Shown: positions 1-64,000 of the stretch, in pieces
How the letters are laid out: each line of letters starts with the position of its first letter
How positions within the stretch are numbered: position 1 is the first letter of the stretch
DNA from: Candidatus Synoicihabitans palmerolidicus
GTDB lineage: Bacteria > Verrucomicrobiota > Verrucomicrobiia > Opitutales > Opitutaceae
Length of the DNA stretch: 64,000 bases
Direction of reading: 5' to 3'
Assembly: GCA_020809425.1 (NCBI GenBank)
Contig: JAGGDC010000002.1
Span: 62,001 to 126,000 of the forward strand
The notes under the pieces: model-generated
What the model saw: the letters and a program-made list of their open reading frames with translations, nothing else
The model's database searches: none
What the model was told of the DNA's origin: nothing
Program-made: the position numbers and the translations under genes

Positions 1-2660
1 TAGGTGAACGCCTCGCCCTTATATTCGACGAGCGGATCCTTTTGGCCGTAGCTGCGCAATCCTATGGCCCGGCGCAATTCTTCCATCTCGGTGAGATGCT
101 CCTGCCAATGATGGTCGATCGCGTTGATGATCACATAACGCTCCCACGCCCCCAACGCTTCCGGCACTTCGACGGATTCCTTCACCTCGTAGGATTTTTT
201 CACCCGTGCCAACAGGTCCGCCACGATCGCGTCGAACTGTTTGTCCTTCACGTCGGCCAAGTACACTCCAATCGGGAAGTGAGTATTGAGCCATTCCACC
301 AAATTTTCCAAGGCCGAGTCTTCCGGCCCCGTTTTCTCGTCCAGTCCTGCCTTCTCCAAACGACTCACGAGCTCTTCCTCGACCTGCTCAAAAATCAAAG
401 CCTTGGATCGCTCCGCGTGAATCGCTGCGTTCCGAATGCCGTAGATTACTTCACGCTGCTGATTCAGCACATCATCGTATTGCAGCAGGCGTTTACGTTG
501 GGAGAAGTTCTGCTGTTCGACCTTCTTCTGCGCGCTCTCGATGGAACGGTTCAACAACGAATGCTCCAACTCCTCCCCCTCGCCCATGGATCCTTCCATG
601 AGCCGCGAGGCCAGATTCCCCTGCAGAAAGAGACGCATCAAATTATCTTCCAGCGACAGGAAGAATTTCGTGGTGCCCGGATCGCCCTGACGGGAACAAC
701 GGCCCCGCAACTGACGGTCAATACGACGCGATTCGTGGCGCTCCGTGCCGATCACATAGAGTCCGCCCTGTTCACGCACCCCTTCCCCCAGCTTAATATC
801 AGTGCCCCGGCCCGCCATATTGGTGGCAATGGTCACGGAACCACGATGCCCCGCACGGGCCACAATGTCGGCTTCCTGCTCGTGGAACTTGGCGTTGAGC
901 ACCGTGTGCACAATATTCGCCCGACGAAGCATGCGCGAAAGCACCTCGGAGGACTCGACCGAAACCGTGCCGACCAACACCGCCTGACCGCGTTTGTTCG
1001 CTTCGGCGATCTCCGCCACGACCGCATTGAACTTATCGCGACGGGTCTTGAAAATGGAATCGTTCTTATCCGCCCGGATATTCGGCTGATTCGTAGGGAT
1101 AACCTGAACTCCCAGACCATAAATTTCACTAAACTCCGTCGCCTCGGTCTCCGCCGTCCCCGTCATTCCAGCCAGCTTCTCATACATGCGGAAGTAATTC
1201 TGAATGGTCACCGTCGCATAGGTGCGAGTCTCTCGCTCGATGTTGACACCTTCCTTGGCCTCCACCGCTTGGTGCAATCCGTCCGACCAACGACGGCCCG
1301 GCATCACCCGACCCGTGTTTTCATCGACGATGTTCACTTTCCCGTCCTGCACCACGTATGCAACATCGCGCTCGTAAAGACAGTAAGCCCGCAGGAGTTG
1401 CGAGATCGCGTGAATTTCTTCCGACACCGCCGCGTAGGCTTGATGCGAAGCATTCTTCTTTTCCTCCTTCTGCTCCGGCGTCAGGCTGTTATCGCCGTCG
1501 ATCTGGGAATGCTCAATCGCGAGATCAGGTAAAACAAAGGCATCCGAATTATCAGGACGCAGGGTGTGGCGTCCGATTTCTGTGAGGTCGGATTGATGCT
1601 GACGCTCATCGATCGCGAAAAAGAGGTCCTCCTTGAGGCCGAACATCTCCACCTTCTGCATATCGGAGCTCATCTCCGTTTCCAACTTGTCCAAGGCCTT
1701 GCGAGCTGCCGGGACCTCCAGCACGCGCAAAAGCAGTTTGTTTTTAGGGTGACCGATCTTCACCTGCAGGAGTTTGCGCAAGGCCGCTTCACGTTCGTCC
1801 GCTGTCGCTGACTGGTTTTCAATCACCGGTTTGGCTTCCGAAACCAGACGATTACACAGCACGAGCTGCATGTTGACCAGTCGGTCCACCGTAGGACGCA
1901 ACCGCGTAAAGGGTTGCTCTCGTTCGATGGGCGCTGGGCCGGAAATAATCAACGGGATCCGCGCTTCATCGACCAAAATCGAGTCAATTTCGTCCACAAT
2001 ACAGAACCAATGATCGCGCTGTACCTGATCCTCTTTGCGCGTGGCCATGCCATTGTCGCGCAAGTAATCGAAACCAAACTCCGACGCCGTCCCGTAAGTG
2101 ATGTCGCAACCATACATTTCCCGCCGCACCGAGGACGGCATCTGCTGCTGAATACAACCCACCGTCAGCCCGATAAATTTGTAGAGATGCCCCATCCACT
2201 GCGAATCCCGACGCGCCAAGTAGTCATTGACGGTGACCAACTGAGAGTTCCGTTCCGTCAACGAGTTGAGATACAACGGCAAAGTCGCCACCAGCGTCTT
2301 ACCTTCACCCGTGGCCATTTCGGCGATTTTTCCCCGATGCAGCGCCAGACCACCGATCAGCTGCACATCAAAATGCACCATGTCCCAGCTCTGCTCATGC
2401 TCGTTGACCAAGGCACTCGTGCCCACCAGTCGACGCGCGGCATTCTTTACCGCCGCGAATGCCTCGGGCAGGAAATCGTCCAATGCCTCTCCGCTTTTGA
2501 AGCGCGCCCTGAATTCGGGGGTCTTCGCCTGCAGTTGCTCATCCGTGAGCGACTGGTAGGAAACCTCAATCTCATTGATCTGGGCGACCAATGGCTTGGC
2601 GGACTCGAGAAATTTCCGGTAGTGACGACCGGCGAAACGGTTAAAAACAAAGTCGAACAT
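1..2660 (-). CDS. secA: Protein translocase subunit SecA (C-terminus beyond window)
   Basis: SecA is the ATPase motor that pushes preproteins through the SecYEG channel at the inner membrane. The minus-strand frame is open from an ATG at 2660 to the left edge, about 886 codons, so only the C-terminal tail is missing (the family is usually 850-1000 aa). The Walker A motif MATGEGKT lies near residues 115-122 and the Walker B/DEAD-type motif [13 protein letters not shown] near 222-233. The second helicase domain keeps the [12 protein letters not shown] motif and the [13 protein letters not shown] motif. No lesion was seen in the part present, which contrasts with much of the window. The C-terminal zinc-binding region cannot be judged. 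No strong Shine-Dalgarno precedes the ATG. Identification is secure. Confidence 0.97.
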
Positions 2661-2980
2661 AAAGAGCCGGCGAGCGTAGGATGGGTCAAGCGATTGGCAA
2701 ATGACAAATGTCGCCTCAGTCACCTAAGAAAATTTCACCCTAAATCCGGCTTTCACCCGAAACCTGTAAACCGCTTGGCATAGATTCCCACGGGACAGTT
2801 TGTCTCACCTCCAAAGTAACCATGAGGACGGGATGACACGCCTCCAGACACCTCGGCAGTCACTTAAAACAATGACTCCCACGCCTAGTCCAAAATCAAA
2901 CGTCTGACTACACAGATGTTAGGAGGACAGAACTGACCAACTTGCCCTTATCTGAACTCCCTGTAACCTTTCCCGGAAGG

Positions 2981-3017
2981 CCGGGTGGAATTTTCCGCTT
3001 GATGACAATCCACCCGG
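2981..3017 (-). terminator. Possible stem-loop downstream of the epimerase gene
   Basis: A perfect 9-bp inverted repeat (CCGGGTGGA and TCCACCCGG, 19-nt loop) lies about 50 bases past the stop of the minus-strand decarboxylase gene. It lacks a following T-run, so it may be an RNA-protecting or rho-assisted end and not a classical intrinsic terminator. The rest of the 2661-3069 spacer shows no gene or RNA that I recognise. Confidence 0.3.
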
Positions 3018-3069
3018 TTGGAAATGGTCCGATCGGTGCACGTCGGCGCCGAATCGAACCGACTGGGGT

Positions 3070-3999
3070 CTAGGCCAATTGCGTCCGAAAATACGCAATC
3101 GTCCGCTGCAGGCCTTCTTCCAATGGCACGGTCGGTGCCCAATTGAGATGCGTCTGCGCCAATCCGATATCTGGGCGGCGTTGTTTGGGATCATCCGAAG
3201 GCAGGGCTTGGTGGACAATTTTGGAACGTCCTCCCACCAGTTTCAGCGTAAGCTCAGCCAATTGTAACATCGTGAATTCGCCCGGGTTACCAATATTGAC
3301 CGGTCCCACCGTTTCATCCTGCGCCATCAAACGCAGAAACCCCTCGATCAAATCATCAACATAGCAGAACGAACGGGTCTGCGAGCCATCCCCGTAGACG
3401 GTCAGATCCTGCCCCTGCAACGCCTGAACGATGAAGTTTGAGACCACTCGACCATCGTTAGGATGCATGCGCGGTCCATAGGTATTGAAAATCCGTACCA
3501 CTCGAATATCGACGCCATTCTCGCGGTGATAATCGAAAAACAACGTCTCCGCGCATCGCTTTCCTTCATCATAACAGGAACGCTGACCAATCGGATTGAC
3601 GTTGCCCCAATACGACTCGGGTTGGGGATGCAGGGCCGGATCGCCATAGACCTCGCTGGTGCTGGCTTGAAAGACTCGGGCCCGCACCCGCTTCGCCAAA
3701 CCTAAACAATTGATCGCGCCCATCACCGACGTTTTTGTCGTCTTAATGGGATTGTACTGATAGTGTGGCGGAGAAGCTGGACAGGCCAGATTGTAAATCT
3801 GGTCCACTTCAAACTTGAAAGGGTCAATCACGTCGTGCCGGACCAGTTCGAATTCCGGCCGCGAAATCAAGTGAGCGAGGTTCGCCTTTCTTCCCGTGAA
3901 GAAATTATCCAAACAAATCACATCGTGCCCGGCACCGAGCAGACGATCGCATAAGTGAGACCCTAAAAATCCGGCTCCGCCGGTAACAAGAACGCGCAT
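3070..3999 (-). CDS. UDP-glucuronic acid decarboxylase-like NAD-dependent epimerase/dehydratase
   Basis: This 309-aa extended short-chain dehydrogenase probably converts UDP-glucuronate to UDP-xylose for envelope polysaccharide; a related nucleotide-sugar dehydratase activity is possible. The N-terminus [16 protein letters not shown] is the Rossmann NAD-binding motif, and the active-site segment SCYDEGKR has the Tyr-x3-Lys pair in the form typical of UXS enzymes. Later segments ([30 protein letters not shown]) also match UXS. The open frame extends 47 codons upstream, but the ATG at 3999 is preferred because GAGGGG lies just upstream and the protein then begins exactly at the Rossmann strand. 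It is intact and stands alone, transcribed toward secA. Confidence 0.88.
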
Positions 4000-4170
4000 G
4001 ATCCCCTCACACGAGTAAGTGGCGGCGCGCATGTCGAGCCGGGAGACGGTCTTTCTATTTAGGCTTTGTCCCACCCGGCGCTCAACTTTTTCGCCTTTGA
4101 TCGGATTTAGGAAACCCCACCCGTATCTAGCCTTCATCACGTCTGCCCACGCACTCGACTGTTAAACACC

Positions 4171-4763
4171 ATGGTCTTTGAAGATCCCAACCAAGACCAG
4201 GCGCCAATGGCGCCAATTGGTGATTCAGCAGCTACGCGTCATCCCGGCCTCGCGAAACCACCGCAGGACACCATGATCCCGCCAAGTGCGTCCCGAAAAC
4301 TGGATTTTCCTCCGAGCCATAACTCAGCTACGTTTGTTCGACTAAACCAGATTGGCGGAAAAATTTCTCAAAGTCCCCGTGAGCTCGATCGTGCTCACCG
4401 CATCAGAGCATCAAGTAGTCCTCGCCTCGAGCCCCTCAACCGTTTCTGGATCAAACGCCAATCAAGCCAACCGTTGCGTTACAAATACCGGAAAATTCAG
4501 GGCGATTGACGATCTCCTCGCCACGGAAGAATTAGCCGTGGAGCCCAGTGCAGATCCCCCAATCCGTGCATATCTCGGCTGCCCACTTCACTCACCCGAC
4601 GGACGCGTGCAGGGCGTATTCTACATCGCTGACTGCGCGCCTAGGATTTAGGAGCAATCCGACATTGAGTTACTCTCCGAACTCTCGAAAATCGCAAAAT
4701 CGGAACTCAGAAGCATCTACGCGATTTCTAGGCTGAAACAGAACGCCGCGCTAGTGTAGACCG
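4171..4763 (+). pseudogene. Decayed N-terminal GAF part of a hybrid histidine kinase
   Basis: This stretch encodes the remains of a GAF sensor domain that once preceded the kinase at 4765. A start at 4171 gives MVFEDPNQDQAPMAPI. Homology then continues in a second frame from about 4352 (residues such as RAYLGCPLHSPDGRVQG and GVFYIADCAPRI, typical of the end of a GAF domain). That frame meets a TAG at 4649, continues with a GAF-terminal helix (EQSDIELLSELSKIAKSELR), meets another TAG near 4757, and the PAS domain follows in yet another frame. At least two frameshifts and two stops are needed to explain it. The assignment to one ancestral gene with the downstream kinase is inferred from domain order. 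Confidence 0.7.
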
Positions 4764-4764
4764 C

Positions 4765-6395
<1,631 letters not shown>

Positions 6396-6399
<4 letters not shown>

Positions 6400-6725
6400 T
6401 GGAATACCGCAACATCCCGGGACAAAATCACCCGACGGTTCTGGATGAATTACTGCACGATTTTATCCGCGAAACTCCCCAGCGCCTGTGCCGCCTCCGT
6501 CAGAAGATATCAGATGAGGACGCTGACGAATCCGGAATGCTGGCACACTCGCTCGCCGGCTCCTGCGCCAATCTGGGCGCCACTAAAACTCGCCAAGCCA
6601 TGATCTTGATCGAAAAAGCAGCTCGCTCCAAAAACTGGAAACACGTCCGAGCCGAGCTGGGACAAGTGGAAACCCAGTTGGCTGACATCGCAGCCGAGGC
6701 CAAACTCCTTCGCACCACCGGCTGA
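6396..6725 (+). CDS. Histidine phosphotransfer (Hpt) domain, detached from the upstream kinase
   Basis: This is an Hpt domain of about 100 residues with the phosphorylatable histidine in the segment [19 protein letters not shown]. In the same frame, coding similarity reaches upstream of its nominal TTG start (codons for [13 protein letters not shown]), matching the usual linker between a receiver domain and a C-terminal Hpt. I therefore read it as the third module of the kinase at 4765-6399, separated by one indel around 6360. As a free protein it could still accept phosphate from the receiver. No ribosome site is evident, and the 145 bases after it hold nothing recognised. Confidence 0.7.
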
Positions 6726-6869
6726 GCCAGGCTGTTGAACGGGGAGCAGCAACCCTCCGTCGCCGTGACCAAATCGTCAGCAAACACCGGTCCTGCACCC
6801 GACGAAGGAGTAACACTTACGCACCACCGACCAGAGCTTTAGTGTAGGGACTCCACCACTACATCCTCC

Positions 6870-8014
<1,145 letters not shown>

Positions 8015-8036
8015 GCGGTAACTACAGCCTACCCGT

Positions 8037-8651
8037 ATGCTTGACCCGGAGGTCAATCCACCAGCTAATGCTGGGCTACGCACTGTGCTCCTGGTAATTG
8101 ACAACTACGACTCATTCACTTTCAACCTCGTCCAATATTTCGGCCAATTGGGCGTGGAGCAACATGTCTACCGCAATGACGAGATCACGCCCGCCGAAGC
8201 GCTGGCCCTAAACCCCGAGCGCGTACTGATCTCCCCCGGTCCCTGCTCGCCCTCCGAAGCTGGGGTGTCCCTCAGTATGATCGAAGCCTTCGCTGGCAAA
8301 GTGCCGCTCTTCGGAGTCTGTCTCGGCCATCAATCAATCGGTCAACATTTTGGGGCGAAAATTGTTCGAGCCGAACGTCTCATGCACGGCAAGACTTCAC
8401 CAATCCTCCATCGGAGTACCGACGTTTTTGCCGGACTTCCTGCCGGATTTGCCGCTACCCGCTACCATTCCTTGCTGATCGAACGAGCATCCTTCCCCGA
8501 TTGTCTCGAGATTACCGCCGAAACCGCCGAAGGCGAAATAATGGGTATTCGCCACAAATCCCTACCCATTTGGGGGGTCCAGTTTCACCCCGAGTCCATC
8601 GCCACCGAAAGTGGCATGAAAATTTTGGAGAACTTTTTAGTTCTCAACTAA
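8037..8651 (+). CDS. pabA: Glutamine amidotransferase of anthranilate/aminodeoxychorismate synthase
   Basis: This class I glutamine amidotransferase supplies ammonia to chorismate-using synthases (TrpE for tryptophan or PabB for folate); sequence alone does not separate the two roles. The core begins [19 protein letters not shown], the nucleophile lies in [15 protein letters not shown], and the His-Glu pair lies in [15 protein letters not shown]. The long frame starts with ATG at 8037, but family alignment suggests the GTG at 8085, where the beta strand starts; neither has a clear ribosome site. Length is normal (about 190 aa from the GTG). It leads a compact plus-strand run with nrdR, a hypothetical gene and a HIT protein. 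It is intact. Confidence 0.9.
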
Positions 8652-8665
8652 TCCTACCTCACACC

Positions 8666-9124
8666 ATGCGCTGCTCTAAATGCACCTCAATTGATGACAA
8701 AGTCATCGATTCCCGCATCAGCAAGGAGGGGAATACCATTCGCCGCCGACGGGAATGCCTTGAATGTGGCCACCGTTTCAGCACGAGCGAAACCCTCGTG
8801 CGCGAAGGATGGCTTGTCGTCAAACGCGACGGCCGTCGCGAAGAATTCGATCGCGCCAAACTCTGTCGGTCCATTCTCGCCGCCTATCACAAGCGCCCCA
8901 TCGACGAAGAACAAGTCTCCATGTTGATGAAAGATGTGATCGATATCCTCGAAGCCCTATTCGATACCCATATCACGTCCCGTGCCATCGGCGACGCCGT
9001 GATGGAGCGACTCTCTCGCATCGATCAGGTCGCCTACGTGCGCTTTGCCAGTATCTACAAACAATTCCGGGATGCGTCCGAGTTCATCCACGAAATCAAC
9101 GCTCTCGATCGTCTGCAACCATGA
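8666..9124 (+). CDS. nrdR: Transcriptional repressor NrdR
   Basis: NrdR represses ribonucleotide reductase operons by binding paired NrdR boxes when its ATP-cone senses high dATP. The 152-aa product has the zinc ribbon Cys pairs at residues 3 and 6 (MRCSKC) and 31 and 34 (CLECGHRF), followed by the ATP-cone (VVKRDGRREEFDRAKLCRSI). The length is typical of the family. The start is the ATG giving the conserved MRC N-terminus. Its stop codon overlaps the next ATG (ATGA at 9121-9124). A likely target is the class II reductase near 57-59 kb, which has candidate NrdR boxes upstream, although that gene is broken. NrdR is intact. Confidence 0.97.
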   Translation: MRCSKCTSIDDKVIDSRISKEGNTIRRRRECLECGHRFSTSETLVREGWLVVKRDGRREEFDRAKLCRSILAAYHKRPIDEEQVSMLMKDVIDILEALFDTHITSRAIGDAVMERLSRIDQVAYVRFASIYKQFRDASEFIHEINALDRLQP

Positions 9125-9690
9125 GTCGACTCGCGACCGCCGAACTGCGCCGCCTCCATCTGATCAACGCGTTGTTTGCTCATGTGACCGGGCAAAACCT
9201 CTACTTGGCGGAGCCAATCAAAAGCGCGATCACGTGCAGTCTCACCGAATTCGAAACCCAAACCCGAGAACATCCCGAGTTTGCCGCCCAATACGACGAC
9301 GCCTTCAACGCCGCCGCTGATCGTTTGCTCGAAGAGTCCTTCTCCCAACTCCCTCGCCACGGCTTCTACCACTGGGACACAGCGTGCACGCTCACCGCAG
9401 CGGAACCCCTGTTCGCCCGCGCCGAACTCATGACCGGCCTCAAACGCCTCTCTCCCTTCCGCGAATCCACCCTTCTCATCACCAACTTGCGTCCCGCATT
9501 GCTGCCTCCTGATCGGCGCCAAACGCCCAAACGCAAACAAAACTACGCCGACGGCTACATTCGCGACCTCGCCGCCGCCCCCAGCGCAAATCTGAATCTT
9601 TTTTTGTGTAACCCCAAAATTCAATTTCTACGAAACCACGTAAAATCAGTTTCCCGTGTCTTCCGAAAATTCCGGGGACCATATTTCTAA
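9121..9690 (+). CDS. Conserved hypothetical protein
   Basis: The 189-codon product is not recognised. It is translationally coupled to nrdR (ATGA overlap), and its TAA overlaps the ATG of the HIT gene by one base, so it is almost certainly cotranscribed. The first 150 or so residues look like a real soluble helical protein. The last 30 (starting around NLFLCNPKIQF) read poorly and cross a T-run at about 9600, so a frameshift near the C-terminus is possible. There are no membrane segments or signal peptide. Confidence 0.6.
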   Translation: MSRLATAELRRLHLINALFAHVTGQNLYLAEPIKSAITCSLTEFETQTREHPEFAAQYDDAFNAAADRLLEESFSQLPRHGFYHWDTACTLTAAEPLFARAELMTGLKRLSPFRESTLLITNLRPALLPPDRRQTPKRKQNYADGYIRDLAAAPSANLNLFLCNPKIQFLRNHVKSVSRVFRKFRGPYF

Positions 9691-10031
9691 TGATGAAAAC
9701 CCTTTTCCAAAAAATCATCGATCGTGAGATTCCCGCCCAGATCGAATACGAGGACGATTCCTGTATCGTCATCCACGATATTCAACCGCAAGCACCGGTA
9801 CATGTGCTGCTCATTCCCAAGAAACTCATTCCTCGTGTCGGTGAGGCCGGAGACGACGATGCTCCGATCCTCGGCCATCTACTTCTCACCGCCAAAATCG
9901 TGGCCCGCCAACTCGGCCTGGCCAACGGCTTTCGCCTCGTGATCAACAACGGTCCCGACGGCTGCGAAAGCGTCCCCCACCTCCACATCCACCTCCTCGG
10001 AAAACGCCAACTGCAATGGCCCCCCTGCTGA
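9690..10031 (+). CDS. HIT family nucleotide-binding protein (HINT-like)
   Basis: This small histidine-triad hydrolase (113 aa) is of the HINT branch, which removes adducts from AMP or GMP. The N-terminus TLFQKIIDREIPAQIEYED and the catalytic triad HLHIHLLG followed by a RQLQWPPC-type C-terminus are diagnostic. The conserved C-terminal glycine is here a cysteine, which is a minor change. Two consecutive ATGs (9690 and 9693) are available. It overlaps the upstream gene by one base and seems to end the pabA-nrdR run. It is intact. Confidence 0.93.
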   Translation: MMKTLFQKIIDREIPAQIEYEDDSCIVIHDIQPQAPVHVLLIPKKLIPRVGEAGDDDAPILGHLLLTAKIVARQLGLANGFRLVINNGPDGCESVPHLHIHLLGKRQLQWPPC

Positions 10032-10109
10032 TAACGCTGGCAGCCAGCTGCGTCTCCGAAAGATCACGAGGATGGGGAAACCGGCCTCTGACTCCTTCTA
10101 ACGGTACCA

Positions 10110-10421
10110 TTGATCGTGCCGTTGGTTTCTCCTACCGCCGTCGCCCACCGCTCTAGCTTCAGTCTGGACGTCGTTCGGAACCTCTATCCGGCACCGCCCT
10201 TAACCTTGTTAGCGATTCGTGTGCTGCTAAGCGTCGTCCCCTTCGGACTGATTCGTGGTGGATTGCTCGATCAAAGACCGGATTTCACCGCCACGGTATT
10301 CTACCTTCTGGGGACCCTCTAACGAAGGCGAACACCTTGCCTGGAACACCGTGGCGCCCCCCCGGAGGTGTTAGATCTTTTCGACATTTACTTGGATCGG
10401 GATCCGTCGACAGCGCTCTAA
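10110..10421 (+). pseudogene. Possible degraded open reading frame
   Basis: A 70-codon frame (10110-10322) with a hydrophobic segment (PLTLLAIRVLLSVVPFGLI) runs to a stop. A neighbouring frame then carries protein-like sequence (PEVLDLFDIYLDRDPSTAL) to a TAA at 10421. The two could be halves of one broken gene with a lesion near 10320. I do not recognise the family. Otherwise the 394-base spacer between the HIT gene and dprA shows nothing identifiable. Confidence 0.3.
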
Positions 10422-10425
10422 ACCG

Positions 10426-11547
10426 TCAACACAACTCGTAACGCCCGTCCGTACGCTTGGCGACTCGTCGTTGCAATTCCAGCATCATCAGCGCTGTAGT
10501 CACTTGGCTGATACCAAGCCCGGTCAGCCCCACCAATTCATCCGGCCCCAACTGCGCCCCGCCCGCGAAACAACCATGGACCCGGGCTTCTTCCTCCGCC
10601 ATCGGAGGCCCTTCCTCGGTGCCGCCATCGTCGTCTTCTTTGTTGGCCAACGGCGTGGGGTTTAATCCGTCGAGATAGCTGAATTCGGCCAATATATCAT
10701 CCACGCAGGTCACCAACATCGCGCCATCTCGAATCAGTTGATGACAACCCGCACTCGTCGGCTGATCAATCCTCCCCGGCACGGCGAACAATTGCCGACC
10801 TTGCTCCCCCGCAAACCGTGCGGTGATCATGGATCCTCCGGCCACATCCGACTCAATCACAATAACTCCTGCCGACATCCCCGCCACAATCCGGTTGCGC
10901 ATGGCGAACGATTGACGGTCTGCTCGTCGCCCAAAGGGAAACTCGCTCACCACCGCACCGTTCGCCGCCGTCTTACGATAGAGTCCCAAGTTTTCCGGTG
11001 GATAAATAATGTCCATCCCTGTTCCCAAAACTCCCACCGTCGGCCCCCCTGCCGCCAGGGCTCCTTCGTGAGCCGCCGTATCGATCCCTCGCGCCAATCC
11101 GCTCACGATACAAAAACCGGCCACCATCAATTCACCCGCTAGCGTTTGGGCAACCTTTTGTCCATATAGCGTGGTTTTCCGATTTCCCACTATCGCTATA
11201 GCCGGGCGTTCAAAGGCGTAGTCGCCTCGCTGATACAGTCCAATTGGCGGGTCGTAGATTTCACGCAAGGGCCCCGGATAGCTAGGTTCTCGACAGGTGA
11301 CAAACTTCGCCTTGGCCCGTGCGATGCGCGCCTCTTCGTAAGCAAGGTCAAAACGATCCTCCCAATGCACAATGGTTCCACTGATGGTTGCTCCCACCCC
11401 TTTAACTTGTTCGAGTTCACGGGCTGAACTGGCCAGTAGCGCCACCGGATCATCACCCACTCGATCCAGTAACCGTCGCATGTTGACCGGACCGATGTCG
11501 GGCAAGGCATTCAGCACCAAAAAGGCCTGTGATTCGGTGAGGTCCAT
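10426..11547 (-). CDS. dprA: DNA-processing protein DprA (Smf)
   Basis: DprA loads RecA onto incoming single-stranded DNA during natural transformation. The 373-aa product has an N-terminal helix-hairpin-helix/SAM-like part, the central Rossmann domain (AIAIVGNRKTTLYGQKVAQ, the signature SGLARGIDTAAHEGAL, and SAGVIVIESDVAGGS), and a C-terminal winged-helix domain ending ELQRRVAKRTDGRYELC. Length is typical. It lies six bases downstream of nnr on the same strand and is probably cotranscribed. It is intact, so uptake or recombination functions may persist even though other genes are failing. Confidence 0.96.
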   Translation of the reverse strand: MDLTESQAFLVLNALPDIGPVNMRRLLDRVGDDPVALLASSARELEQVKGVGATISGTIVHWEDRFDLAYEEARIARAKAKFVTCREPSYPGPLREIYDPPIGLYQRGDYAFERPAIAIVGNRKTTLYGQKVAQTLAGELMVAGFCIVSGLARGIDTAAHEGALAAGGPTVGVLGTGMDIIYPPENLGLYRKTAANGAVVSEFPFGRRADRQSFAMRNRIVAGMSAGVIVIESDVAGGSMITARFAGEQGRQLFAVPGRIDQPTSAGCHQLIRDGAMLVTCVDDILAEFSYLDGLNPTPLANKEDDDGGTEEGPPMAEEEARVHGCFAGGAQLGPDELVGLTGLGISQVTTALMMLELQRRVAKRTDGRYELC

Positions 11548-11553
11548 GAACTT

Positions 11554-13068
11554 CTACAACGTGCGCAGCGCCGGATTTATTTCATCAATCAACGTCGTGG
11601 TGCGCACCGCTGTCTCGCCAAAGCGAATCGCCACCAATTGGGCCGCCCTTCCATGCCAGAATACACCTTGCGCCGCGGCGCCCAGAAGGTCCAGAGGTTT
11701 CGCCGCCAATCGCCCCGCAATCAATCCCGCCAACAGGTCTCCACTGCCACCACGAGCGAGGACTGGCCCACCTTCAAAACAGTGATAGACTGCCCCGTTT
11801 CCCCTGATGCGAGTGACCGGACCTTTTAATACCGCTACCGTGGGCACCTTCCAATCCAACTCCTCCAAGGAAGGACTCGAGCCGGCCACAATGCAATAAA
11901 ATTCTCCTTGATGCGGCGTCAGAATTCGCGGGCTCTCCCCGAGTTCCACCAGATCCCTTTGTAACGCATCCGCATCCAATACCAGCGGTATCCGCACCTC
12001 CCGCACCAGATCTGCCACCAAGGCCAACGTCTCCGCCTCCCGCCCCAATCCCGGACCGATGAGCAACGCCGTCGCCCTTACCAACTTTGCCCGCATCAGG
12101 AGCCCGCTCTCCATCGCGATCCCTCCGTCCGGTGTTTCAGGACACCCCACCCACATCGCCTCCGGCCACTTCGCCGCCATCGCCGGGGCCACCGATTCCG
12201 GCACAAATGCCGTCACCACACCTACGCCACTTTGCAGCGCCGCCGCCACGCTCATCGCCACGGCCCCCGGATAAGCCCTGGATCCACCGACAATCGCGAG
12301 GTGCCCAAACGACCGCTTATCGCTTTGAAAAGGTCTCAACGCCCTCCCCGACTGCAATACCTCAGCGGTCAGCACTCGATGCTGCCCGTCTTCCGTCCCA
12401 TCAAAAAAACCGAGATCCAAATACCGTATTCGCCCCGCATTAGAAAGGCCCAGCAACGGTGTCTTCACTATTCCGGTCGCATAAGTTGCATCGGCCACAA
12501 ACGCCCCCACCTCGCCCAAACCACTGGGTAAATCGACCGCGGCTCTCAAACTCACCCGCACTCGCCCGACCGCCTCAAACCATGCGATTACATTCTCGTC
12601 CAACGGAGGCCTGAACTGAAATCCGAATACGCCGTCGAGGACGGCCAAATATTCTCCCCCGATTTCACTCCGCCGCACCACTCTCACGCGATCCGCACCT
12701 GCCGCCTGTTGCAATGTTTGCCACGCCTTTAAAGCGAGTGGACGAAGGCGATTCTGGCCGAAAACAAATCCCACTTCCATCTGCCATGCCGACCCCTTCC
12801 GCAGCAACTCAGACGCAGCCAAAAGGGCGTCGCCGCCATTGTGTCCTTTTCCCACCAATATCAACACCCGTCCGCGCGTGCGATTCTGCACCGTCACCCC
12901 GGCCACGGCGAGCTCTGCCACCACTCCACGGCCCACCGCCTTCCCGGCTAAAATCATCGCCGGCCATTCGAGCGCGTCCTCTCCTCCAAATCTCGTGCGT
13001 TCAAACCGCGCCGCCGCGTCGCAATCGAGAATCGGATGAGATCCGGGCAGATAGGCCATGTTTCCCAT
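11554..13068 (-). CDS. nnr: Bifunctional NAD(P)H-hydrate repair enzyme Nnr
   Basis: This 504-aa enzyme repairs hydrated NAD(P)H. The N-terminal YjeF epimerase domain (about 1-215, with the motif LILVGKGHNGGDALLAA) interconverts R- and S-NADHX. The C-terminal ribokinase-like dehydratase domain (about 225-504; LAIVGGSRAYPGAVAMS, LLIGPGLGREAETL, and the catalytic segment ARGGSGDLLAGLIAG) dehydrates S-NADHX using ADP. Two starts nine bases apart are possible (13068, 13059). It sits two bases after the stop of the upstream membrane protein, within a tight minus-strand cluster pdxJ-acpS-hypothetical-nnr-dprA. It is intact. Confidence 0.96.
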   Translation of the reverse strand: MGNMAYLPGSHPILDCDAAARFERTRFGGEDALEWPAMILAGKAVGRGVVAELAVAGVTVQNRTRGRVLILVGKGHNGGDALLAASELLRKGSAWQMEVGFVFGQNRLRPLALKAWQTLQQAAGADRVRVVRRSEIGGEYLAVLDGVFGFQFRPPLDENVIAWFEAVGRVRVSLRAAVDLPSGLGEVGAFVADATYATGIVKTPLLGLSNAGRIRYLDLGFFDGTEDGQHRVLTAEVLQSGRALRPFQSDKRSFGHLAIVGGSRAYPGAVAMSVAAALQSGVGVVTAFVPESVAPAMAAKWPEAMWVGCPETPDGGIAMESGLLMRAKLVRATALLIGPGLGREAETLALVADLVREVRIPLVLDADALQRDLVELGESPRILTPHQGEFYCIVAGSSPSLEELDWKVPTVAVLKGPVTRIRGNGAVYHCFEGGPVLARGGSGDLLAGLIAGRLAAKPLDLLGAAAQGVFWHGRAAQLVAIRFGETAVRTTTLIDEINPALRTL

Positions 13069-13070
13069 TT

Positions 13071-13646
13071 TCAGGAACCGGAGGAGGGAGGACGAGGCAA
13101 CTCCTTGAATTTGAGGGGCTCAGGCGCGACCGGTTTGGGCGCGGCCGACGGATTGGCGGCAATAAATCGCTTGGCGCGTTGCTCGGCCGTCTCGGTAAAC
13201 AACACCGGGCTGTTCGGTGGACCATAACCTTCGAGAGGTAAACGGGTGAACCGTAAGATCGGACGAAAATAATACCCATCATCCGTGCGCACGATTTCGA
13301 AATGATCGCTAAATCCCAGATTTGCGCTGTTCCACACTGCCACTTGGGTGCGCCCATCAGACCAAAATGCCCAATCTCGGTACTCCTCGAACAACGCTTC
13401 TACAATTTCGATGCTCGGCAAGTCTTCCTTCGCCAGCGGATTAGCCAACTTTTCTTGAGCCGCGGACTCCATCTCGACACTCGGTGAAACCTTCGATTCG
13501 GCTTCATCTCCCGTTTGGGCGAGCGCTCGGGGGTCTTCGCCACTGGTGACAAACCACGTCGTCAATACACCCAATACGAATCCAACCAAGATCCATGAGG
13601 GCACTTGCGAGGGCGGAATTTTACTACTTTCGGAATCGCTGCGCAT
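13071..13646 (-). CDS. Hypothetical single-pass membrane protein
   Basis: The 191-aa product has a short charged N-terminus, one membrane segment (PSWILVGFVLGVLTTWFV, about residues 16-33), a low-complexity linker and a folded C-terminal region of about 100 residues containing DWAFWSDGRTQVAVWNS, ending in a Pro-rich tail. The orientation suggests a short cytoplasmic N-terminus with the bulk outside, which is an inference. I do not recognise a named family. Its start lies inside the 3' end of the long acpS frame, and its stop is two bases from nnr, so it belongs to the same transcript. Confidence 0.8.
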   Translation of the reverse strand: MRSDSESSKIPPSQVPSWILVGFVLGVLTTWFVTSGEDPRALAQTGDEAESKVSPSVEMESAAQEKLANPLAKEDLPSIEIVEALFEEYRDWAFWSDGRTQVAVWNSANLGFSDHFEIVRTDDGYYFRPILRFTRLPLEGYGPPNSPVLFTETAEQRAKRFIAANPSAAPKPVAPEPLKFKELPRPPSSGS

Positions 13647-14056
13647 GGCGTCGGAAAACTGACAATTGCGGCCACCGCCATTGCAGCGGTTTCAGTGTGA
13701 GATAACGAAACCAACACATGCGAACCACCCACTTGTTGCAACAACGTGGTTCCTGCTTCGTCCAAACGAATTTTCGGCTCATGGCGCGCCCCGTGCCAGA
13801 CTGAGATCGATTTCCAGCCCAGCTCGCGACCAATTCCCGTCGTAAAACACTTCGAAACCGCCTCCTTCGCCGCAAACCTCGCCGCGTAATGCTTGTGAGG
13901 ATGCTTCATTCCCTCGCAATAGGTTCGCTCTTCAGCCGTAAACACCCGATCGAGAAACCACTCCCCCTGTCGATCCATCACCCCACGAATACGATCGACT
14001 TCAATCAAGTCGCATCCGAGTCCGAGACATATACCACCTGCAGGAAGATTGATCAT
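13562..14056 (-). CDS. acpS: Holo-[acyl-carrier-protein] synthase
   Basis: AcpS transfers 4'-phosphopantetheine from CoA to the acyl carrier protein. The signature CLGLGCDLIEVDRI and the second motif ARFAAKEAVSKCFTTGIG are complete, and the C-terminal HVLVSLSHTETAAMAVA strand is typical. Starting at the ATG at 14056 the product is about 164 aa, roughly 30-40 residues longer than usual. The extra tail overlaps the start of the next gene by 85 bases, so the natural stop was probably lost to a small indel just before 13646. The core fold is complete and activity is likely. Confidence 0.9.
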   Translation of the reverse strand: MINLPAGGICLGLGCDLIEVDRIRGVMDRQGEWFLDRVFTAEERTYCEGMKHPHKHYAARFAAKEAVSKCFTTGIGRELGWKSISVWHGARHEPKIRLDEAGTTLLQQVGGSHVLVSLSHTETAAMAVAAIVSFPTPCAAIPKVVKFRPRKCPHGSWLDSYWVY

Positions 14057-14146
14057 GGGTTCGCCCACGGAATACACGGAACTCGTGGAAGAAAACCTGA
14101 ATTTAATCTAATTCCGCGTATTCCTAACGCTCCGTGAACTCGTGCT
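14057..14146. repeat. Intergenic region with repeated TTCCGTG/ATTCC words
   Basis: The acpS-pdxJ spacer contains two imperfect, oppositely oriented copies of a phrase built from CACGGAACTCGTGG and CCGTGAACTCGTG, each next to an ATACACGGAAT/ATTCCGCGTATTCC-like word. They could fold into an imperfect hairpin. I take it as a small REP-like intergenic repeat; its frequency elsewhere in the genome cannot be seen here. Confidence 0.35.
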
Positions 14147-14893
14147 TCACCCATTCAGCCGCACTCGCATCTCGGCCACCGCTTCATCGATGCCGGTGAA
14201 CAGAGCTCGACTGATGATGCTGTGACCGATGTTGCACTCATGCAAATGCGGCAAGGTGCGGATCTCGGTCACATTGGTGTAATTGATACCATGGCCCGCA
14301 TTGACGGTAAGTCCCAACTGATGCGCTTTCTCGGCCCCATGCCACAGTCGTTGAAACTCAAACTGCCGTTTTTCGGCCCTGTAAAAACCATTGGCCCATG
14401 CCCCCGTGTGAAGCTCAACACAGGGCGCTCCGAGCTCCGCCGCCAGCGCAATTTGAGGCGCATCGGGATCAATAAACAGACTCACGACCACACCGAGCTC
14501 TCCCATGCGATCGATGATCGCTTTCACTCGATCTCGTTGCCCCACCACATCGAGTCCTCCTTCCGTCGTAATTTCAGCTCGATTCTCAGGGACCAAACAA
14601 ACGGAGTCCGGTCGCAGTTCTGCGGCGATAGCGGCCATCTCGTCCGTGCACGCCATTTCCAAATTTAGCCGCGTGGCAATCGACTCCCGCACTCGCGTCA
14701 CATCTCGATCAATGATGTGCCGACGATCTTCGCGCAAATGCACCGTAATTCCATCCGCCCCGGCTCGTTCCGCTTGCACGGCCAGTATGACTGGATCCGG
14801 TTCCACCGCCGGTTCGGCCCCTGCTGGCACTTCGCGATAACGGGCTTGGCGCACGATCGCGCAGTGGTCGATGTTGAGGCCGAGGAAAATCAT
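14147..14893 (-). CDS. pdxJ: Pyridoxine 5'-phosphate synthase
   Basis: PdxJ condenses 1-deoxy-D-xylulose 5-phosphate with 3-amino-2-oxopropyl phosphate in the DXP-dependent vitamin B6 pathway. The 248-aa TIM barrel starts MIFLGLNIDHCAIVRQARY and has the substrate-binding segments GADGITVHLREDRRHI, TRLNLEMACTDEMAAIA, and LTVNAGHGINYTNV. The frame is open 26 codons further upstream, but the ATG at 14893 matches the conserved family N-terminus. It is the first gene of the minus-strand cluster leading to acpS. It is intact. Confidence 0.96.
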   Translation of the reverse strand: MIFLGLNIDHCAIVRQARYREVPAGAEPAVEPDPVILAVQAERAGADGITVHLREDRRHIIDRDVTRVRESIATRLNLEMACTDEMAAIAAELRPDSVCLVPENRAEITTEGGLDVVGQRDRVKAIIDRMGELGVVVSLFIDPDAPQIALAAELGAPCVELHTGAWANGFYRAEKRQFEFQRLWHGAEKAHQLGLTVNAGHGINYTNVTEIRTLPHLHECNIGHSIISRALFTGIDEAVAEMRVRLNG

Positions 14894-15023
14894 GGGAGGA
14901 TCTTTCAAACAGGTATACCGCTGACAGGAAACTAGGAAAGTCCGCGTCTCACGGCACCGTGCCACACTCATTTATACGCTTCCTGCTTTCCTGCCGCCGC
15001 CTTTCCCTCCTTGATCTTTGCTC

Positions 15024-15731
15024 ATGTCGCCCCCCACGAAACGAGAAAACCTTCTGGTCAATCTGGCCTTCAACATCGCGATCCCTTCGCTGATTCTGGC
15101 CAAAGCCAGCACCCCTGACCGCCTCGGTCCGGTCTGGGGGCTCATCATCGCACTCGCCTTCCCCATAACCTACGGCATCTGGAATTTCGTCCAACGCCGG
15201 ACAGTCAATTTCGTCTCCAGCCTCGGCTTCGCCAGCGTGCTCTTCACCGGTGGCCTGGGTCTGATGAAGGTCGGTAATTTTTGGTTTGCCGTAAAAGAAG
15301 CCGCGGTGCCCTCCCTCATCGGTCTCGCCGTGTGGGTGTCCATGTTCACCAAGCGGCCCCTTGTTCGACAGTTCCTGTTTAATGATCAGGTCCTGGACGT
15401 CGAAAAAATCGAAGCCGTCCTCAACCGTGACCAGCAACGGTCAGCCTTCGATCGCCTGCTTAATTCCTCCACCTACCTACTGGTCGCTTCCTTCGTCCTC
15501 AGCGCAGTGCTCAACTTCGTGCTCGCCCGCTGGCTCCTGCAAAGCCCCTCCGGTTCCCCCGAATTTAACGCCGAGTTAGGTAAAATTAACGCCCTGAGCT
15601 GGCCCGTAATCGTGGGCCCCACCATGGTCATCACCGTCTACGCCTTGTGGCGGCTCATCAGTGGCCTGACCAAACTGACGGGTTTGAAATTCGAAGAAAT
15701 GATGCACGCCGAACACGTTAAGAAATCATAG
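15024..15731 (+). CDS. VC0807-type polytopic membrane protein
   Basis: The 235-aa product has about six hydrophobic segments (for example LVNLAFNIAIPSLILAKAS, GPVWGLIIALAFPITYGIW and VASFVLSAVLNFVLARWLL) and resembles the VC0807 membrane-protein family, which is distantly similar to septation protein A. No substrate or reaction is established. The ATG at 15024 is preferred over a TTG two codons earlier. It stands alone between pdxJ (divergent) and the broken PHP gene; the 258-base spacer after it shows nothing recognised. It is intact. Confidence 0.7.
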   Translation: MSPPTKRENLLVNLAFNIAIPSLILAKASTPDRLGPVWGLIIALAFPITYGIWNFVQRRTVNFVSSLGFASVLFTGGLGLMKVGNFWFAVKEAAVPSLIGLAVWVSMFTKRPLVRQFLFNDQVLDVEKIEAVLNRDQQRSAFDRLLNSSTYLLVASFVLSAVLNFVLARWLLQSPSGSPEFNAELGKINALSWPVIVGPTMVITVYALWRLISGLTKLTGLKFEEMMHAEHVKKS

Positions 15732-15989
15732 TTCGGGCCTTGGGCGTCCGCCCATGCGAACGAAAGACTGAAACCCCATAAACACATCGCGCCGCCCCTC
15801 CCATCGTCGCACGACGAAAACACGCCCATAGAGAAAGCACGGTCCGTGAAAAGATCACCGCTCGGTCGACTCACAATCTTAACAATCAGTCCCTTGTCGG
15901 AGTTCGGTTAGCAAAACTATGTGTAGAAGCCCTGCCACGTCGTTTATCAACGACGTGATCTCCAGGTCTCTACTCAACTTTTTGCGACT

Positions 15990-17124
15990 ATGCTTTCTCC
16001 ACATTTCCGGCGCTTTCTCACCCTCGCGGCCATCGGTTCAATCCTGGGTGCATCGGCTCGGGCTCATGACGAAGATCCCGTTATCCACTTCCCGGACTTA
16101 CCCAATTTGCTGACCTTGGTCTGCGATTTTCATCAGCATACCGTTTTCTCCGATGGTGCCGTGTGGCCCGACATTCGGGTGAAGGAAGGCATTCGCGACG
16201 GTGTCGATGTCATGGCGGTCACAGACCACTTGGAATATCAGCCACATCGCGAAGATATTCCTCATCCGGACCGCAACCGCAGTTTCGATCTCGCACTCGC
16301 CGCGGCGAAGGAAGACGATACCCTTGTTGTGCGTTGCGCCGAGGTGACCCGCGATATGACCTCCTGGTCACGTCAACGCGATCTTCCTTCAAGACGCCAA
16401 TCGTCTGATCCAAGACGATCCGCTCGCCGTCATGCGTAAGCGGTGGCGCAAGGCGGGTTTCTTTTCTGGAACCATCCCGCCTGGACACCCCAAGTGCGCC
16501 ACGGAGTATCGCGGCTCACCGAGATGCACCGTCAGATGATCGACGAAGGGCTACTGCACGGCATCGAAGTGATCAATGAAGACACTTACTCCGAAGCCGC
16601 GCTGCAAATCGCACTCGATCACAATCTGGCTATCATGGGCACTTCAGACATCCACGGACTGATCGCCTGGGATTACGAAAAATATCCGCACACCCACCGG
16701 CCGGTGACATTAGTCTTCGCCGAGGATCGCACGACCGAGGCAGTGCGAACCGCGTTGATGGATCGACCGCTCCGTGGTGTGGTATGCTAACACCTTGATC
16801 GGCAGGGAACGCTGGATGCAGCCCTTGTTGCATGCATCATTATCGCTGGAAGTGACGGGCTACGGCGAGTCCAACGATTTTTTGGCGTTCGAGCTTATCA
16901 ATCATTCCGACGCGCCCCTCACCCTCCGCAATGCCGGGACGTTCTCGATCTACAACTCCGCCGATGTTTTCGTGGTGCCTCCTCACGAAACCCGCGAATT
17001 GAACCTGATCACCGAAGGTCGCATTGATGCCGTGGACTTCGCGTTTGAAGTGCTCAATGGATTGACTGCTCCCAAAACTCATCCGGTCGCACGTTGGAAC
17101 GATGTGAACACCCGAATGAAGTAG
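15990..17124 (+). pseudogene. PHP-domain phosphoesterase (Sb-PDE-like), frameshifted
   Basis: The ancestral protein was an exported metal-dependent PHP phosphoesterase. A signal peptide (RRFLTLAAIGSILGASARAHD) precedes the metal-binding motif CDFHQHTVFSDGAVWPD and MAVTDHLEYQPHREDIPH. The frame breaks near 16360, again near 16437 (an A seems lost after the codons for VMR), and again near 16780. The other fragments carry AQGGFLFWNHPAWTPQ, NLAIMGTSDIHGLIAWDYE and, in a third frame, the C-terminal domain beginning WYANTLIGRERW and ending at 17124. Three lesions in a gene with clear homology throughout argue for recent loss. Confidence 0.85.
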
Positions 17125-17136
17125 ATCCAACGCGCC

Positions 17137-17880
17137 TCACCGTCGCAGCCAGCGAAACAGCTCCAACTGCATAGCTTCGCGGTCCCAATACTTGGGTCGC
17201 ACCGCGATGAGACAGCTCAACTCCCATACTTCACCGGGCGCTAATTGGCGGGGACCGTCATGCAATAATGCAGCCGATAAATATCCCGGCGTTCGATCCA
17301 CGCATGAGGCCCGTTCGTGCTCCGAGCATCAGCGAGTACTGCGATACTGCCAGGGTGGCGTTGTTCCGGAAACATGATCGTGCCCACACCTTGCGCGCGC
17401 TGCGCGCGCGATACTCATATGGTCGTCGAGCGGAGCGAACGCATCGTCACTACTGACAAATTCAGGCACGGGACTCACCGCCGCGAGAGACAACTGCAAA
17501 CCGCGCCAACGGCCCGTCGTATCTTCCAACCTGGCCCCAGCTTCGCCGGCGGTGAAATGGCTGGTCCATGCGATGGTGTATTTTCCATTACGACCCACCT
17601 TGGAAATCACCAAGTCTCGATATTCGGCCAAATCTCGGCGACCGGAGGGATGCAGGTAGTCAATCCGGTGCCGAGTGATATACCCTCCGGAGAACAGATG
17701 TTCCACCATTGGGTCGTGCCATTGGATCGTCCCCGTTGCCGGGACCGATTCGCCAGCTGCGTCCGGATAAGCCACGCCATGAATTTTTGCCCACTCAAAC
17801 CACACGCCTCCCATCTGATCTCCGGAGGCTGGACCGGTCAGGATCAAGCCATCCGGCACTCTGAGGGGTGTCAAAGACGG
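17137..17880 (-). pseudogene. C-terminal part of a secreted protein (DUF6807/PmoA-like?) cut by IS66
   Basis: This is the 3' part of a gene whose 5' part lies at 20293-20456 beyond the IS66 element. Joining the two across the 8-bp target duplication restores one frame reading FDRRTSVPSL-TPLRVPDGLILTG. The body (GDQMGGVWFEWAKIHGVAY, GTIQWHDPMVEHLFSGG, YITRHRIDYLHPSGRRDLAEY) has the order of features seen in DUF6807, a family named PmoA-like, but the match is only moderate. Near 17400 the frame breaks, and the C-terminus continues in other frames (GEVWELSCLIAVRPKYW, ending LFRWLRR) to a TGA at 17137. It is therefore both interrupted and frameshifted. Confidence 0.7.
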
Positions 17881-17939
17881 GTAAGCGTCCGAGAGGCGAC
17901 CTCCTATGCGGGAAGTGATTTTTCGGGTAAATTGGCAGG

Positions 17940-18303
17940 ATGGAAGCAATTGAAGTGGAGGTGCAGAACAACAAGCGCGATGGGCGCGGACGCCAGCTGC
18001 GTAGCGCAGAGGAGTGGGCGCAGTTGGCGGCGATCTACCGCGAGCGCGGCCTGACGCAGAAGGCGTTCGCGCAGCGCGAGGGCCTCAAATACGCGACGTT
18101 TGTGGCATGGCTGGGACGGCCGGCGGCGCAAGGGTGCGGTGGTGGTGGCGGCGAGCCCGGCGCGCCCTTCGTTCGCAACGCTGCGCTTGGGCGCGATGTC
18201 GCCTCCGGCGGCATCGTTGGAGGTGGGGCTGCCGGACGGCACGCGGTTGCGTGGTGACGATCCGATCGCCATAGCCGCGTTGGTCAAAGCCCTGCCCAAC
18301 TGA
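17940..18303 (+). pseudogene. tnpA: IS66 accessory protein TnpA, frameshifted
   Basis: The N-terminal half is a helix-turn-helix protein (LRSAEEWAQLAAIYRERGL, then FAQREGLKYATFVAWLGR). The second half continues in another frame (KGAVVVAASPARPSFATLRL up to IAIAALVKALPN, stop at 18303). The break falls at a C-tract after CTGGGACGG: one C would restore the frame, this copy has two and copy 2 has three. TnpA is an accessory factor of IS66 transposition. Confidence 0.85.
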
Positions 18304-18308
18304 CGGCG

Positions 18309-18656
18309 ATGATCGGTTTGCCTTCGGCGCTGACGATCCACCTAGCAATTGAACCGGTGGATATGCGAAAGCAGTTTGACGGGTTGTGGACTGTGGCTTC
18401 CCAGGTGCTGCGTGAAGATCCCTTTGGCGGTGCGTTGTTCGTGTTCACCAACAAGCGGCGCAACCGGGTGAAGTTGCTGTATTGGGCTGGCACCGACGTG
18501 TGGGTGCTGGCCAAGCGGCTGGAGAAGGGTTGCTTCACGTGACCGCGCGGTGGCGACGGCGCGAAGGTGACGCTCAGTGCCGAAGCGCTGACGATGTTAC
18601 TGGGCGGAATCGACCTGAAGGATGGTGCGAAAAAAGCGTGGTATGAACGCGAAAAA
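18309..18656 (+). pseudogene. tnpB: IS66 Orf2 protein TnpB with in-frame TGA
   Basis: TnpB of IS66 (about 115 aa) is needed with TnpC for transposition in studied members. The N-terminal part SALTIHLAIEPVDMRKQFDG is canonical. After KRLEKGCFT a TGA at 18540-18542 stands where the family has a conserved tryptophan, and the same frame continues with PRGGDGAKVTLSAEALTMLL to about 18656. The identical TGA occurs in IS66 copy 2, so this lesion predates the divergence of the two copies. Confidence 0.88.
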
Positions 18657-18695
18657 AGGTTGCTGTTAATAGTATCCTATATATGGATACTAAGC

Positions 18696-20160
18696 GTGCC
18701 GCCACTGGAACAACTGCCTGCTGCCTATCTCGCTTTGGAGAGCGAAAACGTGGCGCTGCGCTCGCAGTTGGAGTGGCTGCGCAAGCAGGTGTTTGGTGGG
18801 GGTAAGAGTGAGAAGCTCGATGCGGCGCAGTTGAAACTGAAGCTCGCGGATCAGCAAAAGCTAATCGAGCAGACGGCCACGCCCGAGACGGTTCACTACG
18901 AGCGGCGGCGGGCCTCTCGCGAGAAGCTGCCCTTGCGAGCCGAGGCCTTCGCGCACCTGCCGGTGAAAGAGACTGTGGTGATCGAGCCCGCGGAGGTGCT
19001 GGCGGCCCCGGAGCAGTTTGAAAAGCTCGGCGAGGAGCGCAGCTTCGAGGTCGATGTGGTGCCGACGAAGTTGTTCAAGCGCGAGTTCGTACGCCCGAAG
19101 TATCGGGCCAAGGCCCAGCTCGATCGTGCGCCGGTGGTGGCACCCGCACGGGTGCCCCCGGTGGAGGGCGGCTACGCCTCGGCGGGGCTCTTGGCCTGGG
19201 TATTGATCAGCAAGTATGTCGATCACGCCCCGCGGTATCGGCTCGAGAAGATGTCGTCGCGCTGGGGAGCGCGCCTGCCGCGTCAGAGTATGGTCGAGTG
19301 GGTGCGCATCGCCTCAAACTGGCTGGAACCGATTTACCTGGGCATGCGCCGCAGGTTGCTCGAATCCAGCTACGTGCAAGTCGATGAAACGCCGGTGCGA
19401 TGTCACGACCCGGATCAAAAACGGGGCAAAATCAAGAATGGATGGATGTGGGTGATGAGCGGCCCGGGTGATGACGTGTTCTTCGACTGGCGATCATCGC
19501 GCCAGCACGGTGCACTGACGTCGCTGGTCGAAGGTTTTGCCGGGATAATGCCATCCGATGGCTATGGTGCCTATCCCGCGTATGTGGCGACGCATCCCGA
19601 GGTGCGTTGGGTGGGCTGCTGGGCACACGCGCGGCGTAAGTTTTTTGAAGCCCAAGCGGAGAACTCGCGAGTAGCCCAATGGATCCTGCGGCTGATCGCA
19701 TGGATGTATCATCAGGAAAAGCAGTGGGATGAGGCCGGTATCGATGCGCGGCAGCGGCAGCAAAGACGCGAGCGCGACTTTACCCATAAGCTGTATTGGT
19801 TGCGCGTGGTGGTGTGGAGGCTGCGCGCGCACGTGCGCCCCAAGTCCGGCCTGGGCAAGGCCTGCACCTACCTACCTGCTCGGTCAGTGGAAACCATTGG
19901 TCGCGCACCTGCAGCACGGTGAAACCCGGTTGGACAACAATCTGGTGGAAAACGCCATCCGCCCCTCAGCGTTGGGCAAAAAGAACTGGCTGTTCGTAGG
20001 GCATCCCGATGCCGGCCAACGCTCGGCGATCATCTACTCGATCGTGATCAGCTGCCAACGTCACGGGCACGACCCGTTGGACTATCTGCGCGACGTGCTC
20101 ACCAGGCTGCCGCAACGACTCCCAGGTGCCGACATCAGCGATCTGCTTCCGGTTAACTGA
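18696..20160 (+). pseudogene. tnpC: IS66 transposase TnpC with a 4-bp insertion
   Basis: This is the DDE transposase. A leucine-zipper-like N-terminus (ALESENVALRSQLEWLRKQV), a zinc-finger-like region and the catalytic region (YVQVDETPVRCHDPD, IMPSDGYGAYPAY) are complete up to about 19872. There the sequence reads GCACCTACCTACCTG where GCACCTACCTG would keep the frame. The C-terminal part then continues in another frame (HGETRLDNNLVENAIRPSAL, which holds the catalytic Glu, to a stop at 20160). A GTG at 18696 is the most likely start. The extra CCTA coincides exactly with the point where another IS is inserted in copy 2. Confidence 0.9.
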
Positions 20161-20292
20161 AAACCCTCCGTCGACGTCGAACTGCCCGCACCATCGCAAT
20201 CGTAACGATTGCTACATCGAAGTCGTTACCATCGCGGTGCCGTTATCGTTACCTTCGTTATCTGGCAAGGAGGTCGCCTCTCGGACGCTTAC

Positions 20293-20456
20293 AAAGACGG
20301 GACGCTTGTCCTCCGATCAAAGACGTAACCCCAAACCGGCCCCTCGCCTTCGAACCAGCCTACGGACGAGTCCGTGTCTCGCCACTCGGCCTGCAAAGCT
20401 GAGGTCGTCAGCAGGCCCAAGCCCAGAAACGACCAACCGAAAAAACTAGACGACAT
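20293..20456 (-). pseudogene. N-terminal part of the secreted protein interrupted by IS66
   Basis: From an ATG at 20456 that overlaps the 3' end of gltA by 11 bases, the frame gives a signal peptide ([21 protein letters not shown]) and then EWRDTDSSVGWFEGEGPVWG before running into the IS66 right end. Removing the IS66 and one copy of AAAGACGG joins it to the fragment at 17137-17880 in frame. The overlap with gltA suggests translational coupling or simple tight packing. Confidence 0.7.
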
Positions 20457-21732
20457 CCGGCACGTCGCGCGGCACCGGGCCGACATAGATCTGACGGGGG
20501 CGATTAATCTTCGCCTTGGGGTTCGAAGCCACCTCGTGCCACTGGGCTATCCACCCAGGCATCCGCCCGATCGCGAACATCACCGTGAACATCTCCACCG
20601 GGATCTTGAGCGCATTCATGATCAAACCAGAATAGAAATCCACGTTCGGGTAGAGCTTGCGCGAGATGAAATAGTCGTCGCTCAGTGCCGCTGCCTCGAG
20701 GTTGCGTGCAATATCCAGCAGAGAGTCATCCGTGATGCCCAAGCTGTCCAAAGCCTTGTCAAACGACCCCTTGATGATCTTGGCCCGAGGATCGTAGTTC
20801 TTGTAAACCCGATGGCCAAAGCCCATCAGCCGCGCCTTACCATTTTTGGCTGCCTCGATAAATTTCGATCCATCGTCACCATCCGCGTGGATGGCGTTGA
20901 GCATTTCCAACACCGCTTGGTTCGCGCCACCGTGGAGTGGCCCCCACAGGGCATTCACACCCGCCGCGGCCGACGCGAAAAGATTAGCACCCGCGGATGC
21001 GACCATACGCACTATCGAGGTGGAGCAGTTTTGTTCATGCTCAGCATGCAGAAGGAAGAAGAAATTAATCGCCGCCGCAACTTCTGGCGTGGCCACATAT
21101 TCGTCATAGGGCGCCGAGAACATCAGGTGCAGAAAATTCTCCGAATAACCCAAATCCTTCTTTGGGTAGTTCAACGGCAAGCCATTGTTCACCCGATAGG
21201 TATGAGCAGCAATCGTACGGACTTTCGACAACGCAATCGCTGCAGCTTCATCAAAATGCTCCAAGTCACGCTTGTGGTTGTTCGAAGCGATATTGGGATA
21301 ATACGCGCCCAACGCATTCAGCGACGAGGAAAGTACCGCCATCGGATGGGCGTCGCGGGGGAAATTCTGAATAAAGCGCTCCATTCCTGCCCGCAACGGC
21401 GCCTGTTCCGTGAGCGCCGCGGAAAATCGCTCGCGCTGCTCCACCGTGGGGAGCTCCCCATAAATTACCAAATAAGCCACCTCCACGAAGCTGCACTTCT
21501 CGGACAACTGCTCGATGGGGTAACCACGGTAACGTAAGATACCCACCTCTCCATCAATATAGGTGATCTCGCTCTGGCAGGAGCCCGTATTCCCAAACCC
21601 CTCATCATAGGTGATGTAGCCAGTGGTCGCGCGAAGCTTTCGCACATCTACCGCCTTTTCCCCTTCCGACCCCACGATTACGGGTAGTTCGAGTTCTTGG
21701 TCGTCAATCTTGAGGGTCGCGGTCTTGGACAT
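20446..21732 (-). CDS. gltA: Citrate synthase
   Basis: GltA condenses oxaloacetate and acetyl-CoA at the entry to the TCA cycle. The 428-aa product is of the type II (Gram-negative, hexameric) length. The active-site regions are complete: [18 protein letters not shown] (His), [18 protein letters not shown] (His), and [14 protein letters not shown] (Asp). The N-terminal beta domain ([16 protein letters not shown]) is also typical. The ATG at 21732 is the only reasonable start. It lies downstream of hisH on the same strand with a 133-base spacer, so it probably has its own promoter. It is intact. Confidence 0.98.
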
Positions 21733-21865
21733 AAGTCAGGAAAGAAAATAATTAACGAGGTAACTTGCAAAGCAAAGACCGATCCAAGGCCCCGCAAAGT
21801 CACAACATTAGATCAAGGATTCCTCCAAGTTAGCTCAGCGAATCCTCCTGTTTCACGAACGTGAC

Positions 21866-22501
21866 TCAATTTTGCGTCGATTCGGCAAAATTTCGATAGA
21901 TCTGCAATCCCTTGGCCTGACTCTTTTCGGGATGAAACTGGGTAGCATAACACCGGCCGCGACCAATGGCCGCCGTAAAAGCGCCTCCATAATCTGACTC
22001 GGCCAAAACCAATTGAGGATCTGCCGGCACGCAGTGAAAACTGTGTACAAAATAGAACGATTCACCTTCCTCCGCCAAACTGCCTCTCAACGGAGACTCC
22101 ACCTGCCGAAAACGGACCGTATTCCATCCCATGTGCGGCACTTTGAATTCCGGCGGGAGTTTGAAGCGTTTTACTACTCCCGGGAAAATACCCAACCCTT
22201 CGATGTCCCCTTCTTCCGATCGTTCAAACAAGGCCTGCATCCCCAAACACACTCCCAAAAACGGTCGATCGGCATTAATCCACTCCTTCACCGCGCCATC
22301 CAGACCGGTTGCGCGGAGCGACGCTACACAATCGCGCAAAGCCCCCACTCCCGGCAAAACCAATCCAGCGGCAGCCACCGCCTCAAGGTCGGCCGGGGTC
22401 TGCACTACCTGCGGTGCAGCCCCTACGGCCTCGAGTGCCTTGGTGACGCTGCGTAGATTACAGATGCCATTATCAATTACAGCGATCAGCGGAACGGACA
22501 T
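21866..22501 (-). CDS. hisH: Imidazole glycerol phosphate synthase glutaminase subunit
   Basis: HisH makes ammonia from glutamine for HisF, which forms IGP and AICAR in histidine synthesis. The nucleophile segment RPFLGVCLGMQALFERSEE and the His-Glu pair in CYATQFHPEKSQAKG are intact; length (211 aa) is normal. The N-terminal motif usually reads DYGMGNLRSV; here it is DNGICNLRSV, a divergence near the glutaminase domain's first loop. HisF is not in the window. It follows hisB by 73 bases on the same strand, in the order hisD-hisC-hisB-hisH. Confidence 0.95.
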   Translation of the reverse strand: MSVPLIAVIDNGICNLRSVTKALEAVGAAPQVVQTPADLEAVAAAGLVLPGVGALRDCVASLRATGLDGAVKEWINADRPFLGVCLGMQALFERSEEGDIEGLGIFPGVVKRFKLPPEFKVPHMGWNTVRFRQVESPLRGSLAEEGESFYFVHSFHCVPADPQLVLAESDYGGAFTAAIGRGRCYATQFHPEKSQAKGLQIYRNFAESTQN

Positions 22502-22574
22502 AGTCAGAACAAACGAGAAGTAAAATTTACGGCATGCGTGGTGAGCGGGACCACGTTTTCGCCTCTCCCCTCGC

Positions 22575-23171
22575 CTAGATCAACCCCTTGGTCGACGGTA
22601 GGCTGTCCGCAGCTCGAGGATCAATCGAAGTCGCAATATCCAGAGCACGAGCGAGTCCCTTGAAGATCGCTTCAGCCACGTGGTGAGGCTCTTCGCCATA
22701 AATCAACTGCACATGCAGGTTCGCCCCCAAAGCATTGCTAAACGCCCGACAAAATTCCTTTACGAGGATGATATTGAAATCTCGCACAAACATGGTCGGC
22801 GCATCGGCTGCATAAACCAAATGAGGGCGCCCTCCGATATCGACCACCACCCGAGCCAAAGACTCATCCATCGGCAGCAAAAAGAACCCGTAGCGACGAA
22901 TCCCCTTCTTGTCGCCCAAGGCCTGCTTGAGCGCATCGCCCAAAACTAAACCAACGTCTTCGACGGTGTGGTGATAATCCACTTCGATATCGCCATCACA
23001 CTTCACCGTGAGGTCGAACAACCCATGCTTGGCGAACAGCGTGAGCATGTGGTCGAAGAACGGCACTCCGGTGGCCACGTTGGCCACACCAGTGCCATCC
23101 ACCACGAGCAAAAGTTCGATCGCGGTTTCAGCGGTTTTGCGCGAAACGGTTACGGTGCGTTGGTCAGCCAT
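22575..23171 (-). CDS. hisB: Imidazoleglycerol-phosphate dehydratase
   Basis: This is the monofunctional dehydratase (198 aa) that converts IGP to imidazole acetol phosphate using two manganese ions. The metal-binding repeats [19 protein letters not shown] with [14 protein letters not shown], and the mirrored pair with [15 protein letters not shown], are complete. There is no phosphatase domain, so histidinol phosphatase must be separate. Its start lies 22 bases inside hisC, which indicates coupled translation. Confidence 0.97.
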
Positions 23172-24250
23172 GCTTGGATTGCTTCATCGACGGCGAACAT
23201 TTCGTCGTCTGTGCCGACGCTGATTCGCAGAAACGATGCGGTCAAGGCGTGGCTGAGGAAGGTGCGGACAAGAATTTTCCGCATTGTAAAATACTCAAAC
23301 AGCGATTGTGCCACGGCCGGACCACTCTCTCCGCCTGCTCTGCGCGGCTCCACAAAGAGGAAATTTGCCGACGACCGGTACACAAACCAGTCTCGCTTCG
23401 CCCACTCCTGCGCCCAGTGGTCCCGGGTGCGTTTGATCTTACCGATTATGGCATCGTAGTACGACGCATCGCCCAATGCCGCCGCCGCGGCGACTTGCGA
23501 AAGTCGATTTACATTGTAGCTGTCCCGCACCCGATCCAGCAGACCTATCGTTTCGGCATCCGCGAGAGCGTATCCGACGCGAATGCCCGCCAACGCGTGC
23601 GCCTTGGAGAGCGTGCGCACCACCACTAGGTTTCGATGCGCTTTCAACAACGGAACCGCATTTTCCTCCGCAAACGGCGCATAAGCTTCGTCGACCACCA
23701 GTATCCCGGGAAACTCACGCAGCACAGCTTCGAGTTCCACATTGGTAAACCCAACTCCCGTCGGCGCATTCGGGGATGTCAGAAAAAATGCGGTCGCGCC
23801 CGAGCTCGCAATGCGAGCGACCGGCAATCGCATGCTGCGGTCAAATTCAATCATCTCAGTGCCACCATCCTGAATCGCAACGAGCACCGGGTACAACGAA
23901 TAACTCGGCAGAGTGAGTCCCGTCGCGACTTCGGGCCCACCAAATACCCGCACCAACAAATTCAGAATGTCGTCAGAGCCATTACCTACGATCACTTGTT
24001 CAACGCTCACGCCCTGAATACATGCAATCTGCTCCCGCAACGGAGCGCTGGTTGGACTCGGGTATCGACGCAGACTCGCCCCTTCGATGCCGACTTCGTC
24101 CACCACGGCCGCCACCACCCGAGGGCTGGGCGGATACGGACACTCATTGGTATTGAGTTTGATCCAACCCTCATCACTCGGCTGCATTCCAGGCGTGTAA
24201 GCATGGAGTGCCGGCACATGGGCCCGGGCAAGTTGCGACGGCGTGCTCAC
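23150..24250 (-). CDS. hisC: Histidinol-phosphate aminotransferase
   Basis: HisC is a fold-type I PLP enzyme that makes histidinol phosphate. The 366-aa product contains the N-terminal [16 protein letters not shown], the PLP-binding loop [17 protein letters not shown], the Asn/Asp/Tyr site SPNAPTG and [13 protein letters not shown], and the Schiff-base lysine in [19 protein letters not shown]. It is four bases downstream of the true end of hisD and overlaps hisB by 22 bases. It is intact. Confidence 0.96.
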
Positions 24251-24254
24251 GTAA

Positions 24255-25572
24255 TTATCGGTTCACCCTGATCGTAGCGGAACGGGCGTGGGCATCGAGT
24301 TGCTCCATCTTGCCAAATGCCGCCACTACTTTAGCTCCCGCCTCAATGGATTTTGCGTCGTATCGAATAATGCTCGTGCGACGGAGAAAATCCGCAACCC
24401 GCAGTCCACTGAAAAAAACGGCCAGCTCGCCCGGTCGGCAGCACGTGACTCGGACCCGCCGTAAAGTCTCCCAGCGCAGTGGGCGTTTCATTTCCAATCA
24501 TGATCGCACCGGCCGTGGTGATATCGCGCACCAGAGCTTTAACGGACTTTGAATCAACCATGAGTTCCAGATGTTCGGGCGCTACGTAATTGGCGACCTC
24601 GACCGCTTGCGCTAGGGTCTTTACGCGTATCGCCAAAAAGCCCGCATCCAACACTCGTTGGGTCTTTTCATTTCGACCGAGCGTCGGCAACTGCCGTTCG
24701 ACCTCTGCGGTGATTCCGTCAATTATGGTCTGTGAAGTGCCTACTAAATAGACCTTCTCGCGCCCTGAACCGTGCTCCGCCTGCGCCAACAAATCTGCTG
24801 CCGCAAAATCAGCCCGTGCGGTGTCATCGGCGATGATCATCACCTCACTCGGGCCCGGCAAACTGTCCACTCCGACGGTGCCGAAAACCTGTCGCTTCGC
24901 TTCGCAGGTGTAGGCATTGCCCGGACCAAAAACCTTATCCACCGGAGCGATCGTTTTGGAGCCATAGGCCATTGCGCCGATCGCCTGCACCCCTCCGATG
25001 CGATAAACTTCCGTTATCCCTATCAAGTGCAACGCGGCCAGTAATCCGTCCGCCACCTTTCCCGTCGAATCCGACGGCGTAAATACCGCGATCTCCGGAC
25101 ATCCGGCAATTTTCGCCAGCGCGGCGGTCATCAAAACCGTCGAGACCAATGGCACCTCGCCTCCGGGCACATAAAGACCGACCCGTCGAATGGGATGATG
25201 GCGCTCACCGACCTCCGCACCATGTGCGTTGCGCCCGGTCCAGTTCTTTGGCAAACTCTGTTTATTGAAGGCCCGCACATTGGCCAATGCGGCCTTCATC
25301 GCTCGCATTTGCGAAATTGGGAGTCGTTTGGCTGCAGCAGATAGAGACATGGACCGCACGCGACAATTCCCGGGCTTTAACTTCGCCCCATCAAACTTGG
25401 CCACGTAATCGACCACCGCCGCGTCACCGCGGACCCGCACGTCCTCCAAAATGGCGGCCACGCTTGAGGTGATCTCAACCGGAACCACCGACTCTTGGCA
25501 AAATGCCGCGAGCTCGGCACGGGAGGACTTGGAAGAATAATTTAGTAAGCGCACAAACAAAGAAACCAACAT
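24255..25572 (-). pseudogene. hisD: Histidinol dehydrogenase with a C-terminal frameshift
   Basis: HisD oxidises histidinol to histidine with two NAD and one zinc. Starting at 25572 the frame is normal through the Rossmann and catalytic region (DSLPGPSEVMIIADDTA, LLAQAEHGSGREKVYL) to GPSHVLPTGRAGRFF. At a run of seven T bases at about 24411-24417, one more than needed, the frame shifts; the true C-terminus (SGLRVADFLRRTSIIRYDAK to TIRVNR) continues in the next frame to a TAA at 24255. The C-terminal 55 residues help bind zinc and substrate, so loss would probably inactivate the enzyme. This is the only lesion seen, so it could be very recent, a phase-variable tract, or a read error. Confidence 0.88.
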
Positions 25573-25701
25573 GCCTTACCGGCCAGACGGAAAAACAGAC
25601 AACCAACGCTTGGCATCAAGGGCCGCGGACTACGGCTACCCGCCAAATACCACCCAGCGCTCCGGCATTCCCGCTGACTCAACTGATCAGTTTTGCGTAA
25701 T

Positions 25702-26443
25702 CTAAGGCATGCGGAATTCCGTAGGAAAGAACGACTCGTTGACCGTGATGCTGTCAAAGACAACGCGGACCGTCGTCGTACCTCCATCAGCACGCGGGGA
25801 AACGGTGATCACTTCTCCCGGGAAACGTACACCTTCTACGATATTTTCTCCTAATTCCCGGATCCGGGCCCCGTTGTCTGTTTCACTCATGACCAATCAT
25901 CCCGAGTTCGGGTCGAAGAAGCGGTGAAATACAATCCCGTTTCCATGTAGAAACGAGAGCCGATGAAGTTGAGCGCCGTCGATCTCCACCAATCCACTGA
26001 TCCTCCATGCGACCACCGTTTCGTTCGATGCCCTTGAAAAAGGAAAGATTCTCCCACGCGTTGGCGCGCAAGCGGCGAATCAGGGCCGTATCCAAAACGG
26101 ACATCTGCCAATGAGCGGTATTCCCCGGATTTTCAATTCGCTGCCAGGCCTCATAATCGTCGAGCGCCGTTGTCTCGGTTTTATCCGGTGCCGTAACCGC
26201 AATCCGCTGAAAATACGGCTTGGCAAAGACAATATCGATGGCGGCTTTGTCTTCGCGTGTCTCACCCGTACCGGAAACGATCGTGGAGGTGAGATGCCCC
26301 TTGTAATGTACCGACTTGAGTGCCTGCAGCGCGCTTTCACTACCGAGATAGGCACGCGCCTTACTGATAATTGCATCAGTCTGCGCGGTAACGGGAAGGG
26401 CCAGTGCAACAACGGGAAGGAGTAAACGAATCAGTGATTTCAT
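25702..26443 (-). pseudogene. Outer-membrane lipoprotein-sorting-like protein, frameshifted
   Basis: A signal peptide (LIRLLLPVVALALPVTAQ) opens a periplasmic protein resembling LolA/LolB-like carriers (DAIISKARAYLGSESALQAL, VHYKGHLTSTIVSGTGETRE). The first frame fails near 26000. Homology continues in another frame (IDGAQLHRLSFLHGNGIVF, FHRFFDPNSG), meets a TGA near 25899, then resumes as a 62-codon stretch (NGARIRELGENIVEGVRFPG to FFPTEFRMP) ending at 25702. The last piece looks like a small gene by itself but fits the C-terminus of this family exactly. It lies between hisD and guaA. Confidence 0.7.
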
Positions 26444-26527
26444 GGAGTGATATCAGGCTAGGCTGTCGAACGATAGAGTAGCATGCGAACGGAATAAAAA
26501 GAGGGACGCAAATACGGAGCCGATTTC

Positions 26528-28069
26528 TTATTCCCATTCAATGGTTGCTGGCGGTTTGGAGGAGATGTCGAGCACCACCCGGGAAACTGCCGTTACCTCA
26601 TTTGTGATACGATTCGAAATGCGTTGCAGCAGATCATAAGGCAATCGAATCCAATCGGCAGTCATAGCGTCAATACTTTCAACTACCCGGACCGCAATGA
26701 CCCACGAATAGTTCCGTTCGTCTCCGATTACGCCCACCGATTTGACCGGGAGAAATACACAGAAGGACTGCCACACTTTCCAATACCAATCGGAGTTCTT
26801 CATCTCCTCCATGAGGATAGCGTCAGCTTCGCGCAAAACTTCGAGACGATCCTTGGTGATCTCACCCAACACCCGCACGCCCAAACCAGGGCCAGGGAAC
26901 GGTTGGCGCCAAACGACTTCGCGTGGCAAGCCGAGCGCAGACCCTACCGCCCGCACTTCGTCTTTGAAGAGCTCCCGCAAGGGTTCGAGGACCTTGAGCT
27001 TCATGCGATCCGGCAGCCCTCCCACGTTGTGATGGCTTTTAATCAGCGCGGCCGGATTTCCATCAATCGCCCCCGACTCGATTACATCCGGATACAGGGT
27101 CCCTTGAGCGAGAAACTCAGCACCACCGATGATGCTTTTGAGCGATTTCTCAAAAACCTCAACGAACGTGCGACCGATGATCTTACGCTTCTGCTCTGAT
27201 TCATCGACGCCTTTGAGTCGGCGCAAAAACAGCCGCGAAGCATCGACCACGCGTAGGTCGATTCTAAAGTGTTTTCCGTAAAGCGACTCGACCGATTCAC
27301 GCTCGCCCTTCCGCAACAGTCCATTGTCGACGAACACACACGTCAGCTGCTTCCCCATCGCCTTGTGAATTAGCGCCGCAGTGACCGATGAATCCACGCC
27401 CCCGGAGAGACCAAGCAAGACGCGAGACTTACCCACTGACTTACGGATCTGCTTCACTGAATACTTGATGTAGTCCTTCGTCGTCCAGTCCTGCGCCGCT
27501 TGGCAGACATTGACCAAATAGTTGCGAATTACGTCTACCCCACGCTCCGTATGGAAAACTTCCGGGTGGAACTGAATACCGTAAAAATTGCGCTTACGGT
27601 CTTCGATTACCGCAAAAGGAGAATTGTCAGTCGTGCCGATCGAGATGAACCCCGGTGGCATTTCCGTCACTTTATCCCCATGCGAATTCCACACCTGTAA
27701 CTTGCGGGGAAGTTTGGCAAACAATCGACCTGGTTTCTTAATCGCCAAAGTACCCTTCCCAAATTCACGCGCTTTGCTTTTGGCCACGGTGCCTCCAAGC
27801 ATCTTGCCCATCAACTGGAGGCCATAGCAAATACCTAAGACCGGTACCCCCAATTCAAACAACGCTCGATCGGGAATCGGCGCGCTTTTGGCGAAGACAC
27901 TACTCGGGCCTCCGGAAAGGATGATGCCAATCACCCCATCTTTCTTCAGCTCTTCGGCTGTGGTCGTATAGTGGTAGATCTTGGAGTAGACCTCGCACTC
28001 ACGGATGCGACGCACAATGACCTGCGTATATTGGGAACCGAAATCGAGGACGGCAATCGTCTGAGCCAT
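26528..28069 (-). CDS. guaA: GMP synthase (glutamine-hydrolysing)
   Basis: GuaA converts XMP to GMP. The 513-aa product has an N-terminal glutaminase (nucleophile in [18 protein letters not shown], His-Glu in [14 protein letters not shown]), an ATP-pyrophosphatase domain with the P-loop [17 protein letters not shown], and the C-terminal dimerisation domain ending [17 protein letters not shown]. The open frame extends 27 codons upstream, but ATG at 28069 gives the conserved [16 protein letters not shown] start. It is intact, fitting with purine salvage and nucleotide genes elsewhere in the window (gmk, upp). Confidence 0.98.
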
Positions 28070-28168
28070 GGGGGGAGCAAAAGCACCCTCGGTGCCGGAA
28101 TCAAGTGGCGATGCTCTTGGATCAACAATTCTCAAGTAATTGTGCCGCACAACGCCTCGGTTCCTATT

Positions 28169-28396
28169 TCAAAATATCAGACGTCCGTTCTCATGGCCGC
28201 ACGACGGACAAGCCGCCGCGTCGACATTGCCGCGAGTCGAATAAACGTGATCACAGCGGACACAATGAAACGTGGTTTTTCTACGTTCCTCTTCAAAACG
28301 AGCGTGGTCACGCCGATCATGAAAAATCCCCAGACACAGAAACAACGCAGCCACCACGAGACAGTAAATTACGGAGGCAGTGGTGAGATCGAACAT
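28169..28396 (-). CDS. Small membrane-anchored zinc-ribbon protein
   Basis: The 75-aa product has one N-terminal membrane segment (ASVIYCLVVAALFLCLGIF), a basic juxtamembrane stretch and a C-terminal zinc ribbon made of CVRC and CPSC pairs separated by about 16 residues (FHCVRCDHVYSTRGNV then ACPSCGHENGRLIF). Function is unknown. It is convincing as a gene because of the paired Cys motifs and its position upstream of guaA on the same strand. The 80 bases beyond its start run into the left end of IS66 copy 2. Confidence 0.65.
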   Translation of the reverse strand: MFDLTTASVIYCLVVAALFLCLGIFHDRRDHARFEEERRKTTFHCVRCDHVYSTRGNVDAAACPSCGHENGRLIF

Positions 28397-28535
28397 AAGG
28401 AACTTTCAGCCAAGCTCAACGCCACCATCGTGCAAGCTCTCATGGCGGGCACACCTCTTCCTGTCGTGGAGCGATCGTAAGCCTCCGAGAGGCGACTTCC
28501 TATGCGGGAAGTGATTTTGCGGGTAAATTGGCAGG

Positions 28536-29253
28536 ATGGAAGCAATTGAAGTGGAGGTGCAGAACAACAAGCACGATGGGCGCGGACGCCAGCTGCGTAG
28601 CGCAGAGGAGTGGGCGCAGTTGGCGGCGATCTACCGCGAGAGCGGCCTGACGCAGAAGGCGTTCGCGAAGCGCGAGGGCCTCAAATACGCGACGTGTGTA
28701 GCATGGCTGGGACGGCCCGGCGGCGCAAGGGTGCGGTAGCGGCGGCGGCGAGCCCGGCGCGCCCTTCGTTCGCAACGCTGCGCTTGGGCGCGATGTCGCC
28801 TCCGGCGGCATCGTTGGAGGTGAGGCTGCCGGACGGCACGCGGTTGCGTGGTGACGATCCGATCGCCATAGCCGCGTTGGTCAAAGCCCTGCCCAACTGA
28901 CGGCGATGATCGGTTTGCCTTCGGCGCTGACGATCCACCTAGCAATTGAACCGGTGGATATGCGAAAGCAGTTTGACGGATTGTGGACTGTGGCTTCCCA
29001 GGTGCTGCGTGAAGATCCCTTTGGCGGTGCGTTGTTCGTGTTCACCAACAAGCGGCGCAACCGGGTGAAGTTGCTGTATTGGGATGGCACCGGCGTGTGG
29101 GTGGCTGGCCAAGCGGCTGGAGAAGGGTTGCTTCACGTGACCGCGCGGTGGCGACGGCGCGAAGGTGACGCTCAGTGCCGAAGCGCTGACGATGTTACTG
29201 GGCGGAATCGACCTGAAGGATGGTGCGAAAAAAGCGTGGTATGAACGCGAAAA
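28536..29253 (+). pseudogene. IS66 tnpA and tnpB remnants (copy 2)
   Basis: The tnpA part (28536 onward; SAEEWAQLAAIYRESGLTQK) is frameshifted at the same C-tract as copy 1 but with three C bases, and ends LVKALPN at 28900. The tnpB part from 28906 (SALTIHLAIEPVDMRKQFDG) acquires a frameshift near 29100 through an extra G that copy 1 lacks, and downstream it keeps the same TGA in place of the conserved tryptophan that is found in copy 1. Confidence 0.85.
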
Positions 29254-29293
29254 AAGGTTGCTGTTTAATAGTATCCTATATATGGATACTTAT

Positions 29294-30475
29294 CGTGCCG
29301 CCCCTGAAACAACTGCCTGCTGCCTATCTCGCTTTGGAGAGCGAAAACGTGGCGCTGCGCTCGCAGTTGGAGTGGCTGCGCAAGCAGGTGTTTGGTGGGG
29401 GTAAGAGTGAGAAGCTCGATACGGCGCAGTGGAAACTGAAGTTCGCCGATCAGCAAAAGCTAATCGAGCAGACGGCCACGCCCGAGACGGTTCACTACGA
29501 GCGGCGGCGGGCCTCGCGCGAGAAGCTGCCCTTGCGAGCCGAGGCCTTCGCGCACCTGCCGGTGAAAGAGCCTGTGGTGATCGAGCCCGAGGAGGTGCTG
29601 GCGGCCCCGGAGCAGTTTGAAAAGATCGGCGAGGAGCGCAGCTTCGAGGTCGATGTGGTGCCGACGAAGTTGTTCAAGCGCGAGTGCGTGCGCCCGAAGT
29701 ATCGGGCCAAGGCCCAGCTCGATCGTGCGCCCGGTGGTGGCACCCGCACGGGTGCGCCCGGTGGAGGGCGGCTACGCCTCGGCGGGACTCTTGGCCTGGG
29801 TGTTGATCAGCAAGTATGTCGATCACGCCCCGCGGTATCGGCTCGAGAAGATGTCGTCGCGCTGGGGAGCGCGCCTGCCGCGTCAGAGTATGGTCGAGTG
29901 GGTGCGCATCGCCTCAGACTGGCTGGAACCGATTTACCAGGGCATGCGCCGCAGGTTGCTCGAATCCAGGCTACGTGCCAGTCGATGAAACGCCGGTGCG
30001 ATGTCACGACCCGGATCAAAAACGGGGCAAAATCAAGAATGGATGGATGTGGGTGATGAGCGGCCCGGGTGATGACGTGTTCTTCGACTGGCGATCATCG
30101 CGCCAGCACGGCGAACTGACGTCGCTGGTCGAAGGTTTTGCCGGGATAATGCCATCCGATGGCTATGGTGCCTATCCCGCGTATGTGGCGACGCATCCCG
30201 AGGTGTGTTGGGTGGGCTGCTGGGCACACGCGCGGCGTAAGTTTTTTGAAGCCCAAGCGGAGAACTCGCGAGTAGCCCAATGGATCCTGCGGCTGATCGC
30301 ATGGATGTATCATCAGGAAAAGCAGTGGGATGAGGCCGGTATCGATGCGCGGCAGCGGCAGCAAAGACGCGAGCGCGACTTTACCCATAAGCTGTATTGG
30401 TTGCGCGTGGTGGTGTGGAGGCTGCGCGCGCACGTGCGCCCCAAGTCCGGCCTGGGCAAGGCCTGCACCTACCTA
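29294..30475 (+). pseudogene. IS66 transposase TnpC remnant (copy 2)
   Basis: Fragments of TnpC are spread over at least three frames (ALESENVALRSQLEWLRKQV near 29330, PVEGGYASAGLLAWVLISKY near 29760, and IMPSDGYGAYPAYVATHPEV near 30150). Extra single bases near 29731 and 29968 explain the shifts. The coding sequence is cut at 30475 by the next insertion sequence, so the catalytic glutamate region (HGETRLDNNLVENAIR in copy 1) is absent. It cannot be functional. Confidence 0.88.
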
Positions 30476-32256
30476 GAGCGTGTCCCACAAGCGCAAGAGG
30501 TTGGAGATGAGGAGGTAGCGTAAAAATAAAGAGGCCGAAACTGGGAGGATTTCCTGGTTTCGGCACAAAAACGGCGTGTGTAATTTGGTGTGAACAATAC
30601 TACCGAAGCAGTCGCCCCGGAAGTTGCCCTGCAAACCTGGCTGCGTCCAGACCTGACTCCGGTCGGACCCAACAAAGATTACGCCGCGTTTCGCGATCAA
30701 CTGGCGGGGCTCGACCAGTTGCTGGCCAACAGTCACTTGGAAGCGATGGCCGTGGACTTTGCCCGGGAAAACTGGCGGGGCGACGAGGTGGCCGGGTTGC
30801 CGCGACACCTGCAGGTCGCGCGCAAGGCGCTGCGGGTGCAGGTATTGCGCATGATGCTCGGAAACATCAGCTTGCGTAAACTTTCCCTGAGCATCGCCTC
30901 CAGCGATCTGTTGGCCGACTTTTGCGGAGCACGCCGGATCGACGGCATCAAGGGGGTCTCCAAAAGAAAGCGTGCTGGAGCGTGCGTCCAAATGCTTCAC
31001 CGCCGGGCAGGTGCGCTCGATGAGCCAAGTTTTTATCGAGATGTGCGGTGAGACGGACCGGGCGAGCGAACTGGGACTGGCTGCGGCGCAGCCGATGGAT
31101 ACGTGCGTGGTGGACTCGACCTGCCTGCAGGCCAACATCCATTTCCCGGTCGACTGGGTGCTCTTTCGCGACGTGAGCCGCACCCCCTAAGGCGGTGAAA
31201 CTGCTCCGTGCAGCGGGGTTGCGGGGTCGGATGCCGAACGAGCCGCCAGTCTTTGCCAAGCAGATGAATCGGTGGTGCATCGCGATGACCCACAGCCGAC
31301 GGCGCCGCGATGCGAAGCGGGTCCGCAAGAGCGTGCTCCGCCAGATGAAACGCCTGCTGCGCACCATCGGCGAGCACGCCCGCCGCCACCGCGACCACCT
31401 CGCCGCCGACTACGCCCGGACCCGCTGCAGTGAGCGCCAGGCCACCCGCATCATTGCGCGCATCGACGCCATGCTCGAGCCACTGCCGGCCGCGATCAAC
31501 CAGGCCCACAAACGCATCATAGGCGCGCGACCAGTGCCCAACGCCGAGAAGATCCTCAGCGTCTACGAACCCGACGTGCAGACCGTGGTCCGGGGCAAGG
31601 CGTCCGGCGAGGTCGAGTTTGGCAACACCCTCATGATCAGTGAGAACGTGACGGGGTTGATCACCGATTGGCAGTTGTATCAGGGAATGGCTCCGGCCGA
31701 ATGGCGTCAGTTCGACCAGAGCCTCGAGCGCCAGAATCAGTTCGACCTGAGAACCCCGATCACAGCGGCGAGCACCGACCGAGGCTTCTCGACCAAACGG
31801 CTGTGCGAACGCTTGGCCGAAGCCGACATTTATGACGCCACTTGCCCCCGCGATCCGCAGCTGCTGCAACGGCGAATGCAGGAGCCGCAGTTCGTGGCGC
31901 TCCAACATCGCCGGGCTTCGACGGAAGCCCGCATCGCCATCATCAAGCAACGCCAAGGCAAGCGATTGAGTGCCAGAGGCTTCACGAATCGCTACCTGGC
32001 GGTAGCCTGGAGCATCCTCGGTCACAACCTGTGGCTCATCGCCCGACTGCTGGCCGACCAACCACCGCAGGCCCAAGCCGCCTAAAACCACCAAGCCTAC
32101 TCCAACGATGAACAATAAACCGGCTGCCGGAAGTTCCCTCATGGAAACGATCCAGGCACTGACTGCTGCGACACTGCAATTTAGCCATTAAATTGCATTT
32201 GCGCGCGCCTACATCCGCCATTGGTAGTCGGAAATCCGCTCAAAAATCGGCTTTCC
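30476..32256 (+). mobile_element. DDE insertion sequence inserted in IS66 copy 2 (right end unclear)
   Basis: The segment begins (A)GAGCGTGTCCCACAAGC exactly where IS66 homology stops. It contains one transposase coding region (30590-32085) in three frames. I cannot find the reverse complement of the left end after 32085, so the right boundary, given here as the start of the ISAs1 repeat, is a maximum. A perfect 8-bp palindrome (TGCAATTT and AAATTGCA, 32175-32197) lies in the 170 bases after the transposase, which otherwise show nothing recognised. Confidence 0.7.
30590..32085 (+). pseudogene. DDE transposase (ISNCY/IS5-like), frameshifted
   Basis: A GTG start at 30590 gives MNNTTEAVAPEVALQTWL and a helical N-terminal domain (VLRMMLGNISLRKLSLSIA). 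The frame breaks near 30963; the next piece includes the catalytic strand MDTCVVDSTCLQANIHFPVD and breaks again at about 31186 after VLFRDVSRTP. The last 296 codons hold a coiled arginine-rich region, VYEPDVQTVVRGKASGEVEF, ITAASTDRGFSTKR and QRQGKRLSARGFTNRYLAVA. Two frameshifts are enough to explain it. The family call is by general resemblance to DDE_Tnp_1 transposases; the exact IS family is uncertain. Confidence 0.75.
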
Positions 32257-34240
32257 TGCCCCCCCCTTCCAAAATCAGGGTAAATGGGATACACTTTATT
32301 ATAAGAATCATCTCTTTCACAAGGCTTTTGAAGGTCCATTAGGAAGCACCTCCATGGTCTTTTCCCGTGACGGGTGAATTGATTGAAGGTCAGCAGTGTA
32401 ACTTTGAGCTAAACCATTTGGACGATTTTCGATCTGTTTCAGTGGGATGAAATCTAAAGGTAAAACGGAAAGGGAAGCGACGAACGCAAACCCGGAGCAG
32501 AAGCACTGAGATCGAAACGTGGAGGTGCGCATGGCCACTGCGGCCGAGCAGGAGTGGTTCGACGCGCAGCTGCACGAGCGGCACTACTTGGGATCCGGGC
32601 ATCCGGTGGGCGATTACCTGCACCAGATTGTCGAAAAAGGGGGGCGGGCGGTGTGGCGCTGCTGGCGTGGGGTCCGGCCTGCTACGCGCTCAAGGACCGG
32701 GACCGGTGGGTGGGCTGGGATGCGACCCGCCGGGTCGAGCGGCTTTCCCTGGTGGTGCAAAACTGCCGCTTTCTACTGCTCACCAAGCACGGCGAGGAGC
32801 CCAATGTCGCCTCCCAGGTGCTCGCGGCGGCCGTGCGCACGTTGCCGGGCCATTGGCAGGAACGCTTCGGCTATCGGCCGCTGCTAGCCGAAGACCTTCA
32901 CCGACCCGGAGGCCTACCAAGGCACGTGCTACAAGGCCTCCGCGTGGGAGCCGGTCGGGACCAGCCAGGGTTACGAACGGCACCGAGGCGACTTTTACCG
33001 CGAGCACGGCAAACCCATAGCACCTGTGGCTGCTGCGGCCCCTGCACCCCTCGGCCAAGGCCCTGCTGAGCGCCCCCGACCCCGCTTTGCCCGAGGACTG
33101 CCGGGCGGGACTGCGCCGCGCGCGCGCCGGCACCCTGCCGCTCAAAAACGGCCAGTTGCCCTCTCTGTTGGAGGCCCTGTGCGGCGTGCCCGATCCGCGC
33201 GCCAAAAACACCCGCTTCAAGATCGGTCCGGTTCTTGGCCTCGTGGCGCTCGCGCTGCTGGCCGGCCGGCGCGACATCGCGTCGATCGCTCGTATGGCCA
33301 ACCTGCTCGACCAAGACCAGCGCTTCGCCCTGGCCCTGCCCCGTGAGGCCGGCAAAAAGGTCCGCCTGGCCCCCAGTTACAGCGTGTTTTATGACGTGCT
33401 CACCCGGCTCGATCCGGAGGCCTTTGCCCAGGCCCTCAACCGCTGGCTCACAGTCCACGCCGGTGCCCTGCCCGGAGCGCTCGCCCTGGACGGAAAGTTT
33501 ATCCGCGACGCGGTCGGGGTGCTCAGCCTGGTCGAGGCCGACACCGGCGCGCCGGTCGCCCTGGCCATCGTCGATCAAAAGGAAAACACCCCGCGCAGTG
33601 AACAGGCCCGCGCCGGTGAGGTGTTGGCCGCCGCGTCGTTGGACGAGCAGATCGTCACACCGGCGACGCCTTGCACGCCACCCGCGAGCAGGCCCGCACC
33701 ATCGTGGAAAAAGACGGCGAGTATGTGCTCCAGATCAAAGGCAACCAACCTCAGCTGAGCGCGCTGGTCCAGCGCGCCCGGACCGTTCCACCCCCCTTTT
33801 TTGAGCTGACCGATCCGAGTCGGGGCCGCGTGACCACCTGGCGGGTGTCCGTGGTGGTGGCCACGCCCTCGCAAGCCGACTACCCCGGGCTGCACAGCCT
33901 GGTGCTCGTGGACAAAACCACGGTACGAAAACGCGACCTCACCGAAAGTTGCGAGCAACGCGCCTACGCCAGCATGTCTGGCACCCGCAGAACGCAGCCC
34001 TGCGCAAATGCTCGCCTTGATCCGCGGGCACTGGGGCGGAGTGGAGATCCGCAACCACTGGCGCCGCGACGCCTGCTGGCGCGAAGACCACTCGCGTACC
34101 CGCAACGTCAACGCCCCCCTGGCCAACCTCGCCCTCTTGCGCAGCGTCCTGCTGCGCGTCTTCGAATCCTGCCAACATTCCACGCATATCTCCCTGCGCG
34201 CCATCCGTTCCCTTTCCTAAAACAAAAGACCATGCCACAC
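32257..34240 (+). mobile_element. ISAs1-type element, copy A, with DruA-like N-terminal domain
   Basis: From about 32257 the sequence matches, at roughly 94 percent by eye, the reverse complement of the last 1.4 kb of the window (copy B). The shared part starts with TGCCCCCC and TTCCAAAATCAGGG and includes a 185-bp non-coding leader before the transposase ATG. The right end is placed just past the transposase stop because operator-like repeats begin at 34253; no terminal repeats or target duplication could be defined. Confidence 0.75.
32447..34220 (+). pseudogene. ISAs1-family transposase fused to DUF4338 (DruA-like) domain, copy A
   Basis: The ancestral protein had an N-terminal DUF4338/DruA-like domain (LHERHYLGSGHPVG, VGWDATRRVERLSLVVQN, RFGYRPLLAE, FTDPEAYQGTCYKAS) joined to an ISAs1 transposase (DDE_Tnp_1-associated region LLEALCGVPDPRAKN and LGLVALALLAGRRDIASIAR; DDE region ALALDGKFIRDAV, GEYVLQIKGNQPQLSALVQ). 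Lesions: TGA replacing TGG at codon 22, an extra TG after GGRAV, an extra A near 32890, an extra T before the KHLWLL segment, an extra AC near 33657, and a further loss near 33990. Three of these are shared with copy B. DUF4338 is known from Druantia defence proteins and from transposon-linked proteins. Confidence 0.8.
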
Positions 34241-34252
34241 CCTCACGCCCCC

Positions 34253-34273
34253 AAACTAACCAATACGGTTAAA
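34253..34273 (+). promoter_or_regulatory. Operator-like motif, site 1
   Basis: The word CTAACCAATACGGTTAA, embedded in a 21-bp conserved block, is the first of three near-identical sites upstream of the alcohol dehydrogenase. Its core AACCA-ATA-TGGTT (here with a C for T) is an inverted repeat of the size used by dimeric regulators. Confidence 0.5.
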
Positions 34274-34314
34274 AACCACCACCATCACCCTCCTGCCTCC
34301 TCCCTCCTCCCTCC

Positions 34315-34335
34315 AAACTAACCAATATGGTTAAA
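34315..34335 (+). promoter_or_regulatory. Operator-like motif, site 2
   Basis: The word CTAACCAATATGGTTAA matches site 1 at 20 of 21 positions in the same orientation, 62 bp further on. GntR/FadR-type regulators bind sites of this general form, but the family cannot be fixed from sequence alone. Confidence 0.5.
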
Positions 34336-34359
34336 TTCATCCGAAAGGTCTTCGTCTTG

Positions 34360-34380
34360 TTTAACCATATTGGTTAGTTT
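34360..34380 (-). promoter_or_regulatory. Operator-like motif, site 3 (inverted)
   Basis: TTAACCATATTGGTTAG is the exact reverse complement of site 2 across 21 bp, 45 bp downstream of it and about 90 bp before the dehydrogenase ATG. Three sites in 128 bp suggest cooperative or looping regulation of the downstream gene. Confidence 0.5.
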
Positions 34381-34468
34381 TCATGTGCCGGAGGAGAAGG
34401 CGCGGTGAACGGAAATCGTCCGGCACCTTGCGCGCGCGGCTCTCCGTCTCACGTTCTCTGCTTTCATC

Positions 34469-35611
34469 ATGGACAACTTCACTTTTCACAATCCCACGCG
34501 CATTCACTTCGGTCGCGGGCAAATCGCCCAGATCGCCACCGAACTCCCCGCCGACGCCACAGTCCTGCTCCTCGCCGGCGGCGGCTCCATTAAAATCAAT
34601 GGAGTCTATGATCAGGTCATCAGTGCCCTCGGCTCCCGCACCGTGCACGAGCACTGGGGCGTCGAAGCCAACCCCGATTTCGACACACTCATCCCCGCCG
34701 TCGAACTGTGCCGCCGGGAGTCGATCACGTGGGTGCTCGCGGTCGGAAGTGGCTCGGTGCTTGATGGCGCCAAATTCATCTGCGCAGCCGTCAACTACGA
34801 GGGCGACCCTTGGCAAATCCTCCTCGACGCCGGCGCGTCCGTGAAGTCCGCCCTGCCTCTCGGCACCGTGCTCACCCTGCCCGCCACCGGCTCGGAAGCC
34901 AATATGGCCTCGGTCATCAGCCGCCGCGCCATCACGGAGAACCTCCACTTCCTCAGCCCGTTCGTATTCCCGGCCTTCTCCGTGCTCGACCCCGAGACTA
35001 CGTTCTCCCTCCCCCCTCGCCAAGTGGCCAACGGCATCGGCGACGCCTTCTGTCACGTCATCGAACAATACCCAAGCCGCCGTGCAGGACCAGTTTGCCG
35101 AATCCATCCTCCGCGTGCTGATTACTGAGGGCCCCAAGAGTCTCGCCCAGCCTACCGACTACGATGCTCGTGCCAATCTCGTCTGGGCTGCCACCTGCGC
35201 ACTCAACGGATTCGTCGGCGCAGGGGTGCCTCAAGACTGGTCCACCCACACCATCGGCCACGAACTCACCGCCCTGCATGGCATCGATCACGCGCGCACC
35301 CTGGCCATCGTGATGCCAAGCCTCATGGACGCCCCAAAAGCCACCAAACAGGCCAAACTCCTCCAGTACGGAGAACGCGTTTGGGGCATCTCCACCGGCA
35401 CCGAGCAAGATCGCATCGCTGCCGCCATTGCCAAAACTCGAAAATTCTACGAATCCATCGGCATCGCGACTCGTCTGGCCGACTCCGAGGTCGGTCCCGA
35501 CGTGGCATCCCAGTCGCCCAACGCTTGTCAGACCGAGGCGTTACCCCGTTCGGAGAACACGGCGACCTCACCCCAGAGCGTATTGCCGCCATCCTGCGGG
35601 CCGCCGCCTGA
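34469..35611 (+). pseudogene. Iron-containing alcohol dehydrogenase (YqhD/BDH-like), frameshifted
   Basis: The family reduces aldehydes with NADPH or oxidises alcohols. From ATG 34469 the frame gives FTFHNPTRIHFGRGQIAQIA, the nucleotide-binding VLAVGSGSVLDGAKFICAA and the motif LPATGSEANMASVIS. It breaks near 35070 after DAFCHVIEQY, one ligand of the metal. The next frame continues QDQFAESILRVLITEGPKSL and WSTHTIGHELTALHGIDHARTLAIV (metal-binding His), and breaks near 35510. The last piece ends FGEHGDLTPERIAAILRAAA at 35611. Two lesions; otherwise complete (about 380 aa). It has its own operator cluster and a strong terminator, so it was a single-gene unit. Confidence 0.88.
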
Positions 35612-35636
35612 TTATCCGGCGCCTCCCCAATTGCAG

Positions 35637-35668
35637 CTCCGCCTCCCGCTCGGCAGGCGGAGTTTTTT
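35637..35668 (+). terminator. Intrinsic terminator after the alcohol dehydrogenase
   Basis: An 8-bp GC-rich stem (CTCCGCCT and AGGCGGAG) with a 10-base loop is followed at once by TTTTTT. It lies 26 bases past the dehydrogenase stop and is a textbook rho-independent terminator on the plus strand. Confidence 0.9.
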
Positions 35669-35694
35669 GCGCCCAAACCCATCGTTTTTCCCGC

Positions 35695-35992
35695 TCAGTA
35701 CCGCTTCCCGACCGAAGCCCCCGACTCATCCTCAAACACCAACAATCGATGCGCAGACACAATCCGGTCAAAATGGATTCCCAGCCGGTGGTCCACGATC
35801 GTTCCGGGGCGTACCATCCGATTATTGATAAAGGCCACGGGGTCATCTCCGTCCTTCACGCCACTCACCGTGATCGTGCTCACCCAGGTCCGAAGATCCC
35901 GCGCGGGCGTGGCGACTTCGCTCCCCGAATCCACCGCCACCGTGACTCCGCTACCGGTAACTCCAGCCCGCAATCCCACCTGCGCCGGACCC
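35695..35992 (-). pseudogene. C-terminal part of GspB-like protein A, split off by IS4
   Basis: This holds the C-terminal domain of a gene whose remainder lies at 37519-38510. Removing the IS4 element and one copy of its 11-bp target duplication restores a frame reading PEGPAQVGLRAGVTGSGVTV. The domain (TWVSTITVSGVKDGDDPVAF, INNRMVRPGTIVD, LLVFEDESGASVGKRY) is clearly related to the C-terminus of the neighbouring gene at 38612-40025 and recalls the C-terminal domain of GspB-like type II secretion proteins. Confidence 0.75.
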
Positions 35993-37518
35993 GAATGGCA
36001 CTTAGTTAAGGGGGCTATTCGTCTATTTTAGTAGCCATGATTTGGATACGCGCATGTGCCGCCGAGGCTTGGTCATCAGTTGGTAGACTTTGGGCCTTCG
36101 TTTGACGGCGCGTGGTTCACTGAGATGCGGGCGTTAGGGCACCGGGTCGGCGGCCAATGCGAGGAGCAGATCTTCGAAGCGTTGGTTCGCTTCGCGCGCA
36201 CTGCCTGAGAGCAGGTGGGCGAACGCCCGCAGCGTGCTGATGGTGCCTTGGAAAGACAGGCGCATTGGTGCCACGTCATGCTGGCGTGCGCTTCGAGCAT
36301 GAGCAGGCGCACCAAGTTGTAGGCGATGGCCTGCAAGTGGATTTCCTTTTCGATCATCGCCGGGGTGCGCGTGCGTAGCACGTCGAGTCCGAGGGTCGTC
36401 GTGATGTCCCGGAAGTTCAGTTCCACCTGCCAGCGGCGCAGGTAGAGTTGGGCAATGGCCGCGTCGGGATACTTTTCTTCATCGAGCAGCGTGGTCACCA
36501 CCGCGATGTGCTGGGTGCGGAAGCCGCGCACCTCGGTTCGAAAGCGCACCACGCGCAAAGTCAGGCTCTCAGGCAGTTCGTTCCACAAACATTTTCCCCA
36601 CCGGCCCTGTCGCTGGGGTTTGGGCCAGCAGACTTTGCCGGTGCCTGTCCGACGCGATTGATGCAAGCGCATCACCACATCCACACCCTTGCGTTGCAAA
36701 AGGCTGATGAAAATCCAGTTGCAGAACCCGCGATCAGCCAGGAGCACCTCTCCCCTGTGCACCCAATCGATCAATTGGCGCGCCAGCGGGGCCTCACTCG
36801 CCTTCCATGAGGACAGGACGAACTTCACCAAATGGCCGGTTGCCAGGGAGAACATTCCCACCATCTGGCCGGTGGGGAAACCGCATCCTTTGCGCTGGCA
36901 CCCCGCGTAAGGATAGACTTTCCGGTTGGCCGTGGTGTCGGGCATGGAAAGCCCGCCGCCATCGATCACCTTCACGTTGTGACCGAGCCCATGATCGGCC
37001 TCGCGGGTGCGTTGATGAGCCACCTTCACGAGACGGCTGAATACGGTGCGCAAGACCGTGATCAGCAACCGCGCCCGGGCTTGGCAATAGCCACCGGTGG
37101 CATCGTCGACCGACGTCGCCGCCCCGGCCTGCAGATGCCATGCTTGCACCCGGCGAACCGCATCGCGGCAGCTCGCACCACGCTGCAGCACTTGCCCAAG
37201 AAACGCGCAAAAGGTCACCCAAGGCGTAAAGATCCGGTCCCGCTTACCGATGCCTGCCAATGTGCTCGGAGCCACAAAGCGCGCCACCAGCGCCGCGAGC
37301 CCATCGAGCTTAACCGCCCGCTCAATCAGTCTAGCGGCCGCACCATTGGAGCGTCTCCCACACAAGCGATGCGAAACCCTGTAGAATACAACGTGTTGAT
37401 ATTCATGCAGTTGCACTACCAATAAGCCAGTATGCCGCAACCTATTATTAGGCATTAACTTAAAAGGTTTGACGGACGATCAATCTCACGCAACCGCTCG
37501 CCTAACTAAGCGCCATTC
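35993..37518 (-). mobile_element. IS4-family insertion sequence with 11-bp target duplication
   Basis: The ends are imperfect inverted repeats starting GAATGGCACTTAGTTAAG (left) and GAATGGCGCTTAGTTAGG (right, read on the minus strand). The flanks are a perfect 11-bp duplication, GCGCCGGACCC, at 35982-35992 and 37519-37529, the length typical of IS4. The element is 1526 bp and carries one transposase gene on the minus strand. It splits GspB-like gene A. The perfect duplication shows an undisturbed insertion. Confidence 0.95.
36023..37455 (-). pseudogene. IS4-family transposase with decayed C-terminus
   Basis: The frame from 37455 encodes a full IS4 DDE transposase core (HNVKVIDGGGLSMPDTT, GEVLLADRGFCNWIF, QLYLRRWQVELNFRD). 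In the YREK signature the Tyr, Arg and Glu are present, but the last position is Thr (FRDITTTLGLDVLR), not Lys. Near 36260 the frame shifts, so the C-terminus (GTISTLRAFAHLLSG, then a TAA in place of Glu near 36136, then PKVYQLMTKPRRHMRVS to a TAG at 36023) is not translated in phase. The open frame stops at 36076. The element is probably inactive. Confidence 0.85.
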
Positions 37519-38510
37519 GCGCCGGACCCTCTGGTGGACGAACCTGAATCGTCGGCTGCTGGGGCGCGTTCACCACCGCCTGAGCCCGCCTCGCGCCCGC
37601 TAAATCTAGCTGTACCTTCGGCTCTGGCTCTGGCGGCGCAGCCGGAGCACTCGCCGTAGCAGGAGGCAATATCGACTGCTCGATCGATGAAGCGATCTTG
37701 TCAAAATCTTCGGCATTTTCCGCGATCGAATTGGCGCTGAGCACGTTCTTATCATGCGCCGCGACCGAATCCTTCGTCTGTTGAATCAATAACCCTGCCC
37801 TCGAATAAGGAACGGTCTCCGCACCTCCAGCCGCTCCCGCCGTCGGTGACCTCAAATAAGCCTCCCGTGCCGCGTCACTGATCGGCCCGAAAAAGGTCTG
37901 ATAAGCATAATAACCCGCCCCCAATAACAGGGCTACCGGGATGAGCTTCACGCCCAAGATAAACAGTCGCAGTAAAACCCCATGGTCTGATCCCCGCGAC
38001 GCATCCCGATTATACCATGCATCTTCATCGTCTTCAGACTCTGCTCCTGATGCCGGGTTAACGGGCATGCTCGGAGTAGGTCCCGCCGCTGCTCCGGCCT
38101 CAAAAATCGGCATCGGTGGCCACCGACCCCGCATTGGGCTGCACTACATACGTGGCATACGGCTCGATTCCCGACGCCGTATCCGAGCCCATCCAAGGAG
38201 AACGAGTGGTGTTGGTCCCAGATGGCGGCGGCGGCGAAATGATTCCGGATTGGCCCGGACCATACGGTGCCCCGGATCCCCCAAACGGTGCGCCGGTTTG
38301 CCCTCCCAGCGGAGGTCGGGAGTCCATAGTGACATCCACACTTTCCCCGCCAAAACTGAACGGTGCCGTAGTCACCGTCGTGGAAATCGACGGCGGCGGA
38401 ATCATCATGGGAGGCACTCCCCCGCCCAATCCTCCATCCACCATTGGTTTTCCGGGGGACTACTTGGATCTAGCCGATGCCCGATCAGGTCCAGAGTCGT
38501 CTGCACTCAT
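37519..38510 (-). pseudogene. N-terminal part of GspB-like protein A (proline-rich, one TM)
   Basis: A start at 38510 (MSADDSGPDRASARSK) is followed by an in-frame TAG at about 38462, a Gly/Pro-rich region (GGGVPPMMIPPPSISTTVTT) and a frameshift near 38103. Then come an acidic stretch (GAESEDDEDAWYNRD), one membrane segment (LLRLFILGVKLIPVALLLGA), a helical periplasmic stalk (QTKDSVAAHDKNVLSANSIA) and a Pro/Ala linker reaching the IS4 element. The C-terminal domain is at 35695-35992. Domain order (disordered cytoplasmic part, one TM, stalk, small beta domain) matches gene B next door. It carries three independent lesions. Confidence 0.7.
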
Positions 38511-38611
38511 TTGATATATCTCATTCGCCAGTGCTCGTTTGCGCTTTAGAAACACTCTAGGGCAATCTATGGGGCTATCGGATGGGTGAGATCACCCACA
38601 CCGCAAGACGA

Positions 38612-40025
38612 TTAATACTTCTTACCGACCACTGCTCCGCTCGCGTCGCGAAGGATCACCAAATTTCGATTCGCGTCCACTCCCTGGAAAACGATGCCCA
38701 ACTGGAGATCAATCGTATCCCCCTGGCGCACTAAAATACTGTTGATGAACGCGCGTGGTGACTGGCCTTCACGCACCCCGCTGATACGAGCCGCACTCAC
38801 CCAATCTTGAAACTCCATCGAGGGCTCCACCTCCGTCGGCTCCGGCTCGACCGGGTCGTCCTCAATAATCACCGTCGGTAGCGGTTTGGTTTCCTCAACC
38901 ATTACCTCTTCGACTACCGCCGTCACGTCTTCCGCTGCCGCCACCGATTCCTGCGCTTTTTCAATCAACTTGCCAGCCCATGCTCTGCGCTGCGTTCTCC
39001 ACGGGAGGCGCCACCGGCGCGGCCGGTTCGGCCACTTGCGGCGCCGGCTCTTCGCCTCCCATGAAGAACGAATACGCCATGTAACCGCCCGTAAGCATCA
39101 GCCCGAGCAAAAGCACGCCGACGACCATAACCGCGATTTTGAAAACGGGGCTCTGTTCCGGTCGACGACGTCGCTTGCGCGGCACAACATCCTCTTCTTC
39201 ATCCTCCCCGTCCCCACTATCTCTCACCAATCCGGGCGGAGGCGGCAACTCCGGCATTTCCACCGTACTTTCAGAATCAACTTCGCCATCTTTCACCACC
39301 GGCACCGGTGGCGTGAGGGTGACATCACTCACTGAACTATCCTGAGATACCGAAGGCACCCCGGGAGCAGACATGGGAGGACTGATCGGCTTGGGCTTCG
39401 GCGCGGGCGGAAGTGGCGGCTCAACCGCCTCCTTGGGCGCATCGCCTTCCTTACTCGATTTTTCCTTGAGCGCCCAGGAAAGTTTGAGCCGAGGCTTGCC
39501 CGCCTCTAGCACTGGCGAACTGGTATCGCCGTCCGACGCTCCCTCGGATTTTAACGCGTTTTCCACCGGCGCACGCCTCGGTTCTACCGGCTTCTCCGAC
39601 TCCTTCCTTCCACTAAACCCAGCTGACTTCAAAGACAGCCGCGGTTTCGCCGAATCTTTTACCGCAGCAGACTGACTCTGAGCGTGCTCGATGGAGGTCT
39701 CAGGCTTCTTCGAAATGCGCTCCCTCTTAACCTCGGCTTCGGATTCCTTTGCTTCAGTCTTGGCGTCATCATCCACCTTCAGGGTTAAACGAGGTTTAAC
39801 CCGAGCCTTGGCAGGCTCCGCCGAAGGCGCCTCCAATCTAGTTGGAGCAATCGTCTCATTATTTTCCTCCACCGCGGGCTGAAGCGATGGCTTACGCTTA
39901 AGTTTCAACGAAAACGCGTCGGCACCAGCCGCAGGCTCCGCCGGCGTCTTGACAGCGGATTCCTCGGGCTGCGGCTTCTTGCGGGGACGCAATTTTAAAG
40001 CTGGAGGCTCGGGCTCGTCGCTCAT
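38612..40025 (-). pseudogene. GspB-like protein B (low-complexity, one TM, C-terminal domain), frameshifted
   Basis: From ATG 40025 (MSDEPEPPALKLRPRKKP) a 280-residue disordered region carries repeated basic words such as KPRLTLKV, KPRLSLKS and KPRLKLSW, then a Pro/acidic stretch, one membrane segment (IAVMVVGVLLLGLMLTGGYM) and a Pro/Ala linker. The frame shifts near 38966 after ENAAQSM. The last 118 codons continue (AGKLIEKAQESVAAAEDV) into a C-terminal domain (DWVSAARISGVREGQSPRAF, INSILVRQGDTIDLQLGIVF, VILRDASGAVVGKKY). That domain resembles protein A and, more loosely, GspB C-terminal domains. A link to type II secretion or pilus assembly is only inferred. Confidence 0.7.
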
Positions 40026-40087
40026 GACCAAGACTTTCACCAGTCGAGGGCGTCGGATGCGATTCCTTTTTTCCCTCCTTCGATCTG

Positions 40088-41126
40088 TTGGGCGCACCCT
40101 TCTCCCGTTTGTTGCCCTCACAACAGTCAATACGATCGGCCAGTGCAGTCCGTCCCGAGATTGACCTGAATCACAACCTTCCGGAACTTCAGATCCTGAC
40201 CAACCGCTCTCCGAACCCTCACTCATCGTCATCCGCTGGTGCCTTTGCCGCATTCACAAGCTACCTGCTCTGGGGGGTGTTGCCTATCTATTGGAAGCTG
40301 CTCGACGGCATATCGGTCGTCGAACTCCTCGCTCATCGTGTGATTTGGACCTTGGTCGCAGTTCTCCTCTTCCAATGCCTGCGGCATCGTTGGAAAGATC
40401 TGCGCACAACTTGGAGCGACCGCGAGAGTGTCCTCGCTCACTTGCGCCCCTCCGCCTTCCTCGGCGCAAATTGGGGCGTCTACGTGTGGGCCGTGAGTAA
40501 CGGACGCATTATTGAAACGAGCTTGGGCTATTTTATCGTCCCTTGGCTCAATGCCGCCTGCGGACGCCTCATCTTCGCGGAACGTCTCAGCCGCTGGCAG
40601 ACCATCGCGCGGATGCTCGCCGCCGCCGGAGTCGCCGTGCTCATATTTCGCGTCGGCACTATTCCTTGGGTCGCCCTGGCACTCGCGGGAACGTGGGCCG
40701 CATATGGTCTAGGCCGGGAACGTTCTCACGCCAGTGCCCTCGAAACCACTTTTCTGCTCCCAATAGCCCTCGGCTACCTGGTCTGGCAAGCAATGCAGGG
40801 TTCCTCCACGTTCGGCTCCGCCTCCGTTCAACAGACCGCACTCATGAATTGGAACGGGGGTGATCAGCATGGTGCCGCTCACCCTGTTCGCCTACGGTGC
40901 GCGCCGTAGGCGATTCACGACCTTGGGGCTCCTCCAGTATGTGGCCCCTTCCGGTCAGTTCCTTATCGGGTGGCTCATTTATAAAGAACCTTTCGATCAA
41001 GGTCGAGCTGCGGCATTTGCTCTGATCTGGCTGGGATTGGCCTGCTATACTCCGGATACGATTCGCAGTGGATCGCGGGCCGCCAGTGCCCCCGACCTCA
41101 GGACCCCAAAGGCGGGCGAGGGATAA
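40088..41126 (+). pseudogene. rarD: RarD/EamA-family transporter, frameshifted
   Basis: A ten-helix EamA-type permease is recognisable: LLWGVLPIYWKLLDGISVVE and LLAHRVIWTLVAVLLFQCL are typical of RarD, followed by NWGVYVWAVSNGRIIETSLG and the repeat half with LLQYVAPSGQFLIGWLIYKE. The frame breaks near 40857 (after TALMNWN), so the last 88 codons are out of phase. The start is uncertain; the first conserved residues are near 40240. The 3' end overlaps the FKBP gene (tail to tail) by 29 bases. Substrate unknown. Confidence 0.8.
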
Positions 41127-41574
41127 CCTCCAATAACTCGACCTCAAAAATCAACGTCGCCATCCGAGGTATGTCCGGCGACCGCCCGCGAGTCCCATAA
41201 CCCAATTCGTAGGGCACGATCAGCAAGCGACGCTCCCCTTCGCGCATCATCAATAAACCGTATTCCCATCCCGCGATCACCTTACCGCGATCGAGCTGAA
41301 ACGTGAACGCCTTGGAGGGATCGCTGACTTCATCAAACGTCGTGCCGTCGAGCAGCATGCCTTTGAACAACACCTTCACCGAGTCTCCCCGACTGGGTTT
41401 CGCCCCCGAACCCTCCTTCAAAACTTCCGTCCACAGGCCGGTCGAAGTGCGCTCCGCTTCGGGAAACTTACGCTCCACCACAATCAGATCACGCAGGGGC
41501 CACTTCTCGCGTTGGGCTTGAGACAATTGGGGCAGGAACAGAACACCGAGCAATAGAACAATAAATCGAAGCAT
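41098..41574 (-). CDS. FKBP-type peptidyl-prolyl cis-trans isomerase, exported
   Basis: The 158-aa product begins with a signal peptide (MLRFIVLLLGVLFLPQLSQA) and carries one FKBP domain (SGLWTEVLKEGSG-like start, DSVKVLFKGMLLDGTTFDE, VIAGWEYGLLMMREGERRL, VPYELGYG, and LIFEVELLEV). It probably acts as a periplasmic folding helper. The open frame extends 141 codons upstream, but only the ATG at 41574 puts the signal peptide at the N-terminus. It is intact. Confidence 0.92.
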   Translation of the reverse strand: MLRFIVLLLGVLFLPQLSQAQREKWPLRDLIVVERKFPEAERTSTGLWTEVLKEGSGAKPSRGDSVKVLFKGMLLDGTTFDEVSDPSKAFTFQLDRGKVIAGWEYGLLMMREGERRLLIVPYELGYGTRGRSPDIPRMATLIFEVELLEVIPRPPLGS

Positions 41575-41636
41575 TCCGCAGGCTAGGACGATTCCCCCCT
41601 TTGGTGAAAGCTCCATTTGAAGACTAAAATCACGGT

Positions 41637-42345
41637 TCACTCGCCTCCTCCCGCCACATCTTGAATCGCTCCATGCTCCGCGACACACCGTAACGCCTGC
41701 GCCAACAATGTTTGGCCGGGCTCCATGCGGTGCCACGTCGAGGCTCCGGAGGGATGGGGTAGCGGAATAAAATCTGTTTCGTGACCAAAAACCCGCAGGC
41801 GAGTCACCCCTCCAATCCGCTCCACCAGCGGCCCCGGTGGAAAAAATTGCTGGATCGCCAGTTTCCCCACGGGGAGGACTAAACGCGGGCGCAAGAGGTC
41901 GAACTCTCGTCGTAACCAATGGCTGCACGTCTCGATCTCCGTGGGTGATGGCACCCGATCCCCTCCCTTCGGCCGTTTTCCCGGGAAACACCGACACACC
42001 GCCGCAAAGTAGACCCGATTGCGTACATCCTCTTCCGTCCAGCCCAACGCCCCTTCAAACCACTTGAGTAGAGTCTTCCCTGCCGTCCACGCGAACGGTC
42101 GACCCAATACCGGCTCTTTGTCTCCGGGAGCCTGCCCGACCAACAAGATGCCACTCGTCACGGGTCGACTCACCACGGCCGGTCGATGCATCGCCTCACA
42201 GCGCTCGCAAGCCCGCACTTGCCCCAAATGCCTTTCCAATGGGGTCCGCGCTTCCACCTCACCACCGGAGGACCGCAATCCGCCTACCTCGGTATCCGAT
42301 TCTTCGGCTGATTTCACTTCACGACTCCAGTCAATATCATCCATT
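41637..42345 (-). CDS. Uracil-DNA glycosylase family protein (Fe-S type)
   Basis: This UDG-superfamily protein (about 235 aa) probably removes uracil from DNA. Four cysteines that could hold a 4Fe-4S cluster are seen in RACERCEAMHRP and VCRCFPGK plus ETCSHW. Motif A is ILLVGQAPGDKEPVLGRPFA, and the C-terminal motif FIPLPHPSGASTW is the family His-Pro-Ser loop. The ATG at 42345 is preferred over the upstream alternative start, which lies inside the terminator of the next gene. It is intact, notable in a genome where C-to-T/G-to-A changes are common. Confidence 0.88.
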
Positions 42346-42354
42346 TCGCAGCAC

Positions 42355-42387
42355 AAAAAAACGGAGCCCACTGTTGGGGGCTCCGTT
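42355..42387 (-). terminator. Intrinsic terminator of the RRM gene
   Basis: On the minus strand, AACGGAGCCC and GGGCTCCGTT pair around a short loop and are followed by a T-run (the A-run at 42356-42361 on the plus strand). It lies about 40 bases past the RRM stop codon. Confidence 0.9.
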
Positions 42388-42425
42388 GAAAAGGATGTTG
42401 GAACTGGGTTCCGGTTGCTGGTCGC

Positions 42426-42767
42426 TTAGTAGCGATCGCCACGACGGTCGCCGTAGCCACCACCGCCACCGCCACCGCCACGACGGTCGCCGTAGCCACC
42501 GCCACGAGGACGATCTTCCTTCGGACGAGCCTCGTTAACAGTCAAAGCACGACCACCGAAGTCGCGACCGTTCATGCCTTCAGCAGCCTTGGCTGCCTCT
42601 TCGTCGGTCGCCATCGTGACGAACGCGAAACCGCGAGGACGACCGGTAATTTTGTCCATGGCGACGTAAACGTCGGTCACGGAACCGTATTCCGCGAACG
42701 CGTCGCGGAGTTCGTCCTCAGAGGTTTTAAAGGACATGTTACCAACGTAGAGTTTGGATGAGCTCAT
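42426..42767 (-). CDS. RNA-recognition-motif protein with glycine-rich RGG tail
   Basis: The 113-aa product has one RRM with RNP2 KLYVGNM and RNP1 RGFAFVTM, followed by a tail rich in Gly and Arg with two GYGDRRG repeats. Such proteins act as RNA chaperones, often induced by cold, which is known for cyanobacterial relatives and is inference here. The ATG at 42767 gives the conserved start MSSSKLYVGN. A spacer of about 230 bases upstream, containing no gene, may be a long 5' leader, and an intrinsic terminator closes the unit, so it is monocistronic. It is intact. Confidence 0.92.
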   Translation of the reverse strand: MSSSKLYVGNMSFKTSEDELRDAFAEYGSVTDVYVAMDKITGRPRGFAFVTMATDEEAAKAAEGMNGRDFGGRALTVNEARPKEDRPRGGGYGDRRGGGGGGGGYGDRRGDRY

Positions 42768-42999
42768 GATATTTGATGATTTTCGTAGATTCCCGTTTGC
42801 CTGCAGTCCGTTCCCGACCATCGGGTTTCAAATCATCACTAGAGAGCCTTACCCCAACTGACGATCTACCAGTTCCTGTTGCCTAACGTCTTTCCAACAA
42901 ACTATCAGCACACGCTCCGCCCACTCAAACGCAACAACATTCGCGAGGTCGTAAAACTACCTACTTCGCCGCGTTTACCCATGGTTACACATTTGTGAC

Positions 43000-44667
43000 T
43001 CACTGACCGGCATCGGCCGTTTGACGCTCCAACCAGACCGATTGCAAGGGGTGAAGATCGAGCAATGTTGGATACCACCCCTTCACCGCCGGATCGATCG
43101 CGTAGCTCTTGATATACGTGTAGAGTGGAATCACGGGCACTTCCGTCCTCAAAATCGTTTCTAATTCCGCATAAATCGCCGCTCGCTCGGCCGGGTCGCC
43201 CGCCCTCTCGGCTTGACCGAGCAAGGCATCATAACGCGCATTGGACCACCCGGTGCGATTGTTGCCGCCATCTTGTCACCATCAGATCCCAAAAGGTCAT
43301 CGGGATCCGCATAGTCTCCGAGCCAGGCACTCCAAGCCACATCGTAGGACTAATTGTTCATCGTATCCCAATAGACCTTCCACTCCTGATTGTAGAGACG
43401 CACGTCGATCCCCAAATTACTGCGCCACATGGCCTGCAACGCCTCACACACAATCCTGCCCGTATCCGAAGTCGGGTAAAGGATCTCGATCGGCGGCAGC
43501 CCCTCGCCTTCCGGATACCCCGCCTCCGCCAAGAGTGCCCGCGCCGTCTCCACGTCATCTGGAAACAACTGCGGCGCCTTGAACCCCGGCATCTCCGGCG
43601 TAAAACAATGCGCCGATAACTTCACGCCGCGCTGCACTTCGTAAGCCAACCCATCCCGGTCGATCGCCAATGCCAAAACCCGGCGCACCCGCGGATCAGA
43701 CAAATGCGGCTTGCCGAGATTTAAGCGGTGGTAATAGGCCGACGCCAAAAACGGATCCAACCGCAATACATCCCCGCGCTCATCCCGGTAATGGTCTATC
43801 TTGCTCAAAGGCAGACCGTAAGTCACATCCAACTGCCCGGTGCGGAACATGCGCTCCTCCGCATCGGTATTCTCAATTGGGTAAAACCGCACCCCGTCCA
43901 ACCGTACCGCGTCCTTCCCCCAATACGTCGGACTCTTCACCACGTCGATGTGCTGGTTGGGCCTCCACGCGGTCAACACAAACGGCCCGTTACAGACGTA
44001 ATTCTCCGCCCGCGTCCACGCGGTGCCTTTGCGCGACAATCCACCAAACTTCTCCACCGTGGCCAGATGCACCGGATACCATGAATAATGCGTCAACAGC
44101 TGCACGAAGTAGCCGGTCGGGTTCACCAGCGTCACTTGCAGGGTGCGGGCATCCAGCGCCTTGAATCCCGTTTTTTCAAAATCAGTCAGTTCACCCTTAT
44201 GATACGCCTCGGCGCCCTCGACCAGATAGAGATTATAGGCGTATTCAGCACCCAACGACGGCGTCAATCTCCGCTTCCAGGATCCAAGAAAATCCTGTGC
44301 GGTCACCGGATCACCGTTCGACCAACGCGCATCCTCCCGCAAACGAAAAGTATCGACCCGACCATCCTCCGAAATTTCCCAGGATTCCGCCTGCCCTGGC
44401 TGCGGTTCCAGCGTCTTGGGATCCGGAATCACCAGCCCCTCGATCAACGAGCGGATAACCGTGCTCTCGGGCCGCCCGGTCACTGTCTGCGGATCCAAAT
44501 CCGACGGTTCCGTCCCGATGGAAAGGTGCAAAATATTGCCCTTCGCATCCGCCTGCGACCCCTTGCGCTTCGCGCCCCCCCCCCGACCCTAAAATGGCCA
44601 GCCCCAGTAAACCAATCAAGCCCGCCGCTACCCAACGTGGACTCAAAATCTGTAATTTCATCTTCAT
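43000..44667 (-). pseudogene. Oligopeptide ABC transporter substrate-binding protein, decayed
   Basis: An OppA-like periplasmic binding protein is spread over three frames. From ATG 44667 a signal peptide (PRWVAAGLIGLLGLAILG) is followed by a frameshift at a run of ten C bases (44575-44584). The main body (LSIGTEPSDLDPQTVTGRPE, PVTAQDFLGSWKRRL, YVCNGPFVLTAWRPNQHIDV, DPRVRRVLALAIDRDGLAYE) ends at a TAG at 43350, then SYDVAWSAWLGDYADPDD continues after the stop, shifts again near 43270, and ends with VPVIPLYTYIKSYAIDPAVK at 43000. The ATG overlaps the thioesterase stop (ATGA), so the genes were coupled. Permease genes are not in the window. Confidence 0.88.
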
Positions 44668-45080
44668 CAAATACGGCAATTTTCACGCCCGTCCGCCGGG
44701 ATTGGCACCGCACGGTTCATCTTTAAGTTAATTAGCGCATAATCGCAAAAGCCATCACACGAACGCTTCCGCTGCGGGAGTCGATCAATCTCAAACGCCA
44801 CCCGGCACCCCGTCTCCGTCAAGTGCTCCACCCAACAACGCACCACCATGCGGTCCCCCATACCCAAGGGGCGTTTGTAGTTAACCGTCGACGAGGTCAT
44901 ATACCACCCCAGTCCCCGCGCAGCGAAGTCCATCATCGACATTCCATAGTCCCGCTCCATCTGCACAAAACAGGCTGCCAACATATAGTCCAAATACCGC
45001 GTGCTGTGCACATGTTGGTAGAGATCGATGTCATCCGGGCGCACATCCAACTCAGTTTCGGATTTTGAATACACATTCAT
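44667..45080 (-). CDS. Acyl-CoA thioesterase (hot-dog fold, 4HBT type)
   Basis: The 137-aa protein resembles YbgC/FadM-type thioesterases: the catalytic Asp/His region is DIDLYQHVHSTRYLDYMLAA, followed by the long hot-dog helix and the strands with GWYMTSSTVNYKRPLGMGD. The substrate is not predictable. It overlaps the upstream S4 gene by four bases (ATGA) and the downstream peptide-binding gene likewise, forming a three-gene coupled unit. It is intact. Confidence 0.85.
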   Translation of the reverse strand: MNVYSKSETELDVRPDDIDLYQHVHSTRYLDYMLAACFVQMERDYGMSMMDFAARGLGWYMTSSTVNYKRPLGMGDRMVVRCWVEHLTETGCRVAFEIDRLPQRKRSCDGFCDYALINLKMNRAVPIPADGRENCRI

Positions 45081-45502
45081 GGGGAAAAAGAATCGCCAAA
45101 CACGTCATCCAACAGCCGCCGATCCCGCTTGGTCGGCCGCCCCGCGCCCCGCTCTCGAGCCAACACCTGCTGCACCTGGGTTTCCTTGACCCGTTCGAAC
45201 GCCTCCGGAGGCGTTCGGTCTTCACAGAACTCAGGTACCACCTTGGCGCCGACCCGCGCTTTCGGCACCCCGCGGACCACCAAGGTCCGCACCAAGAGTC
45301 CATCCGTCACCGTCACCACATCATCACTACATACTTCGCGCGATGGCTTTGCCTCGATTTCGCCGATTTTGATCCTGCCATCCCGGCAGGCTGCCGTCGC
45401 TTGTGCCCGGGTTTTGAATACCCGCACCCACCACAACCAGCGATCAAGCCGGCAGGATTCAACGGAGGAGGGCGAAATCGTCGATGAGGAGCGCAAAACC
45501 AA
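45077..45502 (-). CDS. S4-domain RNA-binding protein (Hsp15-like)
   Basis: The 141-aa product has an N-terminal S4 fold (CRLDRWLWWVRVFKTRAQAT, CRDGRIKIGEIEAKPSREVC) and a C-terminal basic tail with GAGRPTKRDRRLLDDV, matching Hsp15-type proteins that bind stalled 50S subunits. No ATG is available; a TTG at 45502 or a downstream non-ATG start must be used. It leads the S4-thioesterase-peptide binding unit. It is intact. Confidence 0.85.
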   Translation of the reverse strand: MVLRSSSTISPSSVESCRLDRWLWWVRVFKTRAQATAACRDGRIKIGEIEAKPSREVCSDDVVTVTDGLLVRTLVVRGVPKARVGAKVVPEFCEDRTPPEAFERVKETQVQQVLARERGAGRPTKRDRRLLDDVFGDSFSP

Positions 45503-45562
45503 AACGGGCGCCAGCCTGCTCCGGTCACCGCCCGCTGATAAACTGAACTGGGATCTTCCGGT

Positions 45563-46069
45563 CTACGCAGACGATCCGCGCCGCAACTCCTTGCTGAGCC
45601 AGCGCGCCAACAAATCTTTCTCGTAACGCAACGGATCCCGATCACTGGCCCGGACTGTATACATGAAACCCATATCTCGCAGCTTGCGGTTGCCTTCCGA
45701 GATCACCGTGCCCGCTTCGTTCGTGAGGCGGAAGCTCAGATCAATCCGGGGCGGATACAGATCTTTCACGATACGCACGTCCTGAGCACTCGAACCGCGC
45801 CACGGTTCAAATTCCCCCGCCATGTCGACATCGGTAATCACGATCGTTAATTTCTCCCCCGCCTTGAGGCGCGACTCGGCCCGATTTTCAAGAAAACGGG
45901 TAATTTCATTAATGATGGATTCCCGGCCTCGTTCGAGAAATGAATAGGAGTCCGAGAAGTCGGTGAAGTTGTCCGTGTCGACGAAATTTACTTCCCCCGC
46001 CGACGCCGGTTCCGCCGAGAGAAATCCGGCGAACAACCCGAGTGTAACGAGTAAGATTGGTGTTTTCAT
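45563..46069 (-). CDS. DUF3016-type exported protein
   Basis: The 168-aa product has a signal peptide (TPILLVTLGLFAGFLSAEPA) and a DUF3016 domain: VNFVDTDNFTDFSDSYSFLE, LTIVITDVDMAGEFEPWRG, VRIVKDLYPPRIDLSFRL and RDPLRYEKDLLARWLSKEL. The family has no established function. The frame is open further upstream, but the ATG at 46069 yields the signal peptide. It is intact and transcribed away from the gene at 46310. Confidence 0.88.
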   Translation of the reverse strand: MKTPILLVTLGLFAGFLSAEPASAGEVNFVDTDNFTDFSDSYSFLERGRESIINEITRFLENRAESRLKAGEKLTIVITDVDMAGEFEPWRGSSAQDVRIVKDLYPPRIDLSFRLTNEAGTVISEGNRKLRDMGFMYTVRASDRDPLRYEKDLLARWLSKELRRGSSA

Positions 46070-46309
46070 AGTCAGTGTTCTTACCCGTTTACGACCGGCG
46101 TTTCCGGTCGATTGTTTCATCCCCTCCCTACCTCCAATCATCGTACTTCCGTCCGTTTCAGCCCTCCTCATATTCACCCAAGTCGTTGCCCCGGAATCAT
46201 CGGGAGGCTCTCTACAACTTTCCTGATTTTTTTCGTTCACCCCGCTTTCAATTCCTTCGGTTTCGCTTACGCTCTACCGAGCCGCCACCCCGTATCCCGC
46301 CTCCCATCC

Positions 46310-46582
46310 ATGTTTGCCAATTTCCTCCCCTTCCGACGCTCCGATCGCGCGAGAGAACACGATCTGGCCTTTGTGCGAGAGGTCACCGTCAAACGGCCTG
46401 TCAGGCGTAGCCGTCGATCCGAAGGACTGTTGATCATCGGCTGGGCCCTCATCGCCGGAAAAACTTGGGGCACCTTTGAGCTCGTTGAAAAATACGGCAT
46501 GCCTTTCAACCCGTGGTGGATCGTGCTGCCGACACTGGCCGCTACTCTCCTTTGCACGTGGGTCTACCTGCGACGCAATTGA
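46310..46582 (+). CDS. Small two-helix membrane protein
   Basis: The 90-aa product has a basic N-terminal half and two hydrophobic segments (GLLIIGWALIAGKTWGTFEL and WWIVLPTLAATLLCTWVYL). Its family is not recognised. It is considered real because its TGA overlaps a TTG start of the DUF5069 gene (TTGA), and the codon pattern matches neighbouring genes. Confidence 0.6.
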   Translation: MFANFLPFRRSDRAREHDLAFVREVTVKRPVRRSRRSEGLLIIGWALIAGKTWGTFELVEKYGMPFNPWWIVLPTLAATLLCTWVYLRRN

Positions 46583-47043
46583 CGCCTCGCCTTCACCCCC
46601 TTTGGCTACCGGCCATTCCCGGACTCCGCAGCCCCTACTCCCCCATCGGACGACTCCTCTATGTCGGGCGCATGTTTGATAAAATTCGGCTCCACCACCA
46701 ATGCGCCCTTCCCTCGGATTACCATCCGTCTCTGGGCATCGGGCTCGACGGCCGCGCCTCGGCCTTTCTCGGCGTCGACTACCCTGCCATCGTCAATCGC
46801 GTGCTGGAAGGCGGCACCGACGAGGAGATTCTCTCCTGGGCCTTCCAGACCGGCGTAGCACGCAGTGAACACGACTGCATGATTTGGAGCCGCTTTATGC
46901 AGAAACTCGGTTGACGCGACGATCGCTCCGCGTTCCTGAGTCGGCGCATCGCCGAAAACGGTTTCACCGACCGCGGCATCGAAACATTTTGTGATTTGAT
47001 CGAGGTCGACGAAGGTCGCCCCATCGGGGACCCCGATGCCTGA
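46579..47043 (+). pseudogene. DUF5069 protein, copy 1, with in-frame TGA
   Basis: The TTG at 46579 begins a DUF5069 protein (LPAIPGLRSPYSPIGRLLYV, RMFDKIRLHHQCALPSDYH, FLGVDYPAIVNRVLEGGTDE). A TGA at 46912-46914 stands at the usual tryptophan (FMQKLG-stop-RDDRSAF), and the same frame then continues with RIAENGFTDRGIETF and IEVDEGRPIGDPDA to a TGA at 47043, which overlaps the gluconokinase start. The truncated product lacks about 40 residues. A second DUF5069 gene is at 51552. Confidence 0.85.
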
Positions 47044-47567
47044 ATCCTCGCTGACTTCCTCGCCAACTCCTCTCGCCTTAATTGTGATGGGCGTATGCGG
47101 GACCGGAAAATCTACCATCGGTGAGAAACTCGCTCACGACCTCGGGTGGACCTACGCCGACGCCGACGATTTCCATCCCCCGGCCAACGTCGCAATCATG
47201 CGGGCCGGCACACCACTCACGGACGCCGATCGCGCCCCTTGACTCACAACCTTGCGTAACCTTCTGGCCCAACATCACGCCGCCGGCACCGGTATCGTGC
47301 TCGCCTGCTCCGCCCTCAAAGCCACCTACCGCCGGCAACTCACTCCGCCCGCCGGCGCCGTTCACTTCGTATTCCTTCACGGCACTCACGAGTTACTCTC
47401 CTCCCGTCTCAACGCCCGCGCGGACCACTACATGCCCCCCTTCCTTGCTCGATTCCCAACTCGCCATTCATCGAGGCGCCTGCCCGCGACGAGGCTATTT
47501 GGTGTGACGTCGCCCTCTCTCCTGCCCAAATCGTCTCCGAAATCCTGACGCACCTGCGGACTCGCTG
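47036..47567 (+). pseudogene. gntK: Gluconokinase, decayed
   Basis: GntK phosphorylates gluconate. The P-loop VMGVCGTGKSTIGEKLA and the following GWTYADADDFHPPANV are typical. A TGA at 47240-47242 replaces the conserved tryptophan in DADRAPW, and the frame then continues with LRNLLAQHHAAGTGIVLACS and FVFLHGTHELLSSRL. A frameshift near 47430 follows, and the C-terminus (LDSQLAI, then IVSEILTHLRTR) ends at 47567. Two lesions. It was coupled to DUF5069. Confidence 0.85.
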
Positions 47568-47613
47568 ACCCGTCTCGACATCGCCCGCCAAACCCGTGAG
47601 CGTTTCAACGCCC

Positions 47614-50012
47614 ATGAAAGTTGCCCGCTTGATCCGTTGGTTCGGTCTGATTCTCTGTGCAGTCTGTCTACTGCTCTTGGCCGCATTCGCTTGGGCATGG
47701 ACCCGGGTGAAAAACAGTCTGCCGCCTCTCGAGGGCGAGCTTCCGCTGGCCGACCTCTCCGCTCCCGCCACCCTCGCCCGCGACGATCAAGGCATCGTCA
47801 CCATCAAGGCTGCCACCCAGGCCGACGCCATTCGGGCCCTTGGTTTCGCCCACGGTCAGGACCGCTTCTTTCAAATGGACCTGCTGCGCCGCCGCGCCGC
47901 AGGTGAACTCTCCGCTCTCTTGGGCGAAATCGCCCTGCCGGTCGACCGCGCCAGCGTCGTGCATCGATTCCGCGATTTGGCCAAAACCGCGCTGGCCAAC
48001 GAACCCGCCGCCCGCCGGGAAATCTTCGCGGCCTACACTGCTGGCGTGAACGCAGGATTGGCGTCTCTACCGAGCGCACCATGGGAATACACCCTGCGCA
48101 GAGATGAGCCGCTCGCATGGCAACCCGAGGACTGCTTCCTCGTCTTCTACGCCATGGTGCTGGATGCGCGGGATTCCACCGGCGAATATGAACTCAACCT
48201 CTCCACGATCCGCGACGTCATGGGCGCAAAAGCGGTCGATTTTTTCAATCCACTCATCGGTCCAGCCGACAGCGCTCTGGACGGCTCCACCGCCGTCTTG
48301 CCCCCACCCCCGAGCCCCAGGGTTGTAGACCTGCGCTCCGTGGGCCTGTCCACCGAGCCAGAGGAGGAAACCACGGCATTGCCCGTGGAACGACCCTCCA
48401 TCGGATCCAACGCATGGGTTCTACCCGGCGACTCCACCACACATACCGCCGCTCTGCTCGCCGGCGATCCGCACCTGCCTCTCGGCATACCCAACATCTG
48501 GTATCGCGCCAGTTTGGCGTGGAACGTCCCGGATGATTCCCCTCATCGCGTCATCGGTGCGAGTCTTCCCGGGGTGCCGGGCATCATCATTGGGAGCAAC
48601 GGTCACATCGCATGGTCATTCACCAGCGCCTTGATCGATGACGGCGATCTCGTTGCCATCGACCTCAACCAAGTCGCCCCGGAACTCCTCTATCATCAAG
48701 GCTCCAAATCCCTCGAAGTCGAATCACACGTCGACACGATCGAAGTGCGAGGCGGGGAACCTGAAACAGTGGAATCAATCTGGCCCGTATTCGGCCCCAT
48801 CGCAGGTCGGAACGCTCTAGGTAAATCCCTCGCTTTCAAATGGGTGTTTCATGACCCCGTCGTCGCAAATTTCGCCCTGCTGGGTCTGCAAACCGCCTCC
48901 GATGTGGAAAGCGCCATCGCCGCTTCGGCCGGAATGCCGCAACACAATATTTTTGTGGTCGACGCCCAAGGAAACGCCGCCTGGACCGTCATCGGAAAAA
49001 TTCCTCGCCGCTTCGGTTTCAATGGACGCTTTCCCGTGTCATGGACCTACGGAGACCGCGGGTGGAACGGCTACCTCGACGCCTCCGAACGCCCCGTCGT
49101 CCGCGCCGCCCCCGGTCAATCCCTCTGGTCCGGCAACCAACGCCAGATCGGTGGCGAAGCGCTGACCCGCATCGGCGACTCCGGCTTCAGCGATCCTGAA
49201 CGCGCGGCCCAGATCGAACGCGGCTTGGCCGCTCTTTCCACGCCCGTCACCCCCGCCGATTTCCTGGCCATCCAACTCGACGACCACGCAACCACGCAGA
49301 GTGGGTGCTGCGTTGGCGCGATCTCCTGCTGGAAACGCTTGATCGCGCCGAGACCGAGGACGACCAATTCACTGAATTCCGGCGTCTGATCGAAACCTGG
49401 GATGAGCACGCCGCCGTCGACGCCGTCGGATATCGGCTGCTGCGCGCCTGGCGTGGCAAATTGAAATGGATGACCCTCGAACCCATCTTCGCCGCCTGCC
49501 AACGAGTGAACCCGGAATTCAACTACTGGGGTCTGCGCACCGAGGCCGCCTTATAGGCGCTGCACCGCGACCAGCCCGAACATCTGGTGCTGCCCGCCTA
49601 CGGGTCCTGGGATGCTCTTCGTCTCGCTGCCGCGTGCGGCGTGATCGAGGATTTGCAGAGCGAGGGCATCGCACTGGCCGACGCCACATGGGGCGAAGCC
49701 AATCGCCTTCGAATGAACCACCCTTTCGGCCATATCCTGCCGTCCTTCATCAGTGACTGGTTGAATATGCCGCCCACTCCACAATCGGGCGATTCCCGGA
49801 TGCCTCGCGTCGCACGCCCCGGTCACGGCGCCTCCTTGCGCATGGTGGTCGCACCAGGCCACGAAGCAGACGGTATCTTCCACCTGCCCGATGGCCAAAG
49901 CGGCAACCCACGCTCACTCTACTACCGGGCCGGTCATGAGGCTTGGGTCAAAGGTACCGCATCCCCCTTTCTGCCCGGTGAGCCCGAACACACGCTCACG
50001 CTCATCCCGTAA
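47614..50012 (+). pseudogene. Penicillin acylase family Ntn-hydrolase, decayed
   Basis: A membrane-anchored or exported N-terminus (LIRWFGLILCAVCLLLLAAF) precedes the alpha chain (IRALGFAHGQDRFFQMDLLR). The nucleophile serine starts the beta chain in RPSIGSNAWVLPGDST, followed by AALLAGDPHLPLGIPN and GVPGIIIGSNGHIAW. The frame shifts near 49297, a TAG replaces a probable Gln codon at 49554-49556, and the last part (LHRDQPEHLVLPAYGSWD, NHPFGHILPSFISDWL) ends at 50012. The family cleaves amides such as penicillins or acyl-homoserine lactones; the substrate here is unknown. Confidence 0.87.
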
Positions 50013-50132
50013 TCGCACTGGGCTTTGAGAGGAGGGCTGGCGCTCGCCAACTCATCCGCAAATGCACATTGCACCTCGAGCGGCTTTGAGGTGCCATGAC
50101 CTGCAGCCCGATCAGCGGGTGCATTCCTTCGC

Positions 50133-50852
50133 GTGAAAGCTAAACTCAAGCCCGCCGCCAAAAGCTACTCCGTCTATTTCGGCGGAGAACTTTTCGACAT
50201 TAAACACCTTGTAGGCAACGCTTACATGGCCGAAGCCATCTACGAGAAATCGCACGGAAAATTCCTCTGCCACCTCCCTCAGGATTTTGAACTACGTGGC
50301 CTCAATCCTCACGTTATCCGCGACCAGGATATCACCGCCCTCTTCGAGTCCGATCTCGCTATCTTCAACTTCGATGGCACCGAGTTGGACAGCGGCACCG
50401 TCGTCGAATTCATGTTGGCCAAGTTTGCCGATATCCCGACCGTCATTCTGCGCACCGACCTTCGTGCCGCCGGCGACCAAGGCAGTGCCCGCCACGACCC
50501 GTGGAATCTCATGGCCAGCTTCTACCCCCGCACCGAAGTGGTGCGCGCCGCCAGCCTCATCGACTACCGCGTCCTTCAAAAACCCCGCCTGCGCAAAGTG
50601 CCCGACGACATCACTCGCCTCGTCGGTCAACACGCTTCCGCCACCGCATCCATCATTTGTGATCGCCTTGCCACTCAAGTCGTCCGGGCTCTCAATCGAG
50701 TCATCAAACTGCCCCCGGCCATGCCTAAGGAACTTCGCCCCGACGTCTACGCCTGGCTCGCCCTCATGCCCGGCCTCAAGGGCAAGAAGAAGGAGCTGCG
50801 CACTCACCTCGCCAAACTTCTCGAAACCAAAATCCTTCGCGGCGTCCTCTGA
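50133..50852 (+). CDS. Nucleoside 2-deoxyribosyltransferase-like protein
   Basis: The 239-aa product starts at a GTG (50133) and has the family pattern: SYSVYFGGELFDIKHLVGN, an Asp-rich nucleoside-binding part DLAIFNFDGTELDSGTVVEF with the catalytic Glu region, and ADIPTVILRTDLRAAG. The C-terminal 90 residues are an extra helical region not needed for the fold. It may take part in nucleoside turnover together with the next gene, upp, 53 bases downstream. It is intact. Confidence 0.75.
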   Translation: MKAKLKPAAKSYSVYFGGELFDIKHLVGNAYMAEAIYEKSHGKFLCHLPQDFELRGLNPHVIRDQDITALFESDLAIFNFDGTELDSGTVVEFMLAKFADIPTVILRTDLRAAGDQGSARHDPWNLMASFYPRTEVVRAASLIDYRVLQKPRLRKVPDDITRLVGQHASATASIICDRLATQVVRALNRVIKLPPAMPKELRPDVYAWLALMPGLKGKKKELRTHLAKLLETKILRGVL

Positions 50853-50905
50853 ATTCGACTTCCCTCTCACCCTTCAACCGTCAACGCCTCCCGGTCATAC
50901 CTCAC

Positions 50906-51505
50906 TTGCTCCACCACCCGCTCGCCTCCCACGTCCTCACTCACCTGCGCGACCGCACCACCAAACCCGCCACCTTCCGCACTCTCAGTCATCAGATCGG
51001 TCTGATGCTCGCTCTCGAAGCCACCAAAGACTTGCCCACCGACGTTAAGACCATCGAGACCCCTCTCGAAACCATGAACGGCTCCGTAATCGGTGAACAA
51101 CTCGTGGTCGTCCCCATCCTGCGCGCCGGTCTAGGCATGCTCCAATCTTACACCGATCTCTTCCCCAAAGTCAGCGTCGGCTACATCGGCCTCGAACGCG
51201 ACACCGCCATCGCCCGCAGCTACTACGGCAAACTGCCCGACGTCACCGGCTGCCGCGTCATCTGCGTTGACCCCATGCTCGCCACCGGCGGATCCGCCGT
51301 CATGGCCGTTGACCTGATCAAAAAAGCCGGCGCAACCGACATCCGCATGGTCACCATCGTCAGTGCTCCGGAAGGCGTGGAGACGTTCGAGTCCGCCCAC
51401 CCCGATATCCCCGTCATCACCGCCTCCATCGATCGTGAACTCAACGACCAAAGCTACATCGTTCCCGGTCTAGGCGAGTTCGGGGACCGCCTGTTCGACA
51501 CCTGA
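50906..51505 (+). CDS. upp: Uracil phosphoribosyltransferase
   Basis: Upp converts uracil and PRPP to UMP. The 199-aa product has the N-terminal HPLASHVLTHLRDRTTKPAT, the GTP-responsive/helical region, VVVPILRAGLGMLQSYTDLF, the PRPP loop VDPMLATGGSAVMAVDLI, and the uracil-binding C-terminus SYIVPGLGEFGDRLFDT. A TTG at 50906 is the probable start; no ATG is in frame. It is intact and likely cotranscribed with the deoxyribosyltransferase-like gene. Confidence 0.95.
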   Translation: MLHHPLASHVLTHLRDRTTKPATFRTLSHQIGLMLALEATKDLPTDVKTIETPLETMNGSVIGEQLVVVPILRAGLGMLQSYTDLFPKVSVGYIGLERDTAIARSYYGKLPDVTGCRVICVDPMLATGGSAVMAVDLIKKAGATDIRMVTIVSAPEGVETFESAHPDIPVITASIDRELNDQSYIVPGLGEFGDRLFDT

Positions 51506-51551
51506 CTTCTTTCCGTATTAGTTTTCGGATACAAAGCCCCCGCAACCCGCC

Positions 51552-51995
51552 ATGAATCTTCGTCGCCCCTGGGACCAGCTCGCCGGCTGCATGTGGCTGC
51601 CTCGCTTCGTCGACAAAACCCGGCTGCATCTCGTTCACGGCCTGCCCAAAGATGTTGCCACCTTCTTTGAGCATCAACTCGCCACCGACGGCGTATTCCT
51701 TAATTTCTTCGATCTTAACCTCGACGACATTGTCGAGTCAGTACGCGCCGCCGGTCCGCAGAGTGACGACACCGTGGCCACGTGGTTTCGCGCTCAACCC
51801 GGCGCTACGCCTCCCCGCATCGCCGCCTGGAACACTCAAGCATTTGATTTGGGCAAACCTGGCCAACCCATGCATCGGTCCTTCAACTGGGCCTGCCGCC
51901 GTTTTTACAACTCCGCCCGCAATCCTCGAATCAATAGCGTCTTCTCTGGCATCGCTTGGGACGAAGGCTACCTGGACGAATTACCCATTTCATGA
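51552..51995 (+). CDS. DUF5069 protein, copy 2
   Basis: The 147-aa product resembles the family of the gene at 46579 (LAGCMWLPRFVDKTRLHLVH, VFLNFFDLNLDDIVESVRA, DDTVATWFRAQPG). Function unknown. It is intact. The stop overlaps the start of the following acetyltransferase gene (ATGA at 51992-51995), so the two are coupled. Confidence 0.8.
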   Translation: MNLRRPWDQLAGCMWLPRFVDKTRLHLVHGLPKDVATFFEHQLATDGVFLNFFDLNLDDIVESVRAAGPQSDDTVATWFRAQPGATPPRIAAWNTQAFDLGKPGQPMHRSFNWACRRFYNSARNPRINSVFSGIAWDEGYLDELPIS

Positions 51996-52854
51996 GCGAA
52001 CCACACATGCGTGCCGCCACCTCCGATGACCTTCCTTTCCTCAAGGAAGTCTACATCGACGCGGGCGAATCCATGGGGCCCGAATCCTACACTCCCAACC
52101 AGGTCAAGGCCTGGGCCCACTGGCCCAACGCCGAACCTGCCGTATTCCGGCAGCGCGTCACCGCCGGCCACACCTGGGTCGTGGAGATGGAAGGCGAAAT
52201 CATCGCTTTCGCTGAGTTTACCCCTCCCGATCATTTGGATTTTCTCTACACCCGTAGCGCCCACTGCCGCTGTGGTTTCGCCACCATGCTTCACCAACGC
52301 CTTGAGGCCATCGCTCGCGATCTGGGGGCGCCTTGGCTGCGCACCGAAGCCAGCTACATCAGCCGTCCTGTCTGCAACCAATTTGGTTACCGCGTCACCG
52401 AAATTGAGCGCGTCGAGCGCTGGGGTGAAACCTTCACGCGCTTCAAAATGATCAAACGACTGAAGCTGGGGCCACCCGCCACCGGTCCGGCTCTTCCGGT
52501 CAACGAAGAATACGAGGCATCTTTTCCCGTCACCCCCATCGCGGCGGCCGAGGAAATCGTCAATTTTCGCCAATATGATGAAAAAATTCCGGGTGGTTCA
52601 GCGGCAACGACGCCCGCGGAGTGCCCGGATACTTTCCTGCCGAGTGGTTTATCGTCGATGAGCGCAATCACCGCGCCATTGCTCAACGCGATTACGCAGC
52701 CGTCGAACTTACCGTCTCCGTCGGCGACATTGTCCATGTGGTGCATTCCGTAAAAGGCTGGCATTGGGTAGTTACCGCTGACGGACGCCGGGAAGGCTGG
52801 ATTCCCCGGAAATGCTTGCCCCAAACCATTGATGGCCATTGGGCCCCGGTTTAA
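51992..52854 (+). pseudogene. GNAT acetyltransferase fused to an SH3-like domain, frameshifted
   Basis: The first 160 residues form a GNAT domain (MRAATSDDLPFLKEVYIDAG, WVVEMEGEIIAFAEFTPPD, HCRCGFATMLHQRLEAIA). A linker leads to VNFRQYDEKIPG, where one base is missing near 52593. In the next frame an SH3-like domain follows (GYFPAEWFIVDERNHRAIAQ, VSVGDIVHVVHSVKGWHWVV, GRREGWIPRKCLPQ) to a TAA at 52854. Restoring one base gives a single protein of about 285 aa. The GNAT part could still fold. The combination is unusual. Confidence 0.75.
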
Positions 52855-52867
52855 GCCTTTCCTTTCA

Positions 52868-54790
52868 ATCGGGTAGGCGGAGGTATCTAGCCTCCGCCCC
52901 CCACACCACCCGGCATGCGAGTCCGCACCGGGCGGTTCCGAACGTTATCGGACCGTAGTGGGATAGTGGATATGCGCCCACCGAGCGGTGAGCGAAGGCA
53001 GTCCTTCTACTGTTAACCAGTCGTTATGGAGCGCTTGATTAAGCGCCGGGGATTGGGACATGGCCCAGCATCCCGAACCGGACAGGCCGTTCAAGATCGC
53101 GTCCCGCTTGCGCACGCCGAGGCGCAGCAGCTGGCGGATACGATTGCGTCGAGTCTTCCACATCTTCCCATAACAACATCGCAGTCGTCGCCGGATCCAG
53201 GGTTCGAGATGGCGCACCGTGCCGTAGGTCTGACTGATGCCGAAGTAACCGATCCACCCACGCAGGTAGTGCGCGAGCTGTCTGATTCGTTCCTTCATCG
53301 CCACGCCCCAGTTGCGGCTGGTCAACTCGCGGATCCGATGCTCAAACCGTTGGAGTGATCGCTCACTCCAAACGATGCGCGAGCCTTTGAAGGCGAACCC
53401 GAGGAAGGTAAGCGCGTTCGTTTTGACGACCGCACTCTTGGTCTCGTTCACCTTCACCTTGAGCATCCGTTCCAGGAACCGGCGCACGCTGGCCATGACC
53501 CGCTCACCCACCCGGGGGCTCTTCACCAAGATGGTAAAGTCGTCCGCGTAGCGAGCGAAGTGGTGGTCGCGTCGCTCCAGCTCCTTGTCCAGATCGTCGA
53601 GGACGACATTGGCCAACAACGGTGACAGAGGACCGCCTTGGGGCACTCCCTGCGTCGTGCGTTGGAGACGTCCGTCGACCTCGACTCCGGCCCGCAGGTA
53701 GTGCCCGATCAAATGCAGGACGCGTTTGTCCGTCACCTTGCGAGCCAGCCTCACCATCAGCACATCGTGGTTCACCGCATCGAAAAACTTCGACAAGTCG
53801 AGGTCCACCGCGATGCGGCGGCCCGACTTGATTCCGTCTGCGACATGGCGCACCGCGTCATGTGCGCTGCTATGAGGCCGGAAGCCATAACTATGATCGC
53901 TAAATCCCGGATCAAAAATCGGTCCGAGTTGTTGGGCGATCGCCTGCTGGATCAGCCGATCCAGCACCGTCGGGATGCCGAGCAAGCGCACCCCGCCGTC
54001 AGGTTTGGCCAGTTCCACCCGCCGCACCGGCGCGGGCACATACGTGCCTGCGAGCAGCGCCTCGCGCAGTCCCGGCCACAACGCGCGGATGCGTTCCGGA
54101 AACGCATCGATGGTGATCCCATCGACACCCGGGGCTCCGCGGTTGGCCTTCACCTGCTTCCACGCCGCGGACACGTTGTTCGTGCCCAGGATCGCTTCAA
54201 GCAGGTAGTTTTCTTCATATCCTGCGTCCGGTGGTTCCGCTTCACACCGCGACTCCGCAACGCCGGTCGGCGTTTGCGCGGATCGCGAGCAGGCGGGGCC
54301 GGACGCATGCGTTCGGTTCGGGCCTTCGTCGGGGTGAGACCTCCGGTTCATTCGACGGACGGGTGACCCGTCGGCGCCTACTCCCAGCTCGTTTCCACGG
54401 CGACTACTATGCCCTCTGCTGACTCCTGCGCGTGCGCCGCCAGCGTTGCCGCCGCCGGTGCTGTCCGTTTGAGCGGACCGCTTCACGTGCAGGTCTCCCC
54501 GGATATGAGCATCAACTTCCCTCGCGCAAACGCATCATTTACCCTATGTCCTGAACCAGAGGGCTTCGCCATGTGGAAGTGGATCGCCCCGAACACTAAG
54601 CCTTGTATGACGTTCTTGTTCATCGTCTCGCGAGTTTGCCTACGGCTTCTTTCAGACCCATCCTCACGGCTACGCCCTTGCCCTCGGCTAGTGCTTTTCA
54701 TGTTCTGTTGTCCTTTCGGATTTTCTTCTCATTTTGGTTCCATGCATAGAGGACTCAAACCTCATCAGTTGATGCCCATGCCGAGCATAC
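52868..54790 (-). mobile_element. Group II intron (about 1.92 kb)
   Basis: On the minus strand the RNA starts near 54790 with GTATGCTCGGCATGGGC, a slightly atypical GUAUG instead of GUGYG. It contains domain I-like words (GGTCTGAAAGAAGCCGTAGG at about 54655), the reverse-transcriptase frame in domain IV, a domain V hairpin (CCGCCCGGTGCGGAC and GCATGCCGGGTGG, 52904-52938), a domain VI hairpin (52877-52899) and a 3' end CCTACCCGAT at 52868. The 5' exon side continues into a histidine kinase gene on the other strand, while the 3' exon side is the end of the GNAT-SH3 gene. It seems complete and potentially active. Confidence 0.8.
52945..54351 (-). CDS. ltrA: Group II intron reverse transcriptase/maturase
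   Basis: The 468-aa protein has all RT blocks: AAWKQVKANRGAPGVDGITI (RT0/1), RVELAKPDGGVRLLGIPTVL, VDLDLSKFFDAVNHDVLMVR, GVPQGGPLSPLLANVVLDDL, and the catalytic RYADDFTILV. The maturase domain X follows (LRGWIGYFGISQTYGTV). There is no C-terminal HNH endonuclease, as in many bacterial class C or similar introns. The frame is open further upstream, but ATG at 54351 begins the product shortly before the conserved part. It is intact, one of the few undamaged mobile-element genes here. Confidence 0.93.
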   Translation of the reverse strand: MNRRSHPDEGPNRTHASGPACSRSAQTPTGVAESRCEAEPPDAGYEENYLLEAILGTNNVSAAWKQVKANRGAPGVDGITIDAFPERIRALWPGLREALLAGTYVPAPVRRVELAKPDGGVRLLGIPTVLDRLIQQAIAQQLGPIFDPGFSDHSYGFRPHSSAHDAVRHVADGIKSGRRIAVDLDLSKFFDAVNHDVLMVRLARKVTDKRVLHLIGHYLRAGVEVDGRLQRTTQGVPQGGPLSPLLANVVLDDLDKELERRDHHFARYADDFTILVKSPRVGERVMASVRRFLERMLKVKVNETKSAVVKTNALTFLGFAFKGSRIVWSERSLQRFEHRIRELTSRNWGVAMKERIRQLAHYLRGWIGYFGISQTYGTVRHLEPWIRRRLRCCYGKMWKTRRNRIRQLLRLGVRKRDAILNGLSGSGCWAMSQSPALNQALHNDWLTVEGLPSLTARWAHIHYPTTVR

Positions 54791-56558
54791 TCCATCTCGC
54801 CGGCGATCGCGATGGCATTGCCGCCGCGACCATCATCCGGGACGAACTCGACCTGCCTGTCATTTTCCTCACCGCCCACAGCGACCAAGCCACCCTCGAT
54901 CGAGCCAAACGCACGAGCCCCTACGGCTACCTCGTCAAATCCTTCGACGATCAAGAGCTGCGCGCCACCATCGAAACCGCCGTCTACCGACACCAATCGA
55001 ATACCCAGCTTCGCCGCATGGAACGATGGCTTCGCACCACCCTCCATAGCATCGGCGACGGTGTCATCACCGTGGACCTCGAACGCAAGATCACGTTCAT
55101 CAACCCGGTCGCCGAACAAATCACGGGCTGGACTCGCCAGGCCGCCATCGGCCGCCACGTCTTCGTCCTGCGCGACAACGACAATCACCGCATCGAAGAC
55201 CCCATCGGCCCCGTTATCGACGACGGTGAGATGCTGCGGTTCGACGAACACTACCAGATCGATACCAAGGACGGTAACCGTCGCCGGATCGACGACACCG
55301 TTGCCCCGATTCGCAATACGACGGGGGAGCTCGACGGCGGCATCATCATCTTCCGCGACGCCACCTCCGCCACCTCCAAGTGGGAACTCGAACAACAACG
55401 CCTCAAAAACGAAAAACGCATGCAGGAGGCTCAACGCCTTGAGAGCCTGGGAGTCCTCGCGTCTGGAGTCGCTCATGACTTCAACAACCTGCTCGCCATC
55501 ATGATGGGGCATTCCGAACTGATTCGCGAGAGCCCCAATCTCTCCGACGCCGAACGACAATCAATCGACAGCATTCGCGACGCCGCACGCCGCGCCACTC
55601 ACCTTTGTGAACAACTCGTGGGTTACTCCGAAGACGACAATTTCGACCGCTCTTCCGTCGATCTGCACGGTGTTCTTGAACAATGCGTCCACGTCCTTTC
55701 TCCCCGCCTACCCGATCATTTTAAGGTCAAATTTGATGTCTCTTCCGAGCTCGGGCACGTCCATGGCCACTTCGGTCGCCTTCAACAACTGTTCGGCAAT
55801 CTGATCAACAACGGCGTCGAGGCCATGGTCGATGAACCCGGCTCCCTTGATATCTCCGCTTCCGTGGTCGACGCGCTTCCGGCGCATCCCCGGATCACTC
55901 CCGCCAAGGAAACCCCACCAGGTCAACAGTGGCTGCTGGTTGCGATCGAGGACGAGGGGGTCGGCATCCCCGAATCCGCCCTGGAGCGGATCTTCGATCC
56001 TTTCTTCAGCACCAAATTCATTGGTCGCGGCCTCGGTCTTTCCATCGTCTTCAACATCGTGCGCGCCCACGAAGGTGCGCTCAACTTGCGCACCTCCGCC
56101 GAGGTGGACACACGCTTCGAGATCTTCCTGCCGCTTACCCAAAAGCCGGTCGCCCCCCCAAACCCGCCTTCCCCTCCGCAGAGTGGTGTCCGGCCAAAAC
56201 CGGGCACGCCCTCATCGTGGACGACTAGCCGTCCGTGCGCAACGTGCTCACTCGATTCCTGGAACGTAGCAATTGTACCACTACAGACTGCGAGGACCCG
56301 GTCGCGGCCCTCACCGTCGTCACGTCCCGCGAGGACCTGGCGGTCGTTTTCCTCGACCTTACCATGCCCAAAATCACCGGCGTCGATCTCCGCGATCGCA
56401 TCCGACTCTCACATCGGAAGCTGCCTATTGTGTTCATCAGCGGTTTCCCGGAGGACACGGTCCGCACGATCCTTGAGGCCGACGAAAACACCTACTTCCT
56501 TCAGAAGCCGTTCTCCCGCGACGAGTTCAACGCCGTGCTCGCAGCCTTCACCTCTTGA
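54791..56558 (+). pseudogene. Hybrid histidine kinase lacking its N-terminus (REC-PAS-HisKA-HATPase-REC)
   Basis: Coding starts directly at the intron boundary inside a receiver domain: HLAGDRDGIAAATIIRDEL and FLTAHSDQATLDRAKRTSPY are its second half; the first half with the phospho-Asp is gone. A PAS domain (ITVDLERKITFINPVAEQIT), a HisKA domain (LASGVAHDFNNLLAIMMGHS), an ATPase domain (IEDEGVGIPESALERIFDPF) and a C-terminal receiver (VVFLDLTMPKITGVDLRDRI) follow. A frameshift near 56150 and a TAG at about 56227 in place of the acidic residue after ALIVDD separate the last receiver. The upstream frame through the antisense of the intron is fortuitous. Confidence 0.85.
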
Positions 56559-56810
56559 TCCTAAAAATCGCAGTTCACATCAGAAAAATTATGTTACAAA
56601 GTAATGCTATCCAGTCGGTTAGTGAGTTTCAATCGTGCACCCGCCGCCTCACCTGGCACGTAAACCAATCGATGCCTTCGACAGACCGTAACTCGTTCCC
56701 CCCTCGCGCCCATCGTTCCCTTCTGTAACATCCAACTTCGGAATTTAGGTTCATCTCAGAAGAGACCCGCGCCCGCTTCGGCGGCTATAGGGTGGGGGTG
56801 GGAAATAGAC

Positions 56811-56873
56811 CGGGCCAGCGGGAAGGAGAAAGGGTGCCCGGCCCAGGCGACCGAGGTGGAGGCGGGCCAGCGG
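56811..56873. repeat. GC-rich intergenic region with direct repeat
   Basis: CGGGCCAGCGG occurs twice (56811-56821, 56863-56873), and GGGCC/GGCCC words give several possible hairpins. This lies in the 400-base gap between the kinase and the reductase, both of which end here (tail to tail). No gene or known RNA is recognised in 56559-56964; a REP-like or transcription-ending role is possible. Confidence 0.35.
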
Positions 56874-56964
56874 CCCGTTCCGCCGAGGGCAACGTAGGCC
56901 CAGTGTGCTTTCTCACTCCCTCATAGAGCGTCAGCGGTACCCGAGTTTATTTCCCCGATGCACC

Positions 56965-59098
56965 CTAGGTCAACTCACAGGCTCCGCCCGCGCAGGCAAA
57001 TCACCTGCTTGAGCTCCGTGATGTCCTAATCCTCACAAAGCTCCGTGTATTGTACATCTTGATACGACAACCCGTTCCATCGTTCAATATCGGCCGCCGT
57101 CATCACCGCTTCCCGCTGGGCCTGAGCATAGGCTTTGTCCCCACAAGCCTGTAGCAACGCGATACCGGTGAAGGAATCCCGGTAGCGCCAGATCGCGTCG
57201 GCGACCGCCGCCCACTCGTCCGGCCTCACCGTCACCGTGCAGGACACATTGTGATGAAGTCCCTTAGAGTGATTCTCGTGCCGTCGCCCCGGTTGCACCC
57301 AGTTGAGCTGCACATGCCGAATATAATCCAAATGCGTCAACGCATCCAAGTCCTCCCGATAGATGCCAAATTCCGGCCCCTGCACCGGAAACGTGATCAC
57401 CTCTGTGCGACCGTGCGGATCATAAACACTCTCCTCCACCATGTAAGGATTCCGCCGTTTGAAATGCTGAAATACCGGACACAGCGTATTCGACTGGACG
57501 CGCCTGAAATGCCGCACCGCATGATGAGGGTGCACTCCACTCGAGGTCCCTAATAACAGACTCGCCGTACCTTCCGGCTTTACGCAGGTCGTTCGAGCCG
57601 CCGGCTGGAGTCCAATCGCCCGCGCCACGACCAAATTCACCACCTTAACCACCGCGGCGCCGGTCCGCAACACTTGCGCATCCAACAACACATCCAGCCG
57701 GTCCAGCACTCCACAAATCGACACCCCCAACAAAGCTTCGCGTTCCGTTATCACCCGAGACACCGCGGCCAGAGACGTGAAATCCGTAGACCCCGCCTGC
57801 AATGTTCCAATCAGCGCCGCTTGGGCGCACAACTCATAAAAACGAGCCGGGCTTTCCACCGCCGCCGCCAATAACGTCGTTAAGTTACAGAACTGCACGC
57901 CTGACAAAGTTTCGCCTTCGTGCAACCCCCCCCTTGTATCCCAGTTTGCGCAACCGCCCCGTCGTCTCCTTCGTGATCGGCAGCTTCGGATTGAGTCCAA
58001 TCTCCACGCAGGGATTCGCGCCATGATCGGCGTCTTCCACAAAATAAAACCCCGGCTCACCAAACTGCTTCTGGGCCTCAAATAACCGATCAAACTGCGG
58101 TCGCGACACTTCCGCCCGGACCATCACCGCCGAGTTGTTACTCGCCGATCGCTGCGGCTGCGTTTCAAACCAATTTCCCGTCTTTGCCGCACACATTTCC
58201 TCATCGTCCGCCGAGAACAAACAGATTGTTGCCGAACGGCGAATCCCCCCCGACAACACCGCCTTCGCCCCCCACATCAAACAGTCGTAGGCCTCAATGG
58301 GTCGCAGCTGACGGCCTGCGGCTCCATAAAGCACCGGCGGCCTCCACCTTCTTCAAAGCGTGCATCAACGGCTCCGGTCCCGGCGCCTTTCCGCCCGAGG
58401 TCCGCAAGGGCGCCCCCGCCGGTCGAATATCCGAGTAATCAAAACTCACCCGCCGCCCCTCAATCGCCGACATCACTAACTCGTGCAACGCATCCGCCCA
58501 GCCTTCAATCGTATCGCCCACGACCCACCGTGTCGCATCTACGTCCACAGCCGGACGCTCGGCCAACACCGGTAGCTTTCCCACATGCTGTCGCTGCACC
58601 GAAAAACCGACACCACAGCCACACAGAAGCAGGTAGAGACTCTCTCGCAACGACTCCACTCGAGCAATGTGCATGAACGCACAATTATAGATCCGAGTGT
58701 GCTTCTTCAAAATCGCTTCTCCGCCAAATTGAAGACTGCGCATCGACGGTAATACCCGCTTCGCCTCCACCGCCGCAAACGCATCCCGGATGGCGCCATG
58801 CAACGACCCGAGCGGCCCCAGCTTCGCAATTAAACTTGGCTCCACCTCACCCGAACTCAACGCCTCAACCGCGACCTCCAGCAACGACGTTTCGCGATAG
58901 CGACCCAAGTGCATGTCTCGCACCCGCACCACGGCCTCCGGCCAGGTCTCCCGCCGTCGCTTTTTCTCGTAATAACGCGCATACCGGGACACCGCGATGT
59001 AGTCCTGCAATCCGTTCAAATCATGACGCATCGGAAGTGGCGAGGAGCCTGAAGACACGAGGGATGAGGACACGATCGCAGACGAATCAAGTTTCATG
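56965..59098 (-). pseudogene. nrdJ: Adenosylcobalamin-dependent (class II) ribonucleotide reductase, decayed
   Basis: This is a monomeric-type class II reductase that makes deoxynucleotides using B12. From ATG 59098 (GGAG upstream) the frame runs through VLPSMRSLQFGGEAILKK, YLLLCGCGVGFSVQRQ and VSFDYSDIRPAGAPLRTSGG, then shifts near 58310. The next frame has VLSGGIRRSATICLFSADDE and the active-site segment NPCVEIGLNPK, and shifts near 57930 at a C-run. The third frame holds FCNLTTLLAAAVESPARFY and TTCVKPEGTASLLLGTSSGV up to a TAG at 57026. Past that stop a further frame encodes the C-terminal redox motif CAGGAC, ending at 56965. At least four lesions. Confidence 0.88.
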
Positions 59099-59138
59099 AA
59101 GGGATGCTCCAGCGCAGGGTACGTTTGAGTCGACACGA

Positions 59139-59186
59139 CAACCAGTGATTGTAGCGAACAGCATCGACTACCTCAACATATAGTGG
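59139..59186 (-). promoter_or_regulatory. Tandem NrdR-box candidates upstream of the class II reductase
   Basis: On the minus strand CCACTATATGTTGAGG (59171-59186) matches the NrdR-box consensus ACACWATATWTTGTGT at about 12 of 16 positions. A weaker site, CTACAATCACTGGTTG (59139-59154), lies 32 bp further on, about three helical turns, the usual NrdR pair spacing. They lie 40-90 bases before the reductase ATG, and an intact nrdR is in the window. Confidence 0.5.
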
Positions 59187-59379
59187 AGCGAGTATGCAAA
59201 CTCCTTTGCTACGCAAATTTTGGCCGGCTTCATTTTACCGTTTTTTGAACCCATCAGAGCCCAAGTACTCGCCTCATACCTTGAACCAAATTCATCCTCT
59301 CACCCTCCCGGATTACCCTCCTCGTACCGAACTCGTACAGGACCGGCGGTCTCACGGAAATCCGCAGCACCAGCCAATC

Positions 59380-59997
59380 CTAGTCAGAAGACCGCACCAG
59401 CGCTTGGCGCTGTTGCCAAATTTTGCGCAGCTCCGCAAAATCCGCCTCTTTCGAAGCACTGGTAATCACGTAATCAAACTTCTCCCGCTTCTGCTGTTCC
59501 TTCTCCGCCGTGATCATCCGACGTTCGATCTCCGCCTCAGATTCTCCGCGCCCAATCAGTCGTGCCCGCAACTCTTCAATCGGCACATCGATATACACCG
59601 TACCCATATGACGCGCCAACAACGGATCCGCCGCCGCCGCCCGTAGGAAATTATCCACTCCCTGCACATCAACATTGATGATCAAACTGCGCCCGGCCGC
59701 CAACGGATCCAAAACCGATGACGCCAAGGTGCCATAACGGTTCTTCCGGTGCACCCACGCCCACTCTAGGAACGCATTCTCCTCCAGCCGACGATCAAAT
59801 TCCTCCGCCGAGAAAAAATGGTAGTGCACTCCATTCACTTCCCCCGGTCTTGGCTCTCGGCTCGTCGTGGTCACCACTCGGGAAAACCCCTGCACCTTCG
59901 CCACCATGCGCTCACACAACGTAGTCTTGCCCGATCCCGCCGGCCCGGCGAGCACCAACAGCACCGACACACCGCCCTCATTTAATTCATCGCTCAT
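59380..59997 (-). CDS. gmk: Guanylate kinase
   Basis: Gmk phosphorylates GMP to GDP. The 205-aa product has the P-loop VLAGPAGSGKTTLCERMV, the GMP-binding region VVTTTSREPRPGEVNGVHYH with FLEWAWVHRKNRYGT, and the lid and C-terminal EQQKREKFDYVITSASKEAD. ATG at 59997 is the start. It is separated from the membrane-protein gene at 60007 by nine bases and is likely cotranscribed with it. It is intact. Confidence 0.96.
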   Translation of the reverse strand: MSDELNEGGVSVLLVLAGPAGSGKTTLCERMVAKVQGFSRVVTTTSREPRPGEVNGVHYHFFSAEEFDRRLEENAFLEWAWVHRKNRYGTLASSVLDPLAAGRSLIINVDVQGVDNFLRAAAADPLLARHMGTVYIDVPIEELRARLIGRGESEAEIERRMITAEKEQQKREKFDYVITSASKEADFAELRKIWQQRQALVRSSD

Positions 59998-60006
59998 GCT
60001 CTTTGC

Positions 60007-60564
60007 CTAGTAGGTGAAACTCACCACCGAAACCAACACGCCATAGCTCGCTACCAACGCGCCCACCCAACGCGCCCGACCCGGCCGCCGATAGAGCCAA
60101 TCCAGAAAATCCCGCGCCCGAAAGGGGGCCGCCCCGCAGTAAATCGCCAATCCCGCCGCCCCAAACAGCACAATCTTGTAGAGGTAAATCCGCCCCCCAT
60201 CGGTGATCTCCCCGAAGTCCCAGACCATATAGCCGGGCTCCAAAAGATTCAACGCCCCCAACAACACGATTATGCAGGCGCCCCGCACCGCTAAAAAATC
60301 CGGCACGTAGAAAAACGACCCGATCGCGACCAATCCTAAAAATACAAACAACTGCTTACGATACTGCCCAAAATCCGCCTCCGATAAATGCCACACGCGG
60401 AAGAGGAACCACAGCGCTCCCAGCCCAAAAAGCACGTAAGCCAATGTCTTCGAACGAGGAAACCGCTTGAGGGAGGTGACCACCGCGGGCGACGGGATTA
60501 AAAACAACACCCCCACCGCAATAAGCAGCAGGCCGGTGATAAGTGTGGCAGCAGAGAGAGACAT
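60007..60564 (-). CDS. Hypothetical polytopic membrane protein
   Basis: The 185-aa product has five or so hydrophobic helices (ATLITGLLLIAVGVLFLIPS, TLAYVLFGLGALWFLFRVW, LFVFLGLVAIGSFFYV, RGACIIVLLGALNLLEPGYM, LYKIVLFGAAGLAIYCGAA). No family is recognised. It is on the same strand as gmk (nine-base gap) and miaB upstream. It is intact. Confidence 0.75.
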   Translation of the reverse strand: MSLSAATLITGLLLIAVGVLFLIPSPAVVTSLKRFPRSKTLAYVLFGLGALWFLFRVWHLSEADFGQYRKQLFVFLGLVAIGSFFYVPDFLAVRGACIIVLLGALNLLEPGYMVWDFGEITDGGRIYLYKIVLFGAAGLAIYCGAAPFRARDFLDWLYRRPGRARWVGALVASYGVLVSVVSFTY

Positions 60565-60700
60565 GAGGAGATCTAAAAATAAACGCCGACCAAGCGTGGC
60601 CAGACACCCGGAACCTGCGGCGTATTCTGTGTGTTCCTGACGGAAATATCAATCCCTCGTCCCTCCGCTGGAAGTTCCCTACTCCACTCGCTCCGTCCCT

Positions 60701-62065
60701 TCACGCCTCCACTCCTTCCAACACCAAGTCGCCATAGAGCGTGCTGATTGTCGCTCGATTAATGTCAACTTGCACCAACTCGCCCACCAATCGCGGATCC
60801 GCATCCAATATCACAACCCGGTTACCTCGCGTTCGCCCGGTGAAATGCGCCCCCGTCTTATCGGGCCCCTCAATCAACACGTCCTGCCGCGTGCCCACCA
60901 ACGTCTGATTCCGCCGCAGTGAATTTCCCTTCAACACCGCCAGTAATTCCTGATTGCGCCGTTCCTTCACCTCGTCCGGCAACTGGTCTTCCAACTCCTC
61001 CGCCACGGTGCCAGTGCGAATCGAATATTTGAAGATGTAGGCCATGTCGAAATTGCACGCCGTAAACAACGCCTTCGTCTGTTGAAAATCCTCCTCCGTT
61101 TCACCCGGAAATCCGACGATCACATCAGTCGAAAAATACATGTCCGACCGCACGGCCCGCAACGAATCGACGATCTCCTTGTAACGCGCACTCGAATACG
61201 GACGATTCATCGCCCGCAATATCCGATCGCTGCCGCTTTGCATCGGCAGATGCACGTATTCGCACAACTTCGGTAACCGGCCATACGCCTCCACCAAATC
61301 CTGCTTGAACCCACGTGGATGCGGCGACATAAACCGAATCCGCTCGATCCCCTCAATCGCATGCACCTTCTCAATTAATTGCACGAACGGTGAAACCCCA
61401 TCCGTGTACACATAATCACGCCGGCCATAACTCGTCACGATCTGCCCGAGCAAAGTGACCTCCTTCCCCCCCCGCTCTGCCAAATGCCGACACTCCGCCA
61501 CGATATCCTCCATCGGCCGTGACCGCTCATCCCCTCGCGTCTTTGGCACAATGCAGAAATGACAGGACATGTTGCACCCCTGCTGAATCGAAACGAACGC
61601 ACTGACCTTCTTCTCGTCCGTCTCCAAATGCTCTCGGATCGTGTTCTGCGAGCCGGCCTCCTCCTCGATATCCACGATCGACTGCCCAATCGGCAACCCC
61701 GCCTCCCTCGCCGCCCGCAAATTGTCCAAATAATCGGGCACCTGGTGAAACTTCTGCGTGCCAATAATCAAATCCACATCCGGCAATTGCTCCAAAATTG
61801 AGGCTCCGCGGTTCTGCGCCATACACCCCAATATCCCCAACACAAAATCCGGATTCTTCTTCTTCCGATGCGACACATAAGACGCCTTGCCCAACGCCTT
61901 TTGCTCCGCCGCATCCCGTACACTACACGTGTTGAGCAACATGATATCGCAGTCACTTTCCGCTCCCACAATCCGATAGCCTCGGTCACGCAACATCGCC
62001 GCAACCGCATCGCTGTCGCGCTCGTTCATCTGGCAACCGTAAGTTTTTATGTAGACGCGATTCAT
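60701..62065 (-). CDS. miaB: tRNA-2-methylthio-N6-dimethylallyladenosine synthase MiaB
   Basis: MiaB adds the 2-methylthio group to i6A37 in tRNAs reading UNN codons. The 454-aa product has the three N-terminal cluster cysteines (YIKTYGCQMNERDSDAVAAM, LLNTCSVRDAAEQK, LGILGCMAQNRG), the radical-SAM motif QQGCNMSCHFCIVPKTRGDE, GFPGETEEDFQQTKALF, and a C-terminal TRAM domain (DVLIEGPDKTGAHFTGRTRG). Start and length are canonical. It is intact, in contrast to tgt, the other tRNA-modification gene in the window. Confidence 0.98.
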   Translation of the reverse strand: MNRVYIKTYGCQMNERDSDAVAAMLRDRGYRIVGAESDCDIMLLNTCSVRDAAEQKALGKASYVSHRKKKNPDFVLGILGCMAQNRGASILEQLPDVDLIIGTQKFHQVPDYLDNLRAAREAGLPIGQSIVDIEEEAGSQNTIREHLETDEKKVSAFVSIQQGCNMSCHFCIVPKTRGDERSRPMEDIVAECRHLAERGGKEVTLLGQIVTSYGRRDYVYTDGVSPFVQLIEKVHAIEGIERIRFMSPHPRGFKQDLVEAYGRLPKLCEYVHLPMQSGSDRILRAMNRPYSSARYKEIVDSLRAVRSDMYFSTDVIVGFPGETEEDFQQTKALFTACNFDMAYIFKYSIRTGTVAEELEDQLPDEVKERRNQELLAVLKGNSLRRNQTLVGTRQDVLIEGPDKTGAHFTGRTRGNRVVILDADPRLVGELVQVDINRATISTLYGDLVLEGVEA

Positions 62066-62587
62066 ACGCAGGAAACCGCTTGCCTAGAGGGCCAGCCCCG
62101 TGGGTCAAACGGGAAAGCCACCGCATTCTGGAGCCATTCCCCTAAATGCCTGCAAACTAACCGTTAAAAAGCTATGAGCACCACACCTTAGCTGACTTCG
62201 CCTCCCCTCACCTCGGACGCCTCAAGCTTCAAACTTTGCTCCCAACCTCGCCGTTTGCCCCCACGGACCGCTATTCCGGTGGCCAACTCCAACCCGCTCG
62301 CCACCACATCTCTTGGCCTCGCCACAACTTCGTCACTATTTTCGGCGACCTCCGCACGTGTATTCTCCCCTCCTAGCACAATGCTTTTGATTAGAATTAG
62401 GCTCTTAAATGGTCTGGGTATGAAATATTTCGAACTTGGCAGACTCCTTGCAGTCGTAGAAGGTCATACTATGAAACACTTCTTCCGATCTTTTTGGCTT
62501 ACTGTCCGGTGCGTATGCTCCGAGTCGGTCGCCCGCGAAGTGCTCTTCGGGGACGATCACCCCGCGCGACGCCATACTCACGCCGCC
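62066..62587. other. Unassigned spacer between miaB and ISAs1 copy B
   Basis: A 63-codon minus-strand frame (62188-62379) has no recognised family and no supporting context. From about 62380 the sequence becomes noticeably more AT-rich (TTTTGATTAGAATTAGG) before meeting the truncated ISAs1 copy at 62588. The change in composition suggests an old junction of foreign DNA. Confidence 0.3.
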
Positions 62588-63812
62588 AAGGCGTCGCCGG
62601 TGTGACGATCTGCTCGTCCAACGACGCGGCGGCCAACACCTCACCGGCGCGGGCCTGTTCACTGCACGGGGTGTTTTCCTTTTGATCGACGATGGCCAGG
62701 GCGACCGGCGCGCCGGTGTCGGCCTCGACCAGGCTGAGCACCCCGACCGCGTCGCGGATAAACTTTCCGTCCAGGGCGAGCGCTCCGGGCAGGGCACCGA
62801 CGTGGACTGTGAGCCAGCGGTTGAGGGCCTGGGCAAAGGCCTCCGGATCGAGCCGGGTGAGCACGTCATAAAACACGCTGTAACAGGGGGCCAGGCGGAC
62901 CTTTTTGCCGGCCTCACGGGGCAGGGCCAGGGCGAAGCGCTGGTCTTGGTCGAGCAGGTTGGCCATACGAGCGATCGACGCGATGTCGCGCCGGCCGGCC
63001 AGCAGCGCGAGCGCCACGAGGCCAAGAACCGGACCGATCTTGAAGCGGGTGTTTTTGGCGCGCGGATCGGGCACGCCGCACAGGGCCTCCAACAGAGAGG
63101 GCAACTGGCCGTTTTTGAGCGGCAGGGTGCCGGCGCGCGCGCGGCGCAGTCCCGCCCGGCAGTCCTCGGGCAAAGCGGGGTCGGGGGCGCTCAGCAGGGC
63201 CTTGGCCGAGGGGTGCAGGGGCCGCAGCAGCCACAGGTGCTATGGGTTTGCCGTGCTCGCGGTAAAAGTCGTCTCGGTGCCGTTCGTAACCCTGGCTGGT
63301 CCCGACCGGCTCCCACGCGGAGGCCTTGTAGCACGTGCCTTGGTAGGCCTCCGGGTCGGTGAAGGTCTCGGCTAGCAGCGGCCGATAGCCGAAGCGTTCC
63401 TGCCAATGGCCCGGCAACGTGCGCACCGCCGCCGCGAGCACCTGGGAGGCGAAATTGGGCTCCTCGCCGCGCTTGGTGAGCAGTAGAAAGCGGCGGTTTT
63501 GCACCACCAGGGAAAGCCGCTCGACCCGGCGGGTCGCATCCCAGCCCACCCACCGGTCCCGGTCCTTGAGCGCGTAGCAGGCCGGACCCCACGCCAGCAG
63601 CGCCACACCGCCCGCCCCCCTCTTTCGACAATCTGGCGCAGGTAAGCGCCCACCGGATGCCCGGATCCCAAGTAGTGCCGCTCGTGCAGCTGCGCGTCGA
63701 ACCACTCCTGCTCGGCCGCCGTGGCCATGCGCACCTCCACGTTTCGATCCCAGTGCTTCTGCTCCGGGGTTGCGTTCGTCGCTTCCCTTTCCGTTTCACC
63801 TTTAGATTTCAT
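62588..63812 (-). pseudogene. ISAs1-family transposase with DUF4338 (DruA-like) domain, copy B
   Basis: The start at 63812 gives MKSKGETEREATNATPEQKH followed by a normal TGG (TGA in copy A). The DUF4338 part then breaks at the same extra TG after GGRAV, continues VGWDATRRVERLSLVVQN and AETFTDPEAYQGTCYKAS in phase (copy A has an extra A here), breaks at the same extra T after the EHGKP codons, and the transposase part (LLEALCGVPDPRAKN, LDGKFIRDAVGVLSLVEAD) breaks at the same extra AC and then ends at the truncation point. Confidence 0.85.
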
Positions 63813-64000
63813 CCCACTGCAACAGATCTAAAATCGTCCAAATGGTTTAGCTCAAAATTACTCCGCTGACCTTCAATCACTTCACCCGTCACGGGAAAAG
63901 CCCATGGAGGTGCTTCCTAATGGACCTTCAAAAGCCTTGTGAAAGAGATGATTCTTATAATAAAGTATATCTTATCTACCCTGATTTTGGAAGGGGGGCA
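62588..64000 (-). mobile_element. ISAs1-type element, copy B (3' truncated, runs off window)
   Basis: This is the reverse-complement counterpart of copy A. Homology starts at the right window edge (TTCCAAAATCAGGG leader) and stops abruptly at 62588, after the codons for GDAL-like sequence (CGGCGACGCCTTG), so about 550 bp of the transposase 3' part are missing. Because the element reaches the window edge, its outer end cannot be defined. Confidence 0.8.

Follow-up and report, generated by a model that had tools for sequence, protein, structure and literature searches.

The window, a 64,000-nucleotide stretch of the Candidatus Synoicihabitans palmerolidicus assembly (10 contigs, 4,399,668 bases), contains a group II intron that separates the end of an acetyltransferase gene from the C-terminal part of a hybrid sensor kinase gene. 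Positions given without a contig name refer to the window, and the locus contains the following features:

52868–54790, minus strand: ORF-bearing group II intron of family F (Rfam and comparison of copies)
54790 and 52868, minus strand: 5' intron end GTATG and 3' intron end CCCGAT, respectively (alignment of copies)
52945–54486, minus strand: reverse transcriptase/maturase ORF of 513 aa, start codon tentative (Pfam, NCBIfam)
52868–52937, minus strand: intron domains V–VI, with the F-type D6 loop CTAGATA (RF00029, alignment of copies)
54508–54673, minus strand: intron domain I–IV region (Rfam RF02001, 116.1 bits)
51998–52854, plus strand: acetyltransferase gene with a C-terminal extension, read in two frames, 3'-exon flank (Pfam Acetyltransf_1 on 51998–52573)
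54791–56202, plus strand: C-terminal part of a hybrid sensor kinase (half receiver, PAS, HisKA, HATPase), 5'-exon flank (Pfam, orthologues)
56203–56558, plus strand: C-terminal receiver of the same hybrid kinase, out of frame, with an in-frame TAG near 56227 (three-frame translation against G003 and G001)

The element is a real bacterial group II intron. Its domain V/VI is recognized by the full RF00029 model (46.0 bits, gathering threshold 40; Rfam), and pieces of domains I to IV match RF02001 and RF01998 (116.1 and 42.4 bits, respectively). The ORF combines a reverse transcriptase domain (PF00078, RVT_1) with the GIIM maturase domain (PF08388) in Pfam, and scores 388.6 bits against TIGR04416 of NCBIfam, for which the cut-off is 300. 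Among solved structures, the encoded protein is closest to the GsI-IIC reverse transcriptase (E 5.5e-140), followed by another group II reverse transcriptase (E 7.5e-98), and 79 loci in other organisms match it in a scan of named genomes. The intron ends were placed by comparison of the copies in the genome, which begin with GTATGC and finish with CCCGAT or nearly so, a T being the first base of nearly all the 3' flanks. The span of 52855–54800 proposed in an earlier note, made from the sequence alone, is correct to within about 13 bases.

The right flank opens midway through a receiver domain whose first half is missing, as the earlier note had described, and only positions 54–110 of the 111 of the Pfam Response_reg profile are present. 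Among the 57 genomes searched, clear orthologues of the kinase are found only in G003 (60%) and G001 (50%), both of the same genus and both full length, and the identity of the window sequence to these full-length kinases begins exactly at the intron edge. At the joint, the G003 kinase reads ...DLIMMDIHLAGSEDG and the G001 kinase ...DLIMMDIHLRGNDDG, both containing DLIMMDIHL, and the first bases of the kinase exon in the window are the last two bases of the I codon. The left flank is the end of an unrelated gene, also as described in the earlier note, and 13 bases separate the stop codon of this acetyltransferase (52852–52854) from the intron; that side lacks the first half of the receiver, unlike the outcome of a simple insertion. 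No truncated kinase lacking the intron was found in a relative among the 57 genomes. Being antisense to the kinase, the intron could not be removed by splicing to restore the gene, which was broken by the insertion.

Other observations concern the DNA to the right of the intron. The C-terminal receiver of the kinase is defective at 56190–56230, through either decay after the split or a consensus error. At 57026–59136 there is a gene, which we take to be ribonucleotide-reductase-like, that is read in several frames, while its counterpart in G003 (L066) is an ORF of 713 aa. Fragments of transposase-like reading frames were recognized by eye on the minus strand at 62400–63812.

The missing half of the kinase is found on contig C1 (C1:1876464–1876632), where it meets the 3' end of an ORF-less intron copy with no base in between. 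A search beside other copies of the intron had been suggested beforehand, and the half lies on the predicted side. It is an ORF of 56 residues that ends ...DLVMMD plus one base, immediately followed by the 3' end of the intron. When the two halves are rejoined, the sequence ATG GAC ATC CAT CTC GCC encodes MDIHLA, and the joint between MMD and IHLAG is restored with no base lost or gained; in the translated comparison, the matches to the two flanks are separated by a gap of 2 bases in G003 and 4 in G001. The histidine kinase gene found upstream of the orthologue in G003 and G001 is also present, at about C1:1872190–1876458, interrupted by stops. Such exact edges, together with the presence of the missing piece at another copy, are far beyond chance.

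If the locus is taken alone, a headless kinase would also be explained by an insertion accompanied by a deletion, in which the intron entered the kinase and the receiver half was lost together with the stretch to its left, up to the acetyltransferase gene. This alternative had been put forward in the earlier note, and it fails because the supposedly deleted half survives next to the intron copy on C1, with its upstream neighbour, which rules out a deletion beside the intron. The carbonic anhydrase gene, the acetyltransferase's own neighbour, is likewise found elsewhere at an intron copy, and the acetyltransferase and kinase genes are 0.6–0.8 Mb apart in relatives (about 0.6 Mb in G001 and about 0.8 Mb in G003). 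The explanation by deletion retains practically no probability.

The introns of this genome belong to two families. Family F comprises four full-length copies, the window copy among them, which are 96–98% identical. Family S comprises seven copies that lack the ORF, measure about 0.7 kb, are complete or almost complete, and are about 96–97% alike; intron fragments occur besides the F and S copies. Between the families, identity is about 78% in domains I–IV and 91–95% over the last 100 bases. Among the 57 genomes, full-length S introns of high identity were found in this assembly alone, G003 having one S-related copy (78%) at another location. The presence of near-identical F copies at four different places indicates past mobility only, and the ORF-less S introns probably spread using protein made in trans, given that there are more of them than of F copies, at about 97% identity.

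Both ends are present in nine copies, a count that leaves out the truncated L028, L029, L031, L032, and L033. Five of the nine (L021, L022, L023, L025, and L026) resemble plain insertions, and the other four are rearranged. The flanks of each of the five rejoin into an open frame, with a separate frameshift before the joint in L023. In the comparison with homologues, from which the L021 piece was left out, homologues in relatives run across the joint of L023, L025, and L026, and the search with L022 gave none clearly spanning it.

The flanks of the rearranged copies were traced in relatives. The acetyltransferase gene is followed there by a carbonic anhydrase gene, which in this genome is on C4, on the 5' side of an S copy (C4:167735–168433). 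On its 3' side, this copy meets the end of a small basic protein gene (named by eye), whose stop codon is cut between TA and A. Behind the small basic protein gene, a terminator-like hairpin is followed in 6/6 relative loci by another gene, which we take to be of the DUF368 type and which is visible in G003 only in the translated comparison. The hairpin and the DUF368-type gene of this genome (the latter 75% identical to that of G001) are on the 5' side of another S copy, the second on C1 (C1:1489321–1491360). At the 3' side of this second C1 copy there is a small gene cut in frame, here called P, and the free 5' flank of the C1 copy that carries the N-terminal half of the kinase (the kinase-N copy) is called X.

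The present pairs are thus acetyltransferase with kinase C, kinase N with X, small basic protein with carbonic anhydrase, and P with the terminator and DUF368-type gene. All eight flanks (8/8) were placed at intron copies, with the lost partners on opposite intron ends. The breakpoints are exactly at the intron ends, nothing is lost there, and the four copies have intact ends directly at both flanks. This arrangement is a closed cycle of four, which implies at least three pairwise intron–intron exchanges. The suggestion of the earlier note that intron copies had recombined is therefore supported by the missing half at another copy, with the amendment that four copies are involved and not two. 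A cycle of three, in which the partner of the small basic protein gene would be the region to the right of the kinase-N copy, was discarded, as relatives show next to the small basic protein gene the terminator and DUF368-type gene, which in this genome are at the fourth copy. A linkage between the small basic protein and agmatine deiminase was not found in any of the six relatives searched, where the two genes lie on different contigs or at a distance above 0.4 Mb.

As a control, 3 kb of each flank of the four copies, out of the nine complete ones, were combined into 16 left × right pairs and compared with 12 relative loci, a subset of those fetched, located around the kinase (2), the acetyltransferase (4), and the small basic protein (6). 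A pair was scored if both matches were in one locus, in order and within 3 kb. Three ancestral pairs were recovered, each in all the loci fetched for it: acetyltransferase with carbonic anhydrase in 4/4 loci, kinase N with kinase C in 2/2, and small basic protein with the DUF368-type gene in 6/6. Relatives keep these three linkages without an intron there. The 13 other flank pairs, including the four present in this genome today, were found in none of the 12 relative loci; P with X went unscored, because P has no match in them.

When P and X are rejoined, the frame stays open for 13 codons past the joint before a stop codon is reached. Among 387 genomes searched, two others match P, and the better match, in G010, is a homologue that aligns over residues 1–125 of 127, across the joint, with a tail after the joint that is only loosely alike. 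The upstream edge of P and X have in common the motif TCTGAnCTCAAnCGTTnGGCAT, which, we assume, resembles the end of an integron attC site. Because P (L030 9100–9521) and X (L024 10324–10500) carry motifs like integron cassette edges, an intron seems to have entered a cassette array here. The open frame, the loosely matching tail, and the cassette-like edges suggest that P and X, for which there is no syntenic relative, were an original pair. Three of the four original pairings are shown by the relatives, and the fourth is suggested by the open frame.

The main rival explanation is a chimeric assembly, in which the assembly passed from one intron copy into another, either in the software or during manual finishing, and the flank swaps would not exist in the organism. 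A closed permutation of flanks at repeats is indeed the pattern expected from misjoins, and the assembly was edited by hand, according to the part of its description available to us (PMC8636102). However, that source also gives 21,591 mapped PacBio CCS reads at 58.38-fold depth for 10 contigs, 4.3 Mb, and 58.7% G+C, which implies about 11.6 kb per read, compared with 0.7–1.9 kb for the introns. Reads of about 11.6 kb could cross any of these introns, so the published figures argue against misjoins. In addition, the window copy is only about 78% identical to the other three copies, of family S, over most of the shared length, which makes it a poor misjoin site, the pairings are intact at 5/9 complete copies, and no second kinase part in another arrangement is present among the matches listed in the assembly. 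An assembly chimera is thus made improbable by the published long-read depth, and we consider it unlikely by a wide margin. In the assembly, the G+C content was 58.7% over 14 loci, completeness was 69.82% here versus 96.04% in the accessible part of PMC8636102, and near-identical polyketide synthase arrays are found on several contigs. Its authors suspected many pseudogenes, and the word "intron" is absent from its main text in the form at hand.

Insertion sequences are abundant in the genome, and those nested in or beside the introns, instead of homology between introns, could have made the rearrangement. Domain VI of the kinase-N copy holds an IS630-like element, and one half of a LuxR-type gene seems to lie on C5 and the other on C3, parted by an IS30-like element that sits within an S intron. 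Nevertheless, there is no insertion sequence between intron and flank at any of the four copies, whose ends are intact, and the element inside the fourth copy (C1:1489321–1491360) sits between 8-base repeats of intron sequence, as in a plain insertion. The participation of insertion sequences as the cause is highly improbable, hardly more credible than the deletion discussed above.

The split of the LuxR-type regulator (named by eye) is apparent from two loci, L029 (C5:259608–260232) and L033 (C3:50073–50155), each half carrying part of one S intron that is cut at position 76–81 by the IS30-like element. It is likely the product of an IS-mediated exchange, and an exchange mediated by IS30 is likely present in the same genome. 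A clean repair from the C5 and C3 halves was tried and rejected, as the joined frame is one base off.

The window thus very probably spans one of several junctions created when dispersed group II intron copies recombined and rearranged the chromosome in a balanced way. The cause would be homologous recombination in living cells, and the following order of exchanges is proposed. An intron would have inserted antisense into the receiver domain of the hybrid kinase, and further introns into the gap between acetyltransferase and carbonic anhydrase, the end of the small basic protein gene, and the apparent integron cassette. At least three later pairwise exchanges between copies would have permuted the flanks into the closed cycle of four. 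Recombination of the F copies at the kinase and acetyltransferase sites would yield the window junction, that of the S copies at the P and small basic protein sites would yield the second C1 copy, and a third exchange, F with S, would yield the kinase-N copy and the C4 copy.

The types of intron ends fit this history of F and S exchanges. The window copy is F throughout, and the kinase-N copy has an S body with an apparently F-like domain VI. This domain seems F-like because the IS630-like element sits at the position of CTAG in the F loop, and the S loop of D6 has no CTAG; CTAG is also found at the ends of the other copies of the element. The IS630-like element is nested in domain VI of the ORF-less kinase-N intron (L024 8434–9640, C1:1876633–1877839). 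A single reciprocal crossover between F and S was rejected, since it does not yield both the C1 and the C4 products, so that an additional step, conversion or gap repair, is required. Both the kinase-N and the C4 copies would result from gap repair accompanied by crossover, and other orders of events are possible. A more far-reaching version, in which the two diverged families still shuffle their flanks today without loss, the kinase-N and C4 copies come from an F/S break and gap repair with crossover, and the order may vary between cells or host individuals, is doubtful, less so than a chimeric assembly. If it were true, gene order at the intron sites would be polymorphic in the symbiont population.

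The breakpoint at the intron explains the headless, decaying sensor kinase gene. In most cases, recombination between group II introns is deduced from a flank that is missing or out of place; in this case the full set of ends reassembles, and a single genome shows how many exchanges were needed at minimum, that nothing was lost, and that two families were mixed. The junctions are exact and testable, and offer a way to study the reshaping of an animal-associated bacterial genome by mobile introns.

The introns may be related to group IIC (class C, to which GsI-IIC belongs): the protein is closest to the GsI-IIC reverse transcriptase among solved structures, and a hairpin, a terminator, or a cassette-like edge precedes some of the insertion sites. 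They differ from that group in the GTATG start, in the location of most copies within coding sequence, and in the 5' exon, where a strong hairpin (z ≤ −1.3; mononucleotide shuffles, 50 bases) is present at only 5/10 intron sites and absent at the other 5/10. Inversions and translocations mediated by insertion sequences occur in host-restricted bacteria. The rearrangement described here shares with them the shuffling mediated by repeats, with the difference that the repeat is a group II intron. For the ectopic recombination of group II introns, the Wolbachia study referred to in the literature is reportedly that of Leclercq et al. 2011. According to the portions available of two papers, ectopic homologous recombination applies also to group II introns (PMC3522654, citing a Wolbachia study), and recombination between intron copies possibly led to a deletion in Sinorhizobium (PMC5894124); the kind of event is therefore already known. 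No closed permutation of flanks in a bacterium was recognized in the open literature, judged by titles and the beginnings of abstracts. As far as those portions describe them, the cases of PMC3522654 and PMC5894124 are similar to ours in that dispersed, near-identical introns serve as repeats for rearrangement in a host-associated bacterium rich in mobile elements. Unlike them, where instability and deletion are described, here eight flanks were located, they form a cycle of four without loss, and ORF-bearing and ORF-less families take part. What stands out is that the ring is complete and without loss and that it combines two intron families, an unusually complete case.
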